Source: Acholeplasmataceae bacterium
GTDB lineage: Bacteria; Bacillota_I; Bacilli_A; Acholeplasmatales; Acholeplasmataceae
Assembly (NCBI GenBank): GCA_030603805.1
Contig: JAUVXD010000008.1
Coordinates: 1 to 64,000, forward strand
Direction of reading: 5' to 3'
DNA length: 64,000 nucleotides
Below are positions 1 through 64,000 of the stretch, piece after piece (position 1 is the first letter of the stretch; every line of letters begins with the position of its first letter). The notes under the pieces are model-generated. The model saw only the letters and a list, made by a program, of their open reading frames with translations, was not told the origin of the DNA and did not search any database. The position numbers and the translations under genes were made by a program.

Positions 1-63
1 TCGTATATGTCTGTTCTCATGTTTGTATACCTTTCCTTTGTGCGTATGGATTTAGTATACAAA

Positions 64-111
64 AAAATGTAGTATTTATGGCATTTTCATTCCGCCATTT
101 TACTACATTTT
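64..111. repeat. Long inverted repeat (hairpin) near left edge
   Basis: Two arms, 64-82 and 94-111, form a nearly perfect hairpin: AAAATGTAGTA plus ATGGC pair with GCCAT plus TACTACATTTT, with a small internal mismatch. It could be a bidirectional terminator or the end of a mobile element. Together with the terminator at 185-215 and the repeat at 228-307, this is all I see in the first 330 bases; no gene is supported there. Confidence 0.55.
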
Positions 112-184
112 AACATCGCCATTTACACTAATGGGTTAAACACTTACGCATATGTCTAGAAATATAAATGGCTTAACAAAGACA

Positions 185-215
185 AAAAAAGCCTGATACC
201 TAATCGTATCAGACT
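185..215 (-). terminator. Rho-independent terminator (minus strand)
   Basis: On the minus strand CTGATAC, a six-base loop and GTATCAG form a stem that is followed by GC and a run of seven T. It lies downstream of the minus-strand gene ending at 331 and probably ends its transcript. Confidence 0.6.
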
Positions 216-227
216 AATGCTTTGCTA

Positions 228-307
228 ATGTGTGATGCTACCTATTTTAATACAAATTAGCACCCTATGATTTTTTTTAGCACCCCTATGATTTTTTTAG
301 CACCCCT
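228..307. repeat. Direct repeat R1, copy 1, with internal TAGCACCC iterations
   Basis: This segment begins ATGTGTGATGCTACCTATTT and contains three TAGCACCC motifs spaced about 20 bases apart, separated by ATGATTTTTT-like spacers. A closely similar segment lies at 3307-3385 in the same orientation. Iterated motifs beside a TGT start recall IS21-family ends, where they are transposase binding sites, but no IS21 genes are present here. The two copies bracket a three-gene module. Confidence 0.7.
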
Positions 308-330
308 AAATTATCGCGCTGTTAAACAGT

Positions 331-1839
331 CTAATTATATCCATTATTATCTAAATAAAATTCATATATTATTATTTCATTTGTACCAAAATAATAATAG
401 AAAACATATAGTTTGTTTATTCCGTTTTCTAGCTCTCCCTCATTGTAATTGTTTGCTGTTTCATTATAAATTAAGTAATAATCGGCTTCTTGATCAATAA
501 ACATGTTAAGTTTAGCTTTCATAAGTATTGTTTTGCTTGTTACCCAATGCACATTATTTATTAATGAATCTTCAAACGTATTTATATTATTAGTAAGTAA
601 AACCTTATGCTTTTCTGTAAATGGTATTATTGTCTTATTATCCTCAGTGAATTTAAAAGTTTTTTCAGAAACTGATAAACCATCCTCCGGAATATAAATG
701 CTAGCAATATTGAAAATGTTTTTTGCAATTTCATAGTCTTTAGAATATCTTTCATTAAACGTTCCTGGAATCACAAGTGTCATAGCTAAGATTCCTAGTG
801 TAGCTATTGGAACAATAATGTAAGAAACTATAATTAGTTTTGATTTGTAATTTTTCTTACTTAAATACATCACATAGAAGAATGCTACCACGAGAGGGAT
901 AATCAAAACTGAAAATATTGGGATATCGTTCATCGAATCACGCGTTGAATAATAACTATTCAATTCATTAGAGGCATTATCAAGAATTAATGACATTGAA
1001 ATAAATATTGCAATTGTTAATATAATTGATCCTATTAGACTATAAAATAATGCTTTTTGTGAAAATAAATACTTTTTGTTTGTCTTTTGTGTTTCAGCAA
1101 TTTTTCTAGATTTTACTTTTTCAACATTAATATTTTTATTTCTTAAAAAATCAAGTAAGGAACCTTTATCACCATTTATAAAATCATTTAAGTCCATTTG
1201 AAAAAACTTTCTTTTCATTGACGGATGTTCTAGATATAAATAATGATTTGATATTTTCGCTTTTTTAAATGCTTGATATTTCACTTTAGATTCAGTCGTT
1301 GACACCCCGTCTTCAAAATAAATCACCAATTCCTCATCTTTAAAAATAAACCTTTGAAGATTTTTCTTTGAGAAATTCAAATTTTTTTGAGCTTTTTTAT
1401 GTTCAAAATAATTTATTACTATTAATATAATAGGAACTGCTATAATTAAAAACGTAGCCACAAATAATAAGCGTTCTTCTAATGATATATCACCAATCAC
1501 TATAATTAAAATAAGAATCAGTGTAATAGGCATAATTTTAGATAGATGTCTAATAAAATAATTGGCGGTTTCTAAAAGTAAATACCTATAGCTAATTTCA
1601 GAATGGATTGTTCTTATAATTAAACTATTATCTTTATCAATCATTTCATCATTAATTAAAACATCGACTTTTACATTAAAAAACTTAGCTAATGCTATCA
1701 GTTTTTCAGTAGATGGACTTGACTGATTCGTTTCCCATAAACTTATGCTTTGCCTTGAAACATCAAGCTTATTAGCAAGTTCTTCCTGTGAAAGTTTATT
1801 TACTTTTCTTAATTCTGTAATTTTATTTCCTAAATTCAT
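331..1839 (-). CDS. XRE-family HTH regulator fused to a multi-pass membrane domain
   Basis: The 502-residue protein starts with a helix-turn-helix of the XRE (Cro/C1) type in residues 1-65 (RQSISLWE recognition helix region). Hydrophobic membrane segments follow at about 95-110, 120-145, 265-290, 310-330 and 340-365, then a C-terminal region of about 130 residues that I do not recognise. Such regulators may bind DNA at the membrane and respond to envelope signals; this is inference. It has its own upstream region with GGTGAT as ribosome binding site and a TATAAT-like box near 1858. Residue use (Asn, Ile, Lys, Tyr) is very AT-driven, fitting the accessory setting. Confidence 0.8.
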   Translation of the reverse strand: MNLGNKITELRKVNKLSQEELANKLDVSRQSISLWETNQSSPSTEKLIALAKFFNVKVDVLINDEMIDKDNSLIIRTIHSEISYRYLLLETANYFIRHLSKIMPITLILILIIVIGDISLEERLLFVATFLIIAVPIILIVINYFEHKKAQKNLNFSKKNLQRFIFKDEELVIYFEDGVSTTESKVKYQAFKKAKISNHYLYLEHPSMKRKFFQMDLNDFINGDKGSLLDFLRNKNINVEKVKSRKIAETQKTNKKYLFSQKALFYSLIGSIILTIAIFISMSLILDNASNELNSYYSTRDSMNDIPIFSVLIIPLVVAFFYVMYLSKKNYKSKLIIVSYIIVPIATLGILAMTLVIPGTFNERYSKDYEIAKNIFNIASIYIPEDGLSVSEKTFKFTEDNKTIIPFTEKHKVLLTNNINTFEDSLINNVHWVTSKTILMKAKLNMFIDQEADYYLIYNETANNYNEGELENGINKLYVFYYYFGTNEIIIYEFYLDNNGYN

Positions 1840-1967
1840 ATTATCACCATACTTATTATATTATATTGAACTCTGAATACCACCAATTATTAATTGCACC
1901 AACGCAATTATCACTTGCTATAATAGAATAATATAATTTTTTTACTCTTAATGTAACTAATATTTCT

Positions 1968-2498
1968 TTATAGAATTAACTCATCAATCGTCATATTATA
2001 AATCTGAGATAAACCATATACCACATCAAGTCTAACTAACCTAGTTCCCATCTCATAACCTTTCAGAGTAGCTTCACTAATGTTTAATAAATCAGCCACA
2101 AATTTTAATGACATATCATGATATAGTCTTTGTTCTTTTATGGACTTTCCGATTTTTACTTTATCAATGGATTTAAGTTTTAACTTATGTTTTGGAAAAC
2201 AGATTCGACTCCAATTGTTCATGATTTCATCTAAGTTATTAAATGTTTTAAAATTGTATTTTAGTTCCTCATTATTGATTAATGACTTTTCTAGTAATTC
2301 ATTTTGTTCATCAGAAAGTGAACATTTCAATATTTCGTATTGTTCTAGAATTTCTTTTGCTTCTTTGTATTTCTTAATGTTATTTATGCGATAATCAGTA
2401 CTTACTATACTATCATATGAGTTGATGATAGACTTCGCATTTCTTAAATAATGTCTACACCATTTCCAAAAATCTGTTTCATTATTTCTGAAGAGCAT
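1968..2498 (-). CDS. Small protein with C-terminal XRE-type helix-turn-helix
   Basis: The 176-residue protein has an N-terminal alpha-helical region of about 110 residues without a recognised family. A helix-turn-helix at about 115-176 contains IGKSIKEQR, LNISEATLKGYEMG and a final IDELIL. The start codon lies inside the preceding gene (overlap 2482-2498), so translation is probably coupled to the AbiEi-like gene. In classical AbiE systems the partner is the nucleotidyltransferase AbiEii; here no nucleotidyltransferase motif (GSxxxGxxxxxSDxD) is visible, so the partner is different. It may be a cognate regulator or an unrecognised effector. Confidence 0.7.
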   Translation of the reverse strand: MLFRNNETDFWKWCRHYLRNAKSIINSYDSIVSTDYRINNIKKYKEAKEILEQYEILKCSLSDEQNELLEKSLINNEELKYNFKTFNNLDEIMNNWSRICFPKHKLKLKSIDKVKIGKSIKEQRLYHDMSLKFVADLLNISEATLKGYEMGTRLVRLDVVYGLSQIYNMTIDELIL

Positions 2499-3135
2499 TT
2501 TTATAATTCTCTTTGTAGATGTTTATGAGATTATTCTTAATTGAATATCTATTTAATAATTCATCAAGAGTAGCTATTGTTGAGTATTTATATGGATGGT
2601 GCGTTATAATCTCTTTGAAAATCTCATCGGAATATGATTTTATCCCAGATTCTTTTTCTTCATGATAGCGAATATAATCCATATCTTTTATAGAACCTAC
2701 TTTTTCTATTAACTCCAAGGCAGTAATTAGACTTACTACTTCATCATAAAAAAATGCATTAAATTTAATGAGGTGGTATTTATTAATGGATTTGTTGTTA
2801 GAAACTATTTTGTTCGTATAAATCTGAATAGTATCATCATCTTGATCTCCGATATCATAATAGTTATACATGGCTCTTCCAACCATCATACCGCTAAAAT
2901 GATCCACATAATATTCTTTGATTGCATTATCAATGTCAATATGTTGATCCGAGTTGACAATATATACACCTTTAGCAATACTTGAAACAATTTTTTCATC
3001 TTCTAATCTATTTAGGATCTTTAGTAGAGTTTTATATGGTATCAAAGAAAAGCGATGGTTTTGTTCATATTGAACATCAAATAATCGTCCTTGATTTTGT
3101 ATACAAAACTCTCTTAATGTTTTTGTGTAATTCAT
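2482..3135 (-). CDS. AbiEi-like winged-helix protein (DUF6088-like)
   Basis: This 217-residue protein resembles the AbiEi/DUF6088 antitoxin-type regulators. It has an N-terminal winged-helix region (about 1-60, ending in IAKGVYIV) and a middle region with HFSGMMVGRAMYNYYDIGDQ, typical of the family's central domain. Known AbiEi proteins repress their own operon through inverted repeats. Here a promoter at 3157-3185 has the palindrome TGTCGACA inside its spacer and further TCGACA half-sites just upstream, which fits autoregulation. It is the first gene of a two-gene unit with the HTH gene at 1968-2498. Family assignment is from memory of the motif layout, so moderately sure. Confidence 0.65.
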   Translation of the reverse strand: MNYTKTLREFCIQNQGRLFDVQYEQNHRFSLIPYKTLLKILNRLEDEKIVSSIAKGVYIVNSDQHIDIDNAIKEYYVDHFSGMMVGRAMYNYYDIGDQDDDTIQIYTNKIVSNNKSINKYHLIKFNAFFYDEVVSLITALELIEKVGSIKDMDYIRYHEEKESGIKSYSDEIFKEIITHHPYKYSTIATLDELLNRYSIKNNLINIYKENYKNALQK

Positions 3136-3156
3136 TATGTCACCGCCTTTGTCTAT

Positions 3157-3207
3157 ATTATACCTTAATATGTCGACATTTTGAATATTTTATTCGACAT
3201 TGTCGAC
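3157..3207 (-). promoter_or_regulatory. Promoter with TGTCGACA operator palindromes
   Basis: On the minus strand a -35 like TTCAAA (3180-3185) and a -10 TATAAT (3157-3162) are 17 bp apart. The perfect palindrome TGTCGACA (3171-3178) sits in the spacer. A second palindrome, TCGACA-T-TGTCGA, lies at 3194-3206 and a single TGTCGAC at 3291-3297. They probably bind the AbiEi-like protein or its HTH partner. Confidence 0.6.
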
Positions 3208-3306
3208 TTTTTTCGGTATGATTAAAAATTCCATAAAATACCTTTATAGAGCGATAAAAATAAAAAAGACATCTTGCATCGGATACAAAATGTCGACTTT
3301 TAATGT

Positions 3307-3385
3307 ATGTGTGATGCTACCTATTTTGATACAAATTAGCACCCCATCATTTTTTTAGCACCCTTAAATGAATTTTAGCACCCCT
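3307..3385. repeat. Direct repeat R1, copy 2
   Basis: It repeats the 228-307 segment in the same orientation, sharing GTGATGCTACCTATTT, ACAAATTAGCACCC and further TAGCACCC iterations, with scattered changes in the second half. The rest of the 3136-3448 intergenic stretch holds the operators described above and the start of repeat R2. Confidence 0.7.
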
Positions 3386-3415
3386 ATAAAAACGGCTCAA
3401 CAAAAGGAAGTTTAG

Positions 3416-3449
3416 AAAATGACTGTTGAATTTGCCCTATACAGTCCAT
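3416..3449. repeat. Direct repeat R2, copy 1 (hairpin-forming, IS-end-like)
   Basis: This 34-base segment matches 6158-6191 with only two differences and in the same orientation. It contains GACTGT and ACAGTC as inverted arms and ends in TCCAT. The matching copy ends at the right side of the IS3-type transposase region, so this copy may be a solo end left by an earlier insertion. Confidence 0.7.
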
Positions 3450-4273
3450 CAATCAACCAAGTAATAGGTAATTACATGTATTGCACCTATCTGATTTTGA
3501 TTATCGATGAATGCTCTACCTATCCATATATTTGTAGCCGATGACTGATGATTAAACGTAATACTGTCGATTAAATCAATGTTGTTATTATTATCAATTG
3601 AATATGAATCTATCAAATTATTATGAGTTACAGGTTCATCTCCCCAAATGTAACTCAAGTTAATGTCTATCCATAATCCTTGAGAAGCTTGTTCGGTACC
3701 ATGTGTATTAAAAATAGTTTCGAAATCAACCTTTGAAAGTCTTTGGGTGTGCTCCTGAAGTTTGAAGTGGAATACAGATGGATTCACGATTGAAGGGGCT
3801 GTCCTAAACACTATTTTATTATCGCTCAATACACCTGCATATTCCACCAGTTGTCCATCTTTTGGAATCAAAACGATGAGTGAAAATTCCTTAATCCGTC
3901 CTTGGGTATCTAAAAGGATATGTATCACTCTATCTCGTCCAACCATAATATCAGCATCAGCATTGGATGACTGATACAAATCAGCATAGAAATCATTAAA
4001 ACTGAACTCATGAATGTCTGTAGATATTTCTACTGAAAACGACTTATACATATTCTGCTCGATCGTGTATTTAACTAAAACATACCCGAAAATGGTTAGT
4101 ATACCGACGATTGATAAGACTAACAATCTAAACTCAAGTGATCTACCAACTTTTTTCTTTATCGTTCCTTTAAGTATTTGATTAATATGGCGTGTGTACA
4201 ATAAATAAATCACTAAACCCACAATTACAAATAGGAGAGAAATTACTGATACTTCCAAGATAGTTTTTAACAT
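3449..4273 (-). CDS. Uncharacterised membrane protein linked to a LytTR regulator
   Basis: I do not recognise this 274-residue protein. It has two N-terminal membrane segments at about 5-27 and 48-68 and a long soluble part (about 75-274) rich in beta-type sequence, likely outside the membrane. It follows the LytTR gene with a 14-bp gap and a good ribosome site (GGAGGG), so both are one operon. In comparable LytTR operons the partner membrane protein (for example DUF3021) restrains the regulator; a similar sensor or anti-regulator role is plausible here but the sequence is not DUF3021. Its TGA stop lies directly at the edge of repeat R2. Confidence 0.6.
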   Translation of the reverse strand: MLKTILEVSVISLLFVIVGLVIYLLYTRHINQILKGTIKKKVGRSLEFRLLVLSIVGILTIFGYVLVKYTIEQNMYKSFSVEISTDIHEFSFNDFYADLYQSSNADADIMVGRDRVIHILLDTQGRIKEFSLIVLIPKDGQLVEYAGVLSDNKIVFRTAPSIVNPSVFHFKLQEHTQRLSKVDFETIFNTHGTEQASQGLWIDINLSYIWGDEPVTHNNLIDSYSIDNNNNIDLIDSITFNHQSSATNIWIGRAFIDNQNQIGAIHVITYYLVD

Positions 4274-4287
4274 TGCTCATTTCCCTC

Positions 4288-4734
4288 CTAAAAACCAATT
4301 TTCTCTTTGAACTGATAGTAATAAGTTCTAGATACGGTGGTTTTCGTACCATTTTCTAGTAACAATTCAAATTTCATGCCTATGATTGGACGTATATGTT
4401 TTATTTTCTCTTTATTGACTATTGTCGAGTTATGTACTCGAATAAAATCATCGTTTTGAATACTGTTTTGAATATTTGCTAATGTATCTCGCTTATAATA
4501 TTGCCCGTCTTTTCTATGGATAACGATATTGTGACCAAAACTCTCTATGTAAATGATGCTTTCAACGGGAATGATATAAACATCATCATCTTTTTTAGCG
4601 GAAATTGATTGGAATACGTTATCTTCTGACAAAGTAAAGTCAGCTTGTTCATCTATTATTATTCCTAGTTTTTCTAGTTCTTTTTTTATAATTTCATAGT
4701 TTACTGGATTAACATTTAGTCTTATCCTCATCAT
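4288..4734 (-). CDS. LytTR-domain DNA-binding regulator
   Basis: The 148-residue protein has an N-terminal 40-50 residue segment and a C-terminal LytTR domain with the family's usual motifs: IPVESIIYIESFGHN, a beta strand IVIHRKDG, then FIRVHNSTIVNKEKI and the closing YYYQFK region. LytTR domains bind direct repeats upstream of target genes. There is no receiver domain, so it is of the stand-alone class often paired with a membrane inhibitor. The ATG at 4734 follows GGAGGAGG at good spacing; an in-frame TTG at 4752 would place the Shine-Dalgarno inside the gene and is unlikely. Confidence 0.85.
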   Translation of the reverse strand: MMRIRLNVNPVNYEIIKKELEKLGIIIDEQADFTLSEDNVFQSISAKKDDDVYIIPVESIIYIESFGHNIVIHRKDGQYYKRDTLANIQNSIQNDDFIRVHNSTIVNKEKIKHIRPIIGMKFELLLENGTKTTVSRTYYYQFKEKIGF

Positions 4735-4974
4735 CAAATACCTCCTCCACAATTAAGAACATTTTACACTATATTTGATATTAATGCATTAAATTGTCCT
4801 ATATTACACCTATTCCATCATAACTGACATTTAATATTAAAGAATAGACTAACCAAGTGAATTCTAGAGAAGCAAGAGAAAAATAAAGCATATGTATATT
4901 TTTTATGATAACCCACTAAGGTATTGTAATAACATATTGTATACTATTACATACTAAACTTAGAAAAGGAAATC

Positions 4975-6099
4975 ATGAGTATGAAATACACATCAGATTT
5001 AAGGACAGAAATTATCGACCTATATAAAAAAGGATGGAACATCACAAAATTATCCAATAAATTCAAGATACCAAGAACAACCATATATCACTGGATTGAT
5101 ATGCAAATCGAAAAACCTCTAAATGAGTTCTCTTTAACAAGAAGAGATGTTTATGATAATCAATTTAAACTTGAAAGATTGGAACTCATCAATACAATAC
5201 AGCATTTTGTAATATCAATGCTTGATATATCTAAAGAGAAAAAACTTGAGCTTGTTTACTTACTTGCAGAGAAACTTTATCCCATTAAAACCATATGTAG
5301 AGTACTAGGGATGCAACCATCCACCTTCTATCATGACAAAAATAGAAAACCTGAGGTATATCTAATTGATGAAGCTGATGATGAGTTTAAATCACTCATT
5401 CAATCTATCTTTAATGAATCAGATGGTAGGTTTGGTGGAAGGAAGATACGCATTCAATTAGTCAAGGATGGTCATATCATTAGTCACCAAAGAGTACTTA
5501 GATTGATGAAAGAAATGGATCTCAAACCCAATCTACCCGATGAAAACTATAATAACTATCATAAAAGAAAATATGCTTATAAACCGAACATCATTTCAAA
5601 ATCAGAGTTTTACCCTGAAATCAATAAGATATGGGTAAGTGATATTACATATATACGTGTTCGAAAAGAGCATTATTATTTGACTGTGATCATCGACTTG
5701 TACTCAAGAAAAGTGATTGGTCATCAACTAGCAAAGACATTAGGCTCTTCTGAATTGATTGAACTGATGAGGATAACCTTTCAAATCAGAAATCAACCTA
5801 AGGAACTTATTTTCCATAGTGATCAAGGTTTACAATATACTGCAAAAGCTTTTAAGTCCTATCTTAAGCAAAATAACATAACACAATCATTTTCTAAGAA
5901 AGGTTGTCCATACGATAATTCTGTTGCTGAAAGTTTTTTCGCAAGTATCAAGAAGGAAGAAATATATAGACACATCTACAATAGCTATGATCACTTAAGA
6001 ATTTGTATTGACGAGTACGTCATCTTCTACAATGAAAAACGTCCACATGCTTCCCTAAAATATTCGACACCCTCTGAGTATGAGTTTACGTTTACATAA
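4975..6099 (+). CDS. IS3-family transposase, single-frame (OrfA-OrfB in one reading frame)
   Basis: The 374-residue protein has an N-terminal helix-turn-helix (about 5-45), a linking region with an HTH_21-like segment (GRFGGRKIR near 151) and a C-terminal integrase core. The DDE triad is visible as D223 (WVSDITY), D283 (HSDQG) and E319 (NSVAESFF), giving the D-D-35-E spacing. Most IS3 elements need a programmed -1 frameshift between OrfA and OrfB; here one continuous frame encodes both, as in some mycoplasma elements. All catalytic residues are intact, so the enzyme may be active. Confidence 0.9.
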   Translation: MSMKYTSDLRTEIIDLYKKGWNITKLSNKFKIPRTTIYHWIDMQIEKPLNEFSLTRRDVYDNQFKLERLELINTIQHFVISMLDISKEKKLELVYLLAEKLYPIKTICRVLGMQPSTFYHDKNRKPEVYLIDEADDEFKSLIQSIFNESDGRFGGRKIRIQLVKDGHIISHQRVLRLMKEMDLKPNLPDENYNNYHKRKYAYKPNIISKSEFYPEINKIWVSDITYIRVRKEHYYLTVIIDLYSRKVIGHQLAKTLGSSELIELMRITFQIRNQPKELIFHSDQGLQYTAKAFKSYLKQNNITQSFSKKGCPYDNSVAESFFASIKKEEIYRHIYNSYDHLRICIDEYVIFYNEKRPHASLKYSTPSEYEFTFT

Positions 6100-6103
6100 A
6101 GCG

Positions 6104-6133
6104 AAAAAAAAGACCATCAGTTTTGATGGTTCT
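6104..6133. terminator. Bidirectional terminator after transposase and tRNA genes
   Basis: The stem ACCATCA / TGATGGT has a short loop. On the minus strand it is followed by eight T, so it can end the tRNA-Arg/tRNA-Ser transcript; on the plus strand it lies just behind the transposase stop codon. Confidence 0.7.
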
Positions 6134-6157
6134 TCTTCCAAAAAGGGTCAACTGTCG

Positions 6158-6191
6158 AAAATGACTGTTGTATTTACCCTATACAGTCCAT
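6158..6191. repeat. Direct repeat R2, copy 2 (right end of IS3 region)
   Basis: It matches 3416-3449 with two substitutions. GACTGT and ACAGTC form a hairpin. It touches the tRNA-Ser gene, whose CCA end begins at 6193. Confidence 0.7.
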
Positions 6192-6192
6192 A

Positions 6193-6281
6193 TGGCGGAG
6201 GAAAGGGGATTTGAACCCCTGCGCCTTTGACAGCCTACGAGCTTTCCAAGCCCGCCTCTTCAGCCACTTGAGTATTCCTCC
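6193..6281 (-). tRNA. tRNA-Ser (anticodon GGA)
   Basis: On the minus strand the acceptor arms GGAGGAA and TTCCTCC pair, the anticodon stem CGGGC/GCTCG encloses the loop TTGGAAA (anticodon GGA), and a long variable arm typical of serine tRNAs precedes the GGTTCAAATCC T arm. The CCA end is encoded. Confidence 0.95.
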
Positions 6282-6286
6282 ATTTT

Positions 6287-6364
6287 TGGCGCACCCGACA
6301 TGAATTGAACATGCGACCTTAACCTTCGGAGGGTTACGCTCTCATCCAACTGAGCTACGGGTGC
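6287..6364 (-). tRNA. tRNA-Arg (anticodon CCG)
   Basis: On the minus strand the acceptor arms GCACCCG and CGGGTGC pair, the anticodon stem TAACC/GGTTA holds the loop CTCCGAA (anticodon CCG), and the CCA end is encoded. It lies 5 bp upstream of tRNA-Ser and is probably co-transcribed with it. Confidence 0.93.
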
Positions 6365-6560
6365 ACATGATGTCGCGATAATTATTTTACCATGTAACAG
6401 ACATTTTGTCTAATCAAAAATGTGAGAATTCATCAAATACACCTAAAGTTTTCCCATTCATTAAAACTTGTGTTAAAATATAGGAAGTAATCTCTAGGTA
6501 ATCGGTTTTTTAACAAGATATTTACCTAAAAATGAAGCGATTTTTACAGGAGGAAACATC

Positions 6561-7304
6561 TTGAGTAAACCCATATTTAATCGTTATGAGCGAAAATATC
6601 TCGTTTCGACAAAGCAAAAAGATGAACTCATCTCCTTCTTTAAAGAGCATTTGATTGATGATCCTTATTCAATTGATGGAAACCACTACACCATTTATAA
6701 TATTTATTTTGATACACCTGACTTTAGTATCATTAGAAATTCTATTCAAAAACCTGTTTATAAAGATAAACTGAGACTGAGGGCGTATAAATTTCCACTA
6801 GCACCAGAAGATATGGTTTTTCTAGAAATAAAGAAAAAATATGAGGGTAGAATTAACAAGAGGCGTGTCAATTTGACATACAAAGCAGCTTTAGATTATT
6901 TAAATTTAGGTATCTTTCCAACGATTGAAGATTATGTAGAAAAACAAGTCATGAATGAAGTTGACTATTTTATTAAAATTCATAAGGCAACACCTGGTGC
7001 TTTTATTCGATATGATCGCATAGCTCTCATGTCTCCAAAAGACGATTTTAGAATCACTTTTGATCATAATATCATCTTTAGAAATAAAGATGTCAGCTTG
7101 GATAAAAATGGTGGCCATCCCATTCTTGATTCAAAAGATTATTGGCTAATGGAAGTCAAAAGCGAAGATAACTTCCCATTCTGGCTAGCTAGAAAATTAT
7201 CCGATTACGAATTATACAGTCAAAGCTTTTCAAAATATGGAAAAGCTTACCAACACTACCTATCAGGAGGCACAACAGATGATTACATACTTTATCACTA
7301 TTAG
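6561..7304 (+). CDS. VTC-domain protein, probable polyphosphate polymerase
   Basis: The 247-residue protein is a single VTC domain, the catalytic fold of the yeast vacuolar polyphosphate polymerase Vtc4 (triphosphate tunnel family). Tunnel-type basic residues are visible: RYERKYLVS at the start, KLRLRAYKF near 75, EIKKKYEGRINKRRV near 95, IRYDR near 150 and the acidic LMEVKS near 198. Bacterial VTC proteins are usually encoded with DUF4956 membrane proteins, as here, where the next gene begins inside this one. The pair is therefore likely to make, and perhaps move, polyphosphate at the membrane. The start follows AGGAGG. Confidence 0.85.
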   Translation: MSKPIFNRYERKYLVSTKQKDELISFFKEHLIDDPYSIDGNHYTIYNIYFDTPDFSIIRNSIQKPVYKDKLRLRAYKFPLAPEDMVFLEIKKKYEGRINKRRVNLTYKAALDYLNLGIFPTIEDYVEKQVMNEVDYFIKIHKATPGAFIRYDRIALMSPKDDFRITFDHNIIFRNKDVSLDKNGGHPILDSKDYWLMEVKSEDNFPFWLARKLSDYELYSQSFSKYGKAYQHYLSGGTTDDYILYHY

Positions 7305-7965
7305 CATGGACACTATTACACTAGGAACGCTCCTTGCTGTTTTAGCTACATCAACCATTTTAGGGGGCATACTCAGTGCAGTTTATGTATTCACGCACAA
7401 ACAAACAGTTTATGACTCATCATTCTCGATGACACTATTTTTACTTCCCTTAGTCATTTCAATCATTGTTTTACTCATTTCAGACAACCTAGCTAGAGCT
7501 TTTAGCTTAGCAGGTGTCTTCACACTCGTTCGTTTTAGAACTGCCATTGCAGATTCAAGAGATATCACTTATATCCTAAGTACTGTGGGTATTGCGTTAT
7601 CTTCTGCCATGGGTTATATCGGTCTTGCTCTAATTATTACTGCATTCATCAGTACTATCTTACTTATTCTTCATTTTCTTAAGCTTGATCGTGATAAGAC
7701 CAATCATGCAAAACTGAAAATAATTATTCCCGAAAATTTGAATTACTCCAATGTATTTGATGATATTTTCAAGAAATATGTCCATAGTTTTCAACTCCAA
7801 AAAGTGAAAACGACAGACTTTGGAACCATGTTCGAACTCACTTATTTAATCAAGTTAAGATTAGATGTTGATCAAAAAGCATTCTTAGATGAACTGAGAG
7901 TTAGAAACGGAAACTTATCAATTACACTTACCTCAGATTATGTTTCTGTGGTCAGCGAACTTTAA
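7279..7965 (+). CDS. DUF4956 membrane protein paired with VTC domain protein
   Basis: The 228-residue protein has four hydrophobic segments in residues 8-130 and a soluble C-terminal domain of about 90 residues, with the conserved FTLVRFRTAIADSRDITYI stretch typical of DUF4956. The ATG at 7279 follows AGGAGG by 8 bases and overlaps the end of the VTC gene; an in-frame upstream ATG at 7237 lacks such a site. The family's function is unknown; association with VTC polymerases suggests a channel or anchor for polyphosphate synthesis. Confidence 0.85.
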   Translation: MITYFITISMDTITLGTLLAVLATSTILGGILSAVYVFTHKQTVYDSSFSMTLFLLPLVISIIVLLISDNLARAFSLAGVFTLVRFRTAIADSRDITYILSTVGIALSSAMGYIGLALIITAFISTILLILHFLKLDRDKTNHAKLKIIIPENLNYSNVFDDIFKKYVHSFQLQKVKTTDFGTMFELTYLIKLRLDVDQKAFLDELRVRNGNLSITLTSDYVSVVSEL

Positions 7966-7970
7966 GACTT

Positions 7971-7997
7971 AAAGGAGCAAAATCGTGCTCCTTTTTA
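7971..7997 (+). terminator. Terminator of the VTC/DUF4956 operon
   Basis: AAAGGAGCA and TGCTCCTTT form a stem followed by a T-rich run just after the DUF4956 stop codon. Confidence 0.8.
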
Positions 7998-8004
7998 TTT
8001 ATAA

Positions 8005-8036
8005 ATAAAAAAAGCGAAAATTCGCTTTATTTTTGT
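8005..8036 (-). terminator. Terminator of the tRNA-Pro transcript
   Basis: On the minus strand AAAGCGAA and TTCGCTTT pair around a short loop and are followed by seven T. It lies directly downstream of tRNA-Pro. Confidence 0.75.
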
Positions 8037-8038
8037 AA

Positions 8039-8115
8039 TGGTCGGGACGACAAGATTTGAACTTGCGACCTCTTGGACCCCATCCAAGCGCGCTACCAAG
8101 CTACGCCACGTCCCG
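8039..8115 (-). tRNA. tRNA-Pro (anticodon GGG)
   Basis: On the minus strand the acceptor arms CGGGACG and CGTCCCG pair, the anticodon stem CTTGG/CCAAG holds the loop ATGGGGT (anticodon GGG), the T arm contains GTTCAAATC and the CCA end is encoded. Confidence 0.93.
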
Positions 8116-8143
8116 GCATTAAGATTATATCAAAAACGAACCA

Positions 8144-8169
8144 TAAAAAAAAGAGCAAACGCTCTTTTT
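8144..8169 (-). terminator. Terminator of pepC
   Basis: On the minus strand AGAGC, a four-base loop and GCTCT are followed by eight T, immediately after the pepC stop. Confidence 0.8.
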
Positions 8170-8171
8170 CG

Positions 8172-9503
8172 CTAAGACTTTGCAAGTGAACCCATGGGGT
8201 CCCATGGTTTTAGTTCAATCGGCTTTTGTTGCCAAGCAGAAAGCTGTTCTTTAGATAAATATTTCGTATGAATCACCGCTTGATAAATATAACGATCAAA
8301 CCACGTATCCGTAGCAAGATAATACCCTTTTAAACCATTTGCATCGCCCCAACTGTTTTCTATTTTCCAGCGATTTGGTTTTTTGTTTACATCCAAATTA
8401 ACACCAGTGAAAACCATGGCATGATTCATCGCACCTTGTGAATAATCGAGTTCATCAGCTTTTGACATGGTGAGATTCATTTCAAGCATTGATTCATAAT
8501 CAAATTGTTGATCGTCCCATATACCTGAAATTCGGTCTCCGTACCTTGCAACATCTGCACCAAACCAAACCAACTCCTTATTGAGTAATTGCTTGAGTAC
8601 AAGATCTTTCAAATGATTGATGTCAAGATTTAAATATTTGATGGGTCTTCCACCAATGACATTGCCTAGGTATTGGACTGTATAAGTTTTCATATAGGGT
8701 TTATCAGAGGTTGGTGCGTGGATAATGGATACAAAATCCTTTAATGTATCTCCACCATACTCTTTATAAAACTGAACAGGTGTTAAGTTTTTAATTAAAT
8801 GATATTCATCTTTAGATACATACTCAAAATCAATGGTTTGAGGTGGCATCCCAAAGTTAGTAACTAAGAATGTGTAAAGTTCTTCTAAAACGGATGCTTT
8901 TAAAGATTTCAAATCTTCAGTTTGACCGTTTTGATGTAGTCTTCTTGCATCTGCAGCATATTTTCTAAGTTTCACGTTAATTAAACGATTCATAAAAGCT
9001 GTTCCACTCGATGATGTGGTTTCTACCATCGCTTCTTTAGGGACAATACCATACTTTTCAATTAAAGATACAAACATATCCCATTGACCACCATCTTGGA
9101 TGCCAGTTTTTAAGATATATTGAAGGGTGCGATCATCTTGATCAACTTCTAAAAAATCATCCATGATTTCTAAGAAATAGTTGATTTTTTCTAGTTTATC
9201 ATAAAATGCTGTATAGTTTTGTGATAACTCAAAATCTTTGAGTTCATAACGATTGGCAATGGTTTCTCTAATTAAATTTAAACCTGCAAAAATCCAGCAT
9301 CTACCACTTTGTTTTTGGTAAGTTACAGGTAGAGTTTTAATCTCATGAGAAAATCTAAATTGTGTTGATGGTTTACTTTCTGCTTTATCAAAAAGATTCA
9401 CAAGCTCATTTTTTACTAAAACACGTCTGAGTGCTTGTTGAACTGGTTTTTTTTGATACTTTTCTTTTAAGACATTTAATTCTTTTATACTTATATCTTT
9501 CAT
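8172..9503 (-). CDS. pepC: Aminopeptidase C (bleomycin hydrolase family, peptidase C1B)
   Basis: The 443-residue cytosolic cysteine peptidase matches the usual PepC length. The catalytic residues are visible: Cys69 in QSGRCWIF, His361 in MNHAMVF and Asn383 in ENSWGD. PepC forms hexameric barrels and trims peptides from the N terminus, helping an amino-acid-dependent organism use imported peptides. It follows the jetC gene in the same direction, but a strong hairpin at 9529-9551 separates them and pepC has its own GGGGAG ribosome site, so it need not belong to the SMC operon. Confidence 0.95.
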   Translation of the reverse strand: MKDISIKELNVLKEKYQKKPVQQALRRVLVKNELVNLFDKAESKPSTQFRFSHEIKTLPVTYQKQSGRCWIFAGLNLIRETIANRYELKDFELSQNYTAFYDKLEKINYFLEIMDDFLEVDQDDRTLQYILKTGIQDGGQWDMFVSLIEKYGIVPKEAMVETTSSSGTAFMNRLINVKLRKYAADARRLHQNGQTEDLKSLKASVLEELYTFLVTNFGMPPQTIDFEYVSKDEYHLIKNLTPVQFYKEYGGDTLKDFVSIIHAPTSDKPYMKTYTVQYLGNVIGGRPIKYLNLDINHLKDLVLKQLLNKELVWFGADVARYGDRISGIWDDQQFDYESMLEMNLTMSKADELDYSQGAMNHAMVFTGVNLDVNKKPNRWKIENSWGDANGLKGYYLATDTWFDRYIYQAVIHTKYLSKEQLSAWQQKPIELKPWDPMGSLAKS

Positions 9504-9528
9504 TTTTTTCTCCCCTTTTTTATGAGAA

Positions 9529-9556
9529 AGAGATGGCTGTTCGCCATCTCTTTTTG
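9529..9556. terminator. Hairpin between jetC and pepC
   Basis: AGAGATGGC and GCCATCTCT form a perfect 9-bp stem with a five-base loop. The T run is longer on the plus strand, but on the minus strand TTTC follows, so it probably ends or weakens the jetABC transcript before pepC. Confidence 0.65.
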
Positions 9557-9562
9557 TGGATT

Positions 9563-12500
9563 TTAGACGCGAAGCATGCGATCATCTTTAAATGTTTCAA
9601 CAATCGCATAGTCATTATCTTTAACGATAACTAACGATGTATTCACATAGTTAATGATATTAGAGACACGTTGTGGTGGTACAGCAATAAAGAGCTGGAT
9701 GGATAAGCTATTATAAAATTTCATCATCGCATCAATTCTAGATTCATCCATGTTATTGAACGCTTCGTCAAATAAGACGATACAGCCAGAGTCCACACGT
9801 CTATTTTTAGTTAAGAGTTGTTGGAAGGATGCTGCAATAACGATATAAAATGGTACTTGAGTTTCCCCACCACTCTTTTCTTTGGATACTTTGGAGAATA
9901 AAGATTTATTACCGTTCTTATTGGTCACTTCAATATCATAAGACATATAATTTCTATAGTCTAAGAATTTATAGGTGAGCATATCGTATTCCGGATCATT
10001 TGATGCAATCTTTTCAAAAAGTTCCATCAATACTTGTTCATGCTTTTTTGTAAGTCCTTCAGTAAATAAGGTATGTTTTGTAATCGCATCATTACTCATG
10101 ATAATTTCATAATAGACTTTATAATCTGGATTATCAGATGCCTTATAAATCAGTTGATAGGAGTCCGTACCAAAGGTTTTATCTTGTAGCGCGAAATTGA
10201 GCTCTTCAATTTGTTGTTGTGCATTTTCAATAGATGCTCTAAGCTTTCCAACAAATTCTTCCTTAAAGCCAATTTCTGAACTCTTTCTCAGTTCACTTGC
10301 CTCTTGTTCGTAGCGAATCAAGTTATTATTTCTAATCATTTGAGCTTCTTGCTCAAAATAAATTAAATGCTCAAAATCCGGTGCAGCACCAAAATGATAG
10401 TTTGTAATATAGGCTTTCATCATATTGACTAAATCCGCACCAGCTTTAATGATTTGTGAGTTTAAGCTGACATTTGAAGACGCAATATATGAGCTAATTG
10501 CATCATGGTCGTGCTGATGCTTCATTTTTAATGCATAAAATTGTGTATTTGCGAGTGATAATTTTTCTGGATGTTTTTTGGCAAGTTCTTTTTGAGCATC
10601 CATGAACTGATCCAGTTTATCTTTGATTTCTTCAATATGGTCTCTGATGCGTTGTCTTTCATCGCGATGTGTTGCAATTTCTCCAACAAGTTTATCCGAA
10701 TCAAGACGTAGTTGCTTGCGATGGCTCTTTTCTTTATCGATTTGTTCATCAATTTTGGCAAGATTCTTATCTTTACCAAGACCCAAGAGTTGTTCTTCAA
10801 TTTGCGTGTATTCTTTTCTAGTTTGTTTAATCAAATCGATAAATCTTAATTGTCCTTGGTGAACAAGTTGATTGCTCTTAGAAGTGTTTAATAAACGTAA
10901 AATACGATCATTTTTATCGGATAAGTCGTAGAGTTTATCCATCTTATCTTCAAGTTCAGCTAAATGCTTTGATTCTTGATCGAGTTGGATATTGGTTGCT
11001 TTAGAACCGATAAAAGGCACTTCATAGGTTCTTGGATTAATTTGACGTGCGGTATGGTTGCTATAGGTCATACAGGTTGGTGTAATCGCACGACTAAAGT
11101 TTTTTAAATCTTGGACATGTTCGACACAATAGGTATTGTTTAATGCCATGTTGATATAATATCTTGCGTAAAGATGGTCTGTTGATACCTTTTCAGCTAG
11201 AGTATTCACATTCACTGTTTCAAATGCAGTTAATTTTTGAGTGTTCACAAGACCAACACCATAGATTTTTTGCTCGAATTTCACTCGGTCATAAATTTCT
11301 AGTGCATCATTAAAATAGGTCGGATCAACAATAATGTCAAAGCGTTGTGTGTTTAAATACCCTTCAATAGCATTTCTCCATTTTTCATCATTGATTTCGA
11401 TGAGTTCACACAGCGGTTGAACTCTCACATCCTTGTTATAATGGCTAGATAGCTCCTCATTTAAGGTTCTAATCAAGTTTTCTACATAAAATGGGTATGT
11501 CTTAACGTGACGCTTCAATTGGCTTAAACGTTGTTGTGAGATGCGAATTTGTTCAGATAATTCTCTTTTTTCTGTTTCTAATTTATCTTTTTCAGAGTAA
11601 TAAGCTTGAATATAGGCAGAGACTTCAGTGTTTAAAACAGATAGATGTGAAGAAAGTTCTTGTTGCGATAAGGACTCTTCATTGGTTTGATAATAGGAAA
11701 CAAATTGCTTCATGGCTTGATTGGGCAATAAATTAATCAGTTCCTTAATGGTTTGAAATTCTTTTTGAAGTGCTTGTTTGAGTTGAGAAAGTGCTTCTTT
11801 TTGTGTTTCGTATTCGTTTGCCTTTTTTTGAAGTGCATCTTGATAGGAAGTCATTGTTCTGGATAAATCAGAATCACTTTTTGCACGTTCAAGGTTTAGA
11901 ATCGCTTGATCAGCAGCTTCAATTTGCTCATCAATTTGAGCTTTCGCTTCTCTTAAATAATCGAGTTGTTTTTCGATTTGAGTCAGTTTTTCTTCGTTAT
12001 CTTTAATAAATGCTTCTCTTTTTTCAACCCAGTTTAATTGATCTATAAGTTCATTGACACCTAGTTGTTCTTTATTGATGGTGATATCTTCGCCTGTTTG
12101 ATTGATTTTATCGAGCTGCTCTAACTTTTCTTTATCCTTTTTGATTTGTTGTTCAACTTTTTTAAGCTGTGCAACATTGTTTTTTAAGGATTGAATATCA
12201 ATTGGGTCATCATCTAGCAAAAATTCAAAAACAAAGGCTTGAAGATCAATCGAACGAAAGGCTAACGCTTTAGGCAATATTTTTGCATATTTGGTTGCAT
12301 CCATACCAAAAAAGCGTGCGAGTGCATCACGATATTTCTTTTGTGATTCAAATGGCGAAAACTCAACATCCATCGATTTAAGATAAGCCTTCATGCTCTT
12401 AAAATCTCTTGGATATTTCTTTTCTAGAAAAAGGCTATCATGAATTGAGACATTTTCTAAAAGATAAAATCTTTCTTTGAGTTGGGATGCTTTAGGTAGA

Positions 12501-12838
12501 TCTAAGACACAACCAATGACAGAAAATTTCTTAGATTGTTCATCAAAAAACTCTAAAGCAAGATGAGTAATGACATCTCCGCTTCGAAGATATTCTTTAT
12601 TCTCAGCGCCAATTCGTCCTCGAATATAGCCTTCAAGCGTTCTTTTGGCATCATCGGTTGCTGCAATATTAAATTTTGAACCACTTCTGCCTCCAACAAA
12701 TAAATACTGCATGGCATCAAGTAATGTTGATTTTCCTGATCCGTTTTCACCTGAAATTAAGGCATTATCTTTGATTTCGATGGTTTGGTTGGAAAATAAG
12801 TGCCAGTTAACAAGTTTAATCTTCGTCAGTTTCTTCAT
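9563..12838 (-). CDS. jetC: JetC/MksB-like SMC-type ATPase of a Wadjet-like complex
   Basis: The 1091-residue protein has the layout of MukB/MksB/JetC condensins. The P-loop GENGSGKST is at residues 30-38, long coiled coils flank a central hinge (about residues 470-640), and the C-terminal head carries the signature KSGGETQ and Walker B IVLFDEAFNNMDESR. In the Wadjet system JetC is the motor that extrudes DNA loops with JetA (kleisin) and JetB, and JetD cuts small circular plasmids. The start at 12838 follows GGAGG and overlaps the end of jetB; an in-frame GTG/ATG start farther upstream (12874) would sit deep in jetB. No jetD gene lies beside it. It could instead serve chromosome organisation like MksBEF. 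Confidence 0.88.
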   Translation of the reverse strand: MKKLTKIKLVNWHLFSNQTIEIKDNALISGENGSGKSTLLDAMQYLFVGGRSGSKFNIAATDDAKRTLEGYIRGRIGAENKEYLRSGDVITHLALEFFDEQSKKFSVIGCVLDLPKASQLKERFYLLENVSIHDSLFLEKKYPRDFKSMKAYLKSMDVEFSPFESQKKYRDALARFFGMDATKYAKILPKALAFRSIDLQAFVFEFLLDDDPIDIQSLKNNVAQLKKVEQQIKKDKEKLEQLDKINQTGEDITINKEQLGVNELIDQLNWVEKREAFIKDNEEKLTQIEKQLDYLREAKAQIDEQIEAADQAILNLERAKSDSDLSRTMTSYQDALQKKANEYETQKEALSQLKQALQKEFQTIKELINLLPNQAMKQFVSYYQTNEESLSQQELSSHLSVLNTEVSAYIQAYYSEKDKLETEKRELSEQIRISQQRLSQLKRHVKTYPFYVENLIRTLNEELSSHYNKDVRVQPLCELIEINDEKWRNAIEGYLNTQRFDIIVDPTYFNDALEIYDRVKFEQKIYGVGLVNTQKLTAFETVNVNTLAEKVSTDHLYARYYINMALNNTYCVEHVQDLKNFSRAITPTCMTYSNHTARQINPRTYEVPFIGSKATNIQLDQESKHLAELEDKMDKLYDLSDKNDRILRLLNTSKSNQLVHQGQLRFIDLIKQTRKEYTQIEEQLLGLGKDKNLAKIDEQIDKEKSHRKQLRLDSDKLVGEIATHRDERQRIRDHIEEIKDKLDQFMDAQKELAKKHPEKLSLANTQFYALKMKHQHDHDAISSYIASSNVSLNSQIIKAGADLVNMMKAYITNYHFGAAPDFEHLIYFEQEAQMIRNNNLIRYEQEASELRKSSEIGFKEEFVGKLRASIENAQQQIEELNFALQDKTFGTDSYQLIYKASDNPDYKVYYEIIMSNDAITKHTLFTEGLTKKHEQVLMELFEKIASNDPEYDMLTYKFLDYRNYMSYDIEVTNKNGNKSLFSKVSKEKSGGETQVPFYIVIAASFQQLLTKNRRVDSGCIVLFDEAFNNMDESRIDAMMKFYNSLSIQLFIAVPPQRVSNIINYVNTSLVIVKDNDYAIVETFKDDRMLRV

Positions 12839-13460
12839 TGTCGTCTGAACCTCCTTCAGATTCCATATAACCATCGAGTTTCGATATGACTTCCTTGATG
12901 CTATCTAGATTGGTGATGTAGAGAATGGTTGGGTATATTTTGATACGGGCATCATCGTGAAGCCCTTTGTCAATGTAATCAATAATATTATAATTTCTAA
13001 GAAAACTCAAAGCAGGTTTTAATTTATCTTTGGTTATTCTTTTATGGTCTAAATAACCAATTCTTGTAAGTTCTGCGTGGATTTCATGTAAGAATATTTC
13101 AACATTTTCATCCAAAGTAACGTAATCTTTTTTACGTTGATAAATAATTCTAATGACTAAAATCATGACACTTTCGGTTTTTCTAAGTCTCATATGATTG
13201 AAAAGATTGTCGTTTTGAATATATACGACTTCATCTTCTCTTTTGATATTCAGACTAAAATCAGAAAGTGCAAAGAATGTTTCAAAAGCATCCTTAAAGG
13301 CTAAGATAAAACGGTAGTCATTGGTATCTCCGGGTTTTCTTTTTGTTAGAAAATTGACCTGAAGGAGTTTATTAACAATGCGTGAAAAATTCGATTTTTC
13401 ACCTTCTTTTAAGCTACCATATTCTTCATTAAAAATTTTAAGTGCTGCGGTCTTGTTCAT
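12816..13460 (-). CDS. jetB: JetB/MksE-like subunit (DUF4194)
   Basis: The 214-residue protein looks like the DUF4194 JetB/MksE family: tandem winged-helix architecture, with the region LRKTESVMILVIRIIYQ near 92-108 and LKPALSFLRNYNIID near 146-160 typical of the first and second winged helices. JetB dimers bridge the JetA kleisin and the SMC heads. It starts by an ATGA overlap with jetA and ends in an acidic tail that overlaps the jetC start. Position between the JetA-like and JetC-like genes supports the call. Confidence 0.82.
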   Translation of the reverse strand: MNKTAALKIFNEEYGSLKEGEKSNFSRIVNKLLQVNFLTKRKPGDTNDYRFILAFKDAFETFFALSDFSLNIKREDEVVYIQNDNLFNHMRLRKTESVMILVIRIIYQRKKDYVTLDENVEIFLHEIHAELTRIGYLDHKRITKDKLKPALSFLRNYNIIDYIDKGLHDDARIKIYPTILYITNLDSIKEVISKLDGYMESEGGSDDNEETDED

Positions 13461-14839
13461 CGTCTAACCTCTTTAATTCTAAAGTTTTGGAAAGTCACGA
13501 AATTGTTTTTACATTCTTTGCCCATCAGTTCCACATCATAGTGCATCCCAATGGATTTGGAGTAGAGGAAAATTAAGATGAGTTTCACAAAATCCTCTTG
13601 GGTTTCTAAAGGTACGTGTGCAGCTTCAATGACTTTATCCTTAGCTAGAAGTGCTTTAACGTATTCATTGATTTCTTTTTTACCGTAAATGTTGTTTTTA
13701 AGTAGTGCTTTAATTTTCTCTTGACGATATTCTTCCGTGATGAAATCATCATCAAAATTAATTTCTTCTGGGATTGGTTCAATGCGCGATCTTCTTTGGT
13801 TATATAAGGAGTAAGTATCTAGATTTCTTGCTTGTGTTAAGTTAAAGAGAGTTGTGTAATCGAAATCTTTTTTCGATAAAACAAGTTTGAAAAGTCTATT
13901 GAAAATCCCTTCAATATCATCAGACTGATTAGTGAAAAAAAGAATTTTCGATGCAGCAGCTGTGATATATTGCTCATTTTTTCTGTCAATAGCAAGAATT
14001 AAGTGCTCGAGGGCTGCAAATGAATCGGTAATAAATCTAAGTCTGTCTTCAACAAAATGGAAGGCATCATTATAATCTTCGATGCGTTTAAGCTGTTGGG
14101 CTTTAATCGCGAGCTGATCCATGATTTCATCATCATTTAAAATATGATTAATGACATCTAAAATGGACCTTTTATACCTTGGTAGTGAGTCGGTTGTTTT
14201 TAAGTTATAATAAGCACTGTCAAAGAAGTTTTGCTTATATTCTACTAAAAGCTTTTCTAAAAGCATTTGCAAATCATGTTTGGATTGTTTTTTGGTGATG
14301 TCATAGTAATATCTATAGATATTAGCTTTTAAAGATTTGAGTTTTCTTAGGATATCATTGGTCTTCATGTACGCTTGTTCAAGAACACCAATGCCTTCTT
14401 CAACGGTAAATGAATTCAAAAGAGAATACACAGTGAAAATCTCACCTGTATATTCTGATTGGCGGTTATCTTTGATGCGTTCGAGCACATCGATGATTTG
14501 GATGGAATAGTCAAATAAATTCAGCGAGGTCTTATAATCGCCAAGCTCTTCTTCACCGAGCCAGCCGTTTTTCTTTAAGACATTAATCACATGAAGTGCT
14601 TTTTGTCTCGATGTTCTTGCAGGTTCATCTTCATCGACATCAAGAAAATCATCATTGGGTACCTCATCGAAGTAATCGATCAGCCTAGAAATGATATATT
14701 CTCTATCCCCCTGAAAAGCATCCTCAATGGTATCGATAGCATGATAAATGATGAAAATGCAATCGATGTATGTCTTTTTATTAGGGGAGGAAAGCACACT
14801 GAAAAAATTGCTGTTGATGGTTTCAAACAAATGTGCCAT
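13457..14839 (-). CDS. jetA: JetA/MksF-like kleisin subunit (type II-like, DUF5716)
   Basis: The 460-residue protein starts with a winged-helix-like region (FETINSNFFSVLSSPNKKTY) and is mainly helical, with C-terminal segments (about 360-460) that in this family bind the SMC head. I recall this type as DUF5716, the JetA form of type II Wadjet. It is the first gene of the jetA-jetB-jetC operon, with AAGGAGG at good distance and a possible -10 (TACAAT) at 14889-14894. The helicase gene upstream reads in the same direction, and its 3' end is 94 bp away, so some read-through is possible. Confidence 0.8.
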   Translation of the reverse strand: MAHLFETINSNFFSVLSSPNKKTYIDCIFIIYHAIDTIEDAFQGDREYIISRLIDYFDEVPNDDFLDVDEDEPARTSRQKALHVINVLKKNGWLGEEELGDYKTSLNLFDYSIQIIDVLERIKDNRQSEYTGEIFTVYSLLNSFTVEEGIGVLEQAYMKTNDILRKLKSLKANIYRYYYDITKKQSKHDLQMLLEKLLVEYKQNFFDSAYYNLKTTDSLPRYKRSILDVINHILNDDEIMDQLAIKAQQLKRIEDYNDAFHFVEDRLRFITDSFAALEHLILAIDRKNEQYITAAASKILFFTNQSDDIEGIFNRLFKLVLSKKDFDYTTLFNLTQARNLDTYSLYNQRRSRIEPIPEEINFDDDFITEEYRQEKIKALLKNNIYGKKEINEYVKALLAKDKVIEAAHVPLETQEDFVKLILIFLYSKSIGMHYDVELMGKECKNNFVTFQNFRIKEVRR

Positions 14840-14932
14840 TGAATCCTCCTTTATTTTTTAAAAAAATAAAAATATGAATTTCATAATTATTGTATCATGA
14901 ATTAGACATATTCTATATTTTTTTTGGTTTAT

Positions 14933-16564
14933 TTATTTTCTGACAATCTGAACTTTAATCTTTTTGCCATTGAGCGTTTTACCATTTAAGTCTTCTAAAC
15001 GCTTAATTGCAGCTGGATGAATTTGAAATTCTGTTTCATTGGGATAGACATTAATATCTCCAACATTCTTTGCAAACATATCAGCATGCTTCTTAAAGAA
15101 GTCGAGAAGTGTGACTGGGCGAATACCATCTTGCTTGCCTAAATTGATAACCGCTGTCTTGTAATTCGTTGGGCGATTAGACGATTTGGAATCTCTTGAT
15201 TTTGAGCCTCTATCTGTAGGTGTTTGACGATCACGCTCGACTTTTTTAGATGCAGGTGCTTCAATGGAATCATAGGTCTTCTTTTCAACAGATAGGTTAG
15301 ATAAGAGACCGTTGATAATCATCTCATCATCAAAACCTTCAAGGCGAAGTTTTTCAATGACTTCAGGGTATGTCGTTTCATTTTTTTGAATGAGTGACTT
15401 GATGTGTTTAAAGTTTCTTGATTCCCGCTTTTGGTTAATCATCTCTTCTGTTGGGTATTCAAGTTCAGTCATCTTGGTCTTAATGAAGCGTTCAATCATT
15501 TGGAGTTTCCCTCTCATACTTGGGTAAACAAGTGAAATGGAAATGCCTGATTTACCTGCGCGACCTGTTCTTCCAATACGGTGAACATAAAGTTCATCTT
15601 CAAATGGAATTTCATAGTTGATGACCATATCGACGTGTGAGATGTCAAGACCTCTTGCAGCCACATCAGTTGCAATTAAGAATTTAAGCTTTTTCGATCT
15701 AAATCTTGTCATGACATAATCTCTTTGACTTTGTTTTAAATCGCCATGAAGCGCATCAGCTTCATAGTTGTGTTTTTGCAAGTAGGCTGAAAGTCCATCA
15801 ACATCAAGTTTTGTGTTTGCAAATATGATGGCAGATGCAGGATCATAATAGTCGAGAAGTCTCACGAGCAGTGCATCACGATCTTGCTTTTTGACGTTGT
15901 AGTAAAATTGGTCAATCTTATCTACAGTCAGTGTCGGTGCTTCAATCTTGATAATCTCAGGATTGTTTTGATACTTTTTCGCAACATTCTTAATAAATGG
16001 TGGAATGGTTGCTGAAAAAAGTGCTGTTTGTCTATCTTGGGGTGTATCCTTTAGAAGTCGTTCTAAGTCTTCTTGAAACCCCATCTTTAACATTTCATCT
16101 GCTTCATCCATGACTAGGATTTTTAGATTAGAAAAATCCAATGTCTTGCGATCTAGATGATCAATGGCACGGCCAGGTGTTGCAACAATGATTTGTGGGT
16201 TTTCTGAGAGTGCTTTAAACTGTTTGTTATAAGATTCTCCACCATAAATCGATGTAATTTTGACATCCTTGTTAAACTTGACTAACTTGATAAATTCCTT
16301 GTATACCTGAAGGGTGAGTTCACGTGTTGGGCAGATCACTAAAGCCTGCACTTTTTTATTGGTAACATCGATTTTCTCAAGGATTGGTATCGCAAATGCG
16401 AATGTCTTTCCAGTGCCTGTCTGAGCTTGACCTATAAGGTCCCTGCCATCAAGCATTTTTGGAATCGCATGATGCTGTATCGATGTCGTTTCGACTAATC
16501 CCAAGTGTTCAATGGCTAATTTTGTTTCTGTTTTGATTTGTAATTCATTAAATAATAGATTCAT
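14933..16564 (-). CDS. DEAD-box ATP-dependent RNA helicase with DbpA-type RNA-binding domain
   Basis: The 543-residue protein has the full DEAD-box core: Q motif, AQTGTGKT (motif I), PTREL, DEAD, SAT and HRIGRTGR (motif VI). A helical extension and a C-terminal DbpA-like RNA recognition fold (about 465-543, starting INLGKQDGI) follow. Relatives are CshA/DeaD proteins that remodel RNA in ribosome assembly and mRNA decay, consistent with the RNase J gene elsewhere in the window. The ATG at 16564 has GAGG upstream; an in-frame TTG at 16576 overlaps that site and is unlikely. Which paralog (CshA or DeaD) cannot be decided from this view. Confidence 0.92.
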   Translation of the reverse strand: MNLLFNELQIKTETKLAIEHLGLVETTSIQHHAIPKMLDGRDLIGQAQTGTGKTFAFAIPILEKIDVTNKKVQALVICPTRELTLQVYKEFIKLVKFNKDVKITSIYGGESYNKQFKALSENPQIIVATPGRAIDHLDRKTLDFSNLKILVMDEADEMLKMGFQEDLERLLKDTPQDRQTALFSATIPPFIKNVAKKYQNNPEIIKIEAPTLTVDKIDQFYYNVKKQDRDALLVRLLDYYDPASAIIFANTKLDVDGLSAYLQKHNYEADALHGDLKQSQRDYVMTRFRSKKLKFLIATDVAARGLDISHVDMVINYEIPFEDELYVHRIGRTGRAGKSGISISLVYPSMRGKLQMIERFIKTKMTELEYPTEEMINQKRESRNFKHIKSLIQKNETTYPEVIEKLRLEGFDDEMIINGLLSNLSVEKKTYDSIEAPASKKVERDRQTPTDRGSKSRDSKSSNRPTNYKTAVINLGKQDGIRPVTLLDFFKKHADMFAKNVGDINVYPNETEFQIHPAAIKRLEDLNGKTLNGKKIKVQIVRK

Positions 16565-16643
16565 TTTTTTCCTCAATTCTTTTTAAACCTTACATACTAT
16601 ACCATACTTTTTAATATAATACTACCATAAAAGAAAAAAAGGC

Positions 16644-17291
16644 TCAACGAACCTTCTTTCGATCACAATGATCGCCTTCACAATAGTCAGTTTTTGAAAA
16701 ACGAACAGATGCCATGGTTAAAGCCTCAATGATTTGATCATCGTTATGGAATCCTTGTAATTTGATCTTTCCATCAATACGTAAATGAGGAACATCAAAG
16801 ATGCCTTTGACGATTGCATTTTCCCTGTTCATTTGGACAGCATCTTTAAAAAGATCGGATTCTAAAACATGCTTAACTTTATCTGCTGGAAGACCTACTT
16901 TAAGTGCAATTTTTGTTAAGATTTTGTGGTCACTAATGTCATCTTTTTTGATGTAAAAATGATGGAATAATGCTTGGTTAAATTTAAAAGCAAGGTCACT
17001 TTTCTTAGCTAAATGCGATAGACGATGCGCATCTAAGACATGAACAGCTCTCATGTCTTCAAAGCCAGATTCAGTCAGCGCTTTGGCTTCTTCGAGGGTG
17101 ATAACGTGGTGCTTACTTAAGACATCTTCAAGTGTTTTTGTATCATTTAAATCAATGTGTGGAATCATTTCATAACTTCGATAGAGAAGTTCTAAATCAG
17201 AAAAACGATACTTTTTAAAGAGCAACTCAAGTGCAAGATGCTGTTTGTAACACGATGGACTTAGGTAGTCTAGCCAAAATTCGATTCTCAT
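16644..17291 (-). CDS. DsbA-family (FrnE-like) oxidoreductase-fold protein with SxxC motif
   Basis: The 215-residue cytosolic protein has the thioredoxin-fold DsbA/FrnE layout with a helical insertion. At the usual active site (CPxC in relatives) the sequence reads SPSC, Ser11 to Cys14, so the nucleophilic first cysteine is missing. A conserved-looking cis-proline segment VPHLRIDG is present near 174. The C-terminus has CEGDHC (Cys-x4-Cys), which could supply thiols or bind metal. No signal peptide. Function may be isomerase- or glutathione-transferase-like rather than dithiol oxidation. Confidence 0.75.
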   Translation of the reverse strand: MRIEFWLDYLSPSCYKQHLALELLFKKYRFSDLELLYRSYEMIPHIDLNDTKTLEDVLSKHHVITLEEAKALTESGFEDMRAVHVLDAHRLSHLAKKSDLAFKFNQALFHHFYIKKDDISDHKILTKIALKVGLPADKVKHVLESDLFKDAVQMNRENAIVKGIFDVPHLRIDGKIKLQGFHNDDQIIEALTMASVRFSKTDYCEGDHCDRKKVR

Positions 17292-17378
17292 ATATATCCC
17301 TTACTTAACCTTCGTTTTCTTTAATTATTGTAGCAAGCAAACTCTTTAAAATCAATTTTTATGCCTATATCAAACGAC

Positions 17379-18857
17379 TTATCTTTTCTGATAGACAATC
17401 TTTTCATCAACAACAGTCATTAAGACGATATCCTTTTGAAATTGTGCACGATTCATACTTAAAAGATCATGTTTAAAGATAGAAAAATCTGCGATAAAAC
17501 CTTTTTTGAGATAACCTCGATTTGATTTTTCAGTATTGTAATTGGCGTAGGTCGTATACATTTTGAGTGCTTCAAGTCGTGATACTTTTTCATCTTCAAA
17601 ATAAACTTTTCCATCATGTCTTGACATACGCTCAACAGCTGCATAGATGCCTAAAAGTGGATTTGGGATTTCAACTGGTGCATCGCTACTTCCAGCGAGA
17701 TTGATGCCAGCTTCTAAGAGTGTTTTCCACGGGAAACATAATTCTGGTGTTTTTGAAAGATAGGATAATGCCCAAGGGAGATCTGAGGATAAAAACTGTG
17801 GTTGGATATCGATAGAAATCTTGAGTTTTTTAAGTTTTTCTATTGTTTTAGACATAACCCATGGGGTATGAATGAGTCTGTCTAATCGGTCTTCTCTAGG
17901 TGGGTATTTGATGAGAATATCAACGACTTCATCAAGTCCTTGATCACCAATCACGTGAATAGCAACCGGAAGGTTATGTGCTCTTGTTGTTTTAACGATA
18001 TCGACAAAATTCTCATAACCATTGACATTTAAACCATAATCTTGTGTACCTAGATAAGGTGCATTCATCAATGCTGTCTTAGAAGAAAGTGTCCCATCAT
18101 AAAACATTTTAACAGCACCTAGTTGAAGATAAGGTGTTTGATCTAAATAGGGTCTTTTTGAACCTACATAATCGTTTAATACTTGATGGTGGACAAGCAG
18201 GTGTGCTCGAAACGGATATTTTTTTAAGACATCTTCAAACACCTTTAAGGTGTCATAAAATCCGTTAAAGTAATATAAGTCGTCACTATGTGCTCCGGTA
18301 ATCCCATATGCATATAGGGATTCGATGGATTTGATTAAGATTTTTTTGAGTTCGTCATGCGTATATTTAGGAAATATTTGCATGGCATGCTCAGCATCAC
18401 CTTCTGTTAATACACCAGTTGGGTGATCTAATTTCATCAGCTTTAAGACAGCATCATTAACCGTTAAACTATGATAATCATTATGTCTCATCATGATGGG
18501 TATTGAACTTGAAATCATATTGAGATCTGATTTGGTTATGCCACATTCAAAATAACCTTCTACAAAAAGTTTTTCACCTTTGAAAAGTGATGTTAAATGA
18601 TTAAGGATAGCATCTTTTTGTGACATACCTGTGAGATTGGGTCTCGATAGCATTTGACCATAACCCAAAAGATGCATGTGTGCATCGACAAACCCAGGAT
18701 AGACATGTGCTTTTTTTAAGTCTATTTCTTTTTCAAAGGTTAAGTTGTTGAGTTCATCATCAAATCCAATAATTAAACCTTGGTCTGTGGCCATTTGGTG
18801 ATAGGTATGATGATAATCATCTAATGAATGAAAAATGCCATTCTTCCATAAAATCAT
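17379..18857 (-). CDS. Amidohydrolase family protein (YtcJ-like)
   Basis: The 492-residue enzyme belongs to the metal-dependent amidohydrolase superfamily, YtcJ/amidohydrolase 3 type. The HxH metal motif appears in FVDAHMHLLG, later metal-site segments are AIHVIGDQG and AGSSDAPVE, and the small beta-sandwich parts lie at both ends. Substrates of this group are diverse (formamides, cyclic amides), so none is proposed. The ATG at 18857 follows GGAGG at the right distance; a TTG 15 bases upstream would include the ribosome site in the gene. Confidence 0.85.
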   Translation of the reverse strand: MILWKNGIFHSLDDYHHTYHQMATDQGLIIGFDDELNNLTFEKEIDLKKAHVYPGFVDAHMHLLGYGQMLSRPNLTGMSQKDAILNHLTSLFKGEKLFVEGYFECGITKSDLNMISSSIPIMMRHNDYHSLTVNDAVLKLMKLDHPTGVLTEGDAEHAMQIFPKYTHDELKKILIKSIESLYAYGITGAHSDDLYYFNGFYDTLKVFEDVLKKYPFRAHLLVHHQVLNDYVGSKRPYLDQTPYLQLGAVKMFYDGTLSSKTALMNAPYLGTQDYGLNVNGYENFVDIVKTTRAHNLPVAIHVIGDQGLDEVVDILIKYPPREDRLDRLIHTPWVMSKTIEKLKKLKISIDIQPQFLSSDLPWALSYLSKTPELCFPWKTLLEAGINLAGSSDAPVEIPNPLLGIYAAVERMSRHDGKVYFEDEKVSRLEALKMYTTYANYNTEKSNRGYLKKGFIADFSIFKHDLLSMNRAQFQKDIVLMTVVDEKIVYQKR

Positions 18858-18920
18858 AGGTTTGTCCTCCAAATAAAATAAAAATCCTTACCATGATTTT
18901 ACCATGATAAGAATCTAAAC

Positions 18921-19673
18921 TTATGAAATAACTTTTTTGATTAAATCGTAGGGATAGCCTTTCGCATAAAGTTTTAGTTTGAGCGTTTCATTAAGCTCAT
19001 AACCTTCCAGTTTTTCTTGATACTTTTTCTTAAGTTTTTCTAAGTCTTTTTGAATTAATGTTTCTTCGTTACCTTGATAAAGATGGCTTAATTTACTCAA
19101 AGCGTAATCGACAGACTCGATCGAATAGCCTTTTTGAATAAAGTAGGCTTTTAATGACCTAAGAACTTGTGATTTTGGCTTAGATTTCATACTTTGAATC
19201 TTCTTTTCAATCAATTGATCTAAAATCTCTTTAAAATCATGTTTGGATAATGCAGCTTCGATCAGAGCTAAATGAACACCTTTTTCCTTGAGCTGATGTC
19301 TGATCATATCTGGACCAGCTGTATATTTTTTAAATTCAACAAAAGATACTGCATAGTGTTGATCATTTAAATACTTTTTCTCAAGTAAAGAAAATATGAT
19401 TTGCTTAATCCAGGCAGGTTTTGCTCCTTCTTTTTCAAGGTAAGCTTCCATTTCATGGATAGTCATCATTTTTTTAAGCTTAAAAATCGCTTTTTTAAAA
19501 AAAGTGAGATATCCTTGTGCTTCAAGAATTTGGTGATAAAGATTATCTTCAATTTCTAGTCCTGATATGAGTTGATATCGATAAACGATGTCGGGATCTA
19601 AAGAAAGGATTTGGTCACCAAAATCAGCGGTATACCCAGATTTACTTTTCTTTAAAGAAATCAGTGTTTTCAT
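18921..19673 (-). CDS. recX: Regulatory protein RecX
   Basis: The 250-residue protein has the three-helix repeats of RecX, for example AKPAWIKQIIFSLLEKKYLND and PDMIRHQLKEKGV, at about 80-200. RecX binds and limits RecA filaments. It is somewhat longer than the E. coli form, similar to Bacillus-type RecX. Its start overlaps the stop of the S41 protease gene (ATGA), so the two are translationally coupled. Confidence 0.88.
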   Translation of the reverse strand: MKTLISLKKSKSGYTADFGDQILSLDPDIVYRYQLISGLEIEDNLYHQILEAQGYLTFFKKAIFKLKKMMTIHEMEAYLEKEGAKPAWIKQIIFSLLEKKYLNDQHYAVSFVEFKKYTAGPDMIRHQLKEKGVHLALIEAALSKHDFKEILDQLIEKKIQSMKSKPKSQVLRSLKAYFIQKGYSIESVDYALSKLSHLYQGNEETLIQKDLEKLKKKYQEKLEGYELNETLKLKLYAKGYPYDLIKKVIS

Positions 19674-21169
19674 GATGTTTTAATACGTTCAATTAAACTT
19701 TGAAGTTGGACATCTTTGGTCAGATCGAGTAAATGCGTTCGGTAAATGTTATCGATAATCATTGTTGTCTCTCGATTCAAAATACCTGTAGGCGTTAAAT
19801 CATGCTGTGATTGAAATTGGATGAAAGCATCCTTTGTTTTTTGATCAAAATAACCATCGGTTCGAAGTGCTGTTGCGCCTTCAAATTGGAAATAATAATT
19901 TAAAAAACTTTGATACGCAGATAGACTCAAACTCACTTGATCTTCCATCAAGATGCCTTGATAGATGGGCATACTAAGATTCTTTATCCCTAGTTGTGGG
20001 ATATGTTCAACTTGAAGTGGATCAGTTTCAACATTTAAGTTGTCTCCATAATACCAACGCCCTTGCGTATAAGAAAGTGAATATCTCACATTTCTTACAT
20101 TATCTTCTAAGATGGTTTCACCATTTTGAAACACACCTTTCCCATATGTGGTTGTTCCATAAAGTTGGTAGCCTCCTGCAGTATATAAAGCAGCAGCAAG
20201 TACTTCAGCTGCAGATGCAGAGTGTTCATTAACGAGTACTTTTATGTCATAAGGTTTGGTTGTGCTCTGTCCGTAAAAGCGCTGTATGGTGCCATTCGCG
20301 CTGACCATTGAAAAAAGAATTTGATCTGTATTTCTAGGTAGTAATTGTTGTACAATTCCCAGTTCACCAGAACCAGAATTATGAAGTGCTGAAAGTGAAC
20401 CACCTGGATTATCTCTTAAATCTAAAATTAAAGTCTTTTGTTCGGGTTCATTTAATAGTATCGATTGTTGAAGTGATCTTAAGATTTGATCAAACACGAT
20501 ATGTGTCCCATTTGACCCACTATGACCCCCTGAAAACTGTGTAATTTTAATGTAGGCAATGTTAGCTTCATTTAAATCTTTGGTATAGACTGTTGGCGTT
20601 AAGATTTCTCTAAATTCGAAGGTGACTTCAAGTTCAATTAAGTCCTGAGTTATAACAAGTAATGTCTTAATTGAACCTAGATTACCTGTTAAATATGATA
20701 AGACTTCAGTTTGGCTAGAAAGAGCATTGAAATACGTAGGAACACCAGATTCGATGATGCCCACAATCAAATCTCCAGGAATTAGAAGTCCGATTAGTGA
20801 ACTTCCAGTAACCAAATCTTCAATTCTTAAATTGTTACCTTCAAAGAGAAATCTAATCCCCATTCCAATAAAGGACTCATCATTTGATGGTGAAACACTT
20901 AGTGGTGTCATCACCAACCGTGTGTAGGGATCATTATGTCTTTCGGCATACGTTGAAATCATGGCTTCAAGGGAACGCACAAAAGCTTCGTGTTCATCAT
21001 CGTCAGTAATGTCATATAAATAGTTTTCTTTTAGAAACCCTGTCACATATGTAAATGCGTCTTGAGCATTATCCGGTTTAAGTGAGGGGACAATTCTTGT
21101 TGCATAGAGTCCAGCAAAAAACGATAACACTACAGAAACTAAAAAAAGGATACCTAATTTTCTTTGCAT
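19670..21169 (-). CDS. S41-family C-terminal processing peptidase (CtpA-like)
   Basis: The 499-residue protein has an N-terminal membrane anchor (about 6-24), a PDZ domain (about 110-180), the S41 tail-specific protease domain with the catalytic serine in NEHSASAAEV and lysine in TTYGKGVFQ, and a peptidoglycan-binding-like helical domain at about 415-470 (DGYFDQKTKDAFIQFQ). It would act on the outer face of the membrane. A peptidoglycan-binding-type domain in an apparently wall-less lineage is a relic or has another ligand. Confidence 0.9.
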   Translation of the reverse strand: MQRKLGILFLVSVVLSFFAGLYATRIVPSLKPDNAQDAFTYVTGFLKENYLYDITDDDEHEAFVRSLEAMISTYAERHNDPYTRLVMTPLSVSPSNDESFIGMGIRFLFEGNNLRIEDLVTGSSLIGLLIPGDLIVGIIESGVPTYFNALSSQTEVLSYLTGNLGSIKTLLVITQDLIELEVTFEFREILTPTVYTKDLNEANIAYIKITQFSGGHSGSNGTHIVFDQILRSLQQSILLNEPEQKTLILDLRDNPGGSLSALHNSGSGELGIVQQLLPRNTDQILFSMVSANGTIQRFYGQSTTKPYDIKVLVNEHSASAAEVLAAALYTAGGYQLYGTTTYGKGVFQNGETILEDNVRNVRYSLSYTQGRWYYGDNLNVETDPLQVEHIPQLGIKNLSMPIYQGILMEDQVSLSLSAYQSFLNYYFQFEGATALRTDGYFDQKTKDAFIQFQSQHDLTPTGILNRETTMIIDNIYRTHLLDLTKDVQLQSLIERIKTS

Positions 21170-22026
21170 TAAGACACATCCTCTCGACTAAAGCCTTGAC
21201 CTAGAGCTTCTTTTGTTTTTGTAACAAAGGTAAATGCCTTAGGATCTGCTTCTTTAATGACAATCTTAAAGTAATAGAGTTCTCTGCGATCAACTGTACA
21301 GATGACCATTTCTTTATCTTGTTTAGAATAGCCTCCAACAACTTTGACTTTGGTGACACCGCGATCAATTTTTTCATATATTTTTTGTTGAACAAGTTCA
21401 GGGTTATCGGTGACAATAAAAATGGTATATCCTGCTTTTCCTTCTATCGCGAGACGGTCAACCAAAATAGCACCAATAATCATCGATCCTACGGCATATA
21501 AACCTAACTGGAAGTTAATGAGCATCGCAATGAATATGACGATGCCATCGGTGACATACATCGCTGTAGAAAAAGGAATATTTAAATACTTATTCATGAT
21601 CCGTTGAACAATATCCATCCCACCAGTGGTTGCATTATTTCTCACCACAATTCCTAATCCAAAACCAATAAACAACCCTCCAAAAAGTGCACCAATTAAA
21701 AGTGGACTTTCTGTCATATGTCTCATAAAAAAGTCTGATGGTACGGTAAATTCTAAGATGGCAATAATACTTGGTGAGAGAAGGGTAGCAAAAATAGTTT
21801 TGATAAAAAAGTTACGACCTAAGAAAATCCATCCGATGATGAGTAATAAAACATTGGCTGAAAACATGAAAAGTGAAACGGGGATTACATCTCTTAAAAT
21901 AACTGAAATCCCCATCACACCACCGATGACTAAACCTAAAGGTAATAAGAAAAAATAGAAACCTAAGGACAACAGGATGACACCTGCAGTGATTTCTAAA
22001 ATTTCACGTTTTCTTGCTTTATTCAT
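21169..22026 (-). CDS. YitT-family membrane protein (DUF161/DUF2179)
   Basis: The 285-residue protein has five to six membrane segments in residues 10-200, with glycine-rich GLVIGGVMG and NNATTGGMDI motifs typical of YitT, and a C-terminal cytosolic DUF2179 domain (about 215-285) related to ligand-binding folds. The family is linked to amino acid or small-molecule transport but substrates are not settled. The ATG at 22026 overlaps the stop of prfB and is preceded by AGGTG; the S41 gene begins at its stop codon. Confidence 0.88.
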   Translation of the reverse strand: MNKARKREILEITAGVILLSLGFYFFLLPLGLVIGGVMGISVILRDVIPVSLFMFSANVLLLIIGWIFLGRNFFIKTIFATLLSPSIIAILEFTVPSDFFMRHMTESPLLIGALFGGLFIGFGLGIVVRNNATTGGMDIVQRIMNKYLNIPFSTAMYVTDGIVIFIAMLINFQLGLYAVGSMIIGAILVDRLAIEGKAGYTIFIVTDNPELVQQKIYEKIDRGVTKVKVVGGYSKQDKEMVICTVDRRELYYFKIVIKEADPKAFTFVTKTKEALGQGFSREDVS

Positions 22027-23119
22027 GTTGTTCACCTGCTTTTAAATAAGCATTGATAAAACCATCAATTTCCCCATCCATCACCAGATCAACTTGTGAA
22101 ACTTCGAAGTTTGTACGGTGATCTTTAACCATTTGATAAGGATGAAACACATACGATCTAATTTGTGACCCCCAAGCGATATCTTTTTGTTCACCTTTGA
22201 TATTCCTTAAGGTTTCTTCTTGTTTTCTGACTTCTTCAGCCATCAATTTAGCTTTAAGATAACTCATCGCTTGAGCTTTATTTTTGAGTTGCGAGCGTTC
22301 ATTTTGACAGGTCACGACAATATTTGTGGGTAGGTGTGTAATCCGAACAGCAGAGTCTGTTGTATTAACAGATTGCCCCCCTGCGCCACCACTTCGATAG
22401 ACATCAATCTTTAAATCCTCATCTTTAATCTCAATATCGATATCTTCATCGATTTCTGGCATCACATCTAAGGATGCGAATGAGGTATGTCTTCTTGCAT
22501 TGGAATCAAAAGGTGAAATTCTAACCAATCGATGAACCCCACGTTCTGCTTTTAAATATCCATAAGCGTAGGGACCTTTGATTAAGATGGAAACAGATTT
22601 GATACCTGCTTCTTCACCTGCTTGATAGTCTAAAACTTCGATTTTAAACCGCTTTTTTTGTGCATATCTGGTATACATCCGATAAAGCATATCGCACCAA
22701 TCTTGAGATTCTGTACCGCCTGCACCTGGATGTAGTTCGATAATCGCATTACTGTGATCATAGGGTCCTGATAGGAGTGTTTCAACTTCAAAAGCTCTCA
22801 GCTCTTTTCGAAACTCTTCAATGTCTGATTCAAGAATCATCCATTCTTCAGTACCTTCTTCGCTAATTTCAAACCATTCGACTAGACCTTTGAATTTCTT
22901 TTCAAGACTGTGGAGTTGATCAAGTTTTTCTCTTTTTTCTGCAACTTCCTTCGTCGTTTTTTTTGCCTCTAATGTATTTGACCAAAAATCTGGACTTTGC
23001 ATTTTCTCATTGAGATGTTTGAGTGCTTCTTCAATTTTTTGTGGATTAACTGCTTTATTTAAATCATCGATGCTTTCCTTAAAGGATTGAATGATTTTAT
23101 TGACTTCATACGTTTCCAC
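22019..23119 (-). CDS. prfB: Peptide chain release factor 2, without the usual frameshift site
   Basis: The 366-residue protein carries the RF2 stop-codon recognition tripeptide SPF (VRISPFDSNARRHTS) and the catalytic GGQ motif (SGGAGGQSVNT). RF2 reads UGA and UAA. In most bacteria an in-frame TGA near codon 26 forces a +1 frameshift; here a GTG start after AAGGAGG opens a single uninterrupted frame. The gene follows secA by 12 bp, the classical secA-prfB arrangement. Its presence shows that UGA is a stop codon in this organism. Confidence 0.96.
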   Translation of the reverse strand: METYEVNKIIQSFKESIDDLNKAVNPQKIEEALKHLNEKMQSPDFWSNTLEAKKTTKEVAEKREKLDQLHSLEKKFKGLVEWFEISEEGTEEWMILESDIEEFRKELRAFEVETLLSGPYDHSNAIIELHPGAGGTESQDWCDMLYRMYTRYAQKKRFKIEVLDYQAGEEAGIKSVSILIKGPYAYGYLKAERGVHRLVRISPFDSNARRHTSFASLDVMPEIDEDIDIEIKDEDLKIDVYRSGGAGGQSVNTTDSAVRITHLPTNIVVTCQNERSQLKNKAQAMSYLKAKLMAEEVRKQEETLRNIKGEQKDIAWGSQIRSYVFHPYQMVKDHRTNFEVSQVDLVMDGEIDGFINAYLKAGEQHE

Positions 23120-23131
23120 AAAAACACCTCC

Positions 23132-25600
23132 TTATCGCCAAGGCAAATTGCGTTGGTTACGATTCTTTCTAACTTTGGGTTTCTTAGGACGAATATCACT
23201 ACGTCCTTCATTGGTTTGTGTATTTTTAACGACTGCTTCACGTTCAACGTTGTATTGAATTTGAGCTCTAATGGCATATCGTGTAATATCTGATGAAATA
23301 TTTCTAACCATGTCGTTAAACATGTCAAGACCTTGTTTTTGGTAAATAACGAGTGGACTTTGTTGACCATATGCTTGGAGTGTCACACCTTGTCTGAGTT
23401 CAGACATGGCATCGATATGACGCATCCAATAGGTATCAATCACTCGAAGCATGACAACCTTTAAAAATTCGTTAAAGATTTCTGGGGGTACAGCACCTTT
23501 TTTACGATCGAGTTCATCTTGAGCTAGTTTTAAAATATAGGTTTCTAATTCTTTTTCATCCATTGATTCGATGACTTGTTTCTTTAACGTATCTGGATAA
23601 AAGATATTGCCGTTGAATGTTGTAATGATGTTATCATCATCGATTTCAAATTGATTTTTTCCAACAGGGTGAATAAACTGTTGTAAGGTTTTAACTAAGG
23701 ATTGACTCACTGTATTTCTGACTTGATCTTCAATCGATTCTAAGACTAAAACATCGCGTCTTTCCTTATAAATGATTTCTCTTTGCTTACGAAGCACATC
23801 ATCATATTTCAAGACATTCTTACGGGTATCATAGTTGTTGCCTTCAATACGTTTTTGTGCGGATGTAACAAATCTTGAGAAAAGTTTTGACGATAGAGGC
23901 TCCCCTGTCTGGTTGAGTCTTTCAAGCATTTCAATACGACGTTTAAAGGATTCGCCTCCAAAACGTTGCATGAGTTCATCTTCAGCTGAAATGTAAAATC
24001 TTGAGTATCCAGGGTCACCTTGACGACCCGCACGACCTCTTAACTGATTATCAATACGTCTAGATTCATGCCGTTCACTACCTATAACTGCTAAACCTCC
24101 TAAAGCAACAACGCCTTCGCCAAGTTTAATATCGGTCCCACGACCAGCCATATTGGTTGCAATGGTCACTGATCCCTTAAGACCTGCCTTCGCAACGATT
24201 TCAGCTTCTCTTTCATGGTTTTTAGCATTTAAGACTTCATGAGGAATTCTTCTTGCTTTAAGCATTCTAGATATATCTTCAGAGGTTTCAACAGCAATTG
24301 TACCAATCAATAGCGGTTGACCTATTTTATGACGAGCTTCAACTTCATCACAAAGTGCCTTGAACTTATCTTCAAGGTTGGCATAAATATAGTCTGGTTC
24401 GTCTTTTCTAATGACAGGGGCGTTGGTTGGGATTTCAACCACGTCCATGTTATAAATATCTCTAAATTCTTCTTCTTCAGTTTTTGCTGTCCCTGTCATA
24501 CCAGAAAGCTTTTTATACATTCTAAAGAAATTCTGGTAAGTAATGGTTGCAACCGTGACTGTTTCCTTCTTGATGGTTACGCCTTCTTTAGCTTCTAAAG
24601 CTTGGTGTAGACCTTCTGAAAATTGTCGACCGCGTAGAATACGACCCGTAAATTGGTCAACAATTAAGACTTCGTCTTGATCGACAACATATTCTTTATC
24701 TCGAGCCATAATATGATTAGCACGGAGTGCATTATTAATATGATGGACAAGGGTTACATGTTTTAAATCATAGAGGTTATCCAATTGGAAAATTTGTTCT
24801 GCACGTTTAATCCCCGATGGGGTGAGTGCAATAGACTTAGATTCTAGATCGATTTCAAAATCTTCATCACGAATCGATTTTGCAAAACGATCCGCCGCTT
24901 GATAAAGATTATTGTTATTTTTTGCACCACCTGAAATAATTAGTGGTGTTCTTGCTTCATCAATTAAGATAGAGTCAACTTCGTCAATGATGGCATAGTT
25001 TAAACCGCGTTGAGCAACCATGTCTTTTGCATAAAGCACCATATGATCACGTAAATAGTCAAACCCGAGTTCTGAATTGGTGGAGTATAAAATGTCACAA
25101 TCATAAGCTGCTTTTTTCTGTTCTCTGGTTAAATCTCTTAAATTTAATCCGACGGTTAAACCTAAGAATCTAAAAAGATCTCCAATATCGCCTTCAGCTT
25201 CACGTTTTGCAAGGTATTCGTTCACGGTTACGATATGAACACCTTCACCATTTAAAGCACTTAAATAAGCAGGCATGACGGCAGTTAATGTTTTACCTTC
25301 ACCTGTTTTCATTTCTGCGATATTCCCGTGGAAGATAGCAACCGCGCCTAAAACTTGGACATAATAAGGGAAAAGTTTAGTGACACGTCTCGAAGCTTCT
25401 CTTACAACAGCAAAAGCCTCTGGCATGATCGCATCCAGAGATTCTCCGTTTTGATATCTTTCTTTAAACCAGGTTGTCTTTAAGTTAAGTTCCTGATCAG
25501 TTAATGCAGTCATCTCAGCTTCTAAAGCAAAAACTTTATCTGCAACTTTTCTAGCATCTTTCAGCTCTTTTTTACCTGGATCAAACCATTTTTTTAGCAT
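23132..25600 (-). CDS. secA: Preprotein translocase ATPase SecA
   Basis: The 822-residue motor has Walker A MKTGEGKTLTA, the DEAD-like IIDEVDSILIDEA, the preprotein cross-linking domain, motif VI-type GRAGRQGDPG and the helical scaffold and wing domains. The C-terminal zinc-binding SEC-C motif is absent; the protein ends in a basic tail (KPKVRKNRNQRN). This shorter form is normal for several Firmicutes and mollicutes. It drives protein export through SecYEG and precedes prfB. Confidence 0.97.
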   Translation of the reverse strand: MLKKWFDPGKKELKDARKVADKVFALEAEMTALTDQELNLKTTWFKERYQNGESLDAIMPEAFAVVREASRRVTKLFPYYVQVLGAVAIFHGNIAEMKTGEGKTLTAVMPAYLSALNGEGVHIVTVNEYLAKREAEGDIGDLFRFLGLTVGLNLRDLTREQKKAAYDCDILYSTNSELGFDYLRDHMVLYAKDMVAQRGLNYAIIDEVDSILIDEARTPLIISGGAKNNNNLYQAADRFAKSIRDEDFEIDLESKSIALTPSGIKRAEQIFQLDNLYDLKHVTLVHHINNALRANHIMARDKEYVVDQDEVLIVDQFTGRILRGRQFSEGLHQALEAKEGVTIKKETVTVATITYQNFFRMYKKLSGMTGTAKTEEEEFRDIYNMDVVEIPTNAPVIRKDEPDYIYANLEDKFKALCDEVEARHKIGQPLLIGTIAVETSEDISRMLKARRIPHEVLNAKNHEREAEIVAKAGLKGSVTIATNMAGRGTDIKLGEGVVALGGLAVIGSERHESRRIDNQLRGRAGRQGDPGYSRFYISAEDELMQRFGGESFKRRIEMLERLNQTGEPLSSKLFSRFVTSAQKRIEGNNYDTRKNVLKYDDVLRKQREIIYKERRDVLVLESIEDQVRNTVSQSLVKTLQQFIHPVGKNQFEIDDDNIITTFNGNIFYPDTLKKQVIESMDEKELETYILKLAQDELDRKKGAVPPEIFNEFLKVVMLRVIDTYWMRHIDAMSELRQGVTLQAYGQQSPLVIYQKQGLDMFNDMVRNISSDITRYAIRAQIQYNVEREAVVKNTQTNEGRSDIRPKKPKVRKNRNQRNLPWR

Positions 25601-25768
25601 AGATACACATCCTTTACGTTCGTTATTATATTACTATAATAGGACCTTTTTTACAAGCAGCATTCTTCTTTATGGGAGATTAAGGAAAAAAAAGAAAAAC
25701 AAGGCAGAAAACACCTCGTTTCAAATGTCAAAAAATACGTCAAATGAAGATATGATAACTCAGTGGTT

Positions 25769-25793
25769 AAAAAAAGAACGCCTTAGCGTTCTC
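25769..25793 (-). terminator. Terminator after lemA
   Basis: On the minus strand GAACGC, CTTA-type loop and GCGTTC are followed by seven T right after the lemA stop codon. Confidence 0.85.
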
Positions 25794-26357
25794 TTAAAAG
25801 TCAAATTTAACGTCTTCTCTTTTGATTGCTTCTGCTTCAAAGAATGCACGTTTAGTAAACTTCTTCCAGTTTGCGATAATATTACTTGGGAAAACAACAA
25901 CTTTTTGATTGTAATAAGATACATTAGAGTTATATACTCTTCTTGCAGCTTGTAAAACTTCTTCAACCTCAACAGTTGCATCCATGAGTTTCATCACATT
26001 GGTATTAGCTTTTAAGTCTGGATATTGTTCGAAAACAACATTAACAGCTTGAAGTCCACGTGTGATTTGGTTGGCAAACTCTTGTTTTTCAGCAATCGGT
26101 GCACCGTGTGCAGGTTGACGCATGCCAATAACTTTGGTTAACGTTTCTTGTTCATGCTTCATGTACCCTTTTGCAGCTTGAAAAAGCTTAGAGAGCAAAT
26201 CAAAACGCTTGGTTAATGCGACATCAATGCTTGATTCGGATTCATCAATTTTAATGAGCATTCTTCTGAATGCGTTGGTTGTGGAAATAATCCACCCAAT
26301 GATGATGATTGCGAGTAAGCCTAAAATAAGTAATACGAGAACAATTGGATCATTCAT
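25794..26357 (-). CDS. lemA: LemA family protein
   Basis: The 187-residue protein has one N-terminal membrane segment (about 5-25) and the conserved LemA helical bundle: LTKRFDLLSKLFQAAKGYM, the E-rich centre, and RRVYNSNVSYYNQKVVVFPS. LemA proteins are membrane-anchored helical proteins whose role is unclear; some are linked to surface proteins or proteases. It lies 17 bp behind the DUF3137 gene and, through it, behind metK and the SAM riboswitch. Confidence 0.92.
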   Translation of the reverse strand: MNDPIVLVLLILGLLAIIIIGWIISTTNAFRRMLIKIDESESSIDVALTKRFDLLSKLFQAAKGYMKHEQETLTKVIGMRQPAHGAPIAEKQEFANQITRGLQAVNVVFEQYPDLKANTNVMKLMDATVEVEEVLQAARRVYNSNVSYYNQKVVVFPSNIIANWKKFTKRAFFEAEAIKREDVKFDF

Positions 26358-26374
26358 ATTTTTTCTTCCCCTTC

Positions 26375-27274
26375 CTAGAGTGAATTTTTAAATTTGGAAC
26401 CATCTAATCTAAGTTCATTAATGATGGCAGCGATTAAGTCAATATCTGCCATAAACTCTTTAAGTGTTTCTTGGTTGATGGGTTTCTTTAGTGAAAACTC
26501 CATGTAATCCCTACGGTCATTAACACCAATATGAAGTTCGTTTTTTGCAAAATAATACAAAATCGATCCTCTATGTAGTTTTTCAAGTTGCAGAAATTTC
26601 TCAATGGTCGTTGAAGTGATTAAATAAAAGCCATGTTCTTGAGAGGATGCATAAATAGAGAACTTTTTATTAAACTCAATACTTTCAGTATCAATCTTGA
26701 CAAGTCCTCTAGTATTCATTTGAAAACTATAACCTTCAGAGATTTTGAGGACTTCATTAAAAATTCTTTCAAACTTATAGATGTACCATCGACCTTTAAA
26801 GTAAGTTTGATAAGACACATGGACGTTTCCTTTTGAGTCTCTAGTTTCAACACGTTCTTTTAAGTCAACATCTGAAACTTCAAATTGGACACCTTTATAC
26901 TTCCCTTTAATATAATCTTCGCCATGAAACCTATCAGGTCTTTTAACCATACCCGTTGAGACAATTGTTGATGCAGGAATCGTGCCACTGGGTTGGTAAG
27001 CCACCTCATCAAATTGTTCTTTGAGTAAAGAAAGAATCATTTCTTCTTTAACAAAAACTCTAAATCCATGCGCATGACGTGCTGCTTTTCCGCCAAAGAC
27101 CATGCCTGCAACTAAAAGAATAATAGCAAAAACTAAAAAGATCATTTCAGTCATTATTGCCAAAATACCAAAAACGATTGCAAACACAACCAATATGGTT
27201 GCTGTTTTGCTTTCCTTACTGTAACTTTGATAAGTTTTTTGTCGTAATAATTCAAATCTTTCAAGATTGTTCAT
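26375..27274 (-). CDS. DUF3137-type membrane protein
   Basis: The 299-residue protein has two close membrane helices at about 24-42 and 43-62 and a soluble C-terminal domain of about 220 residues containing FKGRWYIYKFERIFNEVLKI. The pattern fits DUF3137, which is commonly encoded beside lemA. Function is not known. It begins 20 bp after metK with AGGTGA as ribosome site. Confidence 0.75.
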   Translation of the reverse strand: MNNLERFELLRQKTYQSYSKESKTATILVVFAIVFGILAIMTEMIFLVFAIILLVAGMVFGGKAARHAHGFRVFVKEEMILSLLKEQFDEVAYQPSGTIPASTIVSTGMVKRPDRFHGEDYIKGKYKGVQFEVSDVDLKERVETRDSKGNVHVSYQTYFKGRWYIYKFERIFNEVLKISEGYSFQMNTRGLVKIDTESIEFNKKFSIYASSQEHGFYLITSTTIEKFLQLEKLHRGSILYYFAKNELHIGVNDRRDYMEFSLKKPINQETLKEFMADIDLIAAIINELRLDGSKFKNSL

Positions 27275-27294
27275 AGGGTCACCTATCGTCTATT

Positions 27295-28443
27295 TTATAA
27301 CAGTTTGCGAAATATTTCAATCTTATCAAGTTTTTCCCATGTAAAAGTATCTTCTTCACGTCCAAAATGCCCATATGCCGCGGTTTTCGCATAAATCGGA
27401 CGCTTTAAATCTAAGGTTCTAATAATGCCAGCAGGTTTTAAGTCAAAATGTTTCTTAACTGCAGCATATATTTTTTCAAGTGCAACTTTTTCAGTACCAA
27501 AGGTATCAATCGTTAGAGATACTGGGTCAGCAATTCCAATAGCATATGCAATTTGAATTTCGCATCGATCTGCTATACCTGAACCTACAATGTTTTTCGC
27601 AATGTATCTAGCCATGTATGCAGCACTACGATCGACTTTAGATGGGTCTTTACCTGAGAATGCACCGCCACCATGACGTGCATATCCACCATAAGTATCC
27701 ACAATAATTTTTCTACCTGTAAGACCTGCATCGCCATGAGGTCCACCCATCACAAATCTGCCTGTTGGGTTAATTTGATAAATTGTTTCACTGGTATCAT
27801 AGCCTTTAAGTATCGGTGCTAACACGTGTTCGTGAATCGCTTTTTTTAAGTCATCTTGATCCCAGTCCTCATCATGTTGAGTCGATAAGACAACGGTATG
27901 AATGGAAACAGGTTGATTGTTTTCATCGTATTGGACTGTAACTTGGGTCTTGCCATCAGGACGAAGACCAGAAATGATGTTTTGTTTTCTAACATAACTT
28001 AAGCGTTCAGCCAATCGGTGTGATAAATAGATGGGTAATGGCATTAATGTGATTGTTTCATTGGTTGCATAACCAAACATCAAGCCTTGATCACCTGCCC
28101 CTTGTTCTTTATGCTCTTTTTCATCAACACCCATTGCGATGTCTGGTGATTGTGGCTTAATTCTAACATCGACAACTACATCATCAGCATTATATCCATA
28201 TTCTTTTTTGTTATAGCCTATATGATGAATTGCTTGACGAACTACAGCATCAAAATCGATTTCTGCATTGGTTGTTATTTCACCAAAAAGCAACGCATAA
28301 TCGGTTGTAACAGCTGTCTCACATGCAACTCTTGAATTAGGGTCTTGTGCTAAAATAGCATCTAAAATTGAATCCGAAATATAATCTGCAACTTTATCTG
28401 GATGTCCTTCTGTAACAGATTCACTACTAAATAATTTTCTCAT
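27295..28443 (-). CDS. metK: S-adenosylmethionine synthetase
   Basis: The 382-residue enzyme makes S-adenosylmethionine from methionine and ATP. Conserved segments include [17 protein letters not shown] at the start, [12 protein letters not shown] (about 115-126), [13 protein letters not shown] and [19 protein letters not shown], covering the ATP, magnesium and methionine sites. Length is that of the family. It is preceded by a SAM-I riboswitch and its terminator, so it is switched off when SAM is plentiful. Confidence 0.98.
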
Positions 28444-28463
28444 GGTTGTTCTCCTTTTATCAT

Positions 28464-28491
28464 AAAAAAATGCGCTTTTAAGGAAAAGCGC
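28464..28491 (-). terminator. Expression-platform terminator of the SAM riboswitch
   Basis: On the minus strand GCGCTTTT, a four-base loop and AAAAGCGC are followed by a run of T, between the aptamer and metK. It is the intrinsic terminator that forms when SAM is bound. Confidence 0.9.
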
Positions 28492-28506
28492 CTTTTTGGT
28501 TTTTTT

Positions 28507-28600
28507 CCTTATTGATGGGTGATACCCCTCGTGGAAAGCACCTAATTCAATAGGTTGCTGCTACTTCATTGGTCACTAGCCTCCGTAGCTCTGAATAAGT
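28507..28600 (-). ncRNA. SAM-I riboswitch aptamer (S box) upstream of metK
   Basis: On the minus strand the leader shows the S-box pattern: CTTATTCAGAG at the 5' side of P1, GGAGG, GACCAATGAAG, GCAACC, then AGGTGCTTTCC and the closing AATAAG that pairs with CTTATT. The position before metK, and the terminator behind it, agree with SAM sensing. Only fine base-pair limits are uncertain. Confidence 0.9.
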
Positions 28601-28629
28601 GATACTTATTATTTTTTAATTACCGATTT

Positions 28630-28658
28630 ATGATACACGATAAATGACTATATGTCAA
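28630..28658 (-). promoter_or_regulatory. Promoter of the SAM riboswitch-metK transcript
   Basis: On the minus strand a perfect -35 TTGACA (28653-28658) and a -10 TATCAT (28630-28635) are separated by 17 bp, just upstream of the aptamer. Confidence 0.85.
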
Positions 28659-28676
28659 GAAATAATCTTCCGTTTT

Positions 28677-29984
28677 TTAAAAATTATTATACATCTCATT
28701 AAACTCATCATGAAATTTTAAGAATCTTTCTTTTAAGTCGTAATCAAAATATGTACCTAAATCAGTTTGGAATGATTTTAAAACTAAACCATGTGCCATG
28801 GGTCTTTTATAGGACTTAGGTCCTCTCATGGTGATGTATAAATCTGCAAGTAAGATGATTTGAGCATCAATTTCAGGCTGGATTACGAGCATTTCCTTTA
28901 GAAACTTTTCGTTTGCTGTATCTTCAATGTGTGCGCGTGCAATGTCTTCACATTTTTGAGCAAGTTGCATACGCTTCGCAATTTTTGAACCAAGTTCAGT
29001 TTTTTCTTTGAGGACATCATATGTTTTTTCATCATAGGTGTTCATATCATTTAAAAGATTTTTGATTTCTTGGTATTGCAAGTGAATCATAGCATATTGA
29101 TTCATGGCATCAATCCGAGTTTGTGTTAAACCATAATAATCGGCAAGTTTCATGGACATTTGCTGTACTTGATACGCATGTCTTTTATCCATCAGTGTAT
29201 ATGAACTTGAAAACACCACTGAAAATAAGTCCCCAACAATATGAGAGAAATCGCCTTGTACTTGTCTGCGTTTGATGAGTTCTTTTTTTCTTTCTTCTTG
29301 CATGTATTGTCCCATAGACACAATGGCATAAACAACAAAATAGAATAAGATAAAAAGCAGTGTTCTTAAGAGGATATCACTGAACTCAGGTTCTTTAATA
29401 AATCTTGGAATAAATTGGAAAAATGTTTCTTCCCCAACCATGCCTTGAATGTTATAGGTCCATATGAAATGAATGACTGTCAGCAATGCTAATAATCCTT
29501 GAAAAGACTGTGAGAGCAATTTCTTTTCTTGATATAAAGATATGACGACGACTGCATAATACATTAAAATGTAGGCTGCAGTTTCAAAATATGGATTGGT
29601 ATAAAGTCTGGCATAAATCAAAATGGATGAAAAGAAAATATAAAACGCTGCAACATACATAGCAACAGACTGTTTCGTCTTATCTTGAGGATCCATATTA
29701 ATCAATTTTCTTAAAAACTTATTAATGACATAAGTGAGTGGGAATGCTACAAAAGCAACTACCCAGTCTGACACTTCATTTTGAATAAAGGATAGTAAAA
29801 ACAAGATGATGGAGTACATGATGTTTGAAACAAAAACGATATTTTTGATGACAACATTTCTCCGGTAGAGAACTGCCACATCATCTGTGATATCCACACC
29901 TTGTTCAAAACCAAAAAACTTAGCGAAGATATCTTTGCCAAGTGCCTTCAAGTTGAAAATGCTTCGTTTTCTAGTCTTCCCCAC
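28677..29984 (-). CDS. Six-helix membrane protein with a degenerate HD-GYP-like domain
   Basis: The 435-residue protein has six membrane segments (about 45-240) and a cytosolic C-terminal domain aligned by eye with HD-GYP phosphohydrolases. RHAYQV and LADYYGL match the start of the domain; the metal-binding HD motif reads MIHLQYQ, losing the Asp; the HHE..GYP region is replaced by ARAHIEDT; the end ILLADLYITMRGPKSYKRPM and GTYFDYDL keeps the VADxYDAxxxxRPYR pattern. Catalysis is therefore unlikely and a sensor or binding role is more plausible. It follows the pgpA gene by 17 bp. Confidence 0.65.
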   Translation of the reverse strand: MGKTRKRSIFNLKALGKDIFAKFFGFEQGVDITDDVAVLYRRNVVIKNIVFVSNIMYSIILFLLSFIQNEVSDWVVAFVAFPLTYVINKFLRKLINMDPQDKTKQSVAMYVAAFYIFFSSILIYARLYTNPYFETAAYILMYYAVVVISLYQEKKLLSQSFQGLLALLTVIHFIWTYNIQGMVGEETFFQFIPRFIKEPEFSDILLRTLLFILFYFVVYAIVSMGQYMQEERKKELIKRRQVQGDFSHIVGDLFSVVFSSSYTLMDKRHAYQVQQMSMKLADYYGLTQTRIDAMNQYAMIHLQYQEIKNLLNDMNTYDEKTYDVLKEKTELGSKIAKRMQLAQKCEDIARAHIEDTANEKFLKEMLVIQPEIDAQIILLADLYITMRGPKSYKRPMAHGLVLKSFQTDLGTYFDYDLKERFLKFHDEFNEMYNNF

Positions 29985-30001
29985 GTGAGTTCATCCTTTT
30001 T

Positions 30002-30571
30002 TTATAAGTCAAATATACTTAAGCGTTGAACATGTTCATCTTCATGAGCAAGTTCTTCATTGGTGACTTGAGCAACTCTAGTCGATGCAGCTGCTGCGAT
30101 AGCACCAACAATGTCATCTAAGAATGTATGGCAAATGCCATCTTCTTTTCCTGCTTCATTCAGTCTTTTGACAATTCCATGTTTGTTGACATCAATGTCA
30201 CCAAAATTGGTTTGTCCAATCGTGCCATAAAGACCAGCAACTTCTAGACCCATCGTCTCATCAATACCAAACATACCAAGATCTTCATAGATAATATCTT
30301 GAATCGGACCTTGAAACATCTTTTGTTCAGCAAGACGGTCAATTTCACACGCTAATTGAACATGATGAAAAACATCACGAAGTGATAAGATTTTTTCTAC
30401 AGATTCAATGCAAAGTTCACGTGTGACATTATCGGTGTATTTAGACTGCTGTTTGAAACTGATTTCAGCAATCGCTTCAATCGTGACACCACGTTTCAAT
30501 AAAAGCTTTTTATTGAGTTCAAACATTTCTGCTCTTGTGTATAAGAGCTTCGGTTTCTTTTTTTCTGACAT
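30002..30571 (-). CDS. Phosphatidylglycerophosphatase A family protein (YutG-like)
   Basis: The 189-residue soluble protein resembles the PgpA/YutG family (helical, with DNVTRELCIESVEKIL, DIIYEDLGMFGIDETMGLEVAGLYGTIG-type segments and FLDDIVGAIAAA). In Gram-positive bacteria members are annotated as phosphatidylglycerophosphatases for phospholipid synthesis, although the Bacillus form lacks membrane helices and its true substrate is debated. It starts 2 bp after the fmt stop codon, within the priA-fmt operon. Confidence 0.8.
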   Translation of the reverse strand: MSEKKKPKLLYTRAEMFELNKKLLLKRGVTIEAIAEISFKQQSKYTDNVTRELCIESVEKILSLRDVFHHVQLACEIDRLAEQKMFQGPIQDIIYEDLGMFGIDETMGLEVAGLYGTIGQTNFGDIDVNKHGIVKRLNEAGKEDGICHTFLDDIVGAIAAAASTRVAQVTNEELAHEDEHVQRLSIFDL

Positions 30572-30573
30572 GA

Positions 30574-31506
30574 TTAGTCATTCCCTTCTATGAATATATC
30601 ATTTTCTTTGATGATATTTTGACCATTGAGAAAATCTTTGACTGCCATTTTTTTCTTACCAGGAACTAGTATTTCTAAAATTTCTATCACGCCATCTTGC
30701 GTTTTAATAAGTAGTTCTTTCTTAACTTTAAGAATTGTCCCAGGCTTGATGTGACTCTCTACAATTATATCACTTTTTCGAGCATGATAAAACTTGATTG
30801 TCTGTCCATGAAGGTATGCATACGCGCCAGGCTCAGGTGATAAACCTCGAATCTTGTTTATTATCCGTTCTGTAGTCCAATGAAATGATAGCATCTCATC
30901 TGTGTATTTAAGTGTATAAGCAAAAGTGACTAAGCTTGGATCTTGTGGTATGGATTCAATTTGTCCCATTTCATAAGTTTCAAGAACTTCTTTAAGTAAC
31001 TTGGCACCAAGAAGACTGAGTTTTTTGCTTAACGTTTGATAATTATCTTCGAACTCAATGGGGATAGATGCTTGTTTGATGATATCACCACTATCCATTT
31101 TAAATGCCATATACATGATGGTAATTCCGGTTTCTTTTTTACCATCAAACAGCGCATATTGAATTGGAGCACCACCACGATACTCAGGTAAAAGTGATCC
31201 GTGAACATTAATCGCAACAATTTGATTAATCAGCTCTTTGGGTAGCATTTGTCCGTAAGCTGCTGTAATGATAAGATCTGGTTTCAACTCTATAATTTTA
31301 AAATAATCTTCTTTAAGTTTTTCAGGCTGAAAAACATCGAGGTTTAATTTTGTTGCAAGACTTTTGATGGGTGATGGCGTTAAAATTTTTTTTCTACCGA
31401 AAGGCTTATCGGGTTGTGTTACAACTAAAAGAATGTTGTGGTGTTGATTGAGCATCTCTAAGATTGGACAAGCAAATTCTGGAGTTCCCATAAATACAAT
31501 ATTCAT
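30574..31506 (-). CDS. fmt: Methionyl-tRNA formyltransferase
   Basis: The 310-residue enzyme formylates initiator Met-tRNA. Recognisable parts are the N-terminal VFMGTPEFACPIL, the formyl-folate site with INVHGSLLPEYRGGAPIQ (Asn, His and the SLLP motif) and the C-terminal OB-like domain with GLSPEPGAYAY. It is 10 bp behind priA, the common priA-fmt order in Firmicutes. Formylation implies a bacterial-type initiation with peptide deformylase elsewhere. Confidence 0.96.
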   Translation of the reverse strand: MNIVFMGTPEFACPILEMLNQHHNILLVVTQPDKPFGRKKILTPSPIKSLATKLNLDVFQPEKLKEDYFKIIELKPDLIITAAYGQMLPKELINQIVAINVHGSLLPEYRGGAPIQYALFDGKKETGITIMYMAFKMDSGDIIKQASIPIEFEDNYQTLSKKLSLLGAKLLKEVLETYEMGQIESIPQDPSLVTFAYTLKYTDEMLSFHWTTERIINKIRGLSPEPGAYAYLHGQTIKFYHARKSDIIVESHIKPGTILKVKKELLIKTQDGVIEILEILVPGKKKMAVKDFLNGQNIIKENDIFIEGND

Positions 31507-31516
31507 AGATTATCAC

Positions 31517-33832
31517 CTAGACAAGATCAAGTGTTGGATAATACTTGATTTTAATGTCTTTCGTTTCATAATTTAAAATCGTTTCTAAAAGCTTTGGTAC
31601 TAAAATATTTTGATACTTTAAAGTCATTGTAAATCGGTAATTGTCTTTAATTCTTTTGATGATTGCCTCAGTCGGACCGAGAACTGTTAACTGTTCGCCT
31701 ACCAAATGCTTTTTAATCATAAAAGCTTGTTGATATGTCTTAAGAAATGAGGGTCCTTCAATCAGTAGTTGTGCGGTGTGAAAATAGGGCTCATAACCCA
31801 ATAGTTTTCGATTCTCTAAAGCTTTTTTATAGAAATAATCATAACCTTCTTTAACAGCTAATATGGCATAATGGTTTATGTCATAAGATTGAATTATTGC
31901 CTCTCCTGGTAGCGACCTTCCAGAACGTCCTGCAACTTGGGATAACAACATATAAGCCTTCTCATCTGCTTGATATGAAGGTACTTTAAGTAAAAGGTCT
32001 GCCATCATAACACCGACTAGAGTGACTTTAGGAAAATCTAGTCCTTTCGCAATCATTTGTGTGCCTAAAAGGATGTCAGCATCTTCATTTTGAAACTGAT
32101 GCCATAAGCGTTCATGACTACCTTTAGCGCGTGTTGTATTTTGGTCCATACGTAGAATTCTTGCTTGTGGCACGACTTTTTTTAGTGCCTGTTCAACATA
32201 TTCAATTCCGACACCCATCTCTTTAACCTTATCCTCATGACAAACGTCGCATGTCGTATGAAACGGCTTCTCAAAGCCACAATAATGACATTTGAGTAAA
32301 GCTTTATCTTTATAATACGTTAAAGAAATATCGCAGTGTGGACACTTAGGAACATCACCACATTGCCTACATAAGACAAAAGGTGCATAGCCTTTACGAT
32401 TAAATAGTAATAAGGTTTGTTCCTTTGATTCAAGTCTTTTGTTGATGGCTTGGAGCAGTTCATTTGAAAAAATGGATGTGTTTTTAGATTTTAACTCCTT
32501 TTTCATATCCACAAATTTCAAGGTAGGCATTTGGATTTGATTTGGTCTTTTGATAAGTTCAAGTAATATTGTATCCTCATGGCGTGCTTGATACATGGTT
32601 ACAATTTGAGGGGTTGCACTGCCTAAAACAAGTGGACATTGATGATAAATACTTCTCATTTTTGCGATATGTCGTGCATCATAGATGATGCCATCGATTT
32701 GGGTATAAGAGGCATCATGTTCTTCATCGATAATAATTAAACCTAAAGATTCTAAAGGTAGGAAACATGCACTTCTTGTACCGAGTAATATTTGAGCTTT
32801 TTTTGAGATGATACGTCGATATTCATCAAAGCGCTCACCTTTGGATAAACCACTATGATAGATGGCAACATCATCAAATCTTGACTTCAAGCGGAGTGCA
32901 GTTGGTGCTATTAAAGTAATTTCAGGAACCAAATATAATACTTGCTTGCCTGATTTGATAACATCTTCAATTAAGGCAAGATAAACTTCTGTCTTACCTG
33001 AACCAGTAACCCCTTTAAGCAAAAATGTTTTTTGCTGATCAAATGATTTTTTGATGGTTTCATAGGCGTATTTTTGTTCATCGTTTAAAATCACTTTCTT
33101 GTCATGCAGCTCAAAAATGTGTGAAACTTCGCGATTTTTTTCTACGTCAATAGGGATTATGACTTGATGTTTAGATAATGTGTTTAATGCTGATATTGAT
33201 ACACCATTTTCTAAAAGTGATGCTCGAGATACACTCAGACCATGACCAAATAGATCTATAATATGTTGATAACTCGATACTTTTTGATACTTATGGTTAG
33301 GATTGAGTTCATAAGCTGTCACCATTTTGGTTGATTCTTTTTGTTTGATGATTTTCTTAATGCCAATGATTTCTTGATCTTTTAATCGTTTAAGACGATG
33401 ATAATAGATCTGATCTTTTTGTTTAAGCTTCCAAATCCCTGCTTTATTAAACATGGGTCTTAAATCATCAGGTATATATGAATCTTTAAGAATATGAACT
33501 TCTTTTTGATAGTTTAAGAAGAGTTCACTTGGAACAACCGTATGAAAAAGACTACTGATGATGTTTGGTGCTTCGTTTTTCATGTATTCAATCATCATAA
33601 AAAGCTCATCATCAATGGTCGGTACAACATCTAAAACATCAATAATGGGTTTGGTTGCATCTAAACTTGATTCTATGATTTCGATAACAAATCCAAGACG
33701 CTCTTGGGCACCAAAGGGAACTAAAACACGCATGCCACGCACCAAAAAGCCCTTAAATGCTTCAGGGATGATGTAATCATAGGTTTGATTAACTTCTTCA
33801 TGTCTAATATCTATAATGATTTTTGCGAACAT
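31517..33832 (-). CDS. priA: Primosomal replication restart helicase PriA
   Basis: The 771-residue protein has the N-terminal 3'DNA-binding domain (VLVPFGAQERLGFVIEI), a winged helix, Walker A GVTGSGKTEVYL, DEEH box IIIDEEHDASY and the PriA zinc region with eight cysteines (CRQCGDVPKCPHC, CHYC, CDVC), then GRSGRS near the C-terminus. PriA restarts stalled replication forks by loading DnaB through other primosome proteins. Confidence 0.97.
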   Translation of the reverse strand: MFAKIIIDIRHEEVNQTYDYIIPEAFKGFLVRGMRVLVPFGAQERLGFVIEIIESSLDATKPIIDVLDVVPTIDDELFMMIEYMKNEAPNIISSLFHTVVPSELFLNYQKEVHILKDSYIPDDLRPMFNKAGIWKLKQKDQIYYHRLKRLKDQEIIGIKKIIKQKESTKMVTAYELNPNHKYQKVSSYQHIIDLFGHGLSVSRASLLENGVSISALNTLSKHQVIIPIDVEKNREVSHIFELHDKKVILNDEQKYAYETIKKSFDQQKTFLLKGVTGSGKTEVYLALIEDVIKSGKQVLYLVPEITLIAPTALRLKSRFDDVAIYHSGLSKGERFDEYRRIISKKAQILLGTRSACFLPLESLGLIIIDEEHDASYTQIDGIIYDARHIAKMRSIYHQCPLVLGSATPQIVTMYQARHEDTILLELIKRPNQIQMPTLKFVDMKKELKSKNTSIFSNELLQAINKRLESKEQTLLLFNRKGYAPFVLCRQCGDVPKCPHCDISLTYYKDKALLKCHYCGFEKPFHTTCDVCHEDKVKEMGVGIEYVEQALKKVVPQARILRMDQNTTRAKGSHERLWHQFQNEDADILLGTQMIAKGLDFPKVTLVGVMMADLLLKVPSYQADEKAYMLLSQVAGRSGRSLPGEAIIQSYDINHYAILAVKEGYDYFYKKALENRKLLGYEPYFHTAQLLIEGPSFLKTYQQAFMIKKHLVGEQLTVLGPTEAIIKRIKDNYRFTMTLKYQNILVPKLLETILNYETKDIKIKYYPTLDLV

Positions 33833-33870
33833 ATACCCACCTTTAAAACTATTATAACGTATGAGATGAC

Positions 33871-33894
33871 AAAAAAAGTAACCGAAGTTACTTT
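33871..33894 (-). terminator. Terminator of the rimP-rbfA operon
   Basis: On the minus strand AAAGTAAC, TTCG-type loop and GTTACTTT with a run of seven T overlap the rbfA stop codon. Confidence 0.85.
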
Positions 33895-34229
33895 ATTGTT
33901 TTAAGGATTTTATCAATATGGTTGCCATAGGCAAGTGCTTCATCATATTTGAAAATCAATTCAGGAATCTTTCTAATGTTTTTAATTTTCTTAGCAAGTT
34001 CCATACGAATAGTCACTTTACTTTGTTCAATCGCTTCTTTAGCGCGCTCAATCACTTTAGGATCATCTGACAAAATGGTGTAATAAACGGTTGCAAACGA
34101 TAAATCTTTGGTGACTTTAACTTCAGTTAAGTTAATGTATCCAAAGCTCTTATCTTTCACTTCTAAATTCACAATGGATGCAAGTTCTCTTTGAATTAAA
34201 CTTGCAAGACGTTCTGTTGTAATTGACAT
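33888..34229 (-). CDS. rbfA: Ribosome-binding factor A
   Basis: The 113-residue KH-like protein matches RbfA in length and in segments such as LIQRELASIVNLEV, LTEVKVTKDLSFATVYY and RKIPELIFKYDEAL. It binds the pre-30S subunit and assists maturation of the 16S rRNA 5' end. It is the last gene of the operon and starts 1 bp after infB. Confidence 0.95.
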   Translation of the reverse strand: MSITTERLASLIQRELASIVNLEVKDKSFGYINLTEVKVTKDLSFATVYYTILSDDPKVIERAKEAIEQSKVTIRMELAKKIKNIRKIPELIFKYDEALAYGNHIDKILKTIK

Positions 34230-34230
34230 A

Positions 34231-36114
34231 CTAATCCACCTCGACTTCTTTCATTTGTGATGCTTCGATGATATCTCCAATCTTAAGGTCGTTGAAGTTT
34301 TCAATCGAAAGACCACATTCATATCCAAACTTGACTTCTTTCACATCATCTTTGAAACGTTTAAGTGATGCGAGTTTGCCTTCATAAGCAACAATACCAT
34401 TTCTAAGAACTCTAACTAATGCATCACGTTTGATAACACCATCGGTTACATAACATCCAGCAATGGTTCCAACTTTTGATACTTTGAATGTTTCTCTGAC
34501 TTCAGCTTGACCTGTAACAATTTCTTCAAATGTCGGTGCAAGCATGCCTTTGAGTGCAGCTTCAATATCTTCAGCAACGCGGTAAATGATGTTATAAAGT
34601 CTAATTTCAACACCTACGGAGTCTGCAGCTTGTTTAACAGCAGCTGTGGGGCGAACATTAAATCCAATTAAAATCGCTTTAGATGCATTGGCAAGTGTGA
34701 CATCACTTTCAGTGATTGCCCCAACAGATGAGCGGACAACATTGACATGAAATCCATCAATATTAATCTTTTCTAATAAATGCTTTAATGCTTCAATAGA
34801 ACCTTGAACATCACCTTTAATGATAATATTGAGTTCCTTTTCAGTACTTTCTATTTCACCAAACATTGAATCTAAAGATGTTTTCTTAACAGCTTTTACT
34901 TCAGAATCTTTGACTCTAGATTGACGCTCTGAAGCAATTTGCTTGGTTACTCTTTCATCATCAAATGCCATGAAGATATCACCGGCTTGTGGTACTTCAT
35001 TAAGGCCAGTCACTTCAATCGGTTGTGAGGGTAGTGCGCGATCATAACGTTTCTTTAAATCATCTTGCATGGTTCTGACCTTACCATAAGTGTTACCGAT
35101 GACGATATAATCACCAACATGTAGCGTTCCTGTTTCAACGATTAAGGTTGCAACAGGTCCTCTCCCTTTATCTAAAGATGCTTCAATGACTGTACCTTTA
35201 GCTAAACGATTGGGGTTTGCTTTAAATTCATCGATTTCGCTAATCAGTAAAATGACATCTAATAGTTCTTCAATACCCATTTTCTTAAGTGCTGAAACTT
35301 GAACAAAGGGAACTTTTCCACCCCATGCTTCTGGAATGAGACCTTGTTCAGCAAGTTCAGTCATCACACGGTCTGGATTTGCTGATTGCTTATCCATTTT
35401 GTTAACTGCAACAACAATCGGTACTTTAGCTGCTTTTGCATGGTCTAAGGCTTCAATAGTTTGAGGCATCACACCATCATCGGCTGCAACCACTAAAACA
35501 ACGATATCGGTTACTTTTGCACCACGTGCACGCATTTCAGTAAATGCAGCATGACCTGGCGTATCGATGAAGGTAATGGCATCTGTGCCTCTCATGACTT
35601 GATAGGCACCAATGTGTTGTGTAATTCCACCTGCTTCACCTTCAACCACTCTGGATTTACGAATGGCATCAAGTAGGGTTGTCTTACCATGGTCGACGTG
35701 ACCCATAACTGTGACGATTGGTGGTCTTTTGACCATATCTTTTGGATCATCATTAATCGACATTTCATCATAACGTGTCACGTCAGTAATGACTTCATCT
35801 TGAACTTTAAATCCTTCGTCTAATGCGATAACTTCGATGGTGTCGCGATCAATGATTTGATTCACACTTGCCATTAAACCAAGTTGCATCAGTTTTTTAA
35901 TCATCGATGCGTTGGTTAATGATAACCCTTCAGCAACCTGAGCAACATTCATGTCAGGTCTGTAGATAAAAATCTTTTCTCCAACAGGTTTGTTTTCTTT
36001 TTTAGGACTTGATGGTTTCTTGAATCCTGGTTTTGTTTTAAAGTCTTCACTTCTATTATCGCTGCCAAATTTTTTGTTTGTATTACTTTTCGGGAACTTC
36101 TTGTTGATAGGCAT
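34231..36114 (-). CDS. infB: Translation initiation factor IF-2
   Basis: The 627-residue GTPase has a short, lysine-rich N-terminal region (about 1-120), the G domain with [23 protein letters not shown] and NKMD, and the C-terminal fMet-tRNA binding domain. The N-terminal domain is much shorter than in E. coli, as in many mollicutes and Gram-positive bacteria. IF-2 joins the subunits and positions formyl-Met-tRNA; fmt is encoded nearby. It begins 4 bp after ylxQ. Confidence 0.97.
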
Positions 36115-36118
36115 ATAA

Positions 36119-36415
36119 TCACTTCCTTCTTTGATCCATCAATAATTGACTGAATCCCTTGTCGGATATTCCAATAACCTTGATGTCTTCTTTGCCTAAT
36201 GCATTTGAAATCTCAAATGACTTTAACTCTTCTATGACTTCAACTTGATACGTTTTTGCTTTATCATAGACTTTCTTTTTAGTTGTGTGTGATGCATCTG
36301 TTGCTAGCAGAATTAAATATAGTTTACCATTTCTAAGCGCAGTGATGGTTATATCCGTGCCCACTGTAACTTTTCTAGCACGAAGTGCTAATCCTAAGGT
36401 ATTAGTGATTGACAA
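36119..36415 (-). CDS. ylxQ: L7Ae-family RNA-binding protein YlxQ
   Basis: The 98-residue protein has the L7Ae/L30e fold: [25 protein letters not shown]-type first half and [16 protein letters not shown], typical of kink-turn binding proteins. It is the usual gene between ylxR and infB. I chose a TTG start at 36415 because AGGAG lies at good distance and a start farther upstream would overlap ylxR by nearly 60 bases. Its role in Bacillus is not essential and its RNA partners are uncertain. Confidence 0.85.
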
Positions 36416-36668
36416 GTTTAAGCAACTCCTCGTAAATCGATTCTGGGACCGAAACTTCAAGCTTACGATCTAATGCCTTTGATTTTTTAGCCAATAAAAT
36501 CGCTTCTTCAGAATTCTTGATATATGCCCCACGGCCAGGAGCTTTGCCTTTAAGATCAACAGAAACTAAACCTTCTTTGGTTGCAGCAATTCGAATCAGA
36601 TCTTTTTTAGGTAAAACTTCTTTGGTCACCACACAGGTTCTTAAGGGAACTTTCTTTACTTTGTTCAT
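36402..36668 (-). CDS. ylxR: YlxR family protein (DUF448)
   Basis: The 88-residue protein has the YlxR hallmark RTCVVTKEVLPKKDLIRI and GRGAYIKN. YlxR is a nucleic-acid-binding protein; in some Gram-positive bacteria it affects transcription and has been linked to RNase P. It is 23 bp behind nusA and overlaps the start of ylxQ. Confidence 0.92.
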   Translation of the reverse strand: MNKVKKVPLRTCVVTKEVLPKKDLIRIAATKEGLVSVDLKGKAPGRGAYIKNSEEAILLAKKSKALDRKLEVSVPESIYEELLKLVNH

Positions 36669-36691
36669 GTTATTACCTCACCTGTAGACTC

Positions 36692-37762
36692 TTAATAGAG
36701 AATACCTTCACCTTGAGCCATGGTTTCTGACTTAATGTCAATGCTCCAACCGCAAGCTTGAACAGCAAGTTTAACATTTTGCCCAAGTTTACCAATGGCA
36801 AGTGAGAGTTGATCATCAGGAACAATCGCGAGTGCATTCTTATCTTTTGGATTGACTCTAGTGACTGCGATGACTTCTGCAGGTTGTAATGCATTGGCAA
36901 TCAGTTCTTTTTCGTTGTCGCTCCATCTAAATAAATCAATTTTTTCGTCGCTTAATGCTTTAACGATTTCACGGATACGCGATCCACCTTCACCAACACA
37001 TGCCCCAATAGGGTCAACTCTTGGATCATTGGATTTAACACCGATTTTAGAGCGATCACCTGGGTCTCTAGAAATACCCATGACTTCAATGATACCATCT
37101 TTGATTTCTGGAATAAAACTTTCTAAAAGACGAATGATGAGGGATGAATGAGAACGGCTGACAAATACTTTTGGCCATTTTGTCTTCATTTCAACATCAG
37201 ACACGTAGACTCTGACATAATCGCCTACATGGAAGTTATCTTTTGGAAGTGCTTCTTTTTTAGGGAGTAACGTTGTTAAATCTTTACCAATATCTAATCG
37301 GTAATGATCATCTGCAACATCAATGACACGTGCTGTAATCATCTCATGTTCAAACTTCTTAAAATGCTTGTATAAATTTTCCTTTTGCATGGTAATCAGT
37401 GTTTCATTGAGTCTACTCTTGAAATCGCGAACAGCAAAATGTCCAAAATCTTTTGGATCAATCTTTTGTTCAATGACATCACCGACTTTGGCACGAGAGT
37501 TGATTTGCTTCGCTTCTTCAAGTAAAAGTTGGGTGTAATTTTTATCTGCATCCATCGAGTATTCTTCAACCACTAAATGTTGCGTGTATACGTTGATTTC
37601 ACTTTTTTCTTCTTTGATTTCAACACGGCATGAACGCACATCATGTGCTTTCTTACAGCCTGCAATCATCCCTTGAACAAAGGCTTCTAAAACTTGCTCA
37701 TGTGTGAGTTCTTTTTCCTCTGCAACAAGTTCAATGTTTTTAAAAAATTCTTTACTGATCAT
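36692..37762 (-). CDS. nusA: Transcription elongation factor NusA
   Basis: The 356-residue protein has the N-terminal RNA polymerase-binding domain, an S1 domain (about 130-200) and two KH domains (IGVKSNDPRVDPIGACVGEGG and ALAIVPDDQLSLAIGKLGQN). The acidic repeats of enterobacterial NusA are absent, as usual in Gram-positives. NusA modulates pausing and termination, relevant to the many intrinsic terminators here. It follows rimP by 9 bp. Confidence 0.97.
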   Translation of the reverse strand: MISKEFFKNIELVAEEKELTHEQVLEAFVQGMIAGCKKAHDVRSCRVEIKEEKSEINVYTQHLVVEEYSMDADKNYTQLLLEEAKQINSRAKVGDVIEQKIDPKDFGHFAVRDFKSRLNETLITMQKENLYKHFKKFEHEMITARVIDVADDHYRLDIGKDLTTLLPKKEALPKDNFHVGDYVRVYVSDVEMKTKWPKVFVSRSHSSLIIRLLESFIPEIKDGIIEVMGISRDPGDRSKIGVKSNDPRVDPIGACVGEGGSRIREIVKALSDEKIDLFRWSDNEKELIANALQPAEVIAVTRVNPKDKNALAIVPDDQLSLAIGKLGQNVKLAVQACGWSIDIKSETMAQGEGILY

Positions 37763-37771
37763 GATATCCTC

Positions 37772-38212
37772 CTATAACTTAACTGATGTGCGCATTTTAC
37801 TTGCGTCATCAAACTTTATTTCAATCATTTTTAACTTACTTTTGTCATTAATCTCTAAAAACAAGATGTTATTTTCAAAGGCTTTGAGTGTGCCGCTACC
37901 TTTAAACTGTGGTGATACCAAATAGATGTATTTCCCTACTGCTTTTAAAAGATCTTCTTTGGTTTTGAGTGGTCTTTCTGCACCTAAAGATGAGAGCTCT
38001 AAAAAGTAGTCTGGATCAAGTTCATCATCTGTGAGCTGCTCAGCAAACTCAAGATGAATCTTTTCTAAAAGGTTGATATCCATAGTTTCAACATCAATGA
38101 GAATTTCTAATATCTTTTCTCCATACTCTTTTTTAGTTCTTATCGAGTATATTTCTAAATCAGAGCGCTTTAAGATTGGGATTAATTTTTCTTTAATTTT
38201 TTCAATATTCAT
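37772..38212 (-). CDS. rimP: Ribosome maturation factor RimP
   Basis: The 146-residue protein fits RimP: an N-terminal alpha-beta domain with LEIYSIRTKKEYGEKILEIL and a C-terminal SH3-like domain. The acidic segment LDPDYFLELSSLGAERPL is the diagnostic RimP motif. RimP aids 30S assembly. The ATG at 38212 has GAGG at suitable distance; an upstream in-frame ATG at 38254 lies inside the leader hairpin and is not used. First gene of the nusA-infB operon. Confidence 0.94.
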   Translation of the reverse strand: MNIEKIKEKLIPILKRSDLEIYSIRTKKEYGEKILEILIDVETMDINLLEKIHLEFAEQLTDDELDPDYFLELSSLGAERPLKTKEDLLKAVGKYIYLVSPQFKGSGTLKAFENNILFLEINDKSKLKMIEIKFDDASKMRTSVKL

Positions 38213-38227
38213 TTGGACCTCAAGAAA

Positions 38228-38254
38228 ATGAGTGGAAATCATCATCCCACTCAT
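38228..38254 (-). promoter_or_regulatory. Leader hairpin of the rimP-nusA operon
   Basis: ATGAGTGG and CCACTCAT form an 8-bp stem with an 11-base loop, at the very 5' end of the predicted transcript and just before the rimP ribosome site; TTTTCTT follows the stem. It may stabilise the mRNA or act as a weak attenuator. Confidence 0.6.
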
Positions 38255-38265
38255 GTTAGGCCTTA

Positions 38266-38295
38266 ATTATAACATAGAATGCAAGATAAATTCAA
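38266..38295 (-). promoter_or_regulatory. Promoter of the rimP operon
   Basis: On the minus strand -35 TTGAAT (38290-38295) and -10 TATAAT (38266-38271) are 18 bp apart, upstream of the leader hairpin. Confidence 0.7.
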
Positions 38296-38331
38296 TTTAT
38301 TCATGCTTTTTTTTCATCATTTTATTTTTTA

Positions 38332-38393
38332 ATTGCGAACGATTTGCAAAAAGAAAACGATATGCTATAATGTAAATGCAAATGATTCGCAAA
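38332..38393 (+). promoter_or_regulatory. Zinc-operon promoter flanked by two Zur-box-like palindromes
   Basis: The same motif occurs twice in opposite orientation: ATTGCGAACGATTTGCAA (38332-38349) and its near reverse complement ATGCAAATGATTCGCAAA (38376-38393). Between them lie -35 TTGCAA (38344-38349), a 16-bp spacer and -10 TATAAT (38366-38371) with an extended TGC. Binding of the Fur-family repressor encoded at the end of the operon would cover the promoter on both sides. Confidence 0.8.
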
Positions 38394-38408
38394 TAAGGAG
38401 AGATATTA

Positions 38409-39389
38409 ATGAAACGATTTGCAACTTTAATTTTAATCTTGCTCACAGTGATTACTTTGAGTGCATGTACAAATGACAAAAAGGCTGACATTGTCACAAC
38501 AATGTTTCCACAGTATGATTTTGCTAGACAAATTGTTGGTGATAAAATGACTGTCAGTTTACTGATTCCACCTGGAGCAGAAATTCATGATTATGAAGCA
38601 ACCAGTAGAGATATGGTCGCAATCAAAGAAGCTAAACTGTTTATTTTCACCAGTTTAGAGATTGATACTTGGATTAAAAATCCTGATACAATCGGTGGGA
38701 AAAATACGATTGTCCTCAATTTATCAGAATCTTTTGATGAAGTCGAACATGACCATCATCATGAAACACAATATAAACAAACACATCAGCTCTCAGCTGA
38801 AGATGATGATCACGATCATGACCACGACCTACATTTTTGGACAGATCCACTCATTGCCATTCAACTGATTGAAGCGATATTAGAAAAAATTATTGAAATT
38901 GATCCAGAAAATCAGGCCTTTTATGAGGCTAATGCACATGATTATATTCATGAGATTGAAGAACTTCATGAAGAAATTGATGCGTTCTTCCAATTACCAG
39001 CATATCAAGACTCAACCATCTTTTTCGCAGGTCACAACGCATTAGGTGCCTTTGCTGATCGATTTCATATCGAGATTGTTTCTCTATTTGAAAATTTTAA
39101 ACCTGATGCTGATTTAACAAGTGCTGAACTTACATCATTTATCAATCAAGTGTTATCTTCAGGTACCCAATATCTATTTATCGAAGAACTGGTTGAGCCA
39201 AAAGCAGCTAACCGGATTAAGACAGAACTTCAAAACAGTCATCAATATTCATTAACTTTGTTAGAATTACATGGTTACCATAATATCAGTCGAAGTGAAA
39301 TGGAGGCAGGAGTCTCTTATTATGATCTTTTAAGTCGAAATTTCGATCACTTGAAGATTGCCTTAGGAGCTTTTCAAACCACAGTATGA
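38409..39389 (+). CDS. znuA: Zinc ABC transporter substrate-binding lipoprotein
   Basis: The 326-residue protein has a lipoprotein signal with lipobox LSAC (Cys about 20), the metal-binding fold of ZnuA/AdcA (IPPGAEIHDYE with a His ligand; FFAGHNALGAFADRF with another) and a histidine-rich loop around residues 113-145 (DHHHE, HDHDHDLHFW). It captures zinc outside the membrane for the adjacent ATPase and permease. A zinc-box promoter precedes it. Manganese specificity cannot be fully excluded but the His-rich loop favours zinc. Confidence 0.93.
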   Translation: MKRFATLILILLTVITLSACTNDKKADIVTTMFPQYDFARQIVGDKMTVSLLIPPGAEIHDYEATSRDMVAIKEAKLFIFTSLEIDTWIKNPDTIGGKNTIVLNLSESFDEVEHDHHHETQYKQTHQLSAEDDDHDHDHDLHFWTDPLIAIQLIEAILEKIIEIDPENQAFYEANAHDYIHEIEELHEEIDAFFQLPAYQDSTIFFAGHNALGAFADRFHIEIVSLFENFKPDADLTSAELTSFINQVLSSGTQYLFIEELVEPKAANRIKTELQNSHQYSLTLLELHGYHNISRSEMEAGVSYYDLLSRNFDHLKIALGAFQTTV

Positions 39390-40054
39390 TTAGGTATCAA
39401 AATGTTTCAGTATCTTTTGGAAAATTCAATGTTTTAAATCATATCACCTTTGAAGTTAATAAAGGTGATTTTCTGCATATTGTGGGTCCTAATGGTAGCG
39501 GAAAAACGACTTTAGTGAAGCTTCTGACAGGATTATTAAAGCCCACTGAAGGCATGATTGATATAGCATCTGTTCATATGGGCTATTTACCCCAAAAACT
39601 AAGCAGTAAGACAAACTTTCCGATGACAGTTAGAGAAGTTATTTATAGTGGTATGAAAAAACAAAGACTCATTCCAACAAAAGAAGATTGTGATTTGGTA
39701 AAAAAATGGCTTGACATCATGGAGATTTCACATCTTTATCAGGAAAGTATGACTTATCTTTCAGGTGGACAACAGCAACGTGTTTATCTGATTCGAGCTT
39801 TAATCTCAAATCCAGATTTACTGATTTTAGATGAACCGACATCAGCTCTCGATCCAAGTTTTAGAGAAAAATTTTATCATTTATTATATGATCTTCAACA
39901 AGAAAAAGGCACTACCATTATCCATGTCACGCATGATTTAACGGATGCTGTTAAAGATAATTGCTTAATCATGTATGTGGATCAGAAGATTAAATTCTTT
40001 GGAACATATCATGATTTCCACCATTTTGAGCATAGGGGGCATCATCATGATTGA
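39386..40054 (+). CDS. znuC: Zinc ABC transporter ATP-binding protein
   Basis: The 222-residue ATPase has Walker A GPNGSGKTT, signature LSGGQQQR and Walker B LLILDEPTSALD. Its C-terminus is unusually rich in histidine (FHHFEHRGHHHD), which may bind zinc in the cytosol. It overlaps the stop codon of znuA and the start of the permease gene, so the three are translated together. Confidence 0.95.
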   Translation: MIRYQNVSVSFGKFNVLNHITFEVNKGDFLHIVGPNGSGKTTLVKLLTGLLKPTEGMIDIASVHMGYLPQKLSSKTNFPMTVREVIYSGMKKQRLIPTKEDCDLVKKWLDIMEISHLYQESMTYLSGGQQQRVYLIRALISNPDLLILDEPTSALDPSFREKFYHLLYDLQQEKGTTIIHVTHDLTDAVKDNCLIMYVDQKIKFFGTYHDFHHFEHRGHHHD

Positions 40055-40853
40055 ATTCTTATCCTATGAATTTGTGCAGCATGCTTTGATTATCGGGGTT
40101 GCACTCGCGATTTCTGCATCTCTTTTATCGCCTTACTTGGTGTTAAACCAACAAGCCATGATTTCTGATGGTCTCGCCCATGTTAGTTTTGCTGGTATTG
40201 TTCTTGGCGTTTTATTATCGAATCAACCGTTATGGGTTGCGATACCTTTTGTGATGGTAGCTTCATTACTCATTAAATATTTAGCGACAACAAAAACCAT
40301 TAATGGTGATGCTGCCATTGGTTTAGTCTCATCGGTTTCATTTGCTTTAGGGTTGATTTTGATTAAAAAGGGACAAGGATTTTCAATATCAATTGAAAGT
40401 ATGCTGGTAGGTAATATTTTCACAGCAACCATCGCTGATCTCATCTTATCCTTATTCATTACAGTATTAATTGCATTATTTGTTGTTTTCTTTTATCGCA
40501 AGCTCTTCTTAATCACTTATGATGAAACTTATGCGAAATTTTCTAAAGTGCCTGTTCAACTGCTTGGGTATCTACTTTCGCTGTTGACCGCATTCTTTAT
40601 TGTCATCGGCGTAAGAACCATTGGTACGCTTCTCATATCCGCATTAGTCATCTTCCCTTCTGTCATCTCAAGTCAACTTACGAAAAGCTTTAAAGACACT
40701 TTAATGATTGGCATCATGTCTTCATTAGTGATTGTCATTACTGGAATCATGATTGCTCATCCCTTAGAAATACCTGTTGGTTCAACCATCGTGATGCTTT
40801 ATGCCATCGTCTTAATCACGACATTGATCATTAAACCACTGATTAGGAGGTAA
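40047..40853 (+). CDS. znuB: Zinc ABC transporter permease
   Basis: The 268-residue integral membrane protein has seven to eight hydrophobic segments and typical ABC-3 family segments such as LNQQAMISDGLAHVSFAGIVLG and the late GTLLISALVIFPS. It forms the channel of the zinc uptake system. The ATG at 40047 follows AGGGGG and overlaps the end of the ATPase gene; an in-frame ATG at 39975 would overlap by more than 70 bases and lacks a good site. Confidence 0.94.
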   Translation: MIEFLSYEFVQHALIIGVALAISASLLSPYLVLNQQAMISDGLAHVSFAGIVLGVLLSNQPLWVAIPFVMVASLLIKYLATTKTINGDAAIGLVSSVSFALGLILIKKGQGFSISIESMLVGNIFTATIADLILSLFITVLIALFVVFFYRKLFLITYDETYAKFSKVPVQLLGYLLSLLTAFFIVIGVRTIGTLLISALVIFPSVISSQLTKSFKDTLMIGIMSSLVIVITGIMIAHPLEIPVGSTIVMLYAIVLITTLIIKPLIRR

Positions 40854-40859
40854 ATAACC

Positions 40860-41228
40860 ATGCGTATGACCAATCAAAGAAAAATGATTCTAGAAGTATT
40901 AAATAGGTCAAAAAAACCACAAAGTGCTGAAATGATTCATCACGAAATTCAAGATCAAACACTCAATCTATCGACTGTTTATCGAACACTCGATACTTTC
41001 TTCTTACAAGGTCTTGTTTCAAAAAGCACAATGAAAAATACCGCTTTTTATTATATCAATCAAGCAGATCATCATCACTACATGATTTGCTTAGGATGTC
41101 AAAAGATGTTTGAACTTGATTGTCACTTAGATCATATCGCTGAAGATATCGCAGCAAAAAACCATTTTAAGATTACCCATCATGATATGACTGTATATGG
41201 GTATTGTGAATCTTGTCAACAAGCATAA
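40860..41228 (+). CDS. zur: Fur-family metalloregulator, probably Zur
   Basis: The 122-residue repressor has the Fur winged helix (LSTVYRTLDTFFLQGLV) and a dimerisation domain with HHHYMICLGC and YCESC, two Cys-x2-Cys pairs for the structural zinc. It is the last gene of the zinc uptake operon, after GGAGG, so it is likely Zur and likely binds the twin palindromes at 38332-38393. PerR or Fur identity is less likely because the cluster is zinc specific. Confidence 0.85.
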   Translation: MRMTNQRKMILEVLNRSKKPQSAEMIHHEIQDQTLNLSTVYRTLDTFFLQGLVSKSTMKNTAFYYINQADHHHYMICLGCQKMFELDCHLDHIAEDIAAKNHFKITHHDMTVYGYCESCQQA

Positions 41229-41262
41229 AAAATAGAGCCCAGTTCAACTGAGCTCTTTTTTC
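41225..41262. terminator. Bidirectional terminator between zur and the reductase gene
   Basis: AGAGC-C-CAGT and ACTG-A-GCTCT pair around a three-base loop with T runs on both strands. It serves the convergent genes on either side. Confidence 0.8.
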
Positions 41263-42102
41263 TTATGACCAACGTCTCGGATCGTCTTTGATACCATCTA
41301 AGAATAAGACATCTTCACTAGAGATTTCAAAATCAACTGAAGCATTTTCAATAATTCGGTTTTCATGTGTCGATTTTGGAAGTGGTGCGGTTCCTTTTTC
41401 AATACAATATCGAATACAGATTTGGGCAGGTGTCTTGTTGTATTTCTTCGCCATATCCATGATATGTGGATTAGAAAGGGCAAACCCAATGGCAAGCGGT
41501 GAATAGGCTTCAACTAAAATGTTCTTTGATTTGCAGTAATGATGTGTTTCTTCTTGATTATTACCGATGAAAAAAGAAATTTGATTGACATGTGGGATAA
41601 TTTCTGTATTTTTAATCACATTCTCTAAATCATCAACATTGAAGTTTGAAACACCAATGGCACGGACTCTACCGTCTTTATAAATCTTTTCAAACGCTTT
41701 CCATGCTTCAATATTTCCAGCCTTACAATCTTTACCAATTTCATTCCATGGCCATGGTGCATGGATTAGATATAAATCCAAATAATCAAATTCGAGTTCC
41801 TTCATGGTTTGTTCAAATGCTTCAAGTGCACCTTCATAAGTTTTAATATGGGATTGAAGTTTAGAGGTGACAAAAATTTCTTCACGTGGAACACCTGAAT
41901 CCCTAATGGCTTTACCAACCGATTTTTCATTTCGATAAGCTGCTGCTGTATCGATATGTCGGTATCCATGTTTAAGAGCATAGCGTACAGAATTATAGCA
42001 ATCATCTCCGTCTGCAATTTGCCAAGTTCCAAGTCCAATTTTTGGCATTTTGACACCATTGGATAACACAAAGACATCTGTTAAAGTTTTCATTTGATTC
42101 AT
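41263..42102 (-). CDS. Aldo/keto reductase
   Basis: The 279-residue NADPH-dependent reductase keeps the catalytic tetrad: Asp and Tyr in YRHIDTAAAYRNE, Lys in FVTSKLQ and His in YLIHAPWP. The NADP-binding end reads PLPKSTHENRI. Relatives include 2,5-diketogluconate and methylglyoxal reductases (YvgN/YtbE type), so the physiological substrate remains open. Confidence 0.93.
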   Translation of the reverse strand: MNQMKTLTDVFVLSNGVKMPKIGLGTWQIADGDDCYNSVRYALKHGYRHIDTAAAYRNEKSVGKAIRDSGVPREEIFVTSKLQSHIKTYEGALEAFEQTMKELEFDYLDLYLIHAPWPWNEIGKDCKAGNIEAWKAFEKIYKDGRVRAIGVSNFNVDDLENVIKNTEIIPHVNQISFFIGNNQEETHHYCKSKNILVEAYSPLAIGFALSNPHIMDMAKKYNKTPAQICIRYCIEKGTAPLPKSTHENRIIENASVDFEISSEDVLFLDGIKDDPRRWS

Positions 42103-42111
42103 CTCCCTTAG

Positions 42112-42501
42112 TTATTTGATTTTTAATATTTTATACTGGATGAATGTGCCATAACTTGCAACACCCATCAAGGCAATACCTGATAAAATGGCTAAAATTT
42201 CTTGATGAATCCATGTGACTCCTGAGAGTATCATATTCAGCAAGTAAATACCAAAATAAACATAGAGTAAGATTTTAATGGTGTTCATTTCTTTAGGTGT
42301 AATCACGCAAATTCTTTGATCTGGCTTACGATAATAGATAAAACCAAATATACCAAAGAAAACTAATAACCCAAAGAAAATAAAGCTCAACCAAGGCATA
42401 GACTCTCTTAAGTAGTACATGATGATGAGATTTGCCCCCATCACAATAAAAACAATAAAAAGTAAAAACTGGATGAAAAGACTTTTGCGATAAACGTTCA
42501 T
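42112..42501 (-). CDS. Small four-helix membrane protein, unknown
   Basis: I do not recognise this 129-residue protein. It has four hydrophobic segments (about 8-27, 36-55, 75-93 and 99-120) and a short basic loop in the middle (YYRKPDQR). It starts with AAGGAG and lies 9 bp upstream of the aldo/keto reductase gene on the same strand, so both may be one transcript. Confidence 0.7.
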   Translation of the reverse strand: MNVYRKSLFIQFLLFIVFIVMGANLIIMYYLRESMPWLSFIFFGLLVFFGIFGFIYYRKPDQRICVITPKEMNTIKILLYVYFGIYLLNMILSGVTWIHQEILAILSGIALMGVASYGTFIQYKILKIK

Positions 42502-42568
42502 AATGATTCTCCTTTTTTATACAATTGTTTGGATTAATGTTATACTAAAATTAAAGCGAGGTAATGAT

Positions 42569-43066
42569 ATGAAAAAAGCAGTTTATCCTGGTACATTTGA
42601 CCCTCTAACGATTGGCCATTTAGATATTATCAAACGCGCAGCAAGATTTGTTGATGAACTTCATGTGGTGGTTGCAGATAATTATAAGAAAATTCCAACA
42701 TTTTCAACTGAAGAACGCATTGACATGATACAGCGCGTAACACTCGATATTCCAAATATCGTTGTCACATCAACGACGGATTTAGTCGTCAGATATGCCA
42801 TGAAAAATGATATTGAACTGATGATTCGTGGGTTGAGAAATATTCCTGATTATGAAAATGAGTACGCACTTTATCAGTTTAACCGTAATTTAAACCGAAA
42901 CATTGAAACCATTATTTTATTTCCATCTTCTAGAAATCACTTTGTTTCCTCATCAGCCATTAAAGAGCTTATTGTTCATCATGCTGATATTTCTCCTTAT
43001 GTTCCAAAAGAAATCATTAAGGATGTTCAAGATAAATTAAGACCTAAACGAGATGAATCGATTTAA
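42569..43066 (+). CDS. coaD: Phosphopantetheine adenylyltransferase
   Basis: The 165-residue enzyme has the nucleotidyltransferase motif YPGTFDPLTIGHLDII, the RGLRN segment and the ISSSKE-equivalent FVSSSAIKEL, covering the active site for coenzyme A synthesis. The ATG at 42569 follows GCGAGG; an earlier ATG at 42503 would add a non-family hydrophobic extension. Its 3' end overlaps the convergent HAD gene by 23 bp. Confidence 0.95.
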   Translation: MKKAVYPGTFDPLTIGHLDIIKRAARFVDELHVVVADNYKKIPTFSTEERIDMIQRVTLDIPNIVVTSTTDLVVRYAMKNDIELMIRGLRNIPDYENEYALYQFNRNLNRNIETIILFPSSRNHFVSSSAIKELIVHHADISPYVPKEIIKDVQDKLRPKRDESI

Positions 43067-43820
43067 AAAATTCGTAAAGCTGATCTTCCTTGATATGAGG
43101 AGCAATATGATCGGCTTTTTCTTTAAGCTCATTAAATCTGGTATTATCCATAGCGATACCAATGTCGGCCATTTCAATCATTTGAATATCATTAGCGCCA
43201 TCACCGACACATATCAAACGCAAAGGTCCTTCATGTGCCATGGCTTTTTGAATACCAAAAGCTTTGTTGATGTGAGGATATACAAAGTCCGCACCACCTT
43301 TGTGCCAAGGATAGACTCTAAACTTATCAATTTTTGTAGCAATTTTGAGCAAATCTTCTTCTTTTTCTGAAAACATCCATAATTGGTAAACATGGTTGCT
43401 TAAATAAAAATCGGGATCAACTTTTGGAAATATACCCCGCAGGGCTTTCATGCCATAGCTAACGCGATCGTCCCAATAATTGACTGCCTCATCGTTTATG
43501 CCTACCATCCCTAAATTAAACGCATATTGAGCTGTTATATCTAACACTTCAAGGATGTCTTGTGTCTTAATCGGTTCTTCATAAATGATTTCATCTTTTT
43601 TCAGAACGACAGCACCATTAATTAAGATTTTGTAAGTGAATAAGGGTAAGATGTCTTGAATAATTTCTAGTTTCTTAAGTCCTCTACCTGTAGCTAGTCC
43701 TAAAATGATCTCTTGATTTTGAAAAAGTTCTTTAAGAAGTTTTTCAGTTTGAGATGGAATGGCACCAAGTGAGTTGTTATATAAAGTATTATCGACATCA
43801 AAAATGATTAAAGTTTTCAT
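43044..43820 (-). CDS. HAD-superfamily phosphatase (Cof-like, type IIB)
   Basis: The 258-residue hydrolase has motif I DVDNTLYNN, motif II region LATGRG, a cap domain of type IIB, and motif IV VGDGANDIQMIEMADIGIAM. Such Cof/YidA proteins dephosphorylate sugar phosphates, nucleotides or flavin-type substrates. The start at 43820 follows GAGGTGC; upstream in-frame ATG at 43868 is inside the RNase J promoter region. Confidence 0.9.
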   Translation of the reverse strand: MKTLIIFDVDNTLYNNSLGAIPSQTEKLLKELFQNQEIILGLATGRGLKKLEIIQDILPLFTYKILINGAVVLKKDEIIYEEPIKTQDILEVLDITAQYAFNLGMVGINDEAVNYWDDRVSYGMKALRGIFPKVDPDFYLSNHVYQLWMFSEKEEDLLKIATKIDKFRVYPWHKGGADFVYPHINKAFGIQKAMAHEGPLRLICVGDGANDIQMIEMADIGIAMDNTRFNELKEKADHIAPHIKEDQLYEFFKSIHLV

Positions 43821-43925
43821 GGTGCACCTCTTAAAAATATTATAACATAACAAGTATTGTACTATCATTTTTCAATATTTTATTATACAATAGTAATGAA
43901 ATTAACGTTGCTGGAGGATAAAGAG

Positions 43926-45608
43926 ATGAAAAATCCGCTACTTAATACCGGTGAACTCGGCATTTTTGCATTAGGTGGACTCGGTGAAGTTGGTAAAAAT
44001 ACATACATCTATGAAATAGAAGATCAGATCTTTATTGTCGATGCTGGCATTCTTTTTCCTGATGAACATCTTCTTGGCATCGACTATGTCATACCTGATT
44101 ACACCTATTTGGTTGAAAACCAAGAGCGTATCGTCGGTCTTTTTATTACCCATGCCCATGAAGATCATATTGGTGGTATTCCTTATCTTCTAAAGAAGGT
44201 TCATATTCCAAAAATTTATGCATCTGGTATTGCTGTCGATATGATTGAATATAAATTGATGGAACACTCTGATGTGAAATCGCCACCAATTGAAGAGTAC
44301 AAAAGCTATTATAAATATACCTTTAAAGACGTTGAGCTTTCATTTATTCGTATGAATCACTCAATTCCAGATATGTTTGGTTTCGTCTTTAGAACACCTC
44401 AAGGTATCTTATTTCATACAGGTGACTTTAAAATCGATTTTACTCCTGTTGGACCCCCTGCAGAATATGATAAACTAGCAGCTATTGGTAGTGAAGGTGT
44501 GCTTTGTATGCTCTCAGATTCGACCAATGCAGAACGTGATGAAATCATTCCCTCTGATTCTAAAATCGGAAAATCGATTAATGAACTGTTTTCGAGAATG
44601 CCGGGTCGTATCATTATCGCAACCTTTGCATCCAACATGTATCGAATCCAACAAATCATAGAAGCCTCAGTATTAAATGGTAGAAAAGTTGCTGTTTTTG
44701 GTCGAAGCATGGAACGTGCAATTGAAGTAGGTATGCAGACCGGATATATTAAAGCCCCTAAAGAAACGATTGTCTCAGGTGAAAATGTTAATAAACTTAA
44801 AGCCCATGAATTAACGATTTTAGTTACAGGTTCTCAAGGTGAACCTTTAGCTGCACTCAGTCGTATTGCGAATGGGAATCATCGTCAAGTTAAAGCGATG
44901 CCAGGTGATACGGTCATCTTCTCTTCTTCACCGATTCCAGGGAACCAAGAAGGTGTCAATCGAACCATTAATAAGCTCTTTAGACTTGACGTTGATGTCA
45001 TTACACATGGTCCTTTAGCAGATACGCATACATCAGGTCATGGTGCACAACATGACTTAAAACTGGTTTTAAGTTTAGTTAAGCCTAAAATGTTCATTCC
45101 AATGCATGGTGAGCATCGCATGCTCAAGCATCATAAAGAACTCGCTATTGATTGTGGTGTTCTTTCGGAAAACATTTTGATTATGGATAATGGTGATGTG
45201 GCTGCCATAACTTCAAATTCGATTCGCCTTGCTGGTCAAGTGACCTTTGGTGAAGTCTATATTGATGGTACAGGTATTGGTGATATCGGAAGCACAGTCA
45301 TTAAAGAAAGAAAACTGCTTTCTGAAGAAGGATTGTTCTCTGTAGTGCTTTCAATTAATTCACAAACAAAGAAATTAGTCAATGATCCAACTATTATTTC
45401 TAGAGGGTTCATTTATATGAAAGGCAATGAAGAAATAACAACTTCTTTAGCCAACGAGGCTAAGAAAATTGCTAATCAAGAACTTGCTAAAAAAATGTTT
45501 AATGAGCTTAACTTAAAACAAGCCGTTATTGATCATTTAAATCAAAGAATCTTTGATTTAACTCAAAGAAAACCTTTAGTGATACCCATCGTTGTCGATC
45601 TTAAATAA
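43926..45608 (+). CDS. rnj: Ribonuclease J
   Basis: The 560-residue protein has the metallo-beta-lactamase/beta-CASP layout. Metal motif HAHEDHIGG, SDSTNAER, the beta-CASP segment and MHGEHRML are all present, followed by the C-terminal oligomerisation domain. RNase J has 5'-3' exonuclease and endonuclease activity and is the main RNA decay enzyme in bacteria without RNase E. The ATG at 43926 follows GGAGG. Whether it is the J1 or J2 type cannot be decided here. Confidence 0.96.
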   Translation: MKNPLLNTGELGIFALGGLGEVGKNTYIYEIEDQIFIVDAGILFPDEHLLGIDYVIPDYTYLVENQERIVGLFITHAHEDHIGGIPYLLKKVHIPKIYASGIAVDMIEYKLMEHSDVKSPPIEEYKSYYKYTFKDVELSFIRMNHSIPDMFGFVFRTPQGILFHTGDFKIDFTPVGPPAEYDKLAAIGSEGVLCMLSDSTNAERDEIIPSDSKIGKSINELFSRMPGRIIIATFASNMYRIQQIIEASVLNGRKVAVFGRSMERAIEVGMQTGYIKAPKETIVSGENVNKLKAHELTILVTGSQGEPLAALSRIANGNHRQVKAMPGDTVIFSSSPIPGNQEGVNRTINKLFRLDVDVITHGPLADTHTSGHGAQHDLKLVLSLVKPKMFIPMHGEHRMLKHHKELAIDCGVLSENILIMDNGDVAAITSNSIRLAGQVTFGEVYIDGTGIGDIGSTVIKERKLLSEEGLFSVVLSINSQTKKLVNDPTIISRGFIYMKGNEEITTSLANEAKKIANQELAKKMFNELNLKQAVIDHLNQRIFDLTQRKPLVIPIVVDLK

Positions 45609-45614
45609 AGTATA

Positions 45615-45649
45615 AGAGCCTAGTTTTTGCAAAACTAAGCTCTTTTTTT
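45615..45649. terminator. Bidirectional terminator after rnj
   Basis: AGAGC-C-TAGTTTT and AAAACTA-A-GCTCT form a long stem followed by seven T on the plus strand, directly after the rnj stop; it also ends the convergent exonuclease transcript. Confidence 0.85.
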
Positions 45650-45650
45650 A

Positions 45651-46478
45651 CTACATATAATCTAAGAACGCATCAAATACATATTTGGTGACTAATGCAT
45701 CATCAATGGCATCATGAGATTGCTCATAATCCACTTGATAATAGGTTTTATAGGCTTTAAACAAACCTAAATCATCTTTTAAATTATAATAATCCTTATG
45801 CAGTTTAAGTAAATCGATAAAATCACTATCTTCTGTGAGTTTTTTTGCTTGATGGATGATATAGGAGTCTTCCAGTGCTGTTAAATCATTTTTTCCCCAA
45901 ACGACAAATTTGGGGTGATAGGTTTTGATGATTGTTTCAAGCTTTTGATGAAAGTGATCATAAGGCATTGCGGTTTGAAAGAAAACTTCTTCATCAAGAT
46001 TTAAAAATTTCTTGGTACGTTTCGTGAGCGTTCTTTTTTCTTTGGGTAACACATAATACCCATCTTGATGGATAATTTGCCCTTTTGCTTCGGATAATAC
46101 ATAACCTGCCTGAATAATTTCAGGTTTAAAGTCTAAATCGTGATACCCAGGCATGGTCATCTCAAAATCAATGAAGAGATAATAAACATTTTGGGTAAGC
46201 ACTTCTCTCATTTCTGAGCGAAGCTTAACTAAATCATAATGAACAATATAAGGATTGAGCGAGACAATTTGATTAAAATGGGCGACTTGATAGTACTTTA
46301 GATGTCCAATCTTTTTTTGTTTTGGCGCTATTTCAAAATCAACAAGAACCCCCTTTTCTAAAAACTGAAAGAAGGTTTTTGAAAGTTTATTGGTCAAATA
46401 AAACCCAATCTTTTTTCCCCCATAGATCATATAAAAAACTTTATGTTTGTCGTCAATGCTATGTATGATTTTCTTCAT
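45651..46478 (-). CDS. DEDDh-type 3'-5' exonuclease with an unknown N-terminal domain
   Basis: The 275-residue protein has an exonuclease domain in residues about 95-275: ExoI motif IDFEMT, ExoII region VVWGKNDLTALE and ExoIII HDAIDDALVT with the catalytic His. The N-terminal 95 residues (beta-rich, FEIAPKQKKIGHLKYY) match no family I can name. It starts 4 bp inside the end of uvrC, so it is translationally coupled to nucleotide excision repair; whether it acts on DNA or RNA is not known. Confidence 0.82.
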   Translation of the reverse strand: MKKIIHSIDDKHKVFYMIYGGKKIGFYLTNKLSKTFFQFLEKGVLVDFEIAPKQKKIGHLKYYQVAHFNQIVSLNPYIVHYDLVKLRSEMREVLTQNVYYLFIDFEMTMPGYHDLDFKPEIIQAGYVLSEAKGQIIHQDGYYVLPKEKRTLTKRTKKFLNLDEEVFFQTAMPYDHFHQKLETIIKTYHPKFVVWGKNDLTALEDSYIIHQAKKLTEDSDFIDLLKLHKDYYNLKDDLGLFKAYKTYYQVDYEQSHDAIDDALVTKYVFDAFLDYM

Positions 46479-48208
46479 TTTAAACCTTCTTTAATCTTGG
46501 TAGCGATAGACTCTGGTATCCCTAATGATTTTAAGGTTTCAAGGCTCGCTTCCTTTATGTCTTCAATGCTCTTAAAATGGCTTAATATGGCCTTTTTTCT
46601 TTTATCTCCTATGCCAGGAATATCATCTAGTGGAGATTTTATTGATTGTTTATCTCTCGTTTTTCTATGGAAATCAATCGCAAACCGATGGACCTCTTCT
46701 GAGAGTTTAATTAAAAACTTATAAATCTCACTTTGCTTAAGTAATGGCATGACTTGATTTTGATAGACTAATGCTTCAAGTGTGTGTTTTTGGTTTTTCT
46801 TAAGACCTGCAATTTTGATGTTAAGTCCCAAATCATTTAACACTTCTTGTGCAGCATTAAGCTGTCCTTTACCACCATCGACTAAGATTAAATCTGGAAA
46901 AACACCTTGTTCAACGAGTAATTTTTGATACCTACGATATGTCACTTCTTTCATGGCTTGATAATCATCATTGGTTGTCGTTTGAAGATGATACTTTCGG
47001 TAACTTTTCTTATCAAATGCGCCATCTTTATAAACCACAAGGGCAGAGATGGGTGCAGTACCAAAAAGCTGCGCATTATCAAAAATCTCGATATGTCGTA
47101 CTTGATGATGGATTAATTCTGATAAATCATCTAGTGCTTTTTGCTTGGTTTCCTCTTTATGACGATAAAGCATATAATGATGCTCTAAATCGTAATCTGC
47201 ATTTTTAGAGGCGAGATCAGTTAATTTCTTCTTATCCCCTTTTTGAGGAATTAAAGCTTTTTTGCCAAAATGAGGTTCGATATCTAGCCAATTGAAACGT
47301 TCACTGAATATGAGTTCATCTGGCATATGATCTTCATAAAATTGCTGGAGATAGGATAATACAGCATCCATCACATCACCGACATAGGAAAACACAATTT
47401 GATGATGATCAATGATTTTCCCAGAACGCATCATTAAAATCTGCAATGAGATGTCATCTTTGCTAAATGCAAAACTTATGGCATCTCTATCTTTAAAGTC
47501 ATTCAAATTAATAATTTGCTTTTCTGTGGTGGATTCGATATGTAGAATCATATCACGAAACTCAATAGCTTTCTCGTAGGCTAAATCTTCACTCGCTTTC
47601 GCCATTTCTTCTTCTAGACGCTTTAAGACGTCCTTCGTGTCACCTTTTAAAAATTTCTGAATTTCAGAGATAGTATCCTTGTAATCAACATCTTTATGAA
47701 TACAAGGGGCTAGACATTGCCCGATGTGGTAATAAAGACATGCCTTTTTAGGTAGTGATTCACATTTTCTTAAAGGATATAGACGGTTAAGTAGTCGTAC
47801 TGTCTCACGTGCACCATAGACATTGGGATAGGGTCCAAAAACTTTACCTTTAATCAGGTCTTTTTGCCGAACAACTTCTAATTTGGGATAAGCTTCATCT
47901 GTGATTTCAATATAGGGATAAGTCTTATCATCCACAAGTCTAATGTTATATCTAGGTAAATATTGCTTGATTAAATTGATTTCTAAAATTAAGGATTCAT
48001 GTTCACTATTGGTTAATACATAAGAAAAATCACGAATCTCAGAAACGAGTCGTGTCGTTTTCTCATTATGTGCGCCTGTAAAATAGGATTTTACACGATT
48101 TTTTAAGTTCTTTGCCTTACCGACATAAATCACTTGATCTTCTTCATTTCGCATCAAGTAACATCCTGGTTCTGTAGGGAGTAAAGCAATCTTATCTTTT
48201 AAATTCAA
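46475..48208 (-). CDS. uvrC: Excinuclease ABC subunit C
   Basis: The 577-residue nuclease has an N-terminal GIY-YIG domain (PGCYLM and VIYVGKAKNLKNRVKSYF), the UVR segment around 200 for UvrB contact, the RNase H-like middle domain with LILVDGGKGQLNAA and the C-terminal helix-hairpin-helix pair (IPGIGDKRKKAILSHF). UvrC makes the 3' and 5' incisions of nucleotide excision repair. A TTG start at 48208 behind GGTGAT fits homologous N-termini; an ATG 12 bases upstream lacks a site. Confidence 0.95.
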   Translation of the reverse strand: MNLKDKIALLPTEPGCYLMRNEEDQVIYVGKAKNLKNRVKSYFTGAHNEKTTRLVSEIRDFSYVLTNSEHESLILEINLIKQYLPRYNIRLVDDKTYPYIEITDEAYPKLEVVRQKDLIKGKVFGPYPNVYGARETVRLLNRLYPLRKCESLPKKACLYYHIGQCLAPCIHKDVDYKDTISEIQKFLKGDTKDVLKRLEEEMAKASEDLAYEKAIEFRDMILHIESTTEKQIINLNDFKDRDAISFAFSKDDISLQILMMRSGKIIDHHQIVFSYVGDVMDAVLSYLQQFYEDHMPDELIFSERFNWLDIEPHFGKKALIPQKGDKKKLTDLASKNADYDLEHHYMLYRHKEETKQKALDDLSELIHHQVRHIEIFDNAQLFGTAPISALVVYKDGAFDKKSYRKYHLQTTTNDDYQAMKEVTYRRYQKLLVEQGVFPDLILVDGGKGQLNAAQEVLNDLGLNIKIAGLKKNQKHTLEALVYQNQVMPLLKQSEIYKFLIKLSEEVHRFAIDFHRKTRDKQSIKSPLDDIPGIGDKRKKAILSHFKSIEDIKEASLETLKSLGIPESIATKIKEGLK

Positions 48209-48261
48209 AACAATCACCATATTTATTGTATCATAACTGCAAAAAATCGTTGATGCCCTGA

Positions 48262-48290
48262 GAAAAAAATAAAGCGATGGCTCGCTTTAT
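48262..48290 (-). terminator. Terminator of gmk-rpoZ
   Basis: On the minus strand AAAGCGA, a four-base loop and TCGCTTT are followed by ATTTTTTT at the rpoZ stop codon. Confidence 0.85.
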
Positions 48291-48505
48291 TAAGATTCGA
48301 AATTGATTTTAACTTTGTCGTTTAAAATTTCTTCTAATGCGACGCCAACACTTTTGACGCATTGTGTGTCTTCGACTTTCAGTTTTTCTGTTTCAATGAT
48401 GTGTGCAACTTTGCTTGCTGCATAGACTAACTTATATTTTGAATCGATTTTTGATAAGAGCTTATCGATGGATGGATAGCGCATACCGTCTTTATTTTTT
48501 GTCAT
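48290..48505 (-). CDS. rpoZ: RNA polymerase omega subunit
   Basis: The 71-residue protein has the omega core: MRYPSIDKLLSKIDSKYKLVYAASKVAHII and a short variable tail. Omega aids assembly of the beta' subunit. It lies 3 bp behind gmk, the classical gmk-rpoZ pair. Confidence 0.92.
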   Translation of the reverse strand: MTKNKDGMRYPSIDKLLSKIDSKYKLVYAASKVAHIIETEKLKVEDTQCVKSVGVALEEILNDKVKINFES

Positions 48506-48508
48506 TTG

Positions 48509-49129
48509 TTATTTTTCTCCTAACATCTTAATGTAATTATGAATAGTTCTTTCTGTTTTCGCATGTTCAGCGCGAATGATGGCCATAATCCGATCTGCAG
48601 CGTTATTGACTTCGTCATTAACGACTATGTAATCATACTTATGTGCAAGTAAAAACTCAGATTCTGCTTTTTTCATCCGTTTATCAATCACTTCAGGTGC
48701 ATCTGTACCCCGATTTTTTAAACGCTCATAAAGTGCCTTTTTTCCAGGTGGCACTAAGAAGATAAAGACTGCATCCTTCATTTGTTTTCTCACCTGAAGT
48801 GCACCTTCTACTTCAATTTCTAACACAACTTCTTTGCCATTGTCAAGTTGTTCTTCTACTTTGTCTTTTGGCGTCCCATAGTAATTACCAACAAATTCAG
48901 CCCATTCAAGAAATTTCCCTTCTTGAATGCGTCTTAAAAATGTCTCTTTATCAACAAAATAATAGTCAACGCCATCCACTTCACCAGGTCTTGGAGGTCT
49001 AGTTGTCATGGAAACAGAATAGACAAGATCATGATGTGGCATTTGAAACAGCGCTCTTCTGACAGTACCCTTACCAACACCAGATGGGCCAGAGAGTACG
49101 ACAAGTAAACCGCGTTCATTTAGTTTCAT
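48509..49129 (-). CDS. gmk: Guanylate kinase
   Basis: The 206-residue enzyme phosphorylates GMP and dGMP. P-loop GPSGVGKGTVR, GMP-binding SVSMTTRPPRPGEVDGVDYYFV and the lid segment are intact. Start after GGAGGCGC. Confidence 0.97.
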   Translation of the reverse strand: MKLNERGLLVVLSGPSGVGKGTVRRALFQMPHHDLVYSVSMTTRPPRPGEVDGVDYYFVDKETFLRRIQEGKFLEWAEFVGNYYGTPKDKVEEQLDNGKEVVLEIEVEGALQVRKQMKDAVFIFLVPPGKKALYERLKNRGTDAPEVIDKRMKKAESEFLLAHKYDYIVVNDEVNNAADRIMAIIRAEHAKTERTIHNYIKMLGEK

Positions 49130-49276
49130 GTTGCGCCTCCTTCATGCTTGACATTATTATCTATTATATATGAAAGCACTGGGTGTGTAAATAGATTTGA
49201 AGTTATTTGGAAAAGAATAGCGCTTACAGGAAAAACTTATCCTTAAAATTATGATAAAATAGACAAGAGGTGGAAA

Positions 49277-50848
49277 ATGACATTTGACGGTTTTTTTATC
49301 TATCATTTAATCCAAGAACTCAATGTTGAGGTCGCTAAATCAAGACTTGAAAAAATCTATCAAGTAGATGATCAAGCCTTTCTTTTTGTTGTTTACCTAA
49401 GAGGTGAAAGAAAATATCTACTCTTAAATTTAAGTCCTAGCAAATTTGGACTTCACTTAACAAAAAAACATACACAAGGCCAAGCAACTTCACAATTTTT
49501 ACAAACCTTGAAGAAACATCTTGAAGGCGCTATTTTAGATCAAGTCAAACAATATCAAACAGACCGTGTGATTGAACTACACTTTACAGTTTATGATTTT
49601 ATCGATGGTCCAATTCCAAAAGTGCTCATTTTTGAAGCAATGGGAAAACATTCGAATTTATTGCTCATCAAAGATATGATCATCATTGATACCTTTAAAA
49701 AAATGTTTTTTGAAGAAGGTAGACAATTACTTCCACAAGCACATTTTGAATATTTTCCTAGCGATAAGAAACCTTTTACTGAAATGAAACTTTTTGATTT
49801 AGAATCCCCAAAGCATTTAGTTAATCATTACATGGGGATTTCTACGTTACTTGCAAACTATCTTTGTGAGCACCCCGTAGAAATATCTCAGATTTTAGTG
49901 AATCCTACACGTGATCTCACTTTAAAGAAAGATTATGTATTTGATTTATTTGATCCAACTCATGAGAAAAAAACTTATCCAACCTTATCATTGATGATGG
50001 ATGATGACCATACAACGAGTAAAAATACATTTTTTTCACATCAGCAGTTTATAGAAAAGCAAATCAAAAAATATGAGAAGAAAGCTACACAGCTTGAACT
50101 TTTGTTAGATGAAGCCCATGAGGGGTTATCTGCAAAACAACATGCAGATTTGATTTATCAACTTGGTATCGATTTAAAAGAAAAAAGATCAGATATCGAA
50201 ATTAACGGATTTAAGATCATGCTCGATTCTACAAAATCACTGAGTGAAAATGCACAACACTTATATAAAACATATCAAAAATCAAAGCGTGGGATTGAGC
50301 ATATCCAAATTCAACAAAAAGATAATCAAGATTTGCTTACCTACTTTATTGAAATGAAAACCTATATTTCCCTAGCAACAGCTGATCAACTCAAAGAAAT
50401 AGAAACAGAACTATCACATTATGGTTTTAAGGGGATGAAGCAGCAAAAATATTCATCAAAACATAAGTCTGCCAAACCAAACATATTAAAACTTGACGAA
50501 CAAGATTACTTTTATTATATTGGGAAAAACAATATTCAAAACGAATACTTAACGCATGAACTTGCCCAAAAAGAACATTATTGGTTCCATGTGAAGGATG
50601 CTGCTGGTGCCCATGTTATTGTGACTGCTAAGCACCTAAATGAACACATATTAAGAAAAGCTTGTATGCTTGCAGCTTATTATTCGAGTATGAGATATTC
50701 GTCATCAATTCCTGTAGATTACACTCAAATAAAGTATATTAAAAAGATTTCTGGACTACCGGGTTTCAAAGTGACCTATAAACAACATCAAACGATGTAT
50801 ATCGATATTGATGAACAAAAAATCGAATCCTTTTTAAAAAAAGTTTAA
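49277..50848 (+). CDS. rqcH: Ribosome quality control factor RqcH (NFACT family)
   Basis: The 523-residue protein has the NFACT-N domain (FDGFFIYHLIQELN at the start), helix-hairpin-helix and coiled-coil regions (about 255-370) and the C-terminal NFACT-R domain with NEYLTHELAQKEHYWFHVKDAAGAHVIV. RqcH binds stalled 50S subunits and adds C-terminal alanine tails that mark the chain for degradation. Older annotations call this family fibronectin-binding protein; there is no export signal here. Confidence 0.92.
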   Translation: MTFDGFFIYHLIQELNVEVAKSRLEKIYQVDDQAFLFVVYLRGERKYLLLNLSPSKFGLHLTKKHTQGQATSQFLQTLKKHLEGAILDQVKQYQTDRVIELHFTVYDFIDGPIPKVLIFEAMGKHSNLLLIKDMIIIDTFKKMFFEEGRQLLPQAHFEYFPSDKKPFTEMKLFDLESPKHLVNHYMGISTLLANYLCEHPVEISQILVNPTRDLTLKKDYVFDLFDPTHEKKTYPTLSLMMDDDHTTSKNTFFSHQQFIEKQIKKYEKKATQLELLLDEAHEGLSAKQHADLIYQLGIDLKEKRSDIEINGFKIMLDSTKSLSENAQHLYKTYQKSKRGIEHIQIQQKDNQDLLTYFIEMKTYISLATADQLKEIETELSHYGFKGMKQQKYSSKHKSAKPNILKLDEQDYFYYIGKNNIQNEYLTHELAQKEHYWFHVKDAAGAHVIVTAKHLNEHILRKACMLAAYYSSMRYSSSIPVDYTQIKYIKKISGLPGFKVTYKQHQTMYIDIDEQKIESFLKKV

Positions 50849-50891
50849 GTCTATCAATTTAGACTTTTTTTAAACTAATTAGGCGTAACAT

Positions 50892-50920
50892 TTGAAATAT
50901 AATCCAATTAGAGGTATGAT
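50892..50920 (+). promoter_or_regulatory. Promoter of sodA
   Basis: A -35 TTGAAA (50892-50897), a 17-bp spacer and a -10 TATGAT (50915-50920) lie upstream of the sodA ribosome site AGGAGG. Confidence 0.65.
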
Positions 50921-50947
50921 AAAGGTATAAAATCTAGGAGGTATATC

Positions 50948-51550
50948 ATGTCTTACGAATTACCAAAACTCGGGTATGCATACGATGCATTAGAACCCTT
51001 TATTGATGCAAGAACCATGGAAATCCATTACTCTAAGCATCACAACGCTTATGTTACAAACTTAAATGCTGCTTTAGAAAAGCATCCTGAATTTAAACTT
51101 TCACTTGAAGAAATGCTTAAGGATCTTACAAAGGTTCCAGCAGATATTCGCACAGCTGTTCAAAACAATGGTGGTGGACACTTTAATCACACATTCTTCT
51201 GGTCACTTCTAAAAGTTAACAGCGGACAAACGCCACAAGGTGCATTATTAAATGCGATTAACAAGGCTTTTGGGTCATTTGAAGCCTTTAAGGAAGCTTT
51301 CGGAAATGCAGCTAAAACAAGATTTGGTAGTGGTTGGGCTTGGCTCATTGTTTTACCAGATAAGAGCCTAAAGGTCTTGTCCACAGCAAATCAAGATACG
51401 CCACTTGCTGAAGGTACACCTATCTTAGGTTTAGATGTTTGGGAACATGCGTATTATCTCAATTATCAAAACCGCCGTCCTGATTATGTTTCTGCATTTT
51501 GGAGCATTGTCAATTGGACAGAAGTTGAAAAGCTTTATCAAAAAGCTTAA
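50948..51550 (+). CDS. sodA: Iron/manganese superoxide dismutase
   Basis: The 200-residue enzyme has the four metal ligands in their usual motifs: His in SKHHNAYV, His in GHFNHTFFW, and Asp and His in LDVWEHAYY. It converts superoxide to hydrogen peroxide and oxygen. Most mycoplasmas lack superoxide dismutase, whereas acholeplasmas have it, which supports the assignment of the window. Mn versus Fe preference is not decided from the sequence. Confidence 0.96.
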
Positions 51551-51566
51551 ATCAAAAGCAAACATA

Positions 51567-51591
51567 AAAGCAGATATTCTCTGCTTTTTTT
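51567..51591 (+). terminator. Terminator of sodA
   Basis: AAAGCAGA, a short loop and TCTGCTTT are followed by a T run, 16 bp after the sodA stop. Confidence 0.85.
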
Positions 51592-51600
51592 GTTGGATTA

Positions 51601-51624
51601 AAAAAAGGAAGCTCGCGCTTCCTT
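51601..51624 (-). terminator. Terminator of hpf
   Basis: On the minus strand AAGGAAGC, a four-base loop and GCTTCCTT are followed by a T run, at the hpf stop codon. Confidence 0.85.
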
Positions 51625-52174
51625 ATAAAGGTTGTGTCTCAATGATGGCATAATCGCCATCGTCTCTACGATAAACCACATTGGTTCTAAATGTTTCTTT
51701 ATCTAAATAAACATAGAAGTCATGTCCAGAGAGTTCCATCGCTGAGATGGCTTCTTCTGAGGTCATAGGCTTTAATTCAACCTTCTTACTCTTGACGAGT
51801 TGACTTGCTAGGATATCTTTTTCTAATGATTCTGCATCAAATTCTTGGCTGTAAGCTTGCTTAATGCCTTCTTTTTCGAGATTATTCTTGAGCTTATCTT
51901 TATGCTTTCTAATTTGTGCAACGAGTTTATCGTTTGCTTTATCAATAGCAGCATACATGTCAGGATCTGAAACTTCTGCACGAAGCACTGTGCCTTTGGC
52001 TGGTATGGTGACTTCAATCTTGTGGTGGTCCTTGTACACTTTGCAGACAACACGTACCTCTGTGATGACATCCGGGCCAAAGAATGAAACAACTTTGTTG
52101 AATCTCTTTTCCGCATAAGACTTAATCGCGTCTGTCGGTGTAAAGCCATTCTTACCTAATACTTCGAATTTCAT
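51623..52174 (-). CDS. hpf: Ribosome hibernation promoting factor, long form
   Basis: The 183-residue protein has the N-terminal HPF/YfiA ribosome-binding domain (about 1-105) and the C-terminal dimerisation domain (about 125-183, ISAMELSGHDFYVYLDKET) of long HPF. It pairs 70S ribosomes into inactive 100S dimers in starvation. In many Firmicutes hpf sits behind comFC and before secA; here a ComFC relic precedes it but secA is far away. Confidence 0.95.
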   Translation of the reverse strand: MKFEVLGKNGFTPTDAIKSYAEKRFNKVVSFFGPDVITEVRVVCKVYKDHHKIEVTIPAKGTVLRAEVSDPDMYAAIDKANDKLVAQIRKHKDKLKNNLEKEGIKQAYSQEFDAESLEKDILASQLVKSKKVELKPMTSEEAISAMELSGHDFYVYLDKETFRTNVVYRRDDGDYAIIETQPL

Positions 52175-52176
52175 AG

Positions 52177-52551
52177 TTATTCTCCTTTTTCTTCTATATT
52201 TTCATAAAGTGAGACAACGAAGAGATTGCCTAACTTTAGAGAATCCATTAGACTTAAGTGATTATCTTCAAGTATATCAAAATATAAGAATATATGACTT
52301 GAATAGTGCTTGAGAAAGATCACGTAATACGTTTGAAGCATTGACATATAAGCACTAGGGTTTTGACTATAATGTTTGGATGACATCAGATAATGTCTGA
52401 GTTCATAGTGCTCAATGGGATAAACAGATACCTTAGGAAATAAAGGGTATTTTTGATAACAAGCCTCACAAAGATGATGTATTTCTGGATCAAAAAGATT
52501 ATAGATATGTCTTTTTGTTTTCACTTTTTGGTAACACAGTTCACAAAGCAT
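52177..52551 (-). CDS. ComFC-like relic: zinc ribbon without phosphoribosyltransferase domain
   Basis: The 124-residue protein begins with a double Cys-x2-Cys zinc ribbon (Cys3, Cys6, Cys28, Cys31), as in ComFC/ComF proteins, and continues with HYELRHYLMSSKHYSQNP, which resembles the ComFC stretch before the transferase domain. The phosphoribosyltransferase domain with its DxxxTTG motif is missing. ComFC is needed for DNA uptake in competent bacteria. It stands 2 bp before hpf, as comFC does in other Firmicutes. Its ribosome site lies inside a hairpin. Confidence 0.65.
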   Translation of the reverse strand: MLCELCYQKVKTKRHIYNLFDPEIHHLCEACYQKYPLFPKVSVYPIEHYELRHYLMSSKHYSQNPSAYMSMLQTYYVIFLKHYSSHIFLYFDILEDNHLSLMDSLKLGNLFVVSLYENIEEKGE

Positions 52552-52586
52552 AACAAGCCCTCCTAATTGATATTAGAGGGCTTGTT
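52552..52586 (-). promoter_or_regulatory. Hairpin between the EF-G-like gene and ComFC relic, covering its ribosome site
   Basis: AACAAGCCCTC (52552-52562) and GAGGGCTTGTT (52576-52586) are perfect 11-bp arms. On the minus strand the second arm contains most of the AGGAGGG ribosome site (52558-52564) and ends at the ATG of the next gene. No T run follows, so it could be a weak terminator or, more likely, a translation-occluding hairpin. Confidence 0.7.
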
Positions 52587-52591
52587 TGAGT

Positions 52592-54649
52592 TTACTTTTT
52601 ATAAGCTTCTACGATTTTATCAATTAGGTGGTGTGGGACTTCTTCATATCTTAAGAACTCACGTGTAAATGAACCACTACCTTGAGTCATTGCCTTGAGA
52701 TCGATGGCATATTTGACAATTTCAGCTTCTGGAACTTCAGCAATAACGATTTGGAAACCTTCAGTTTGATTCATACCAAGTACACGTCCACGACGTTTAT
52801 TCATATCGCCCATAACATCACCAACAAATTGGTCCTTAACGGTAACTTCAACCTTAACAATCGGTTCAAGGATGGTAGGCATTGCAGTTTTGCATGCTTC
52901 TTTGAATGCAAGTGCTGCAGCGAGTTTGAAAGAAATTTCATTGGAATCTACTGGGTGATAAGAACCATCATAGAGCGTTGCTTTAATATTGATGACAGGG
53001 AATCCTGCAAGAGGACCTGACTCTAAGGTTTCAAGTAAACCTTTTTCTACAGCTGGGAAATAGTTTCTTGGTACAGCACCACCAAAGACGTCTTCAGCAA
53101 ATTCGAAGAGTTGTTGACTTGGTTCGAATTTAATCCAAACATGACCAAATTGTCCAGCACCACCGGATTGTTTCTTATGCTTACCTTCGGCTTGAACAGT
53201 CTTCTTAATGGTTTCACGATAAACAATCTTTTGTTCATCGATATCGACATCCACTTTAAACATGTTCTTCATTCTTTCCATAACATAGCCTAAGTGGGTC
53301 ATGCCCATGCCACCAAGTAAAAGTTGTGCAGTTTCTTTATTTCTGACAACAACAAAGGTTGGATCTTCTTGGTTGAGTCTATTTAAAGCCATAGATATCT
53401 TGTCTTCATCATTTTTATTTTTTGGATGAACAGCAACATATATAATTGGCGTTGGCAGTGCAACGGGCTCATAGACGATTTGACTCTTTGGATCTGCTAA
53501 CGTATCGCCAGTTTGAATACCTTCAATTTTTGCAACAGCAGCGATATCACCTGCATGAAATGACGTGCATTCAATTTGTTGCTTGCCACGAGGTGCGAAC
53601 ACATTGGTAATCTTTTTATTTTCACCGCGATTTGAAATAACGACTTCTTGACCGAGCTTTAAAGTCCCTGAGTTAATCTTAAGTAAATTGACTTGCCCTA
53701 AGAATGGGTCAACTGTTGTCTTAAAGACATAGGCTGAGAATGGTTCTTCATCAAGTGTTCTTCTTGTGATTTCTTGATCTGTTTTTGCATCTCTACCAAT
53801 TAGTGGTTGTAATTCATTAGGTGCAGGTAGATAGTCTGTCAGCATGTTCAGTAATGTTCTAACACCAATCGTCTTAGTCGCACTACCTACGATCACAGGG
53901 GTCAATTCACCTTCCATAATACCTGCTCTAAGTGCTTCTTTGACTTTAGCTTCAGGAATTTCTTCCCCTGCCAAATATAAGTCTAGTAGTTCTTCAGATG
54001 TTTCAGCAACTGATTCTAATATCATGTTGTGTAATTCTTCGACTTTAGGCTTCTTTTCATCCCAAATCGGAGCATCATGGCTATCGGTACCATCAAAAAT
54101 ACGAGCCTTCATTTCAACAACGTTGACAAAGCCCTCAAAGTTTTCTTCTTTACCGATTGGCCAGCAGAAAGGCACAGCCTTTTTACCTAATTTTTCGCGA
54201 ATATCTTCTAATACTTTTTCAAATTTAACATTTTCTTTATCCATTTTATTGATATATAAAATGGCTGGAATATGGCGTTTTCTAATTTCAAGCCAGACAC
54301 GCTCAGTTCCAACTTCAACACCTTTAAGTGCATCAATTAAGATGACAGCACCTTTGACAACTTCGAGTGCTTGACTGAGGTCTCCAACAAATTCATCACT
54401 TCCTGGAACATCTATGAAATTTAACTTATAGTCCTTCCATTCAACGGGTAGCACAGATAGAGAAAGGCTAGTAAGCTTCGTCTGCTCTTCTACTAAATAG
54501 TCAGAAACTGTGTTTTTACGTTCAACTTCTCCCTTTTTGTCAATCGCTTTGCCTGCAAATAGCAGGGCTTCAGAAATACTCGTCTTGCCTGATCCTTGAT
54601 GTCCTAAAATGGCAATGTTGCGAATCTCTTTGGTGGAATACTCCTTCAT
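52592..54649 (-). CDS. EF-G-like translational GTPase (FusA2 type)
   Basis: The 685-residue protein has the five-domain EF-G layout, with G1 GHQGSGKTS, G3 DVPGSDEF, G4 NKMD and the domain IV/V regions (GGAVPRNYFPAVEKGL). In canonical EF-G, G1 is AHIDAGKTT and G3 is DTPGHVDF; here the catalytic His is Ser, a feature seen in the EF-G-like paralogs (FusA2). These are poorly characterised and probably not the housekeeping translocase. The start at 54649 follows AGGAGG; an ATG further upstream adds a non-family extension. Confidence 0.88.
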   Translation of the reverse strand: MKEYSTKEIRNIAILGHQGSGKTSISEALLFAGKAIDKKGEVERKNTVSDYLVEEQTKLTSLSLSVLPVEWKDYKLNFIDVPGSDEFVGDLSQALEVVKGAVILIDALKGVEVGTERVWLEIRKRHIPAILYINKMDKENVKFEKVLEDIREKLGKKAVPFCWPIGKEENFEGFVNVVEMKARIFDGTDSHDAPIWDEKKPKVEELHNMILESVAETSEELLDLYLAGEEIPEAKVKEALRAGIMEGELTPVIVGSATKTIGVRTLLNMLTDYLPAPNELQPLIGRDAKTDQEITRRTLDEEPFSAYVFKTTVDPFLGQVNLLKINSGTLKLGQEVVISNRGENKKITNVFAPRGKQQIECTSFHAGDIAAVAKIEGIQTGDTLADPKSQIVYEPVALPTPIIYVAVHPKNKNDEDKISMALNRLNQEDPTFVVVRNKETAQLLLGGMGMTHLGYVMERMKNMFKVDVDIDEQKIVYRETIKKTVQAEGKHKKQSGGAGQFGHVWIKFEPSQQLFEFAEDVFGGAVPRNYFPAVEKGLLETLESGPLAGFPVINIKATLYDGSYHPVDSNEISFKLAAALAFKEACKTAMPTILEPIVKVEVTVKDQFVGDVMGDMNKRRGRVLGMNQTEGFQIVIAEVPEAEIVKYAIDLKAMTQGSGSFTREFLRYEEVPHHLIDKIVEAYKK

Positions 54650-54784
54650 CCTTGACCTCCTGTAATCGTTTTCATTTTCTATATCTTTATTATAGCATAT
54701 TTTTAAGACCTTCAAATTGTTTTGGTGCAATTTCGTAAATTTAACATAAGTCTAAATATGATGTATAATAAGGAGGGTGAAATC

Positions 54785-55030
54785 ATGAATAAATTAGCGA
54801 TTAGAATGATTGAATGGTATCAAAAAGAGATCTCTCCAAATAGCAATCATAAATGTAGACATACGCCAACATGTTCTGCTTATGCCAAAGAATGTTATCA
54901 TCGCTTTAATTTTATTATAGCATCTTTCTTAACGTCTAAGCGTATTCTATCATGCAATCCCCTCTTTAAACCAAAGTATGATCCAGTTCCTGAAAAGAAA
55001 ATCAAGAGAAAAAAAGATGTAGACATATAA
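54785..55030 (+). CDS. yidD: Membrane protein insertion efficiency factor YidD
   Basis: The 81-residue protein has the YidD signature: IRMIEWYQKEISPNSNHKCR, HTPTCSAYAKEC and KRILSCNPLFKPKYDPVP. It is a small amphipathic membrane-associated protein that aids YidC-dependent insertion. It starts at 54785 behind GGAGGG and diverges from the EF-G-like gene. Confidence 0.92.
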   Translation: MNKLAIRMIEWYQKEISPNSNHKCRHTPTCSAYAKECYHRFNFIIASFLTSKRILSCNPLFKPKYDPVPEKKIKRKKDVDI

Positions 55031-55056
55031 AAAAACCGCAAATCAATTGCGGTTTA
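55031..55056. terminator. Bidirectional terminator between yidD and proS
   Basis: AAACCGCAA and TTGCGGTTT pair around a short loop with A and T runs on both sides; the two genes are convergent. Confidence 0.85.
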
Positions 55057-55073
55057 ATCTAATCATATCAAAT

Positions 55074-56507
55074 TTAGTAAGCACGAGCGAACCAGACAGT
55101 TTGGGTCGCTTTTTGATTGGTTACTGGACAAATTTCTGTGATTAAAGTTTGATCGAATGGAATGACACGTGCTGTTGCTGAAGTGTCCTTTTTTATTTGA
55201 ATTTCAGCTTCTTCTCCAGAAATACTCATCGCGACATAGCCACCCTTTTTGATATAGGCTTTAAACTCATCATAGTTTTTAGCTTCATAGGTGTTTTCTT
55301 TCACATGGTGAAGGGCTCTTTCATAAAGCGTATCATGCATGGATCTAAAGATATTGGGTAGAGAGTTTACAACAGTTTCAAGGTTAACTAGATGCTTTTC
55401 TCTATTGTGTCTCGTAACTAAGGTGACTTCATTTCTTTCTAAATCTCTTGGTCCAATTTCAATGCGAACAGGAATGCCTTTCATTTCATATTCTGCAAAC
55501 TTCCAGCCTGGAGATTTATTCGAATCATCGATGAGTACTCTGATGCCTGAAGCTTTTAATTCTTGATAAAGTTTTTGGGTTGCCTGTTGAACGACTTCTT
55601 TTTGAGATTGAATGGGAATGATGACAACTTGTGTTGGTGCTACATATGGCGGTAGAATCAGACCTTCATCATCACCGTGTACCATAATGACCGCACCAAT
55701 TAATCTTGTTGAGACACCCCAAGAAGTTTGATGAACATATTGTAATGCATTTTTTTCATCGGTAAATTTGATGTCAAATGCTTTAGCAAACTCAGTTCCA
55801 AAATAGTGAGTCGTTCCAGATTGAAGTGCTTGTCCATCGTGCATTAATGCTTCAATTGAATATGTTTCTACTGCACCTGCAAATTTTTCTTTTTCAGTTT
55901 TTCTACCTGTAACAAAGGGGATAGCCAGTAATTCTTCACCTAAGCGTCTATAAATTTCTAAGATGTCTAATGTCTCTTTTCTAGCCTCTATTTCGTTTTG
56001 ATGTGCGGTGTGTCCTTCTTGCCATAAAAATTCCTTGCCTCTTAAGAAAGGACGCGTTGTTTTTTCCCAACGAACAACACTGCACCATTGATTATAAAGC
56101 TTAGGAAGATCGCGATAGGAATTGATTATTTTTTGATAATGTGTACAAAAAAGTGTTTCTGAAGTTGGACGAATGATTAATCGTTCAGCAAGATCTTCAA
56201 CACCTGTTGTCGTTATCATGGCAGTTTCTGGTGCGAAACCTTCGACATGATCCTTTTCTTTTTGAAACAAAGATTCTGGAATTACCAAAGGCATATAGAC
56301 GTTTTGATGTCCAGTTTCTTTAAATTTTTGATCTAGATAATTCATGATATTTTCCCAAATGGCATAGCCGTAAGGACGGTATATGATAAATCCTTTAACA
56401 TCGCTATAGTCCATCAGTTCAGCCTTAAGGCAGAGGTCTGTATACCATTGTGCAAAGTCAGCATCTCTGGATGTGATTGCATCAACCATTTTTTTATTTT
56501 GACTCAT
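55074..56507 (-). CDS. proS: Prolyl-tRNA synthetase, archaeal/eukaryotic type
   Basis: The 477-residue class II synthetase has motif 2 TRPFLRGKEFLWQEGHTAH, motif 3 in the LIGAVIMVHGDDEGL segment, an anticodon-binding domain and the C-terminal zinc-binding-like tail. It lacks the large editing insertion of bacterial-type ProS. This short form is the usual one in mycoplasmas and acholeplasmas and charges the tRNA-Pro encoded at 8039-8115. Confidence 0.96.
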   Translation of the reverse strand: MSQNKKMVDAITSRDADFAQWYTDLCLKAELMDYSDVKGFIIYRPYGYAIWENIMNYLDQKFKETGHQNVYMPLVIPESLFQKEKDHVEGFAPETAMITTTGVEDLAERLIIRPTSETLFCTHYQKIINSYRDLPKLYNQWCSVVRWEKTTRPFLRGKEFLWQEGHTAHQNEIEARKETLDILEIYRRLGEELLAIPFVTGRKTEKEKFAGAVETYSIEALMHDGQALQSGTTHYFGTEFAKAFDIKFTDEKNALQYVHQTSWGVSTRLIGAVIMVHGDDEGLILPPYVAPTQVVIIPIQSQKEVVQQATQKLYQELKASGIRVLIDDSNKSPGWKFAEYEMKGIPVRIEIGPRDLERNEVTLVTRHNREKHLVNLETVVNSLPNIFRSMHDTLYERALHHVKENTYEAKNYDEFKAYIKKGGYVAMSISGEEAEIQIKKDTSATARVIPFDQTLITEICPVTNQKATQTVWFARAY

Positions 56508-56514
56508 AAATCAT

Positions 56515-56838
56515 TCACCTTTTATTAATATTCTTAAACATGTTGAAAATAAATATTCCAAAAATAACCATCATCAATAGGGGTGGAAATGCAAATCCCA
56601 TATTAAATACTAATCGAAATGGCAAAATCCATGTGATGAAGATGATAATTAAAACTACCCCAAAAAATACCTTTGCTTTAGATTGTGCTGCATTTTGATT
56701 CGATTCTTGAGTTGCTTTGATATCTTCAAACTTTTTGTTTGGATTGTTTTTTTCTTGTTTACCATGATATTTCACATCTTGCTTTTCAAAGAGTTGGTCG
56801 TACTTGCCAAATGGATCTTTTTCTTGATTATCGTTCAT
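56515..56838 (-). CDS. Small two-helix membrane protein, unknown
   Basis: The 107-residue protein has a charged N-terminal half (KYDQLFEKQD, HGKQEKNNPN) and two hydrophobic segments at about 54-73 and 78-99. I do not recognise it. It sits 7 bp before proS and starts directly at the stop of cvfB, so it is co-transcribed with both. Confidence 0.65.
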   Translation of the reverse strand: MNDNQEKDPFGKYDQLFEKQDVKYHGKQEKNNPNKKFEDIKATQESNQNAAQSKAKVFFGVVLIIIFITWILPFRLVFNMGFAFPPLLMMVIFGIFIFNMFKNINKR

Positions 56839-57678
56839 TTATTTGACCAGAATCGTTTTGCCGTTAACAAAATCAATTTTTCTTTCCTTATAGAGGTGTC
56901 CAATAGCTCTCTTAAATGCTTTTTTACTCATTTTAAAGACTTTTTCGATTTCATCTGGTGTGGAATCTGCTGTTAAATACATGCCATTATTTCTAATGAC
57001 ATATGTCAATATCGTATTGGCATCGTCATAAATAGCAACTTCTTTTTGAGCAACTAATGATCCAGAATAACCTTTTTCAGATTGATATGTCACTTTAACT
57101 TCAACAGCCATACCGTAGCGAATTTGACGTTTAATCATCGTATGATGTACAAAAATGAAATGTCCTTCAGGGGTTAATAGATTAATCCCTTCTCTGCCTA
57201 TTTTTTGTACATATGCTAAAACGGTATCTTTTAGTTTAAGTTCGTGTTCAGGTTTTAGTTTAAACTCTTCTTTTGAAGTGATTTTAGCAACAAATTTACC
57301 TTTCATTTTAAGTGATACATATAAGATGTCACCGACTTGCGGCCATAGATCAAGATCTAAAGGCAAATCATCTTTAGACAAAAGAAGTTCTTTGGCAATC
57401 CCCATATCTAAAAACACACCTAAATCATGATGAATGGCAGTGACTTTTAAGAATCCCGGTCGTGTTGCTGTGATGAGTGGTGTCTTGAGTGTTGCAGCAA
57501 GTCTGCCTTTTTGATCAAAGTAAAGAAATGCATCAACAACATCGTTGGGCTTCAGTTCTTTATACGCTGATTCATTAAAATGCAAAAAAACTTGATCGTC
57601 ATCACTTTCAAGCATATAACCAATATCTGTTTTACGATTGACACGAAGTCTATTGACTTCTCCGATTCTTAAAGACAT
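56839..57678 (-). CDS. cvfB: CvfB-like protein with S1-type RNA-binding domains
   Basis: The 279-residue protein fits the CvfB/YitL family: several OB-fold S1-like domains (EVNRLRVNRKTDIGYML, GILYVSLKMKGKF-like segment, YVQKIGREGINLLTPEG) and a C-terminal winged helix with KMSKKAFKRAIGHLYKERKI. In Staphylococcus the relative regulates virulence and binds RNA. The ATG at 57678 is preceded by AAAGGTG. Confidence 0.88.
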   Translation of the reverse strand: MSLRIGEVNRLRVNRKTDIGYMLESDDDQVFLHFNESAYKELKPNDVVDAFLYFDQKGRLAATLKTPLITATRPGFLKVTAIHHDLGVFLDMGIAKELLLSKDDLPLDLDLWPQVGDILYVSLKMKGKFVAKITSKEEFKLKPEHELKLKDTVLAYVQKIGREGINLLTPEGHFIFVHHTMIKRQIRYGMAVEVKVTYQSEKGYSGSLVAQKEVAIYDDANTILTYVIRNNGMYLTADSTPDEIEKVFKMSKKAFKRAIGHLYKERKIDFVNGKTILVK

Positions 57679-57728
57679 ATCTATCACCTTTATCTATTTT
57701 AACATAAAATAAACAAATAGTAATGAGA

Positions 57729-57754
57729 TAAAAAAAGAAGTGCTTAAGCACTCC
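57729..57754 (-). terminator. Terminator of fic
   Basis: On the minus strand the palindrome AGTGCTTAAGCACT is followed by TCTTTTTTT, directly after the fic stop. Confidence 0.75.
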
Positions 57755-58483
57755 TTAAATATCTAATTCTTTGAGCACATCTTCATATCTTTTAAACAAG
57801 ATATCTTTGAAGAAATCGTGCAGAGGTTTTAAATCCTTTTCAGTTTTAAACGCTTCTAAGACTTCAATATAAGTTTCACGTTGTTCCAACGGAATTGAAA
57901 TGGGTAAATAGTTTTCACTCATCAAGAAATAATTGAGCACAAGCTTTGCAAGTCTTCCATTCGCATCGACGAAAGGATGAATTTTAGCAATACTTGCATG
58001 TGCATAGGTTGCTTTTTCTAAAGGTGTGCCTTCAAATTCACTTAAGTTTCTGAAGAATTTTGACATTCTATCATAGACCTTCACATAATCAGGTGGTTGA
58101 TGTGTTGCACCAAAGATATTAATGTTTACATTTCTGTAAACCCCGCCTTGAAAAATACCTTCAACAAGAATTTCATGAATATCCTTCATTTTTTCTTCTG
58201 TGAATGGTTTTTTCTCTTTAACTTCATTGATGACGAAATCTAAAGCTTTGAGGTGATTGAGTATTTCCTTTTGTTCTCTTTCGCTATACTCCAGTAGAGC
58301 TTTCGCTTGGCTGAGGCGCTTAATGTCCTCATAGGAAATTCTGTTTTTTTCGACCATGCCTACAGCATCATAAGTATAGATTAAGGCAAACTTTTTTTCG
58401 ACCTCTTCCATGTGTTTGGGGTCACATTCCTTAATCACGTTACTTAAGTGCTGGCGCTCTACCTCTAATAGATCTTTCTCCAT
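57755..58483 (-). CDS. Fic-family protein (putative AMPylase)
   Basis: The 242-residue protein has the Fic core with the active-site motif HPFVDANGRLAK (canonical HPFx(D/E)GNGR, one Gly changed to Ala) in a helical domain, and the flap region near YRNVNINIFGATHQPPDYV. Fic proteins transfer AMP to hydroxyl groups of target proteins. No inhibitory (S/T)xxxE(G/N) helix is obvious by eye, and no small antitoxin gene sits beside it, so regulation is unclear. The start at 58483 follows GGGAGCG. Confidence 0.85.
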   Translation of the reverse strand: MEKDLLEVERQHLSNVIKECDPKHMEEVEKKFALIYTYDAVGMVEKNRISYEDIKRLSQAKALLEYSEREQKEILNHLKALDFVINEVKEKKPFTEEKMKDIHEILVEGIFQGGVYRNVNINIFGATHQPPDYVKVYDRMSKFFRNLSEFEGTPLEKATYAHASIAKIHPFVDANGRLAKLVLNYFLMSENYLPISIPLEQRETYIEVLEAFKTEKDLKPLHDFFKDILFKRYEDVLKELDI

Positions 58484-58552
58484 ATTATCGACGCTCCCAT
58501 CTTTGAAATCATTATAACATAAAAGCGCTATCATAGACAAGTCTTTATAGAA

Positions 58553-58579
58553 AAAGTGACATCATGATGATGCCACTTG
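58553..58579 (-). terminator. Second hairpin downstream of csp
   Basis: On the minus strand AGTG-G-CATCA and TGATG-T-CACT form a stem followed by a T run; it follows the csp terminator and lies upstream of fic. Confidence 0.6.
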
Positions 58580-58666
58580 AGATATGGATTATAAATCTTT
58601 GATTTATGTCTCACTTAAAATTCGATGGGTTCGACATTTTCACATAATCCCTCGTAAAAATAGAAG

Positions 58667-58687
58667 GGGGACCCTTTTGGAGTCCCC
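58667..58687 (-). terminator. Terminator of csp
   Basis: On the minus strand GGGGAC, with a bulge, pairs with GTCCCC around an AAAA loop, 16 bp after the csp stop codon. Confidence 0.7.
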
Positions 58688-58702
58688 ATTACCTTTTGAA
58701 AA

Positions 58703-58900
58703 TTATACTTTAACTACGTTAGCCGCTTGTTGTCCGCGGTCGCCGTTTTTAACTTCAAATTCTACTTGGTCGCCTTCTGCTAGTGTTTTGTAACCTTCAG
58801 ATTGAATTGCACTGAAGTGTACAAAAATGTCTTTACCTTCTGCTGATGAGATAAATCCATATCCTTTGTCAGCATCAAACCATTTTACTACGCCTTTCAT
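58703..58900 (-). CDS. csp: Cold-shock domain protein
   Basis: The 65-residue protein has RNP1 KGYGFISS and RNP2 DIFVHFSAI, the two nucleic-acid-binding motifs of CspA-type proteins. It acts as an RNA chaperone. A strong promoter and a 60-base leader precede it. It is the standard bacterial size. Confidence 0.96.
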
Positions 58901-58946
58901 TACGTTACTCCTTAAAATATTTTTCTTGGCATTCTTGCCTAACTAC

Positions 58947-58975
58947 ATTATACACACTTCATATCGTAATTACAA
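58947..58975 (-). promoter_or_regulatory. Promoter of csp
   Basis: On the minus strand -35 TTGTAA (58970-58975) and a perfect -10 TATAAT (58947-58952) with an extended TGTG are 17 bp apart. The leader contains a small GGCA/TGCC hairpin. Confidence 0.8.
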
Positions 58976-58998
58976 GGCTATCGCGAACTTTATTTTTT

Positions 58999-60780
58999 TT
59001 ATGCAAATTGACTGTGGTAGAGTTCATGATAAAACCCATTTTCTTCGATTAATTCGCTATGTGTACCCTTTTCAATGATGTTTCCGTCTTTAACAACGAG
59101 TATTAAATCAGCATTTTGAATGGTTGATAAACGATGTGCAATGACAAATGTTGTTTTATGTTCCATGAGGGAGAGCATCGCTTTTTGGATTTGAACTTCT
59201 GTATGGGTGTCAACATTTGAGGTTGCTTCATCTAAGATCAACATTTTGGTTTTGGAAAGCATGGCACGTGCGATGACTAAGAGTTGTTTTTGTCCTTTAG
59301 AGATGTTCATCCCTTCATCGGTAAGCAACGTGTCATAGCCTTCAGGAAGATGGGTGATGAATGAATGGATTCTCGCTTTTTTCGCAGCTTCTTCAACTTC
59401 GAGTTTGCTCACATCGCCATTGCCATAAGCAATATTTTCAAAGACTGTTCCATGGAAAATCCAAGTATCTTGGAGAACCATCGAAAATGCTTTTCTCAGT
59501 GACTTTCTTGTCAAAGTTCTAGACTCAATACCATCAAGTAAGATGGAACCCGATTGAATATCATAATAGCGCATTAACAGATTAACTAAGGTGGTTTTCC
59601 CTGCACCGGTAGGTCCAACAATGGCAATCACCTTACCTTCTGGTGCTTCAAATGAAACATCTTTTAAGACAGGTTCGATTGGGTCATAACCAAAGGTTAC
59701 ATGTTTAAATTCTACGTGACCTTTGACATCACTTAAGATTAGTGCGTTGGGATCATCTTTTAATTCTTCTTCTTGATCTAAGACACCAAAGACACGTTCA
59801 GCTGCTGCAAGTGCTGATTGGATATCTGCCATAATAGAAGACATTTGATTAATGGGTCCAGAAAATCTTCTAGAGTATAAAGTGAAACTTGTCAGATCTC
59901 CTAAACTGATTCTGCTATAAAAATAGAGAATACCGCCAAAGACACCAACAAGTGCAACAGATAGATTGGAAACAAAGTTGACCGAAGGACCAACGGATGT
60001 TCCATAATAACCAGCCTTGTATGAGGCATCAGATGCCTCATCATTAATTTGATCAAATTTTTCTAAAACCGAATCTTCTTGAACATAGGATTGAATCGTT
60101 CTTTGGCCAGTAATCATCTCTTCAGAAAACCCGTTGAGTTCGCCAAGTTTTTGATTTCGATATCGGTATTTCTTCTTGACAATCTTAGAAAGTACACGTG
60201 TGATGATAATAGAGATGGGAATAGTTAAAACAAAAACTAAAACGAGGAGCGGTGACATGATAACCATCATGATGAAAGAAATCGTCACTGTAATCAGTGA
60301 TGTAAAAATGTTAATCACATCGGTTGCAAGTGAGGTATTAATTGTATCAATATCATAACTCATCTTGCTAATGATATCTCCGGTTTGATTTTGATCAAAA
60401 TAAGCAATCGATACTTTGTTAAGCTTTTCAAACAAATCTTTTCTCATCTTATAAACAACACTTTGTGAAATCTTAACCATCGCAACCGATAACATGTAGT
60501 TTAAGAACGATGAGATTAAATAAAATAAAATCATCAAACCTGCATAGAAAAAGACACGTTCAAAATCGACACCATTTTCCATCGCAGACACCGTGCGTCC
60601 AGTCAGATAAGGTCCCACTAAAGACAAAACGTTGGCAATAATCGTTAAAAAGATGGCTAAAGCGAGTTTGGCTTTATAAAAATAGAGGTAGTCCCAAAGT
60701 CTTCTTAAAACATATTTTGTATTTTTAGCTCGGTTTGAGCCATCATTTCGTTCTCTACCTTGTTTACCAGCATACATCAT
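58999..60780 (-). CDS. ABC exporter half-transporter with degenerate signature motif
   Basis: The 593-residue protein has six membrane helices (about 35-330) and a C-terminal ATPase with Walker A GPTGAGKTT and Walker B LILDEATSNVD (canonical catalytic Glu), but its signature reads ISKGQKQ instead of LSGGQ. It overlaps the partner gene by ATGA and forms a heterodimer of the BmrCD/LmrCD/TM287-288 type. Substrate may be drugs or lipids; not decidable here. Confidence 0.93.
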   Translation of the reverse strand: MMYAGKQGRERNDGSNRAKNTKYVLRRLWDYLYFYKAKLALAIFLTIIANVLSLVGPYLTGRTVSAMENGVDFERVFFYAGLMILFYLISSFLNYMLSVAMVKISQSVVYKMRKDLFEKLNKVSIAYFDQNQTGDIISKMSYDIDTINTSLATDVINIFTSLITVTISFIMMVIMSPLLVLVFVLTIPISIIITRVLSKIVKKKYRYRNQKLGELNGFSEEMITGQRTIQSYVQEDSVLEKFDQINDEASDASYKAGYYGTSVGPSVNFVSNLSVALVGVFGGILYFYSRISLGDLTSFTLYSRRFSGPINQMSSIMADIQSALAAAERVFGVLDQEEELKDDPNALILSDVKGHVEFKHVTFGYDPIEPVLKDVSFEAPEGKVIAIVGPTGAGKTTLVNLLMRYYDIQSGSILLDGIESRTLTRKSLRKAFSMVLQDTWIFHGTVFENIAYGNGDVSKLEVEEAAKKARIHSFITHLPEGYDTLLTDEGMNISKGQKQLLVIARAMLSKTKMLILDEATSNVDTHTEVQIQKAMLSLMEHKTTFVIAHRLSTIQNADLILVVKDGNIIEKGTHSELIEENGFYHELYHSQFA

Positions 60781-62513
60781 GAGGACTCACCTCCAAGCTG
60801 ATAAAACGCAATTTCTTGATACATGGTATTTGTTTTCATGAGTTCATCATGTGTTCCAGCACCAACAATTTCACCATCTTCAATAAGTAATATTAAATCT
60901 GAATCCTTAAGTGAACTGATTCGTTGGGCAATGACAATCATCGTTGTATTTTTTAATTTTGATTTCAATGATTTTCGCATATTCATATCCGTTTTATAAT
61001 CGAGTGCTGAGGACGCATCATCTAAGATGATAATATCTGGCTTACCTGCAATCGCTCGCGCAATTAAAATACGTTGTTTTTGACCCCCCGATAGATTCAT
61101 GCCTTTTTGAGCCATTTGGTGTTTCATCTCATCTTTTTTATCGTAGATAAATTCAGCTTGAGCAACTTGTGTTGCAATTTCTATGTCTTCATTAGTTATC
61201 TGGTTTCTATTAAATTGAATATTCCCATAAATACTATCAGCGAAAATTAAGTCATTTTGAAAAGCAACTCCAATGGATTGTCTGAGTTGATCTTGTTTGA
61301 CGTTTCTAATATCTTCACCAAAAAAGAGGATTTGTCCAGAATCGACATCATAAAATCTCATCAATAAGTTAATGATGGTTGTCTTACCAGAACCTGTAGC
61401 ACCAATGATGCCAAGAGTTTGTCCTTGATAAAGTTTAAATGATATGTTTTTTAAGTTGCTTTCTTTTTGATTATATGAGAAAGATACATTTTTAAACTCA
61501 ATATGAGGTAGATTGGCATTTTTTATAATATCAAATGTGCCATCTTTCATACCTTCTGGCATATTTAAAACTTCATCAATACGCTCTGCAGAAGCTGTTG
61601 CGCGAGATGATAAGACAAAGACTCGAGTGACCATCATCATCGCATTTAAGATGATGGTAAAATAGGTGACGAATGCCATAATTTGACCGATTTGTGTTTG
61701 CCCCTGATTCAGACGATAAGCACCTAAGACTAATACAAAGACGAGTCCAACATTCATCACAGCATTCATCATTGGATTGATTTTTGCCATCGTGATGGTT
61801 GCTTTTAATTCTGATTCAACAGTGGTTTGATTGGCTTGATCAAACGCATTTTTTTCATGCTCTTCCATAGATAATGCACGCACCACTCTAGCACCTGAAA
61901 TGTATTCTCTAAGTTTTCTAACAAGTTTATCAACTGCAAATTGTGTTTTCTTATATAAAGGAATCCCTTTTTTGGAACTATAGTAAACAATTAAGATAAT
62001 CAGGGGTAGCATCGCAACCATGACTAAAGTTAAGATGGGATCTAAAAGTAGCGACATCAAAATACCACCAATGAGTAAAACTGGGGCACGCACACCAAGT
62101 CTTTGCATCGATGCAGTTGCATTGTACATGTTGTAGGTATCTGTTGTCATGCGAGAAATTAAAGAAGGACGTGTGAGTTGGTCCACTTGATTGGCCGATA
62201 GTCTTTCTATCTTTGAAAATAAATCATGTCTAAGTTCTTTGACTGCTAAAGCCGCAATCATTTCTGCTTTTCTATTGGCAGCAACATTCAAATATAGCCC
62301 TAAAAAAGCGATGATAATCATCAAACCGCCTAAAAAATAAAGTGAATATAAGTTTGCATTGGGGTTGCTTCTTAAACTTGGAATTTCAGTATCAATCATA
62401 TAAGCGATAATCCAAGGCAAAAATAAATCGGCTAGTGCGCCTAAGGATTTCATCGAGAGTGATATGGTGAGCATTTTCCAATAGGGTTTAACCAATCTAA
62501 GAATCATTTTCAT
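60777..62513 (-). CDS. ABC exporter half-transporter with degenerate Walker B
   Basis: The 578-residue partner has the same six-helix plus ATPase layout, Walker A GATGSGKTT, a canonical signature LSGGQKQR, but Walker B IIILDDASSALD with Asp in place of the catalytic Glu. With its neighbour this makes one consensus and one degenerate ATP site, the hallmark of heterodimeric exporters. First gene of the pair, with GAGGAAG before the ATG. Confidence 0.93.
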   Translation of the reverse strand: MKMILRLVKPYWKMLTISLSMKSLGALADLFLPWIIAYMIDTEIPSLRSNPNANLYSLYFLGGLMIIIAFLGLYLNVAANRKAEMIAALAVKELRHDLFSKIERLSANQVDQLTRPSLISRMTTDTYNMYNATASMQRLGVRAPVLLIGGILMSLLLDPILTLVMVAMLPLIILIVYYSSKKGIPLYKKTQFAVDKLVRKLREYISGARVVRALSMEEHEKNAFDQANQTTVESELKATITMAKINPMMNAVMNVGLVFVLVLGAYRLNQGQTQIGQIMAFVTYFTIILNAMMMVTRVFVLSSRATASAERIDEVLNMPEGMKDGTFDIIKNANLPHIEFKNVSFSYNQKESNLKNISFKLYQGQTLGIIGATGSGKTTIINLLMRFYDVDSGQILFFGEDIRNVKQDQLRQSIGVAFQNDLIFADSIYGNIQFNRNQITNEDIEIATQVAQAEFIYDKKDEMKHQMAQKGMNLSGGQKQRILIARAIAGKPDIIILDDASSALDYKTDMNMRKSLKSKLKNTTMIVIAQRISSLKDSDLILLIEDGEIVGAGTHDELMKTNTMYQEIAFYQLGGESS

Positions 62514-62585
62514 GTTTTTTACACTTCCTCTACACTAAAGAATATAACATAGTTTAGAAGATAAATAAACCTTGAAATATCCTTA

Positions 62586-62617
62586 AAAAATGAAGGACCA
62601 GTAAGAATTACTGATCC
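62586..62617 (-). terminator. Terminator of the endonuclease operon
   Basis: On the minus strand GGATCAGTAA, a three-base loop and TTACTGGTCC are followed by TTCATTTTTT. The stem overlaps the end of the last gene. Confidence 0.8.
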
Positions 62618-63015
62618 AAATTTGATCCATCTGTGATTATTTTGTATCCATTTTCAAAATAGAGGTTGAAGTTTTCCATCTTGACAATCATCATTTCTTG
62701 TGTCTCTAAAAGATGATAACCTTTAAGATTTTGGTAATCTTTGAAGCGATCATCACCCTTGAGTTGAGTCACTTCAATGATAGATATCGTCCCAGTATCT
62801 GTACCTATATCGTTAAAATAACCATCACCTTCTGCCGTTCGACAAAGATATAAAGAGATACCATCAACGGTCAGGTGATAAAACTGATTCATATCCTTAT
62901 AAAATAGTGCCCAAATTTTTTCTATCCATAATGTAGCTTCACTTGTTTTCTTTGTGATGAGTCCTAAATCTCCTACAAAGTAGGTTCCAGAATTCAAAGC
63001 ATAAGCATTAGGCAT
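62608..63015 (-). CDS. Small companion protein of the secreted nuclease, unknown
   Basis: The 135-residue protein is not recognised. It has no signal peptide or membrane segment and is rich in aromatic and acidic residues (EGDGYFNDIGTDTG, YFENGYKIITDG). Its ATG overlaps the stop of the endonuclease gene by 8 bases and has GAGAGG upstream. It could be a C-terminal part of the nuclease separated by a frameshift, although the upstream frame quickly meets stops, or a separate cytosolic partner such as an inhibitor. Both readings are inference. Confidence 0.55.
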   Translation of the reverse strand: MPNAYALNSGTYFVGDLGLITKKTSEATLWIEKIWALFYKDMNQFYHLTVDGISLYLCRTAEGDGYFNDIGTDTGTISIIEVTQLKGDDRFKDYQNLKGYHLLETQEMMIVKMENFNLYFENGYKIITDGSNLDQ

Positions 63016-64000
63016 AAAAGAGACCTCTCGACTTGGTCATTAAGATGATAAAGTGTTGAACATGTGTCTCTTCAATTGAATCTTCAGGTTCTAAAAGTTC
63101 CTCGATTGTTTTGCCTTCCCAAATGAGATGAACATATTCAGGCTTATCAATAAAGGGGTTCCTATTACCTTGAGCCTCAAAGATGACTTGATTTCTTTGT
63201 CTTTCAAAATCATCAACTGGATCTTCTTTGTGCCATTCGAGGAGTAAGGAGAGTTTGCCCATGGTTGCACCTGCCATGGTGTAATGGTTGGATTCATCTT
63301 CTAAATTGTCATCGGTGAGTGTTAAGAAATCATACATAATTACCATGTAAAGTAAGATTCTAGCAACATCTCCCTTATGGTCATCTCCAGGATAATATCC
63401 GCCATCAGCTGTTGTTTGATTGGATCCTGATCCTGCTGAGAAAAAGCGATCACTTCTTGAACTATTCACTGCAGGTGTGATTGCACGTAAATTATGGAGA
63501 TCACTGGCTTGATTTCTTCCAGATTCTGTCACTCTTGGAATCCCAAGTCTTGCATTGGGCCAAACGTGTTCTCTGTGCCATGATGTGGAATCCCAAGTTG
63601 CTTGAACTAAAGCACCATTATAGATATTCATCACTTTAGTTGAATCACTTAAACTGAGATCCGATAGTGCTAAGACATCTTTGGCATCTTGATAGCGTTG
63701 TGCACTAAATCCTTCATTGACTATAAGACGAAGCGCAGATTCCAAAGATTCTCCTTCTAAATGATTGGCACTATAATAATAATCTTGAGCTGAGACTAAC
63801 GTATAATAATAAAAGCCTTCTTCATTTTGTGATGCACCATAAGTCATGGGGTCGTTTAATTCTTGATTGGTGGCATACCAATAAGCAATGAGAGCTACCA
63901 CAATAAAAAGAAATAAAGATAAGAGATTGGATTTTGCTGATCTTTTAGTTCTTCTAACAGTTTTCTTTACACTTTTTTTAGCTTTGGAGATTACTTTTTG
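63008..64000 (-). CDS. Secreted/membrane-anchored endonuclease I (5' end outside the window)
   Basis: At least 330 codons are open to the right edge without a start codon of known position. A Lys/Arg-rich stretch (KKSVKKTVRRTKRSAKS) is followed by a hydrophobic segment (LLSLFLFIVVALIAYW), a typical signal anchor. The mature part has the endonuclease I His-Me motif WHREHVWPNARLG and the region ASDLHNLRAITPAVNSSRSDRFF, then the usual GDVARILLYM. Such nucleases digest external DNA and supply nucleotides. An internal GTG at 63901 would cut the anchor and is not the real start. Confidence 0.9.
   Translation of the reverse strand, partial: QKVISKAKKSVKKTVRRTKRSAKSNLLSLFLFIVVALIAYWYATNQELNDPMTYGASQNEEGFYYYTLVSAQDYYYSANHLEGESLESALRLIVNEGFSAQRYQDAKDVLALSDLSLSDSTKVMNIYNGALVQATWDSTSWHREHVWPNARLGIPRVTESGRNQASDLHNLRAITPAVNSSRSDRFFSAGSGSNQTTADGGYYPGDDHKGDVARILLYMVIMYDFLTLTDDNLEDESNHYTMAGATMGKLSLLLEWHKEDPVDDFERQRNQVIFEAQGNRNPFIDKPEYVHLIWEGKTIEELLEPEDSIEETHVQHFIILMTKSRGLFYA

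Follow-up and report, generated by a model that had tools for sequence, protein, structure and literature searches.

JetABC, a Wadjet type I core without its nuclease, as the likely housekeeping SMC condensin of acholeplasmas

The window, the 64,000-nucleotide stretch of an Acholeplasmataceae contig analysed here, encodes at 9563-14839 the JetA, JetB and JetC proteins of the Wadjet type I family. All three genes lie on the minus strand. The kleisin subunit (MukF/MksF-like, 460 aa) is encoded by jetA (13457..14839), which has a ribosome-binding site, AAAGGAGG, immediately 5' of it; the KITE subunit (MukE/MksE-like, 214 aa) by jetB (12816..13460); and the SMC ATPase (MukB/MksB-like, 1103 aa) by jetC (9563..12874), whose conserved start is probably the in-frame ATG at 12838 rather than 12874. 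The overlaps are 4 nt between jetA and jetB and 23-59 nt between jetB and jetC. In JetC, the Walker A motif GENGSGKST lies at 12725..12751, the ABC signature SGGET (SGGETQ in full) at 9860..9874 and the Walker B motif VLFDEAF at 9758..9778, all on the minus strand. All are whole in the window JetC, and the Walker A residues G, N, G and K are invariant in the alignment.

Profile searches with independent libraries assigned each subunit to its family, at scores far beyond chance. JetA matched PF18982 (E=4e-86) and PADLOC JetA1 (326 bits), and JetB matched PF13835 DUF4194 (E=2e-23), PF21980 MksE (E=9e-6) and PADLOC JetB1 (215 bits). JetC reached 1098 bits against PADLOC JetC1 (PDLC00519), covering 1090 of 1097 positions, and only 36 bits against the MukB equivalog NF003422, whose cut-off is 699, so that MukB membership was not met. 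Searches of the PDB by phmmer with single sequences gave no matches, and profiles were required. A profile built from 24 JetC relatives matched the whole length of JetC from the E. coli Wadjet (8as8; E=1e-49), with MukB next. JetA, even as a profile, had no PDB match at the sequence level, and its relatives were recognizable by fold alone. The best structural matches of the AlphaFold model of JetA (moderate confidence, pLDDT 72) were MukF and E. coli JetA, and those of the JetB model in the PDB (good confidence, pLDDT 85) were MukE and JetB. The N-terminal IFDR motif of JetB, a point of contact with JetD, was considered as a marker of JetD loss and set aside as uninformative, since it is also missing from JetD-linked JetB of the same clade.

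The genes flanking the operon, both identified by Pfam and synteny, lie outside the complex. Upstream of jetA is a DEAD-box RNA helicase with a DbpA C-terminal, RNA-binding domain (14933..16576, minus strand), and downstream of jetC is the aminopeptidase gene pepC (Peptidase_C1_2; 8172..9503, minus strand), with a 13-pair terminator-like hairpin (9525..9555, assigned to no strand) in the intervening gap. A sequence-only reading of this locus had described three overlapping JetA-, JetB- and JetC-like genes, an intact SMC ATPase (GENGSGKST, SGGE, Walker B), pepC next behind a hairpin and a helicase upstream; each of these claims held, on coordinates, strand, profiles and Pfam domains. That reading would also have fallen had structural comparison shown the proteins not to be JetABC, and folds and profiles instead match JetA/MukF, JetB/MukE and JetC/MukB.

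The order helicase-jetA-jetB-jetC-pepC is constant throughout the window's genus group, in which the helicase is the conserved upstream neighbour of jetA and pepC the conserved downstream neighbour. Acholeplasma sensu stricto has ptsI instead of pepC after jetC. This gene (PTS enzyme I) begins no more than a few bases from the stop codon of jetC at L016, L017, L018, L026, L030 and L145, a spacing that suggests co-transcription. Across the family the gene 3' of jetC varies by genus (pepC, ptsI, a helicase or unrelated genes). Opposite pepC, at 6561-7965 on the plus strand, a gene for a VTC-domain protein overlaps the next gene, which encodes a DUF4956 membrane protein, an arrangement kept in many relatives. 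An IS3-type transposase (4975-6099, plus strand; type judged from sequence) is adjoined by tRNA-Ser and tRNA-Arg genes at 6193-6364.

No JetD was found near jetABC or anywhere in the assembly (2.06 Mb, 38 contigs, 99.9% complete) with the PF09983 (JetD_C) and PF11795 (DUF3322) profiles. The earlier claim that no JetD lies alongside thus held and extends to the whole genome; the alternative that JetD is encoded elsewhere is refuted for the source genome, and a jetD close by in the full assembly, which would have overturned the claim, is not there. The same JetD model that misses the source genome detects eight JetD in the order. Within the family, JetD occurs in 1/88 genomes and JetA in 68/88; within Acholeplasmatales as a whole the figures are 8/160 and 127/160. 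JetA and/or JetC was found in 133/160 genomes of the order, namely the 127 with JetA plus JetC matches among the JetA-negatives (G019, G036, G042, G058, G134 and the JetD-linked G152). By group, presence was 53/54 for Acholeplasmataceae excluding phytoplasmas and genus g14, 19/29 for phytoplasmas (genus g11, 'Candidatus Phytoplasma'), 0/5 for genus g14 (incomplete genomes), 55/55 for family f2, 3/3 for f3, 1/1 for f5 and 2/13 for f4, both of the latter JetD-linked.

Orphan JetABC without JetD is therefore the rule in the order. A complete jetABCD operon, with JetD last, stands at a separate place in G023, G096, G109, G111 and G121, all of which retain orphan jetABC, and G133 likewise retains the orphan and has JetD on a different contig. 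The JetD-bearing defence copy is sporadic and orphan jetABC is core. One Acholeplasmataceae genome (G023, locus L112) carries full jetABCD plus orphan jetABC and so offers a within-genome comparison of both copy types.

We also found no canonical Smc-ScpAB, an absence that is in every case absence by profile. ScpA was detected in 0/160 genomes of the order by a search that recovered it from nine controls, B. subtilis and Lactococcus among them. ScpB and the SMC hinge were searched in the family only (88 genomes): no ScpB exceeded the cut-off, and the hinge model gave seven weak matches, all within JetC frames, leaving no hinge outside JetC. The top SMC_N matches in 21 genomes were RecN-length (~550 aa), RecF-length (~350 aa) and then transporter-sized frames; the ~1,100-aa frames listed are JetC, and no other SMC-sized frame is among the listed matches. 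RecN of the source genome was confirmed by direct reading, and a 1,024-aa frame in G148 is SbcC adjoining SbcD, as judged from sequence and neighbour. The minimal mycoplasma JCVI-Syn3A retains Smc-ScpAB (PMC13142093).

Two phytoplasma loci encode long, lysine-rich, apparently membrane-anchored coiled-coil proteins (L186, a 1164-aa frame; L187, a 1319-aa frame). The PMU 'smc' of phytoplasmas was considered as the missing condensin and rejected, these frames having neither Walker A nor ABC signature; proteins of this type are probably what is annotated 'smc' in phytoplasma mobile units (PMC6148798) and are not SMC ATPases. About 10 phytoplasma genomes, several of them one-contig, and most of family f4 have neither ScpA nor JetABC. 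In f4, genomes G146-G150 and G153-G158 gave no ScpA, JetA or JetC1 match; several of these are ~99-100% complete, and G148 consists of a single contig (1.88 Mb). An SMC condensin is thus not indispensable in the order.

Further support for long-term retention comes from the way in which orphan jetABC has evolved. JetA and RecN distances agree (Mantel p 2e-4), and their trees have 4/7 splits in common (random mean 0.4, p 8e-4). Between the window and the related locus L001, identity is 82% for JetC, 80% for JetA and 85% for JetB, as compared to 73% for pepC and 74% for the helicase; prfB (82%) is the only other compared gene of the block that is as conserved. The dN/dS ratio is ~0.06-0.07 for this pair, for which dS is near saturation, and 0.01-0.02 for the close pair L010-L011. 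All three ATPase motifs are whole in 65/65 orphan JetC sequences. Orphan JetABC is under strong purifying selection and is conserved like housekeeping genes. In the phytoplasma loci examined, jetA stands alone and jetBC at a separate place; that all three genes outlast the splitting of the operon, even where the genome is only 0.5-0.8 Mb, points to a JetD-independent function.

In the sister family f2, sepF directly follows jetC in 14/14 loci examined (L147, L149, L150, L128, L177, L129, L121, L115, L148, L119, L130, L131, L113 and L117), usually overlapping it or a few bases apart, often with ileS next after sepF and with ychF upstream. SepF connects the Z ring with the membrane. By gene order, orphan jetABC in f2 is thus linked to a core gene of cell division.

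In a JetC tree, the f1 orphans, with those of phytoplasmas, form one clade (support 99/99) and the f2/f3/f5 orphans a second (100/100). The JetD-linked copies, one of them from a Bacillales MAG, cluster with f1. A single clade for all orphan JetC was rejected (AU p = 9.5e-5), so the simplest reading is that JetD was lost at least twice. We consider this likely, with the caveats that branches are long and that re-gain of JetD by some copies is not excluded. The two orphan groups, f1 and f2, differ in neighbourhood. A shared ancestral locus was considered and rejected: the 366-aa upstream genes are prfB in f1 and ychF in f2, and there is no common synteny.

Given these results, the nuclease-free Wadjet type I core JetABC is likely to be a housekeeping SMC condensin that replaces Smc-ScpAB, although no functional data exist and sister orders lay outside the search, for which reason the loss of ScpAB cannot be placed on the tree. 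This was one of the alternatives offered by the sequence-only reading, and it is supported by the lack of Smc-ScpAB, by vertical inheritance with near-universal retention, by conserved synteny and by strong purifying selection; the function itself is inferred. Subunit identity, intact ATPase motifs, the absence of JetD, of ScpA (in the order) and of any non-JetC hinge (in the family), and long vertical conservation are shown. The locus accordingly has what marks a MksBEF/MukBEF-type system: SMC, kleisin and KITE are present and the nuclease absent, and the complex is core, vertically inherited and found in place of Smc-ScpAB. On the model of Wadjet and MukBEF, JetA would bridge two dimers of JetC, JetB would be present as pairs, and the assembly would load onto the chromosome, extrude loops with ATP and assist in the resolution and segregation of sisters. 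With JetD missing, no cutting step would follow; the motor would only extrude and hold loops, and circular DNA would be spared. JetABC would then fill the place of the missing Smc-ScpAB, as the natural candidate to compact the chromosome and resolve sisters. Loop extrusion, the chromosomal target and a role in segregation or folding are inferred only.

Other explanations must be weighed against this one. The complex might still be an anti-plasmid defence in which another nuclease or effector, encoded elsewhere, replaces JetD, as the sequence-only reading also allowed. It is Wadjet by sequence, and the neighbourhood by itself does not rule out a host nuclease encoded at an unlinked site. We nevertheless hold this to be very unlikely: a substitute effector adjoining jetC is rejected for the family, where the downstream gene changes with genus and no partner is conserved, the f2 partner is sepF and no nuclease, and the orphan is near-universal, syntenic and slow-evolving as compared to the sporadic JetD-bearing copies. 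There is equally little to recommend the idea that the complex, instead of organizing the chromosome, silences or sequesters extrachromosomal DNA without a nuclease, in the way that Smc5/6 acts on viral circles in human cells. In its favour, JetABC of known systems senses shape and size and JetD merely cuts (PMC10586767), but it leaves the absence of Smc-ScpAB and the coupling to sepF unexplained.

That orphan JetABC is a decaying Wadjet remnant, heading for disappearance after the loss of JetD, could be argued from its absence in some phytoplasmas. This is virtually ruled out by the ATPase motifs kept in every orphan JetC compared, by dN/dS well under 0.1 and by retention family-wide and in strongly reduced genomes. 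Finally, JetABC could be an accessory second condensin alongside a very divergent Smc-ScpAB that escaped detection, and P. aeruginosa does carry MksBEF plus Smc-ScpAB (PMC7485682). This too is very unlikely, given that ScpA is missing throughout the order, that the hinge is confined to JetC in the family, that JetC is the sole SMC-sized frame among the listed SMC_N matches, and that the long coiled-coil frames, where checked, proved to be SbcC or proteins without ATPase motifs.

Under the housekeeping reading, a core JetABC without its cutter in hosts without Smc-ScpAB suggests a defence machine converted to a housekeeping one. The derivation of MukBEF and MksBEF from an anti-plasmid system via JetD loss is a proposal that has not been demonstrated, and up to 2023 action on a chromosome had not been documented for any JetABCD complex (PMC10586767). 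Acholeplasma permits a direct test, with a clear Wadjet type I core, the nuclease absent and no competing Smc-ScpAB; it also offers a culturable A. laidlawii and close relatives with full JetABCD beside an orphan copy. A bolder reading, for which we see even odds, is that within this single order of Bacilli JetD was lost at least twice (once in Acholeplasmataceae including phytoplasmas, once in f2/f3/f5), each loss leading to a sole SMC condensin that replaces Smc-ScpAB, with the f2 jetABC-sepF operon maybe tying chromosome folding to the division ring. If true, these would be the second and third natural repeats of MukBEF's proposed origin from a defence system. The locus also carries a warning, as the PADLOC JetA, JetB and JetC models match the window, and defence annotation can in this way mislabel a housekeeping condensin as Wadjet.

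JetD-less complexes of the Wadjet group are already known, namely MukBEF, P. aeruginosa MksBEF and 'several other' members (PMC10586767, PMC7617805), and JetD-less operons have been catalogued (PMC7617805). In the literature searched we found no report of Smc-ScpAB absence in Acholeplasmatales or of JetABC replacing Smc-ScpAB, although the supplement of PMC7617805 may list acholeplasma operons. The kind is thus known; what is new, as far as we could check and with function untested, is that across a bacterial order no SMC condensin other than a Wadjet type I core was detected.

Among known systems, Smc-ScpAB of Bacilli has the same presumed function as acholeplasma JetABC, but its subunits belong to different families and were undetected in Acholeplasmatales (ScpB and hinge: family only). 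In Wadjet, JetABC detects small circles through loop extrusion and then triggers JetD. Wadjet type I (JetABCD/MksFEBG; E. coli GF4-3 8as8 and 8q72, P. aeruginosa PA14 8dk2) has the same kleisin, KITE and SMC subunits, the same A-B-C order of overlapping genes and a JetC of ~1100 aa, and is the best PDB profile match. In contrast, the window system has no JetD in its operon or genome, and acholeplasma JetABC is core and syntenic rather than sporadic, in a host without Smc-ScpAB. MukBEF of enterobacteria is likewise a Wadjet-group complex without JetD that replaces Smc-ScpAB (PMC10586767, PMC7617805), but the window JetC is short (1103 aa, as compared to the 1486-position MukB model), belongs by its profile scores to the JetC1 family and comes from a different phylum. 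P. aeruginosa MksBEF acts on the chromosome (PMC10586767) and functions in segregation (PMC10586767, PMC7617805); it coexists there with Smc-ScpAB, whereas acholeplasma JetABC is the only SMC condensin found.
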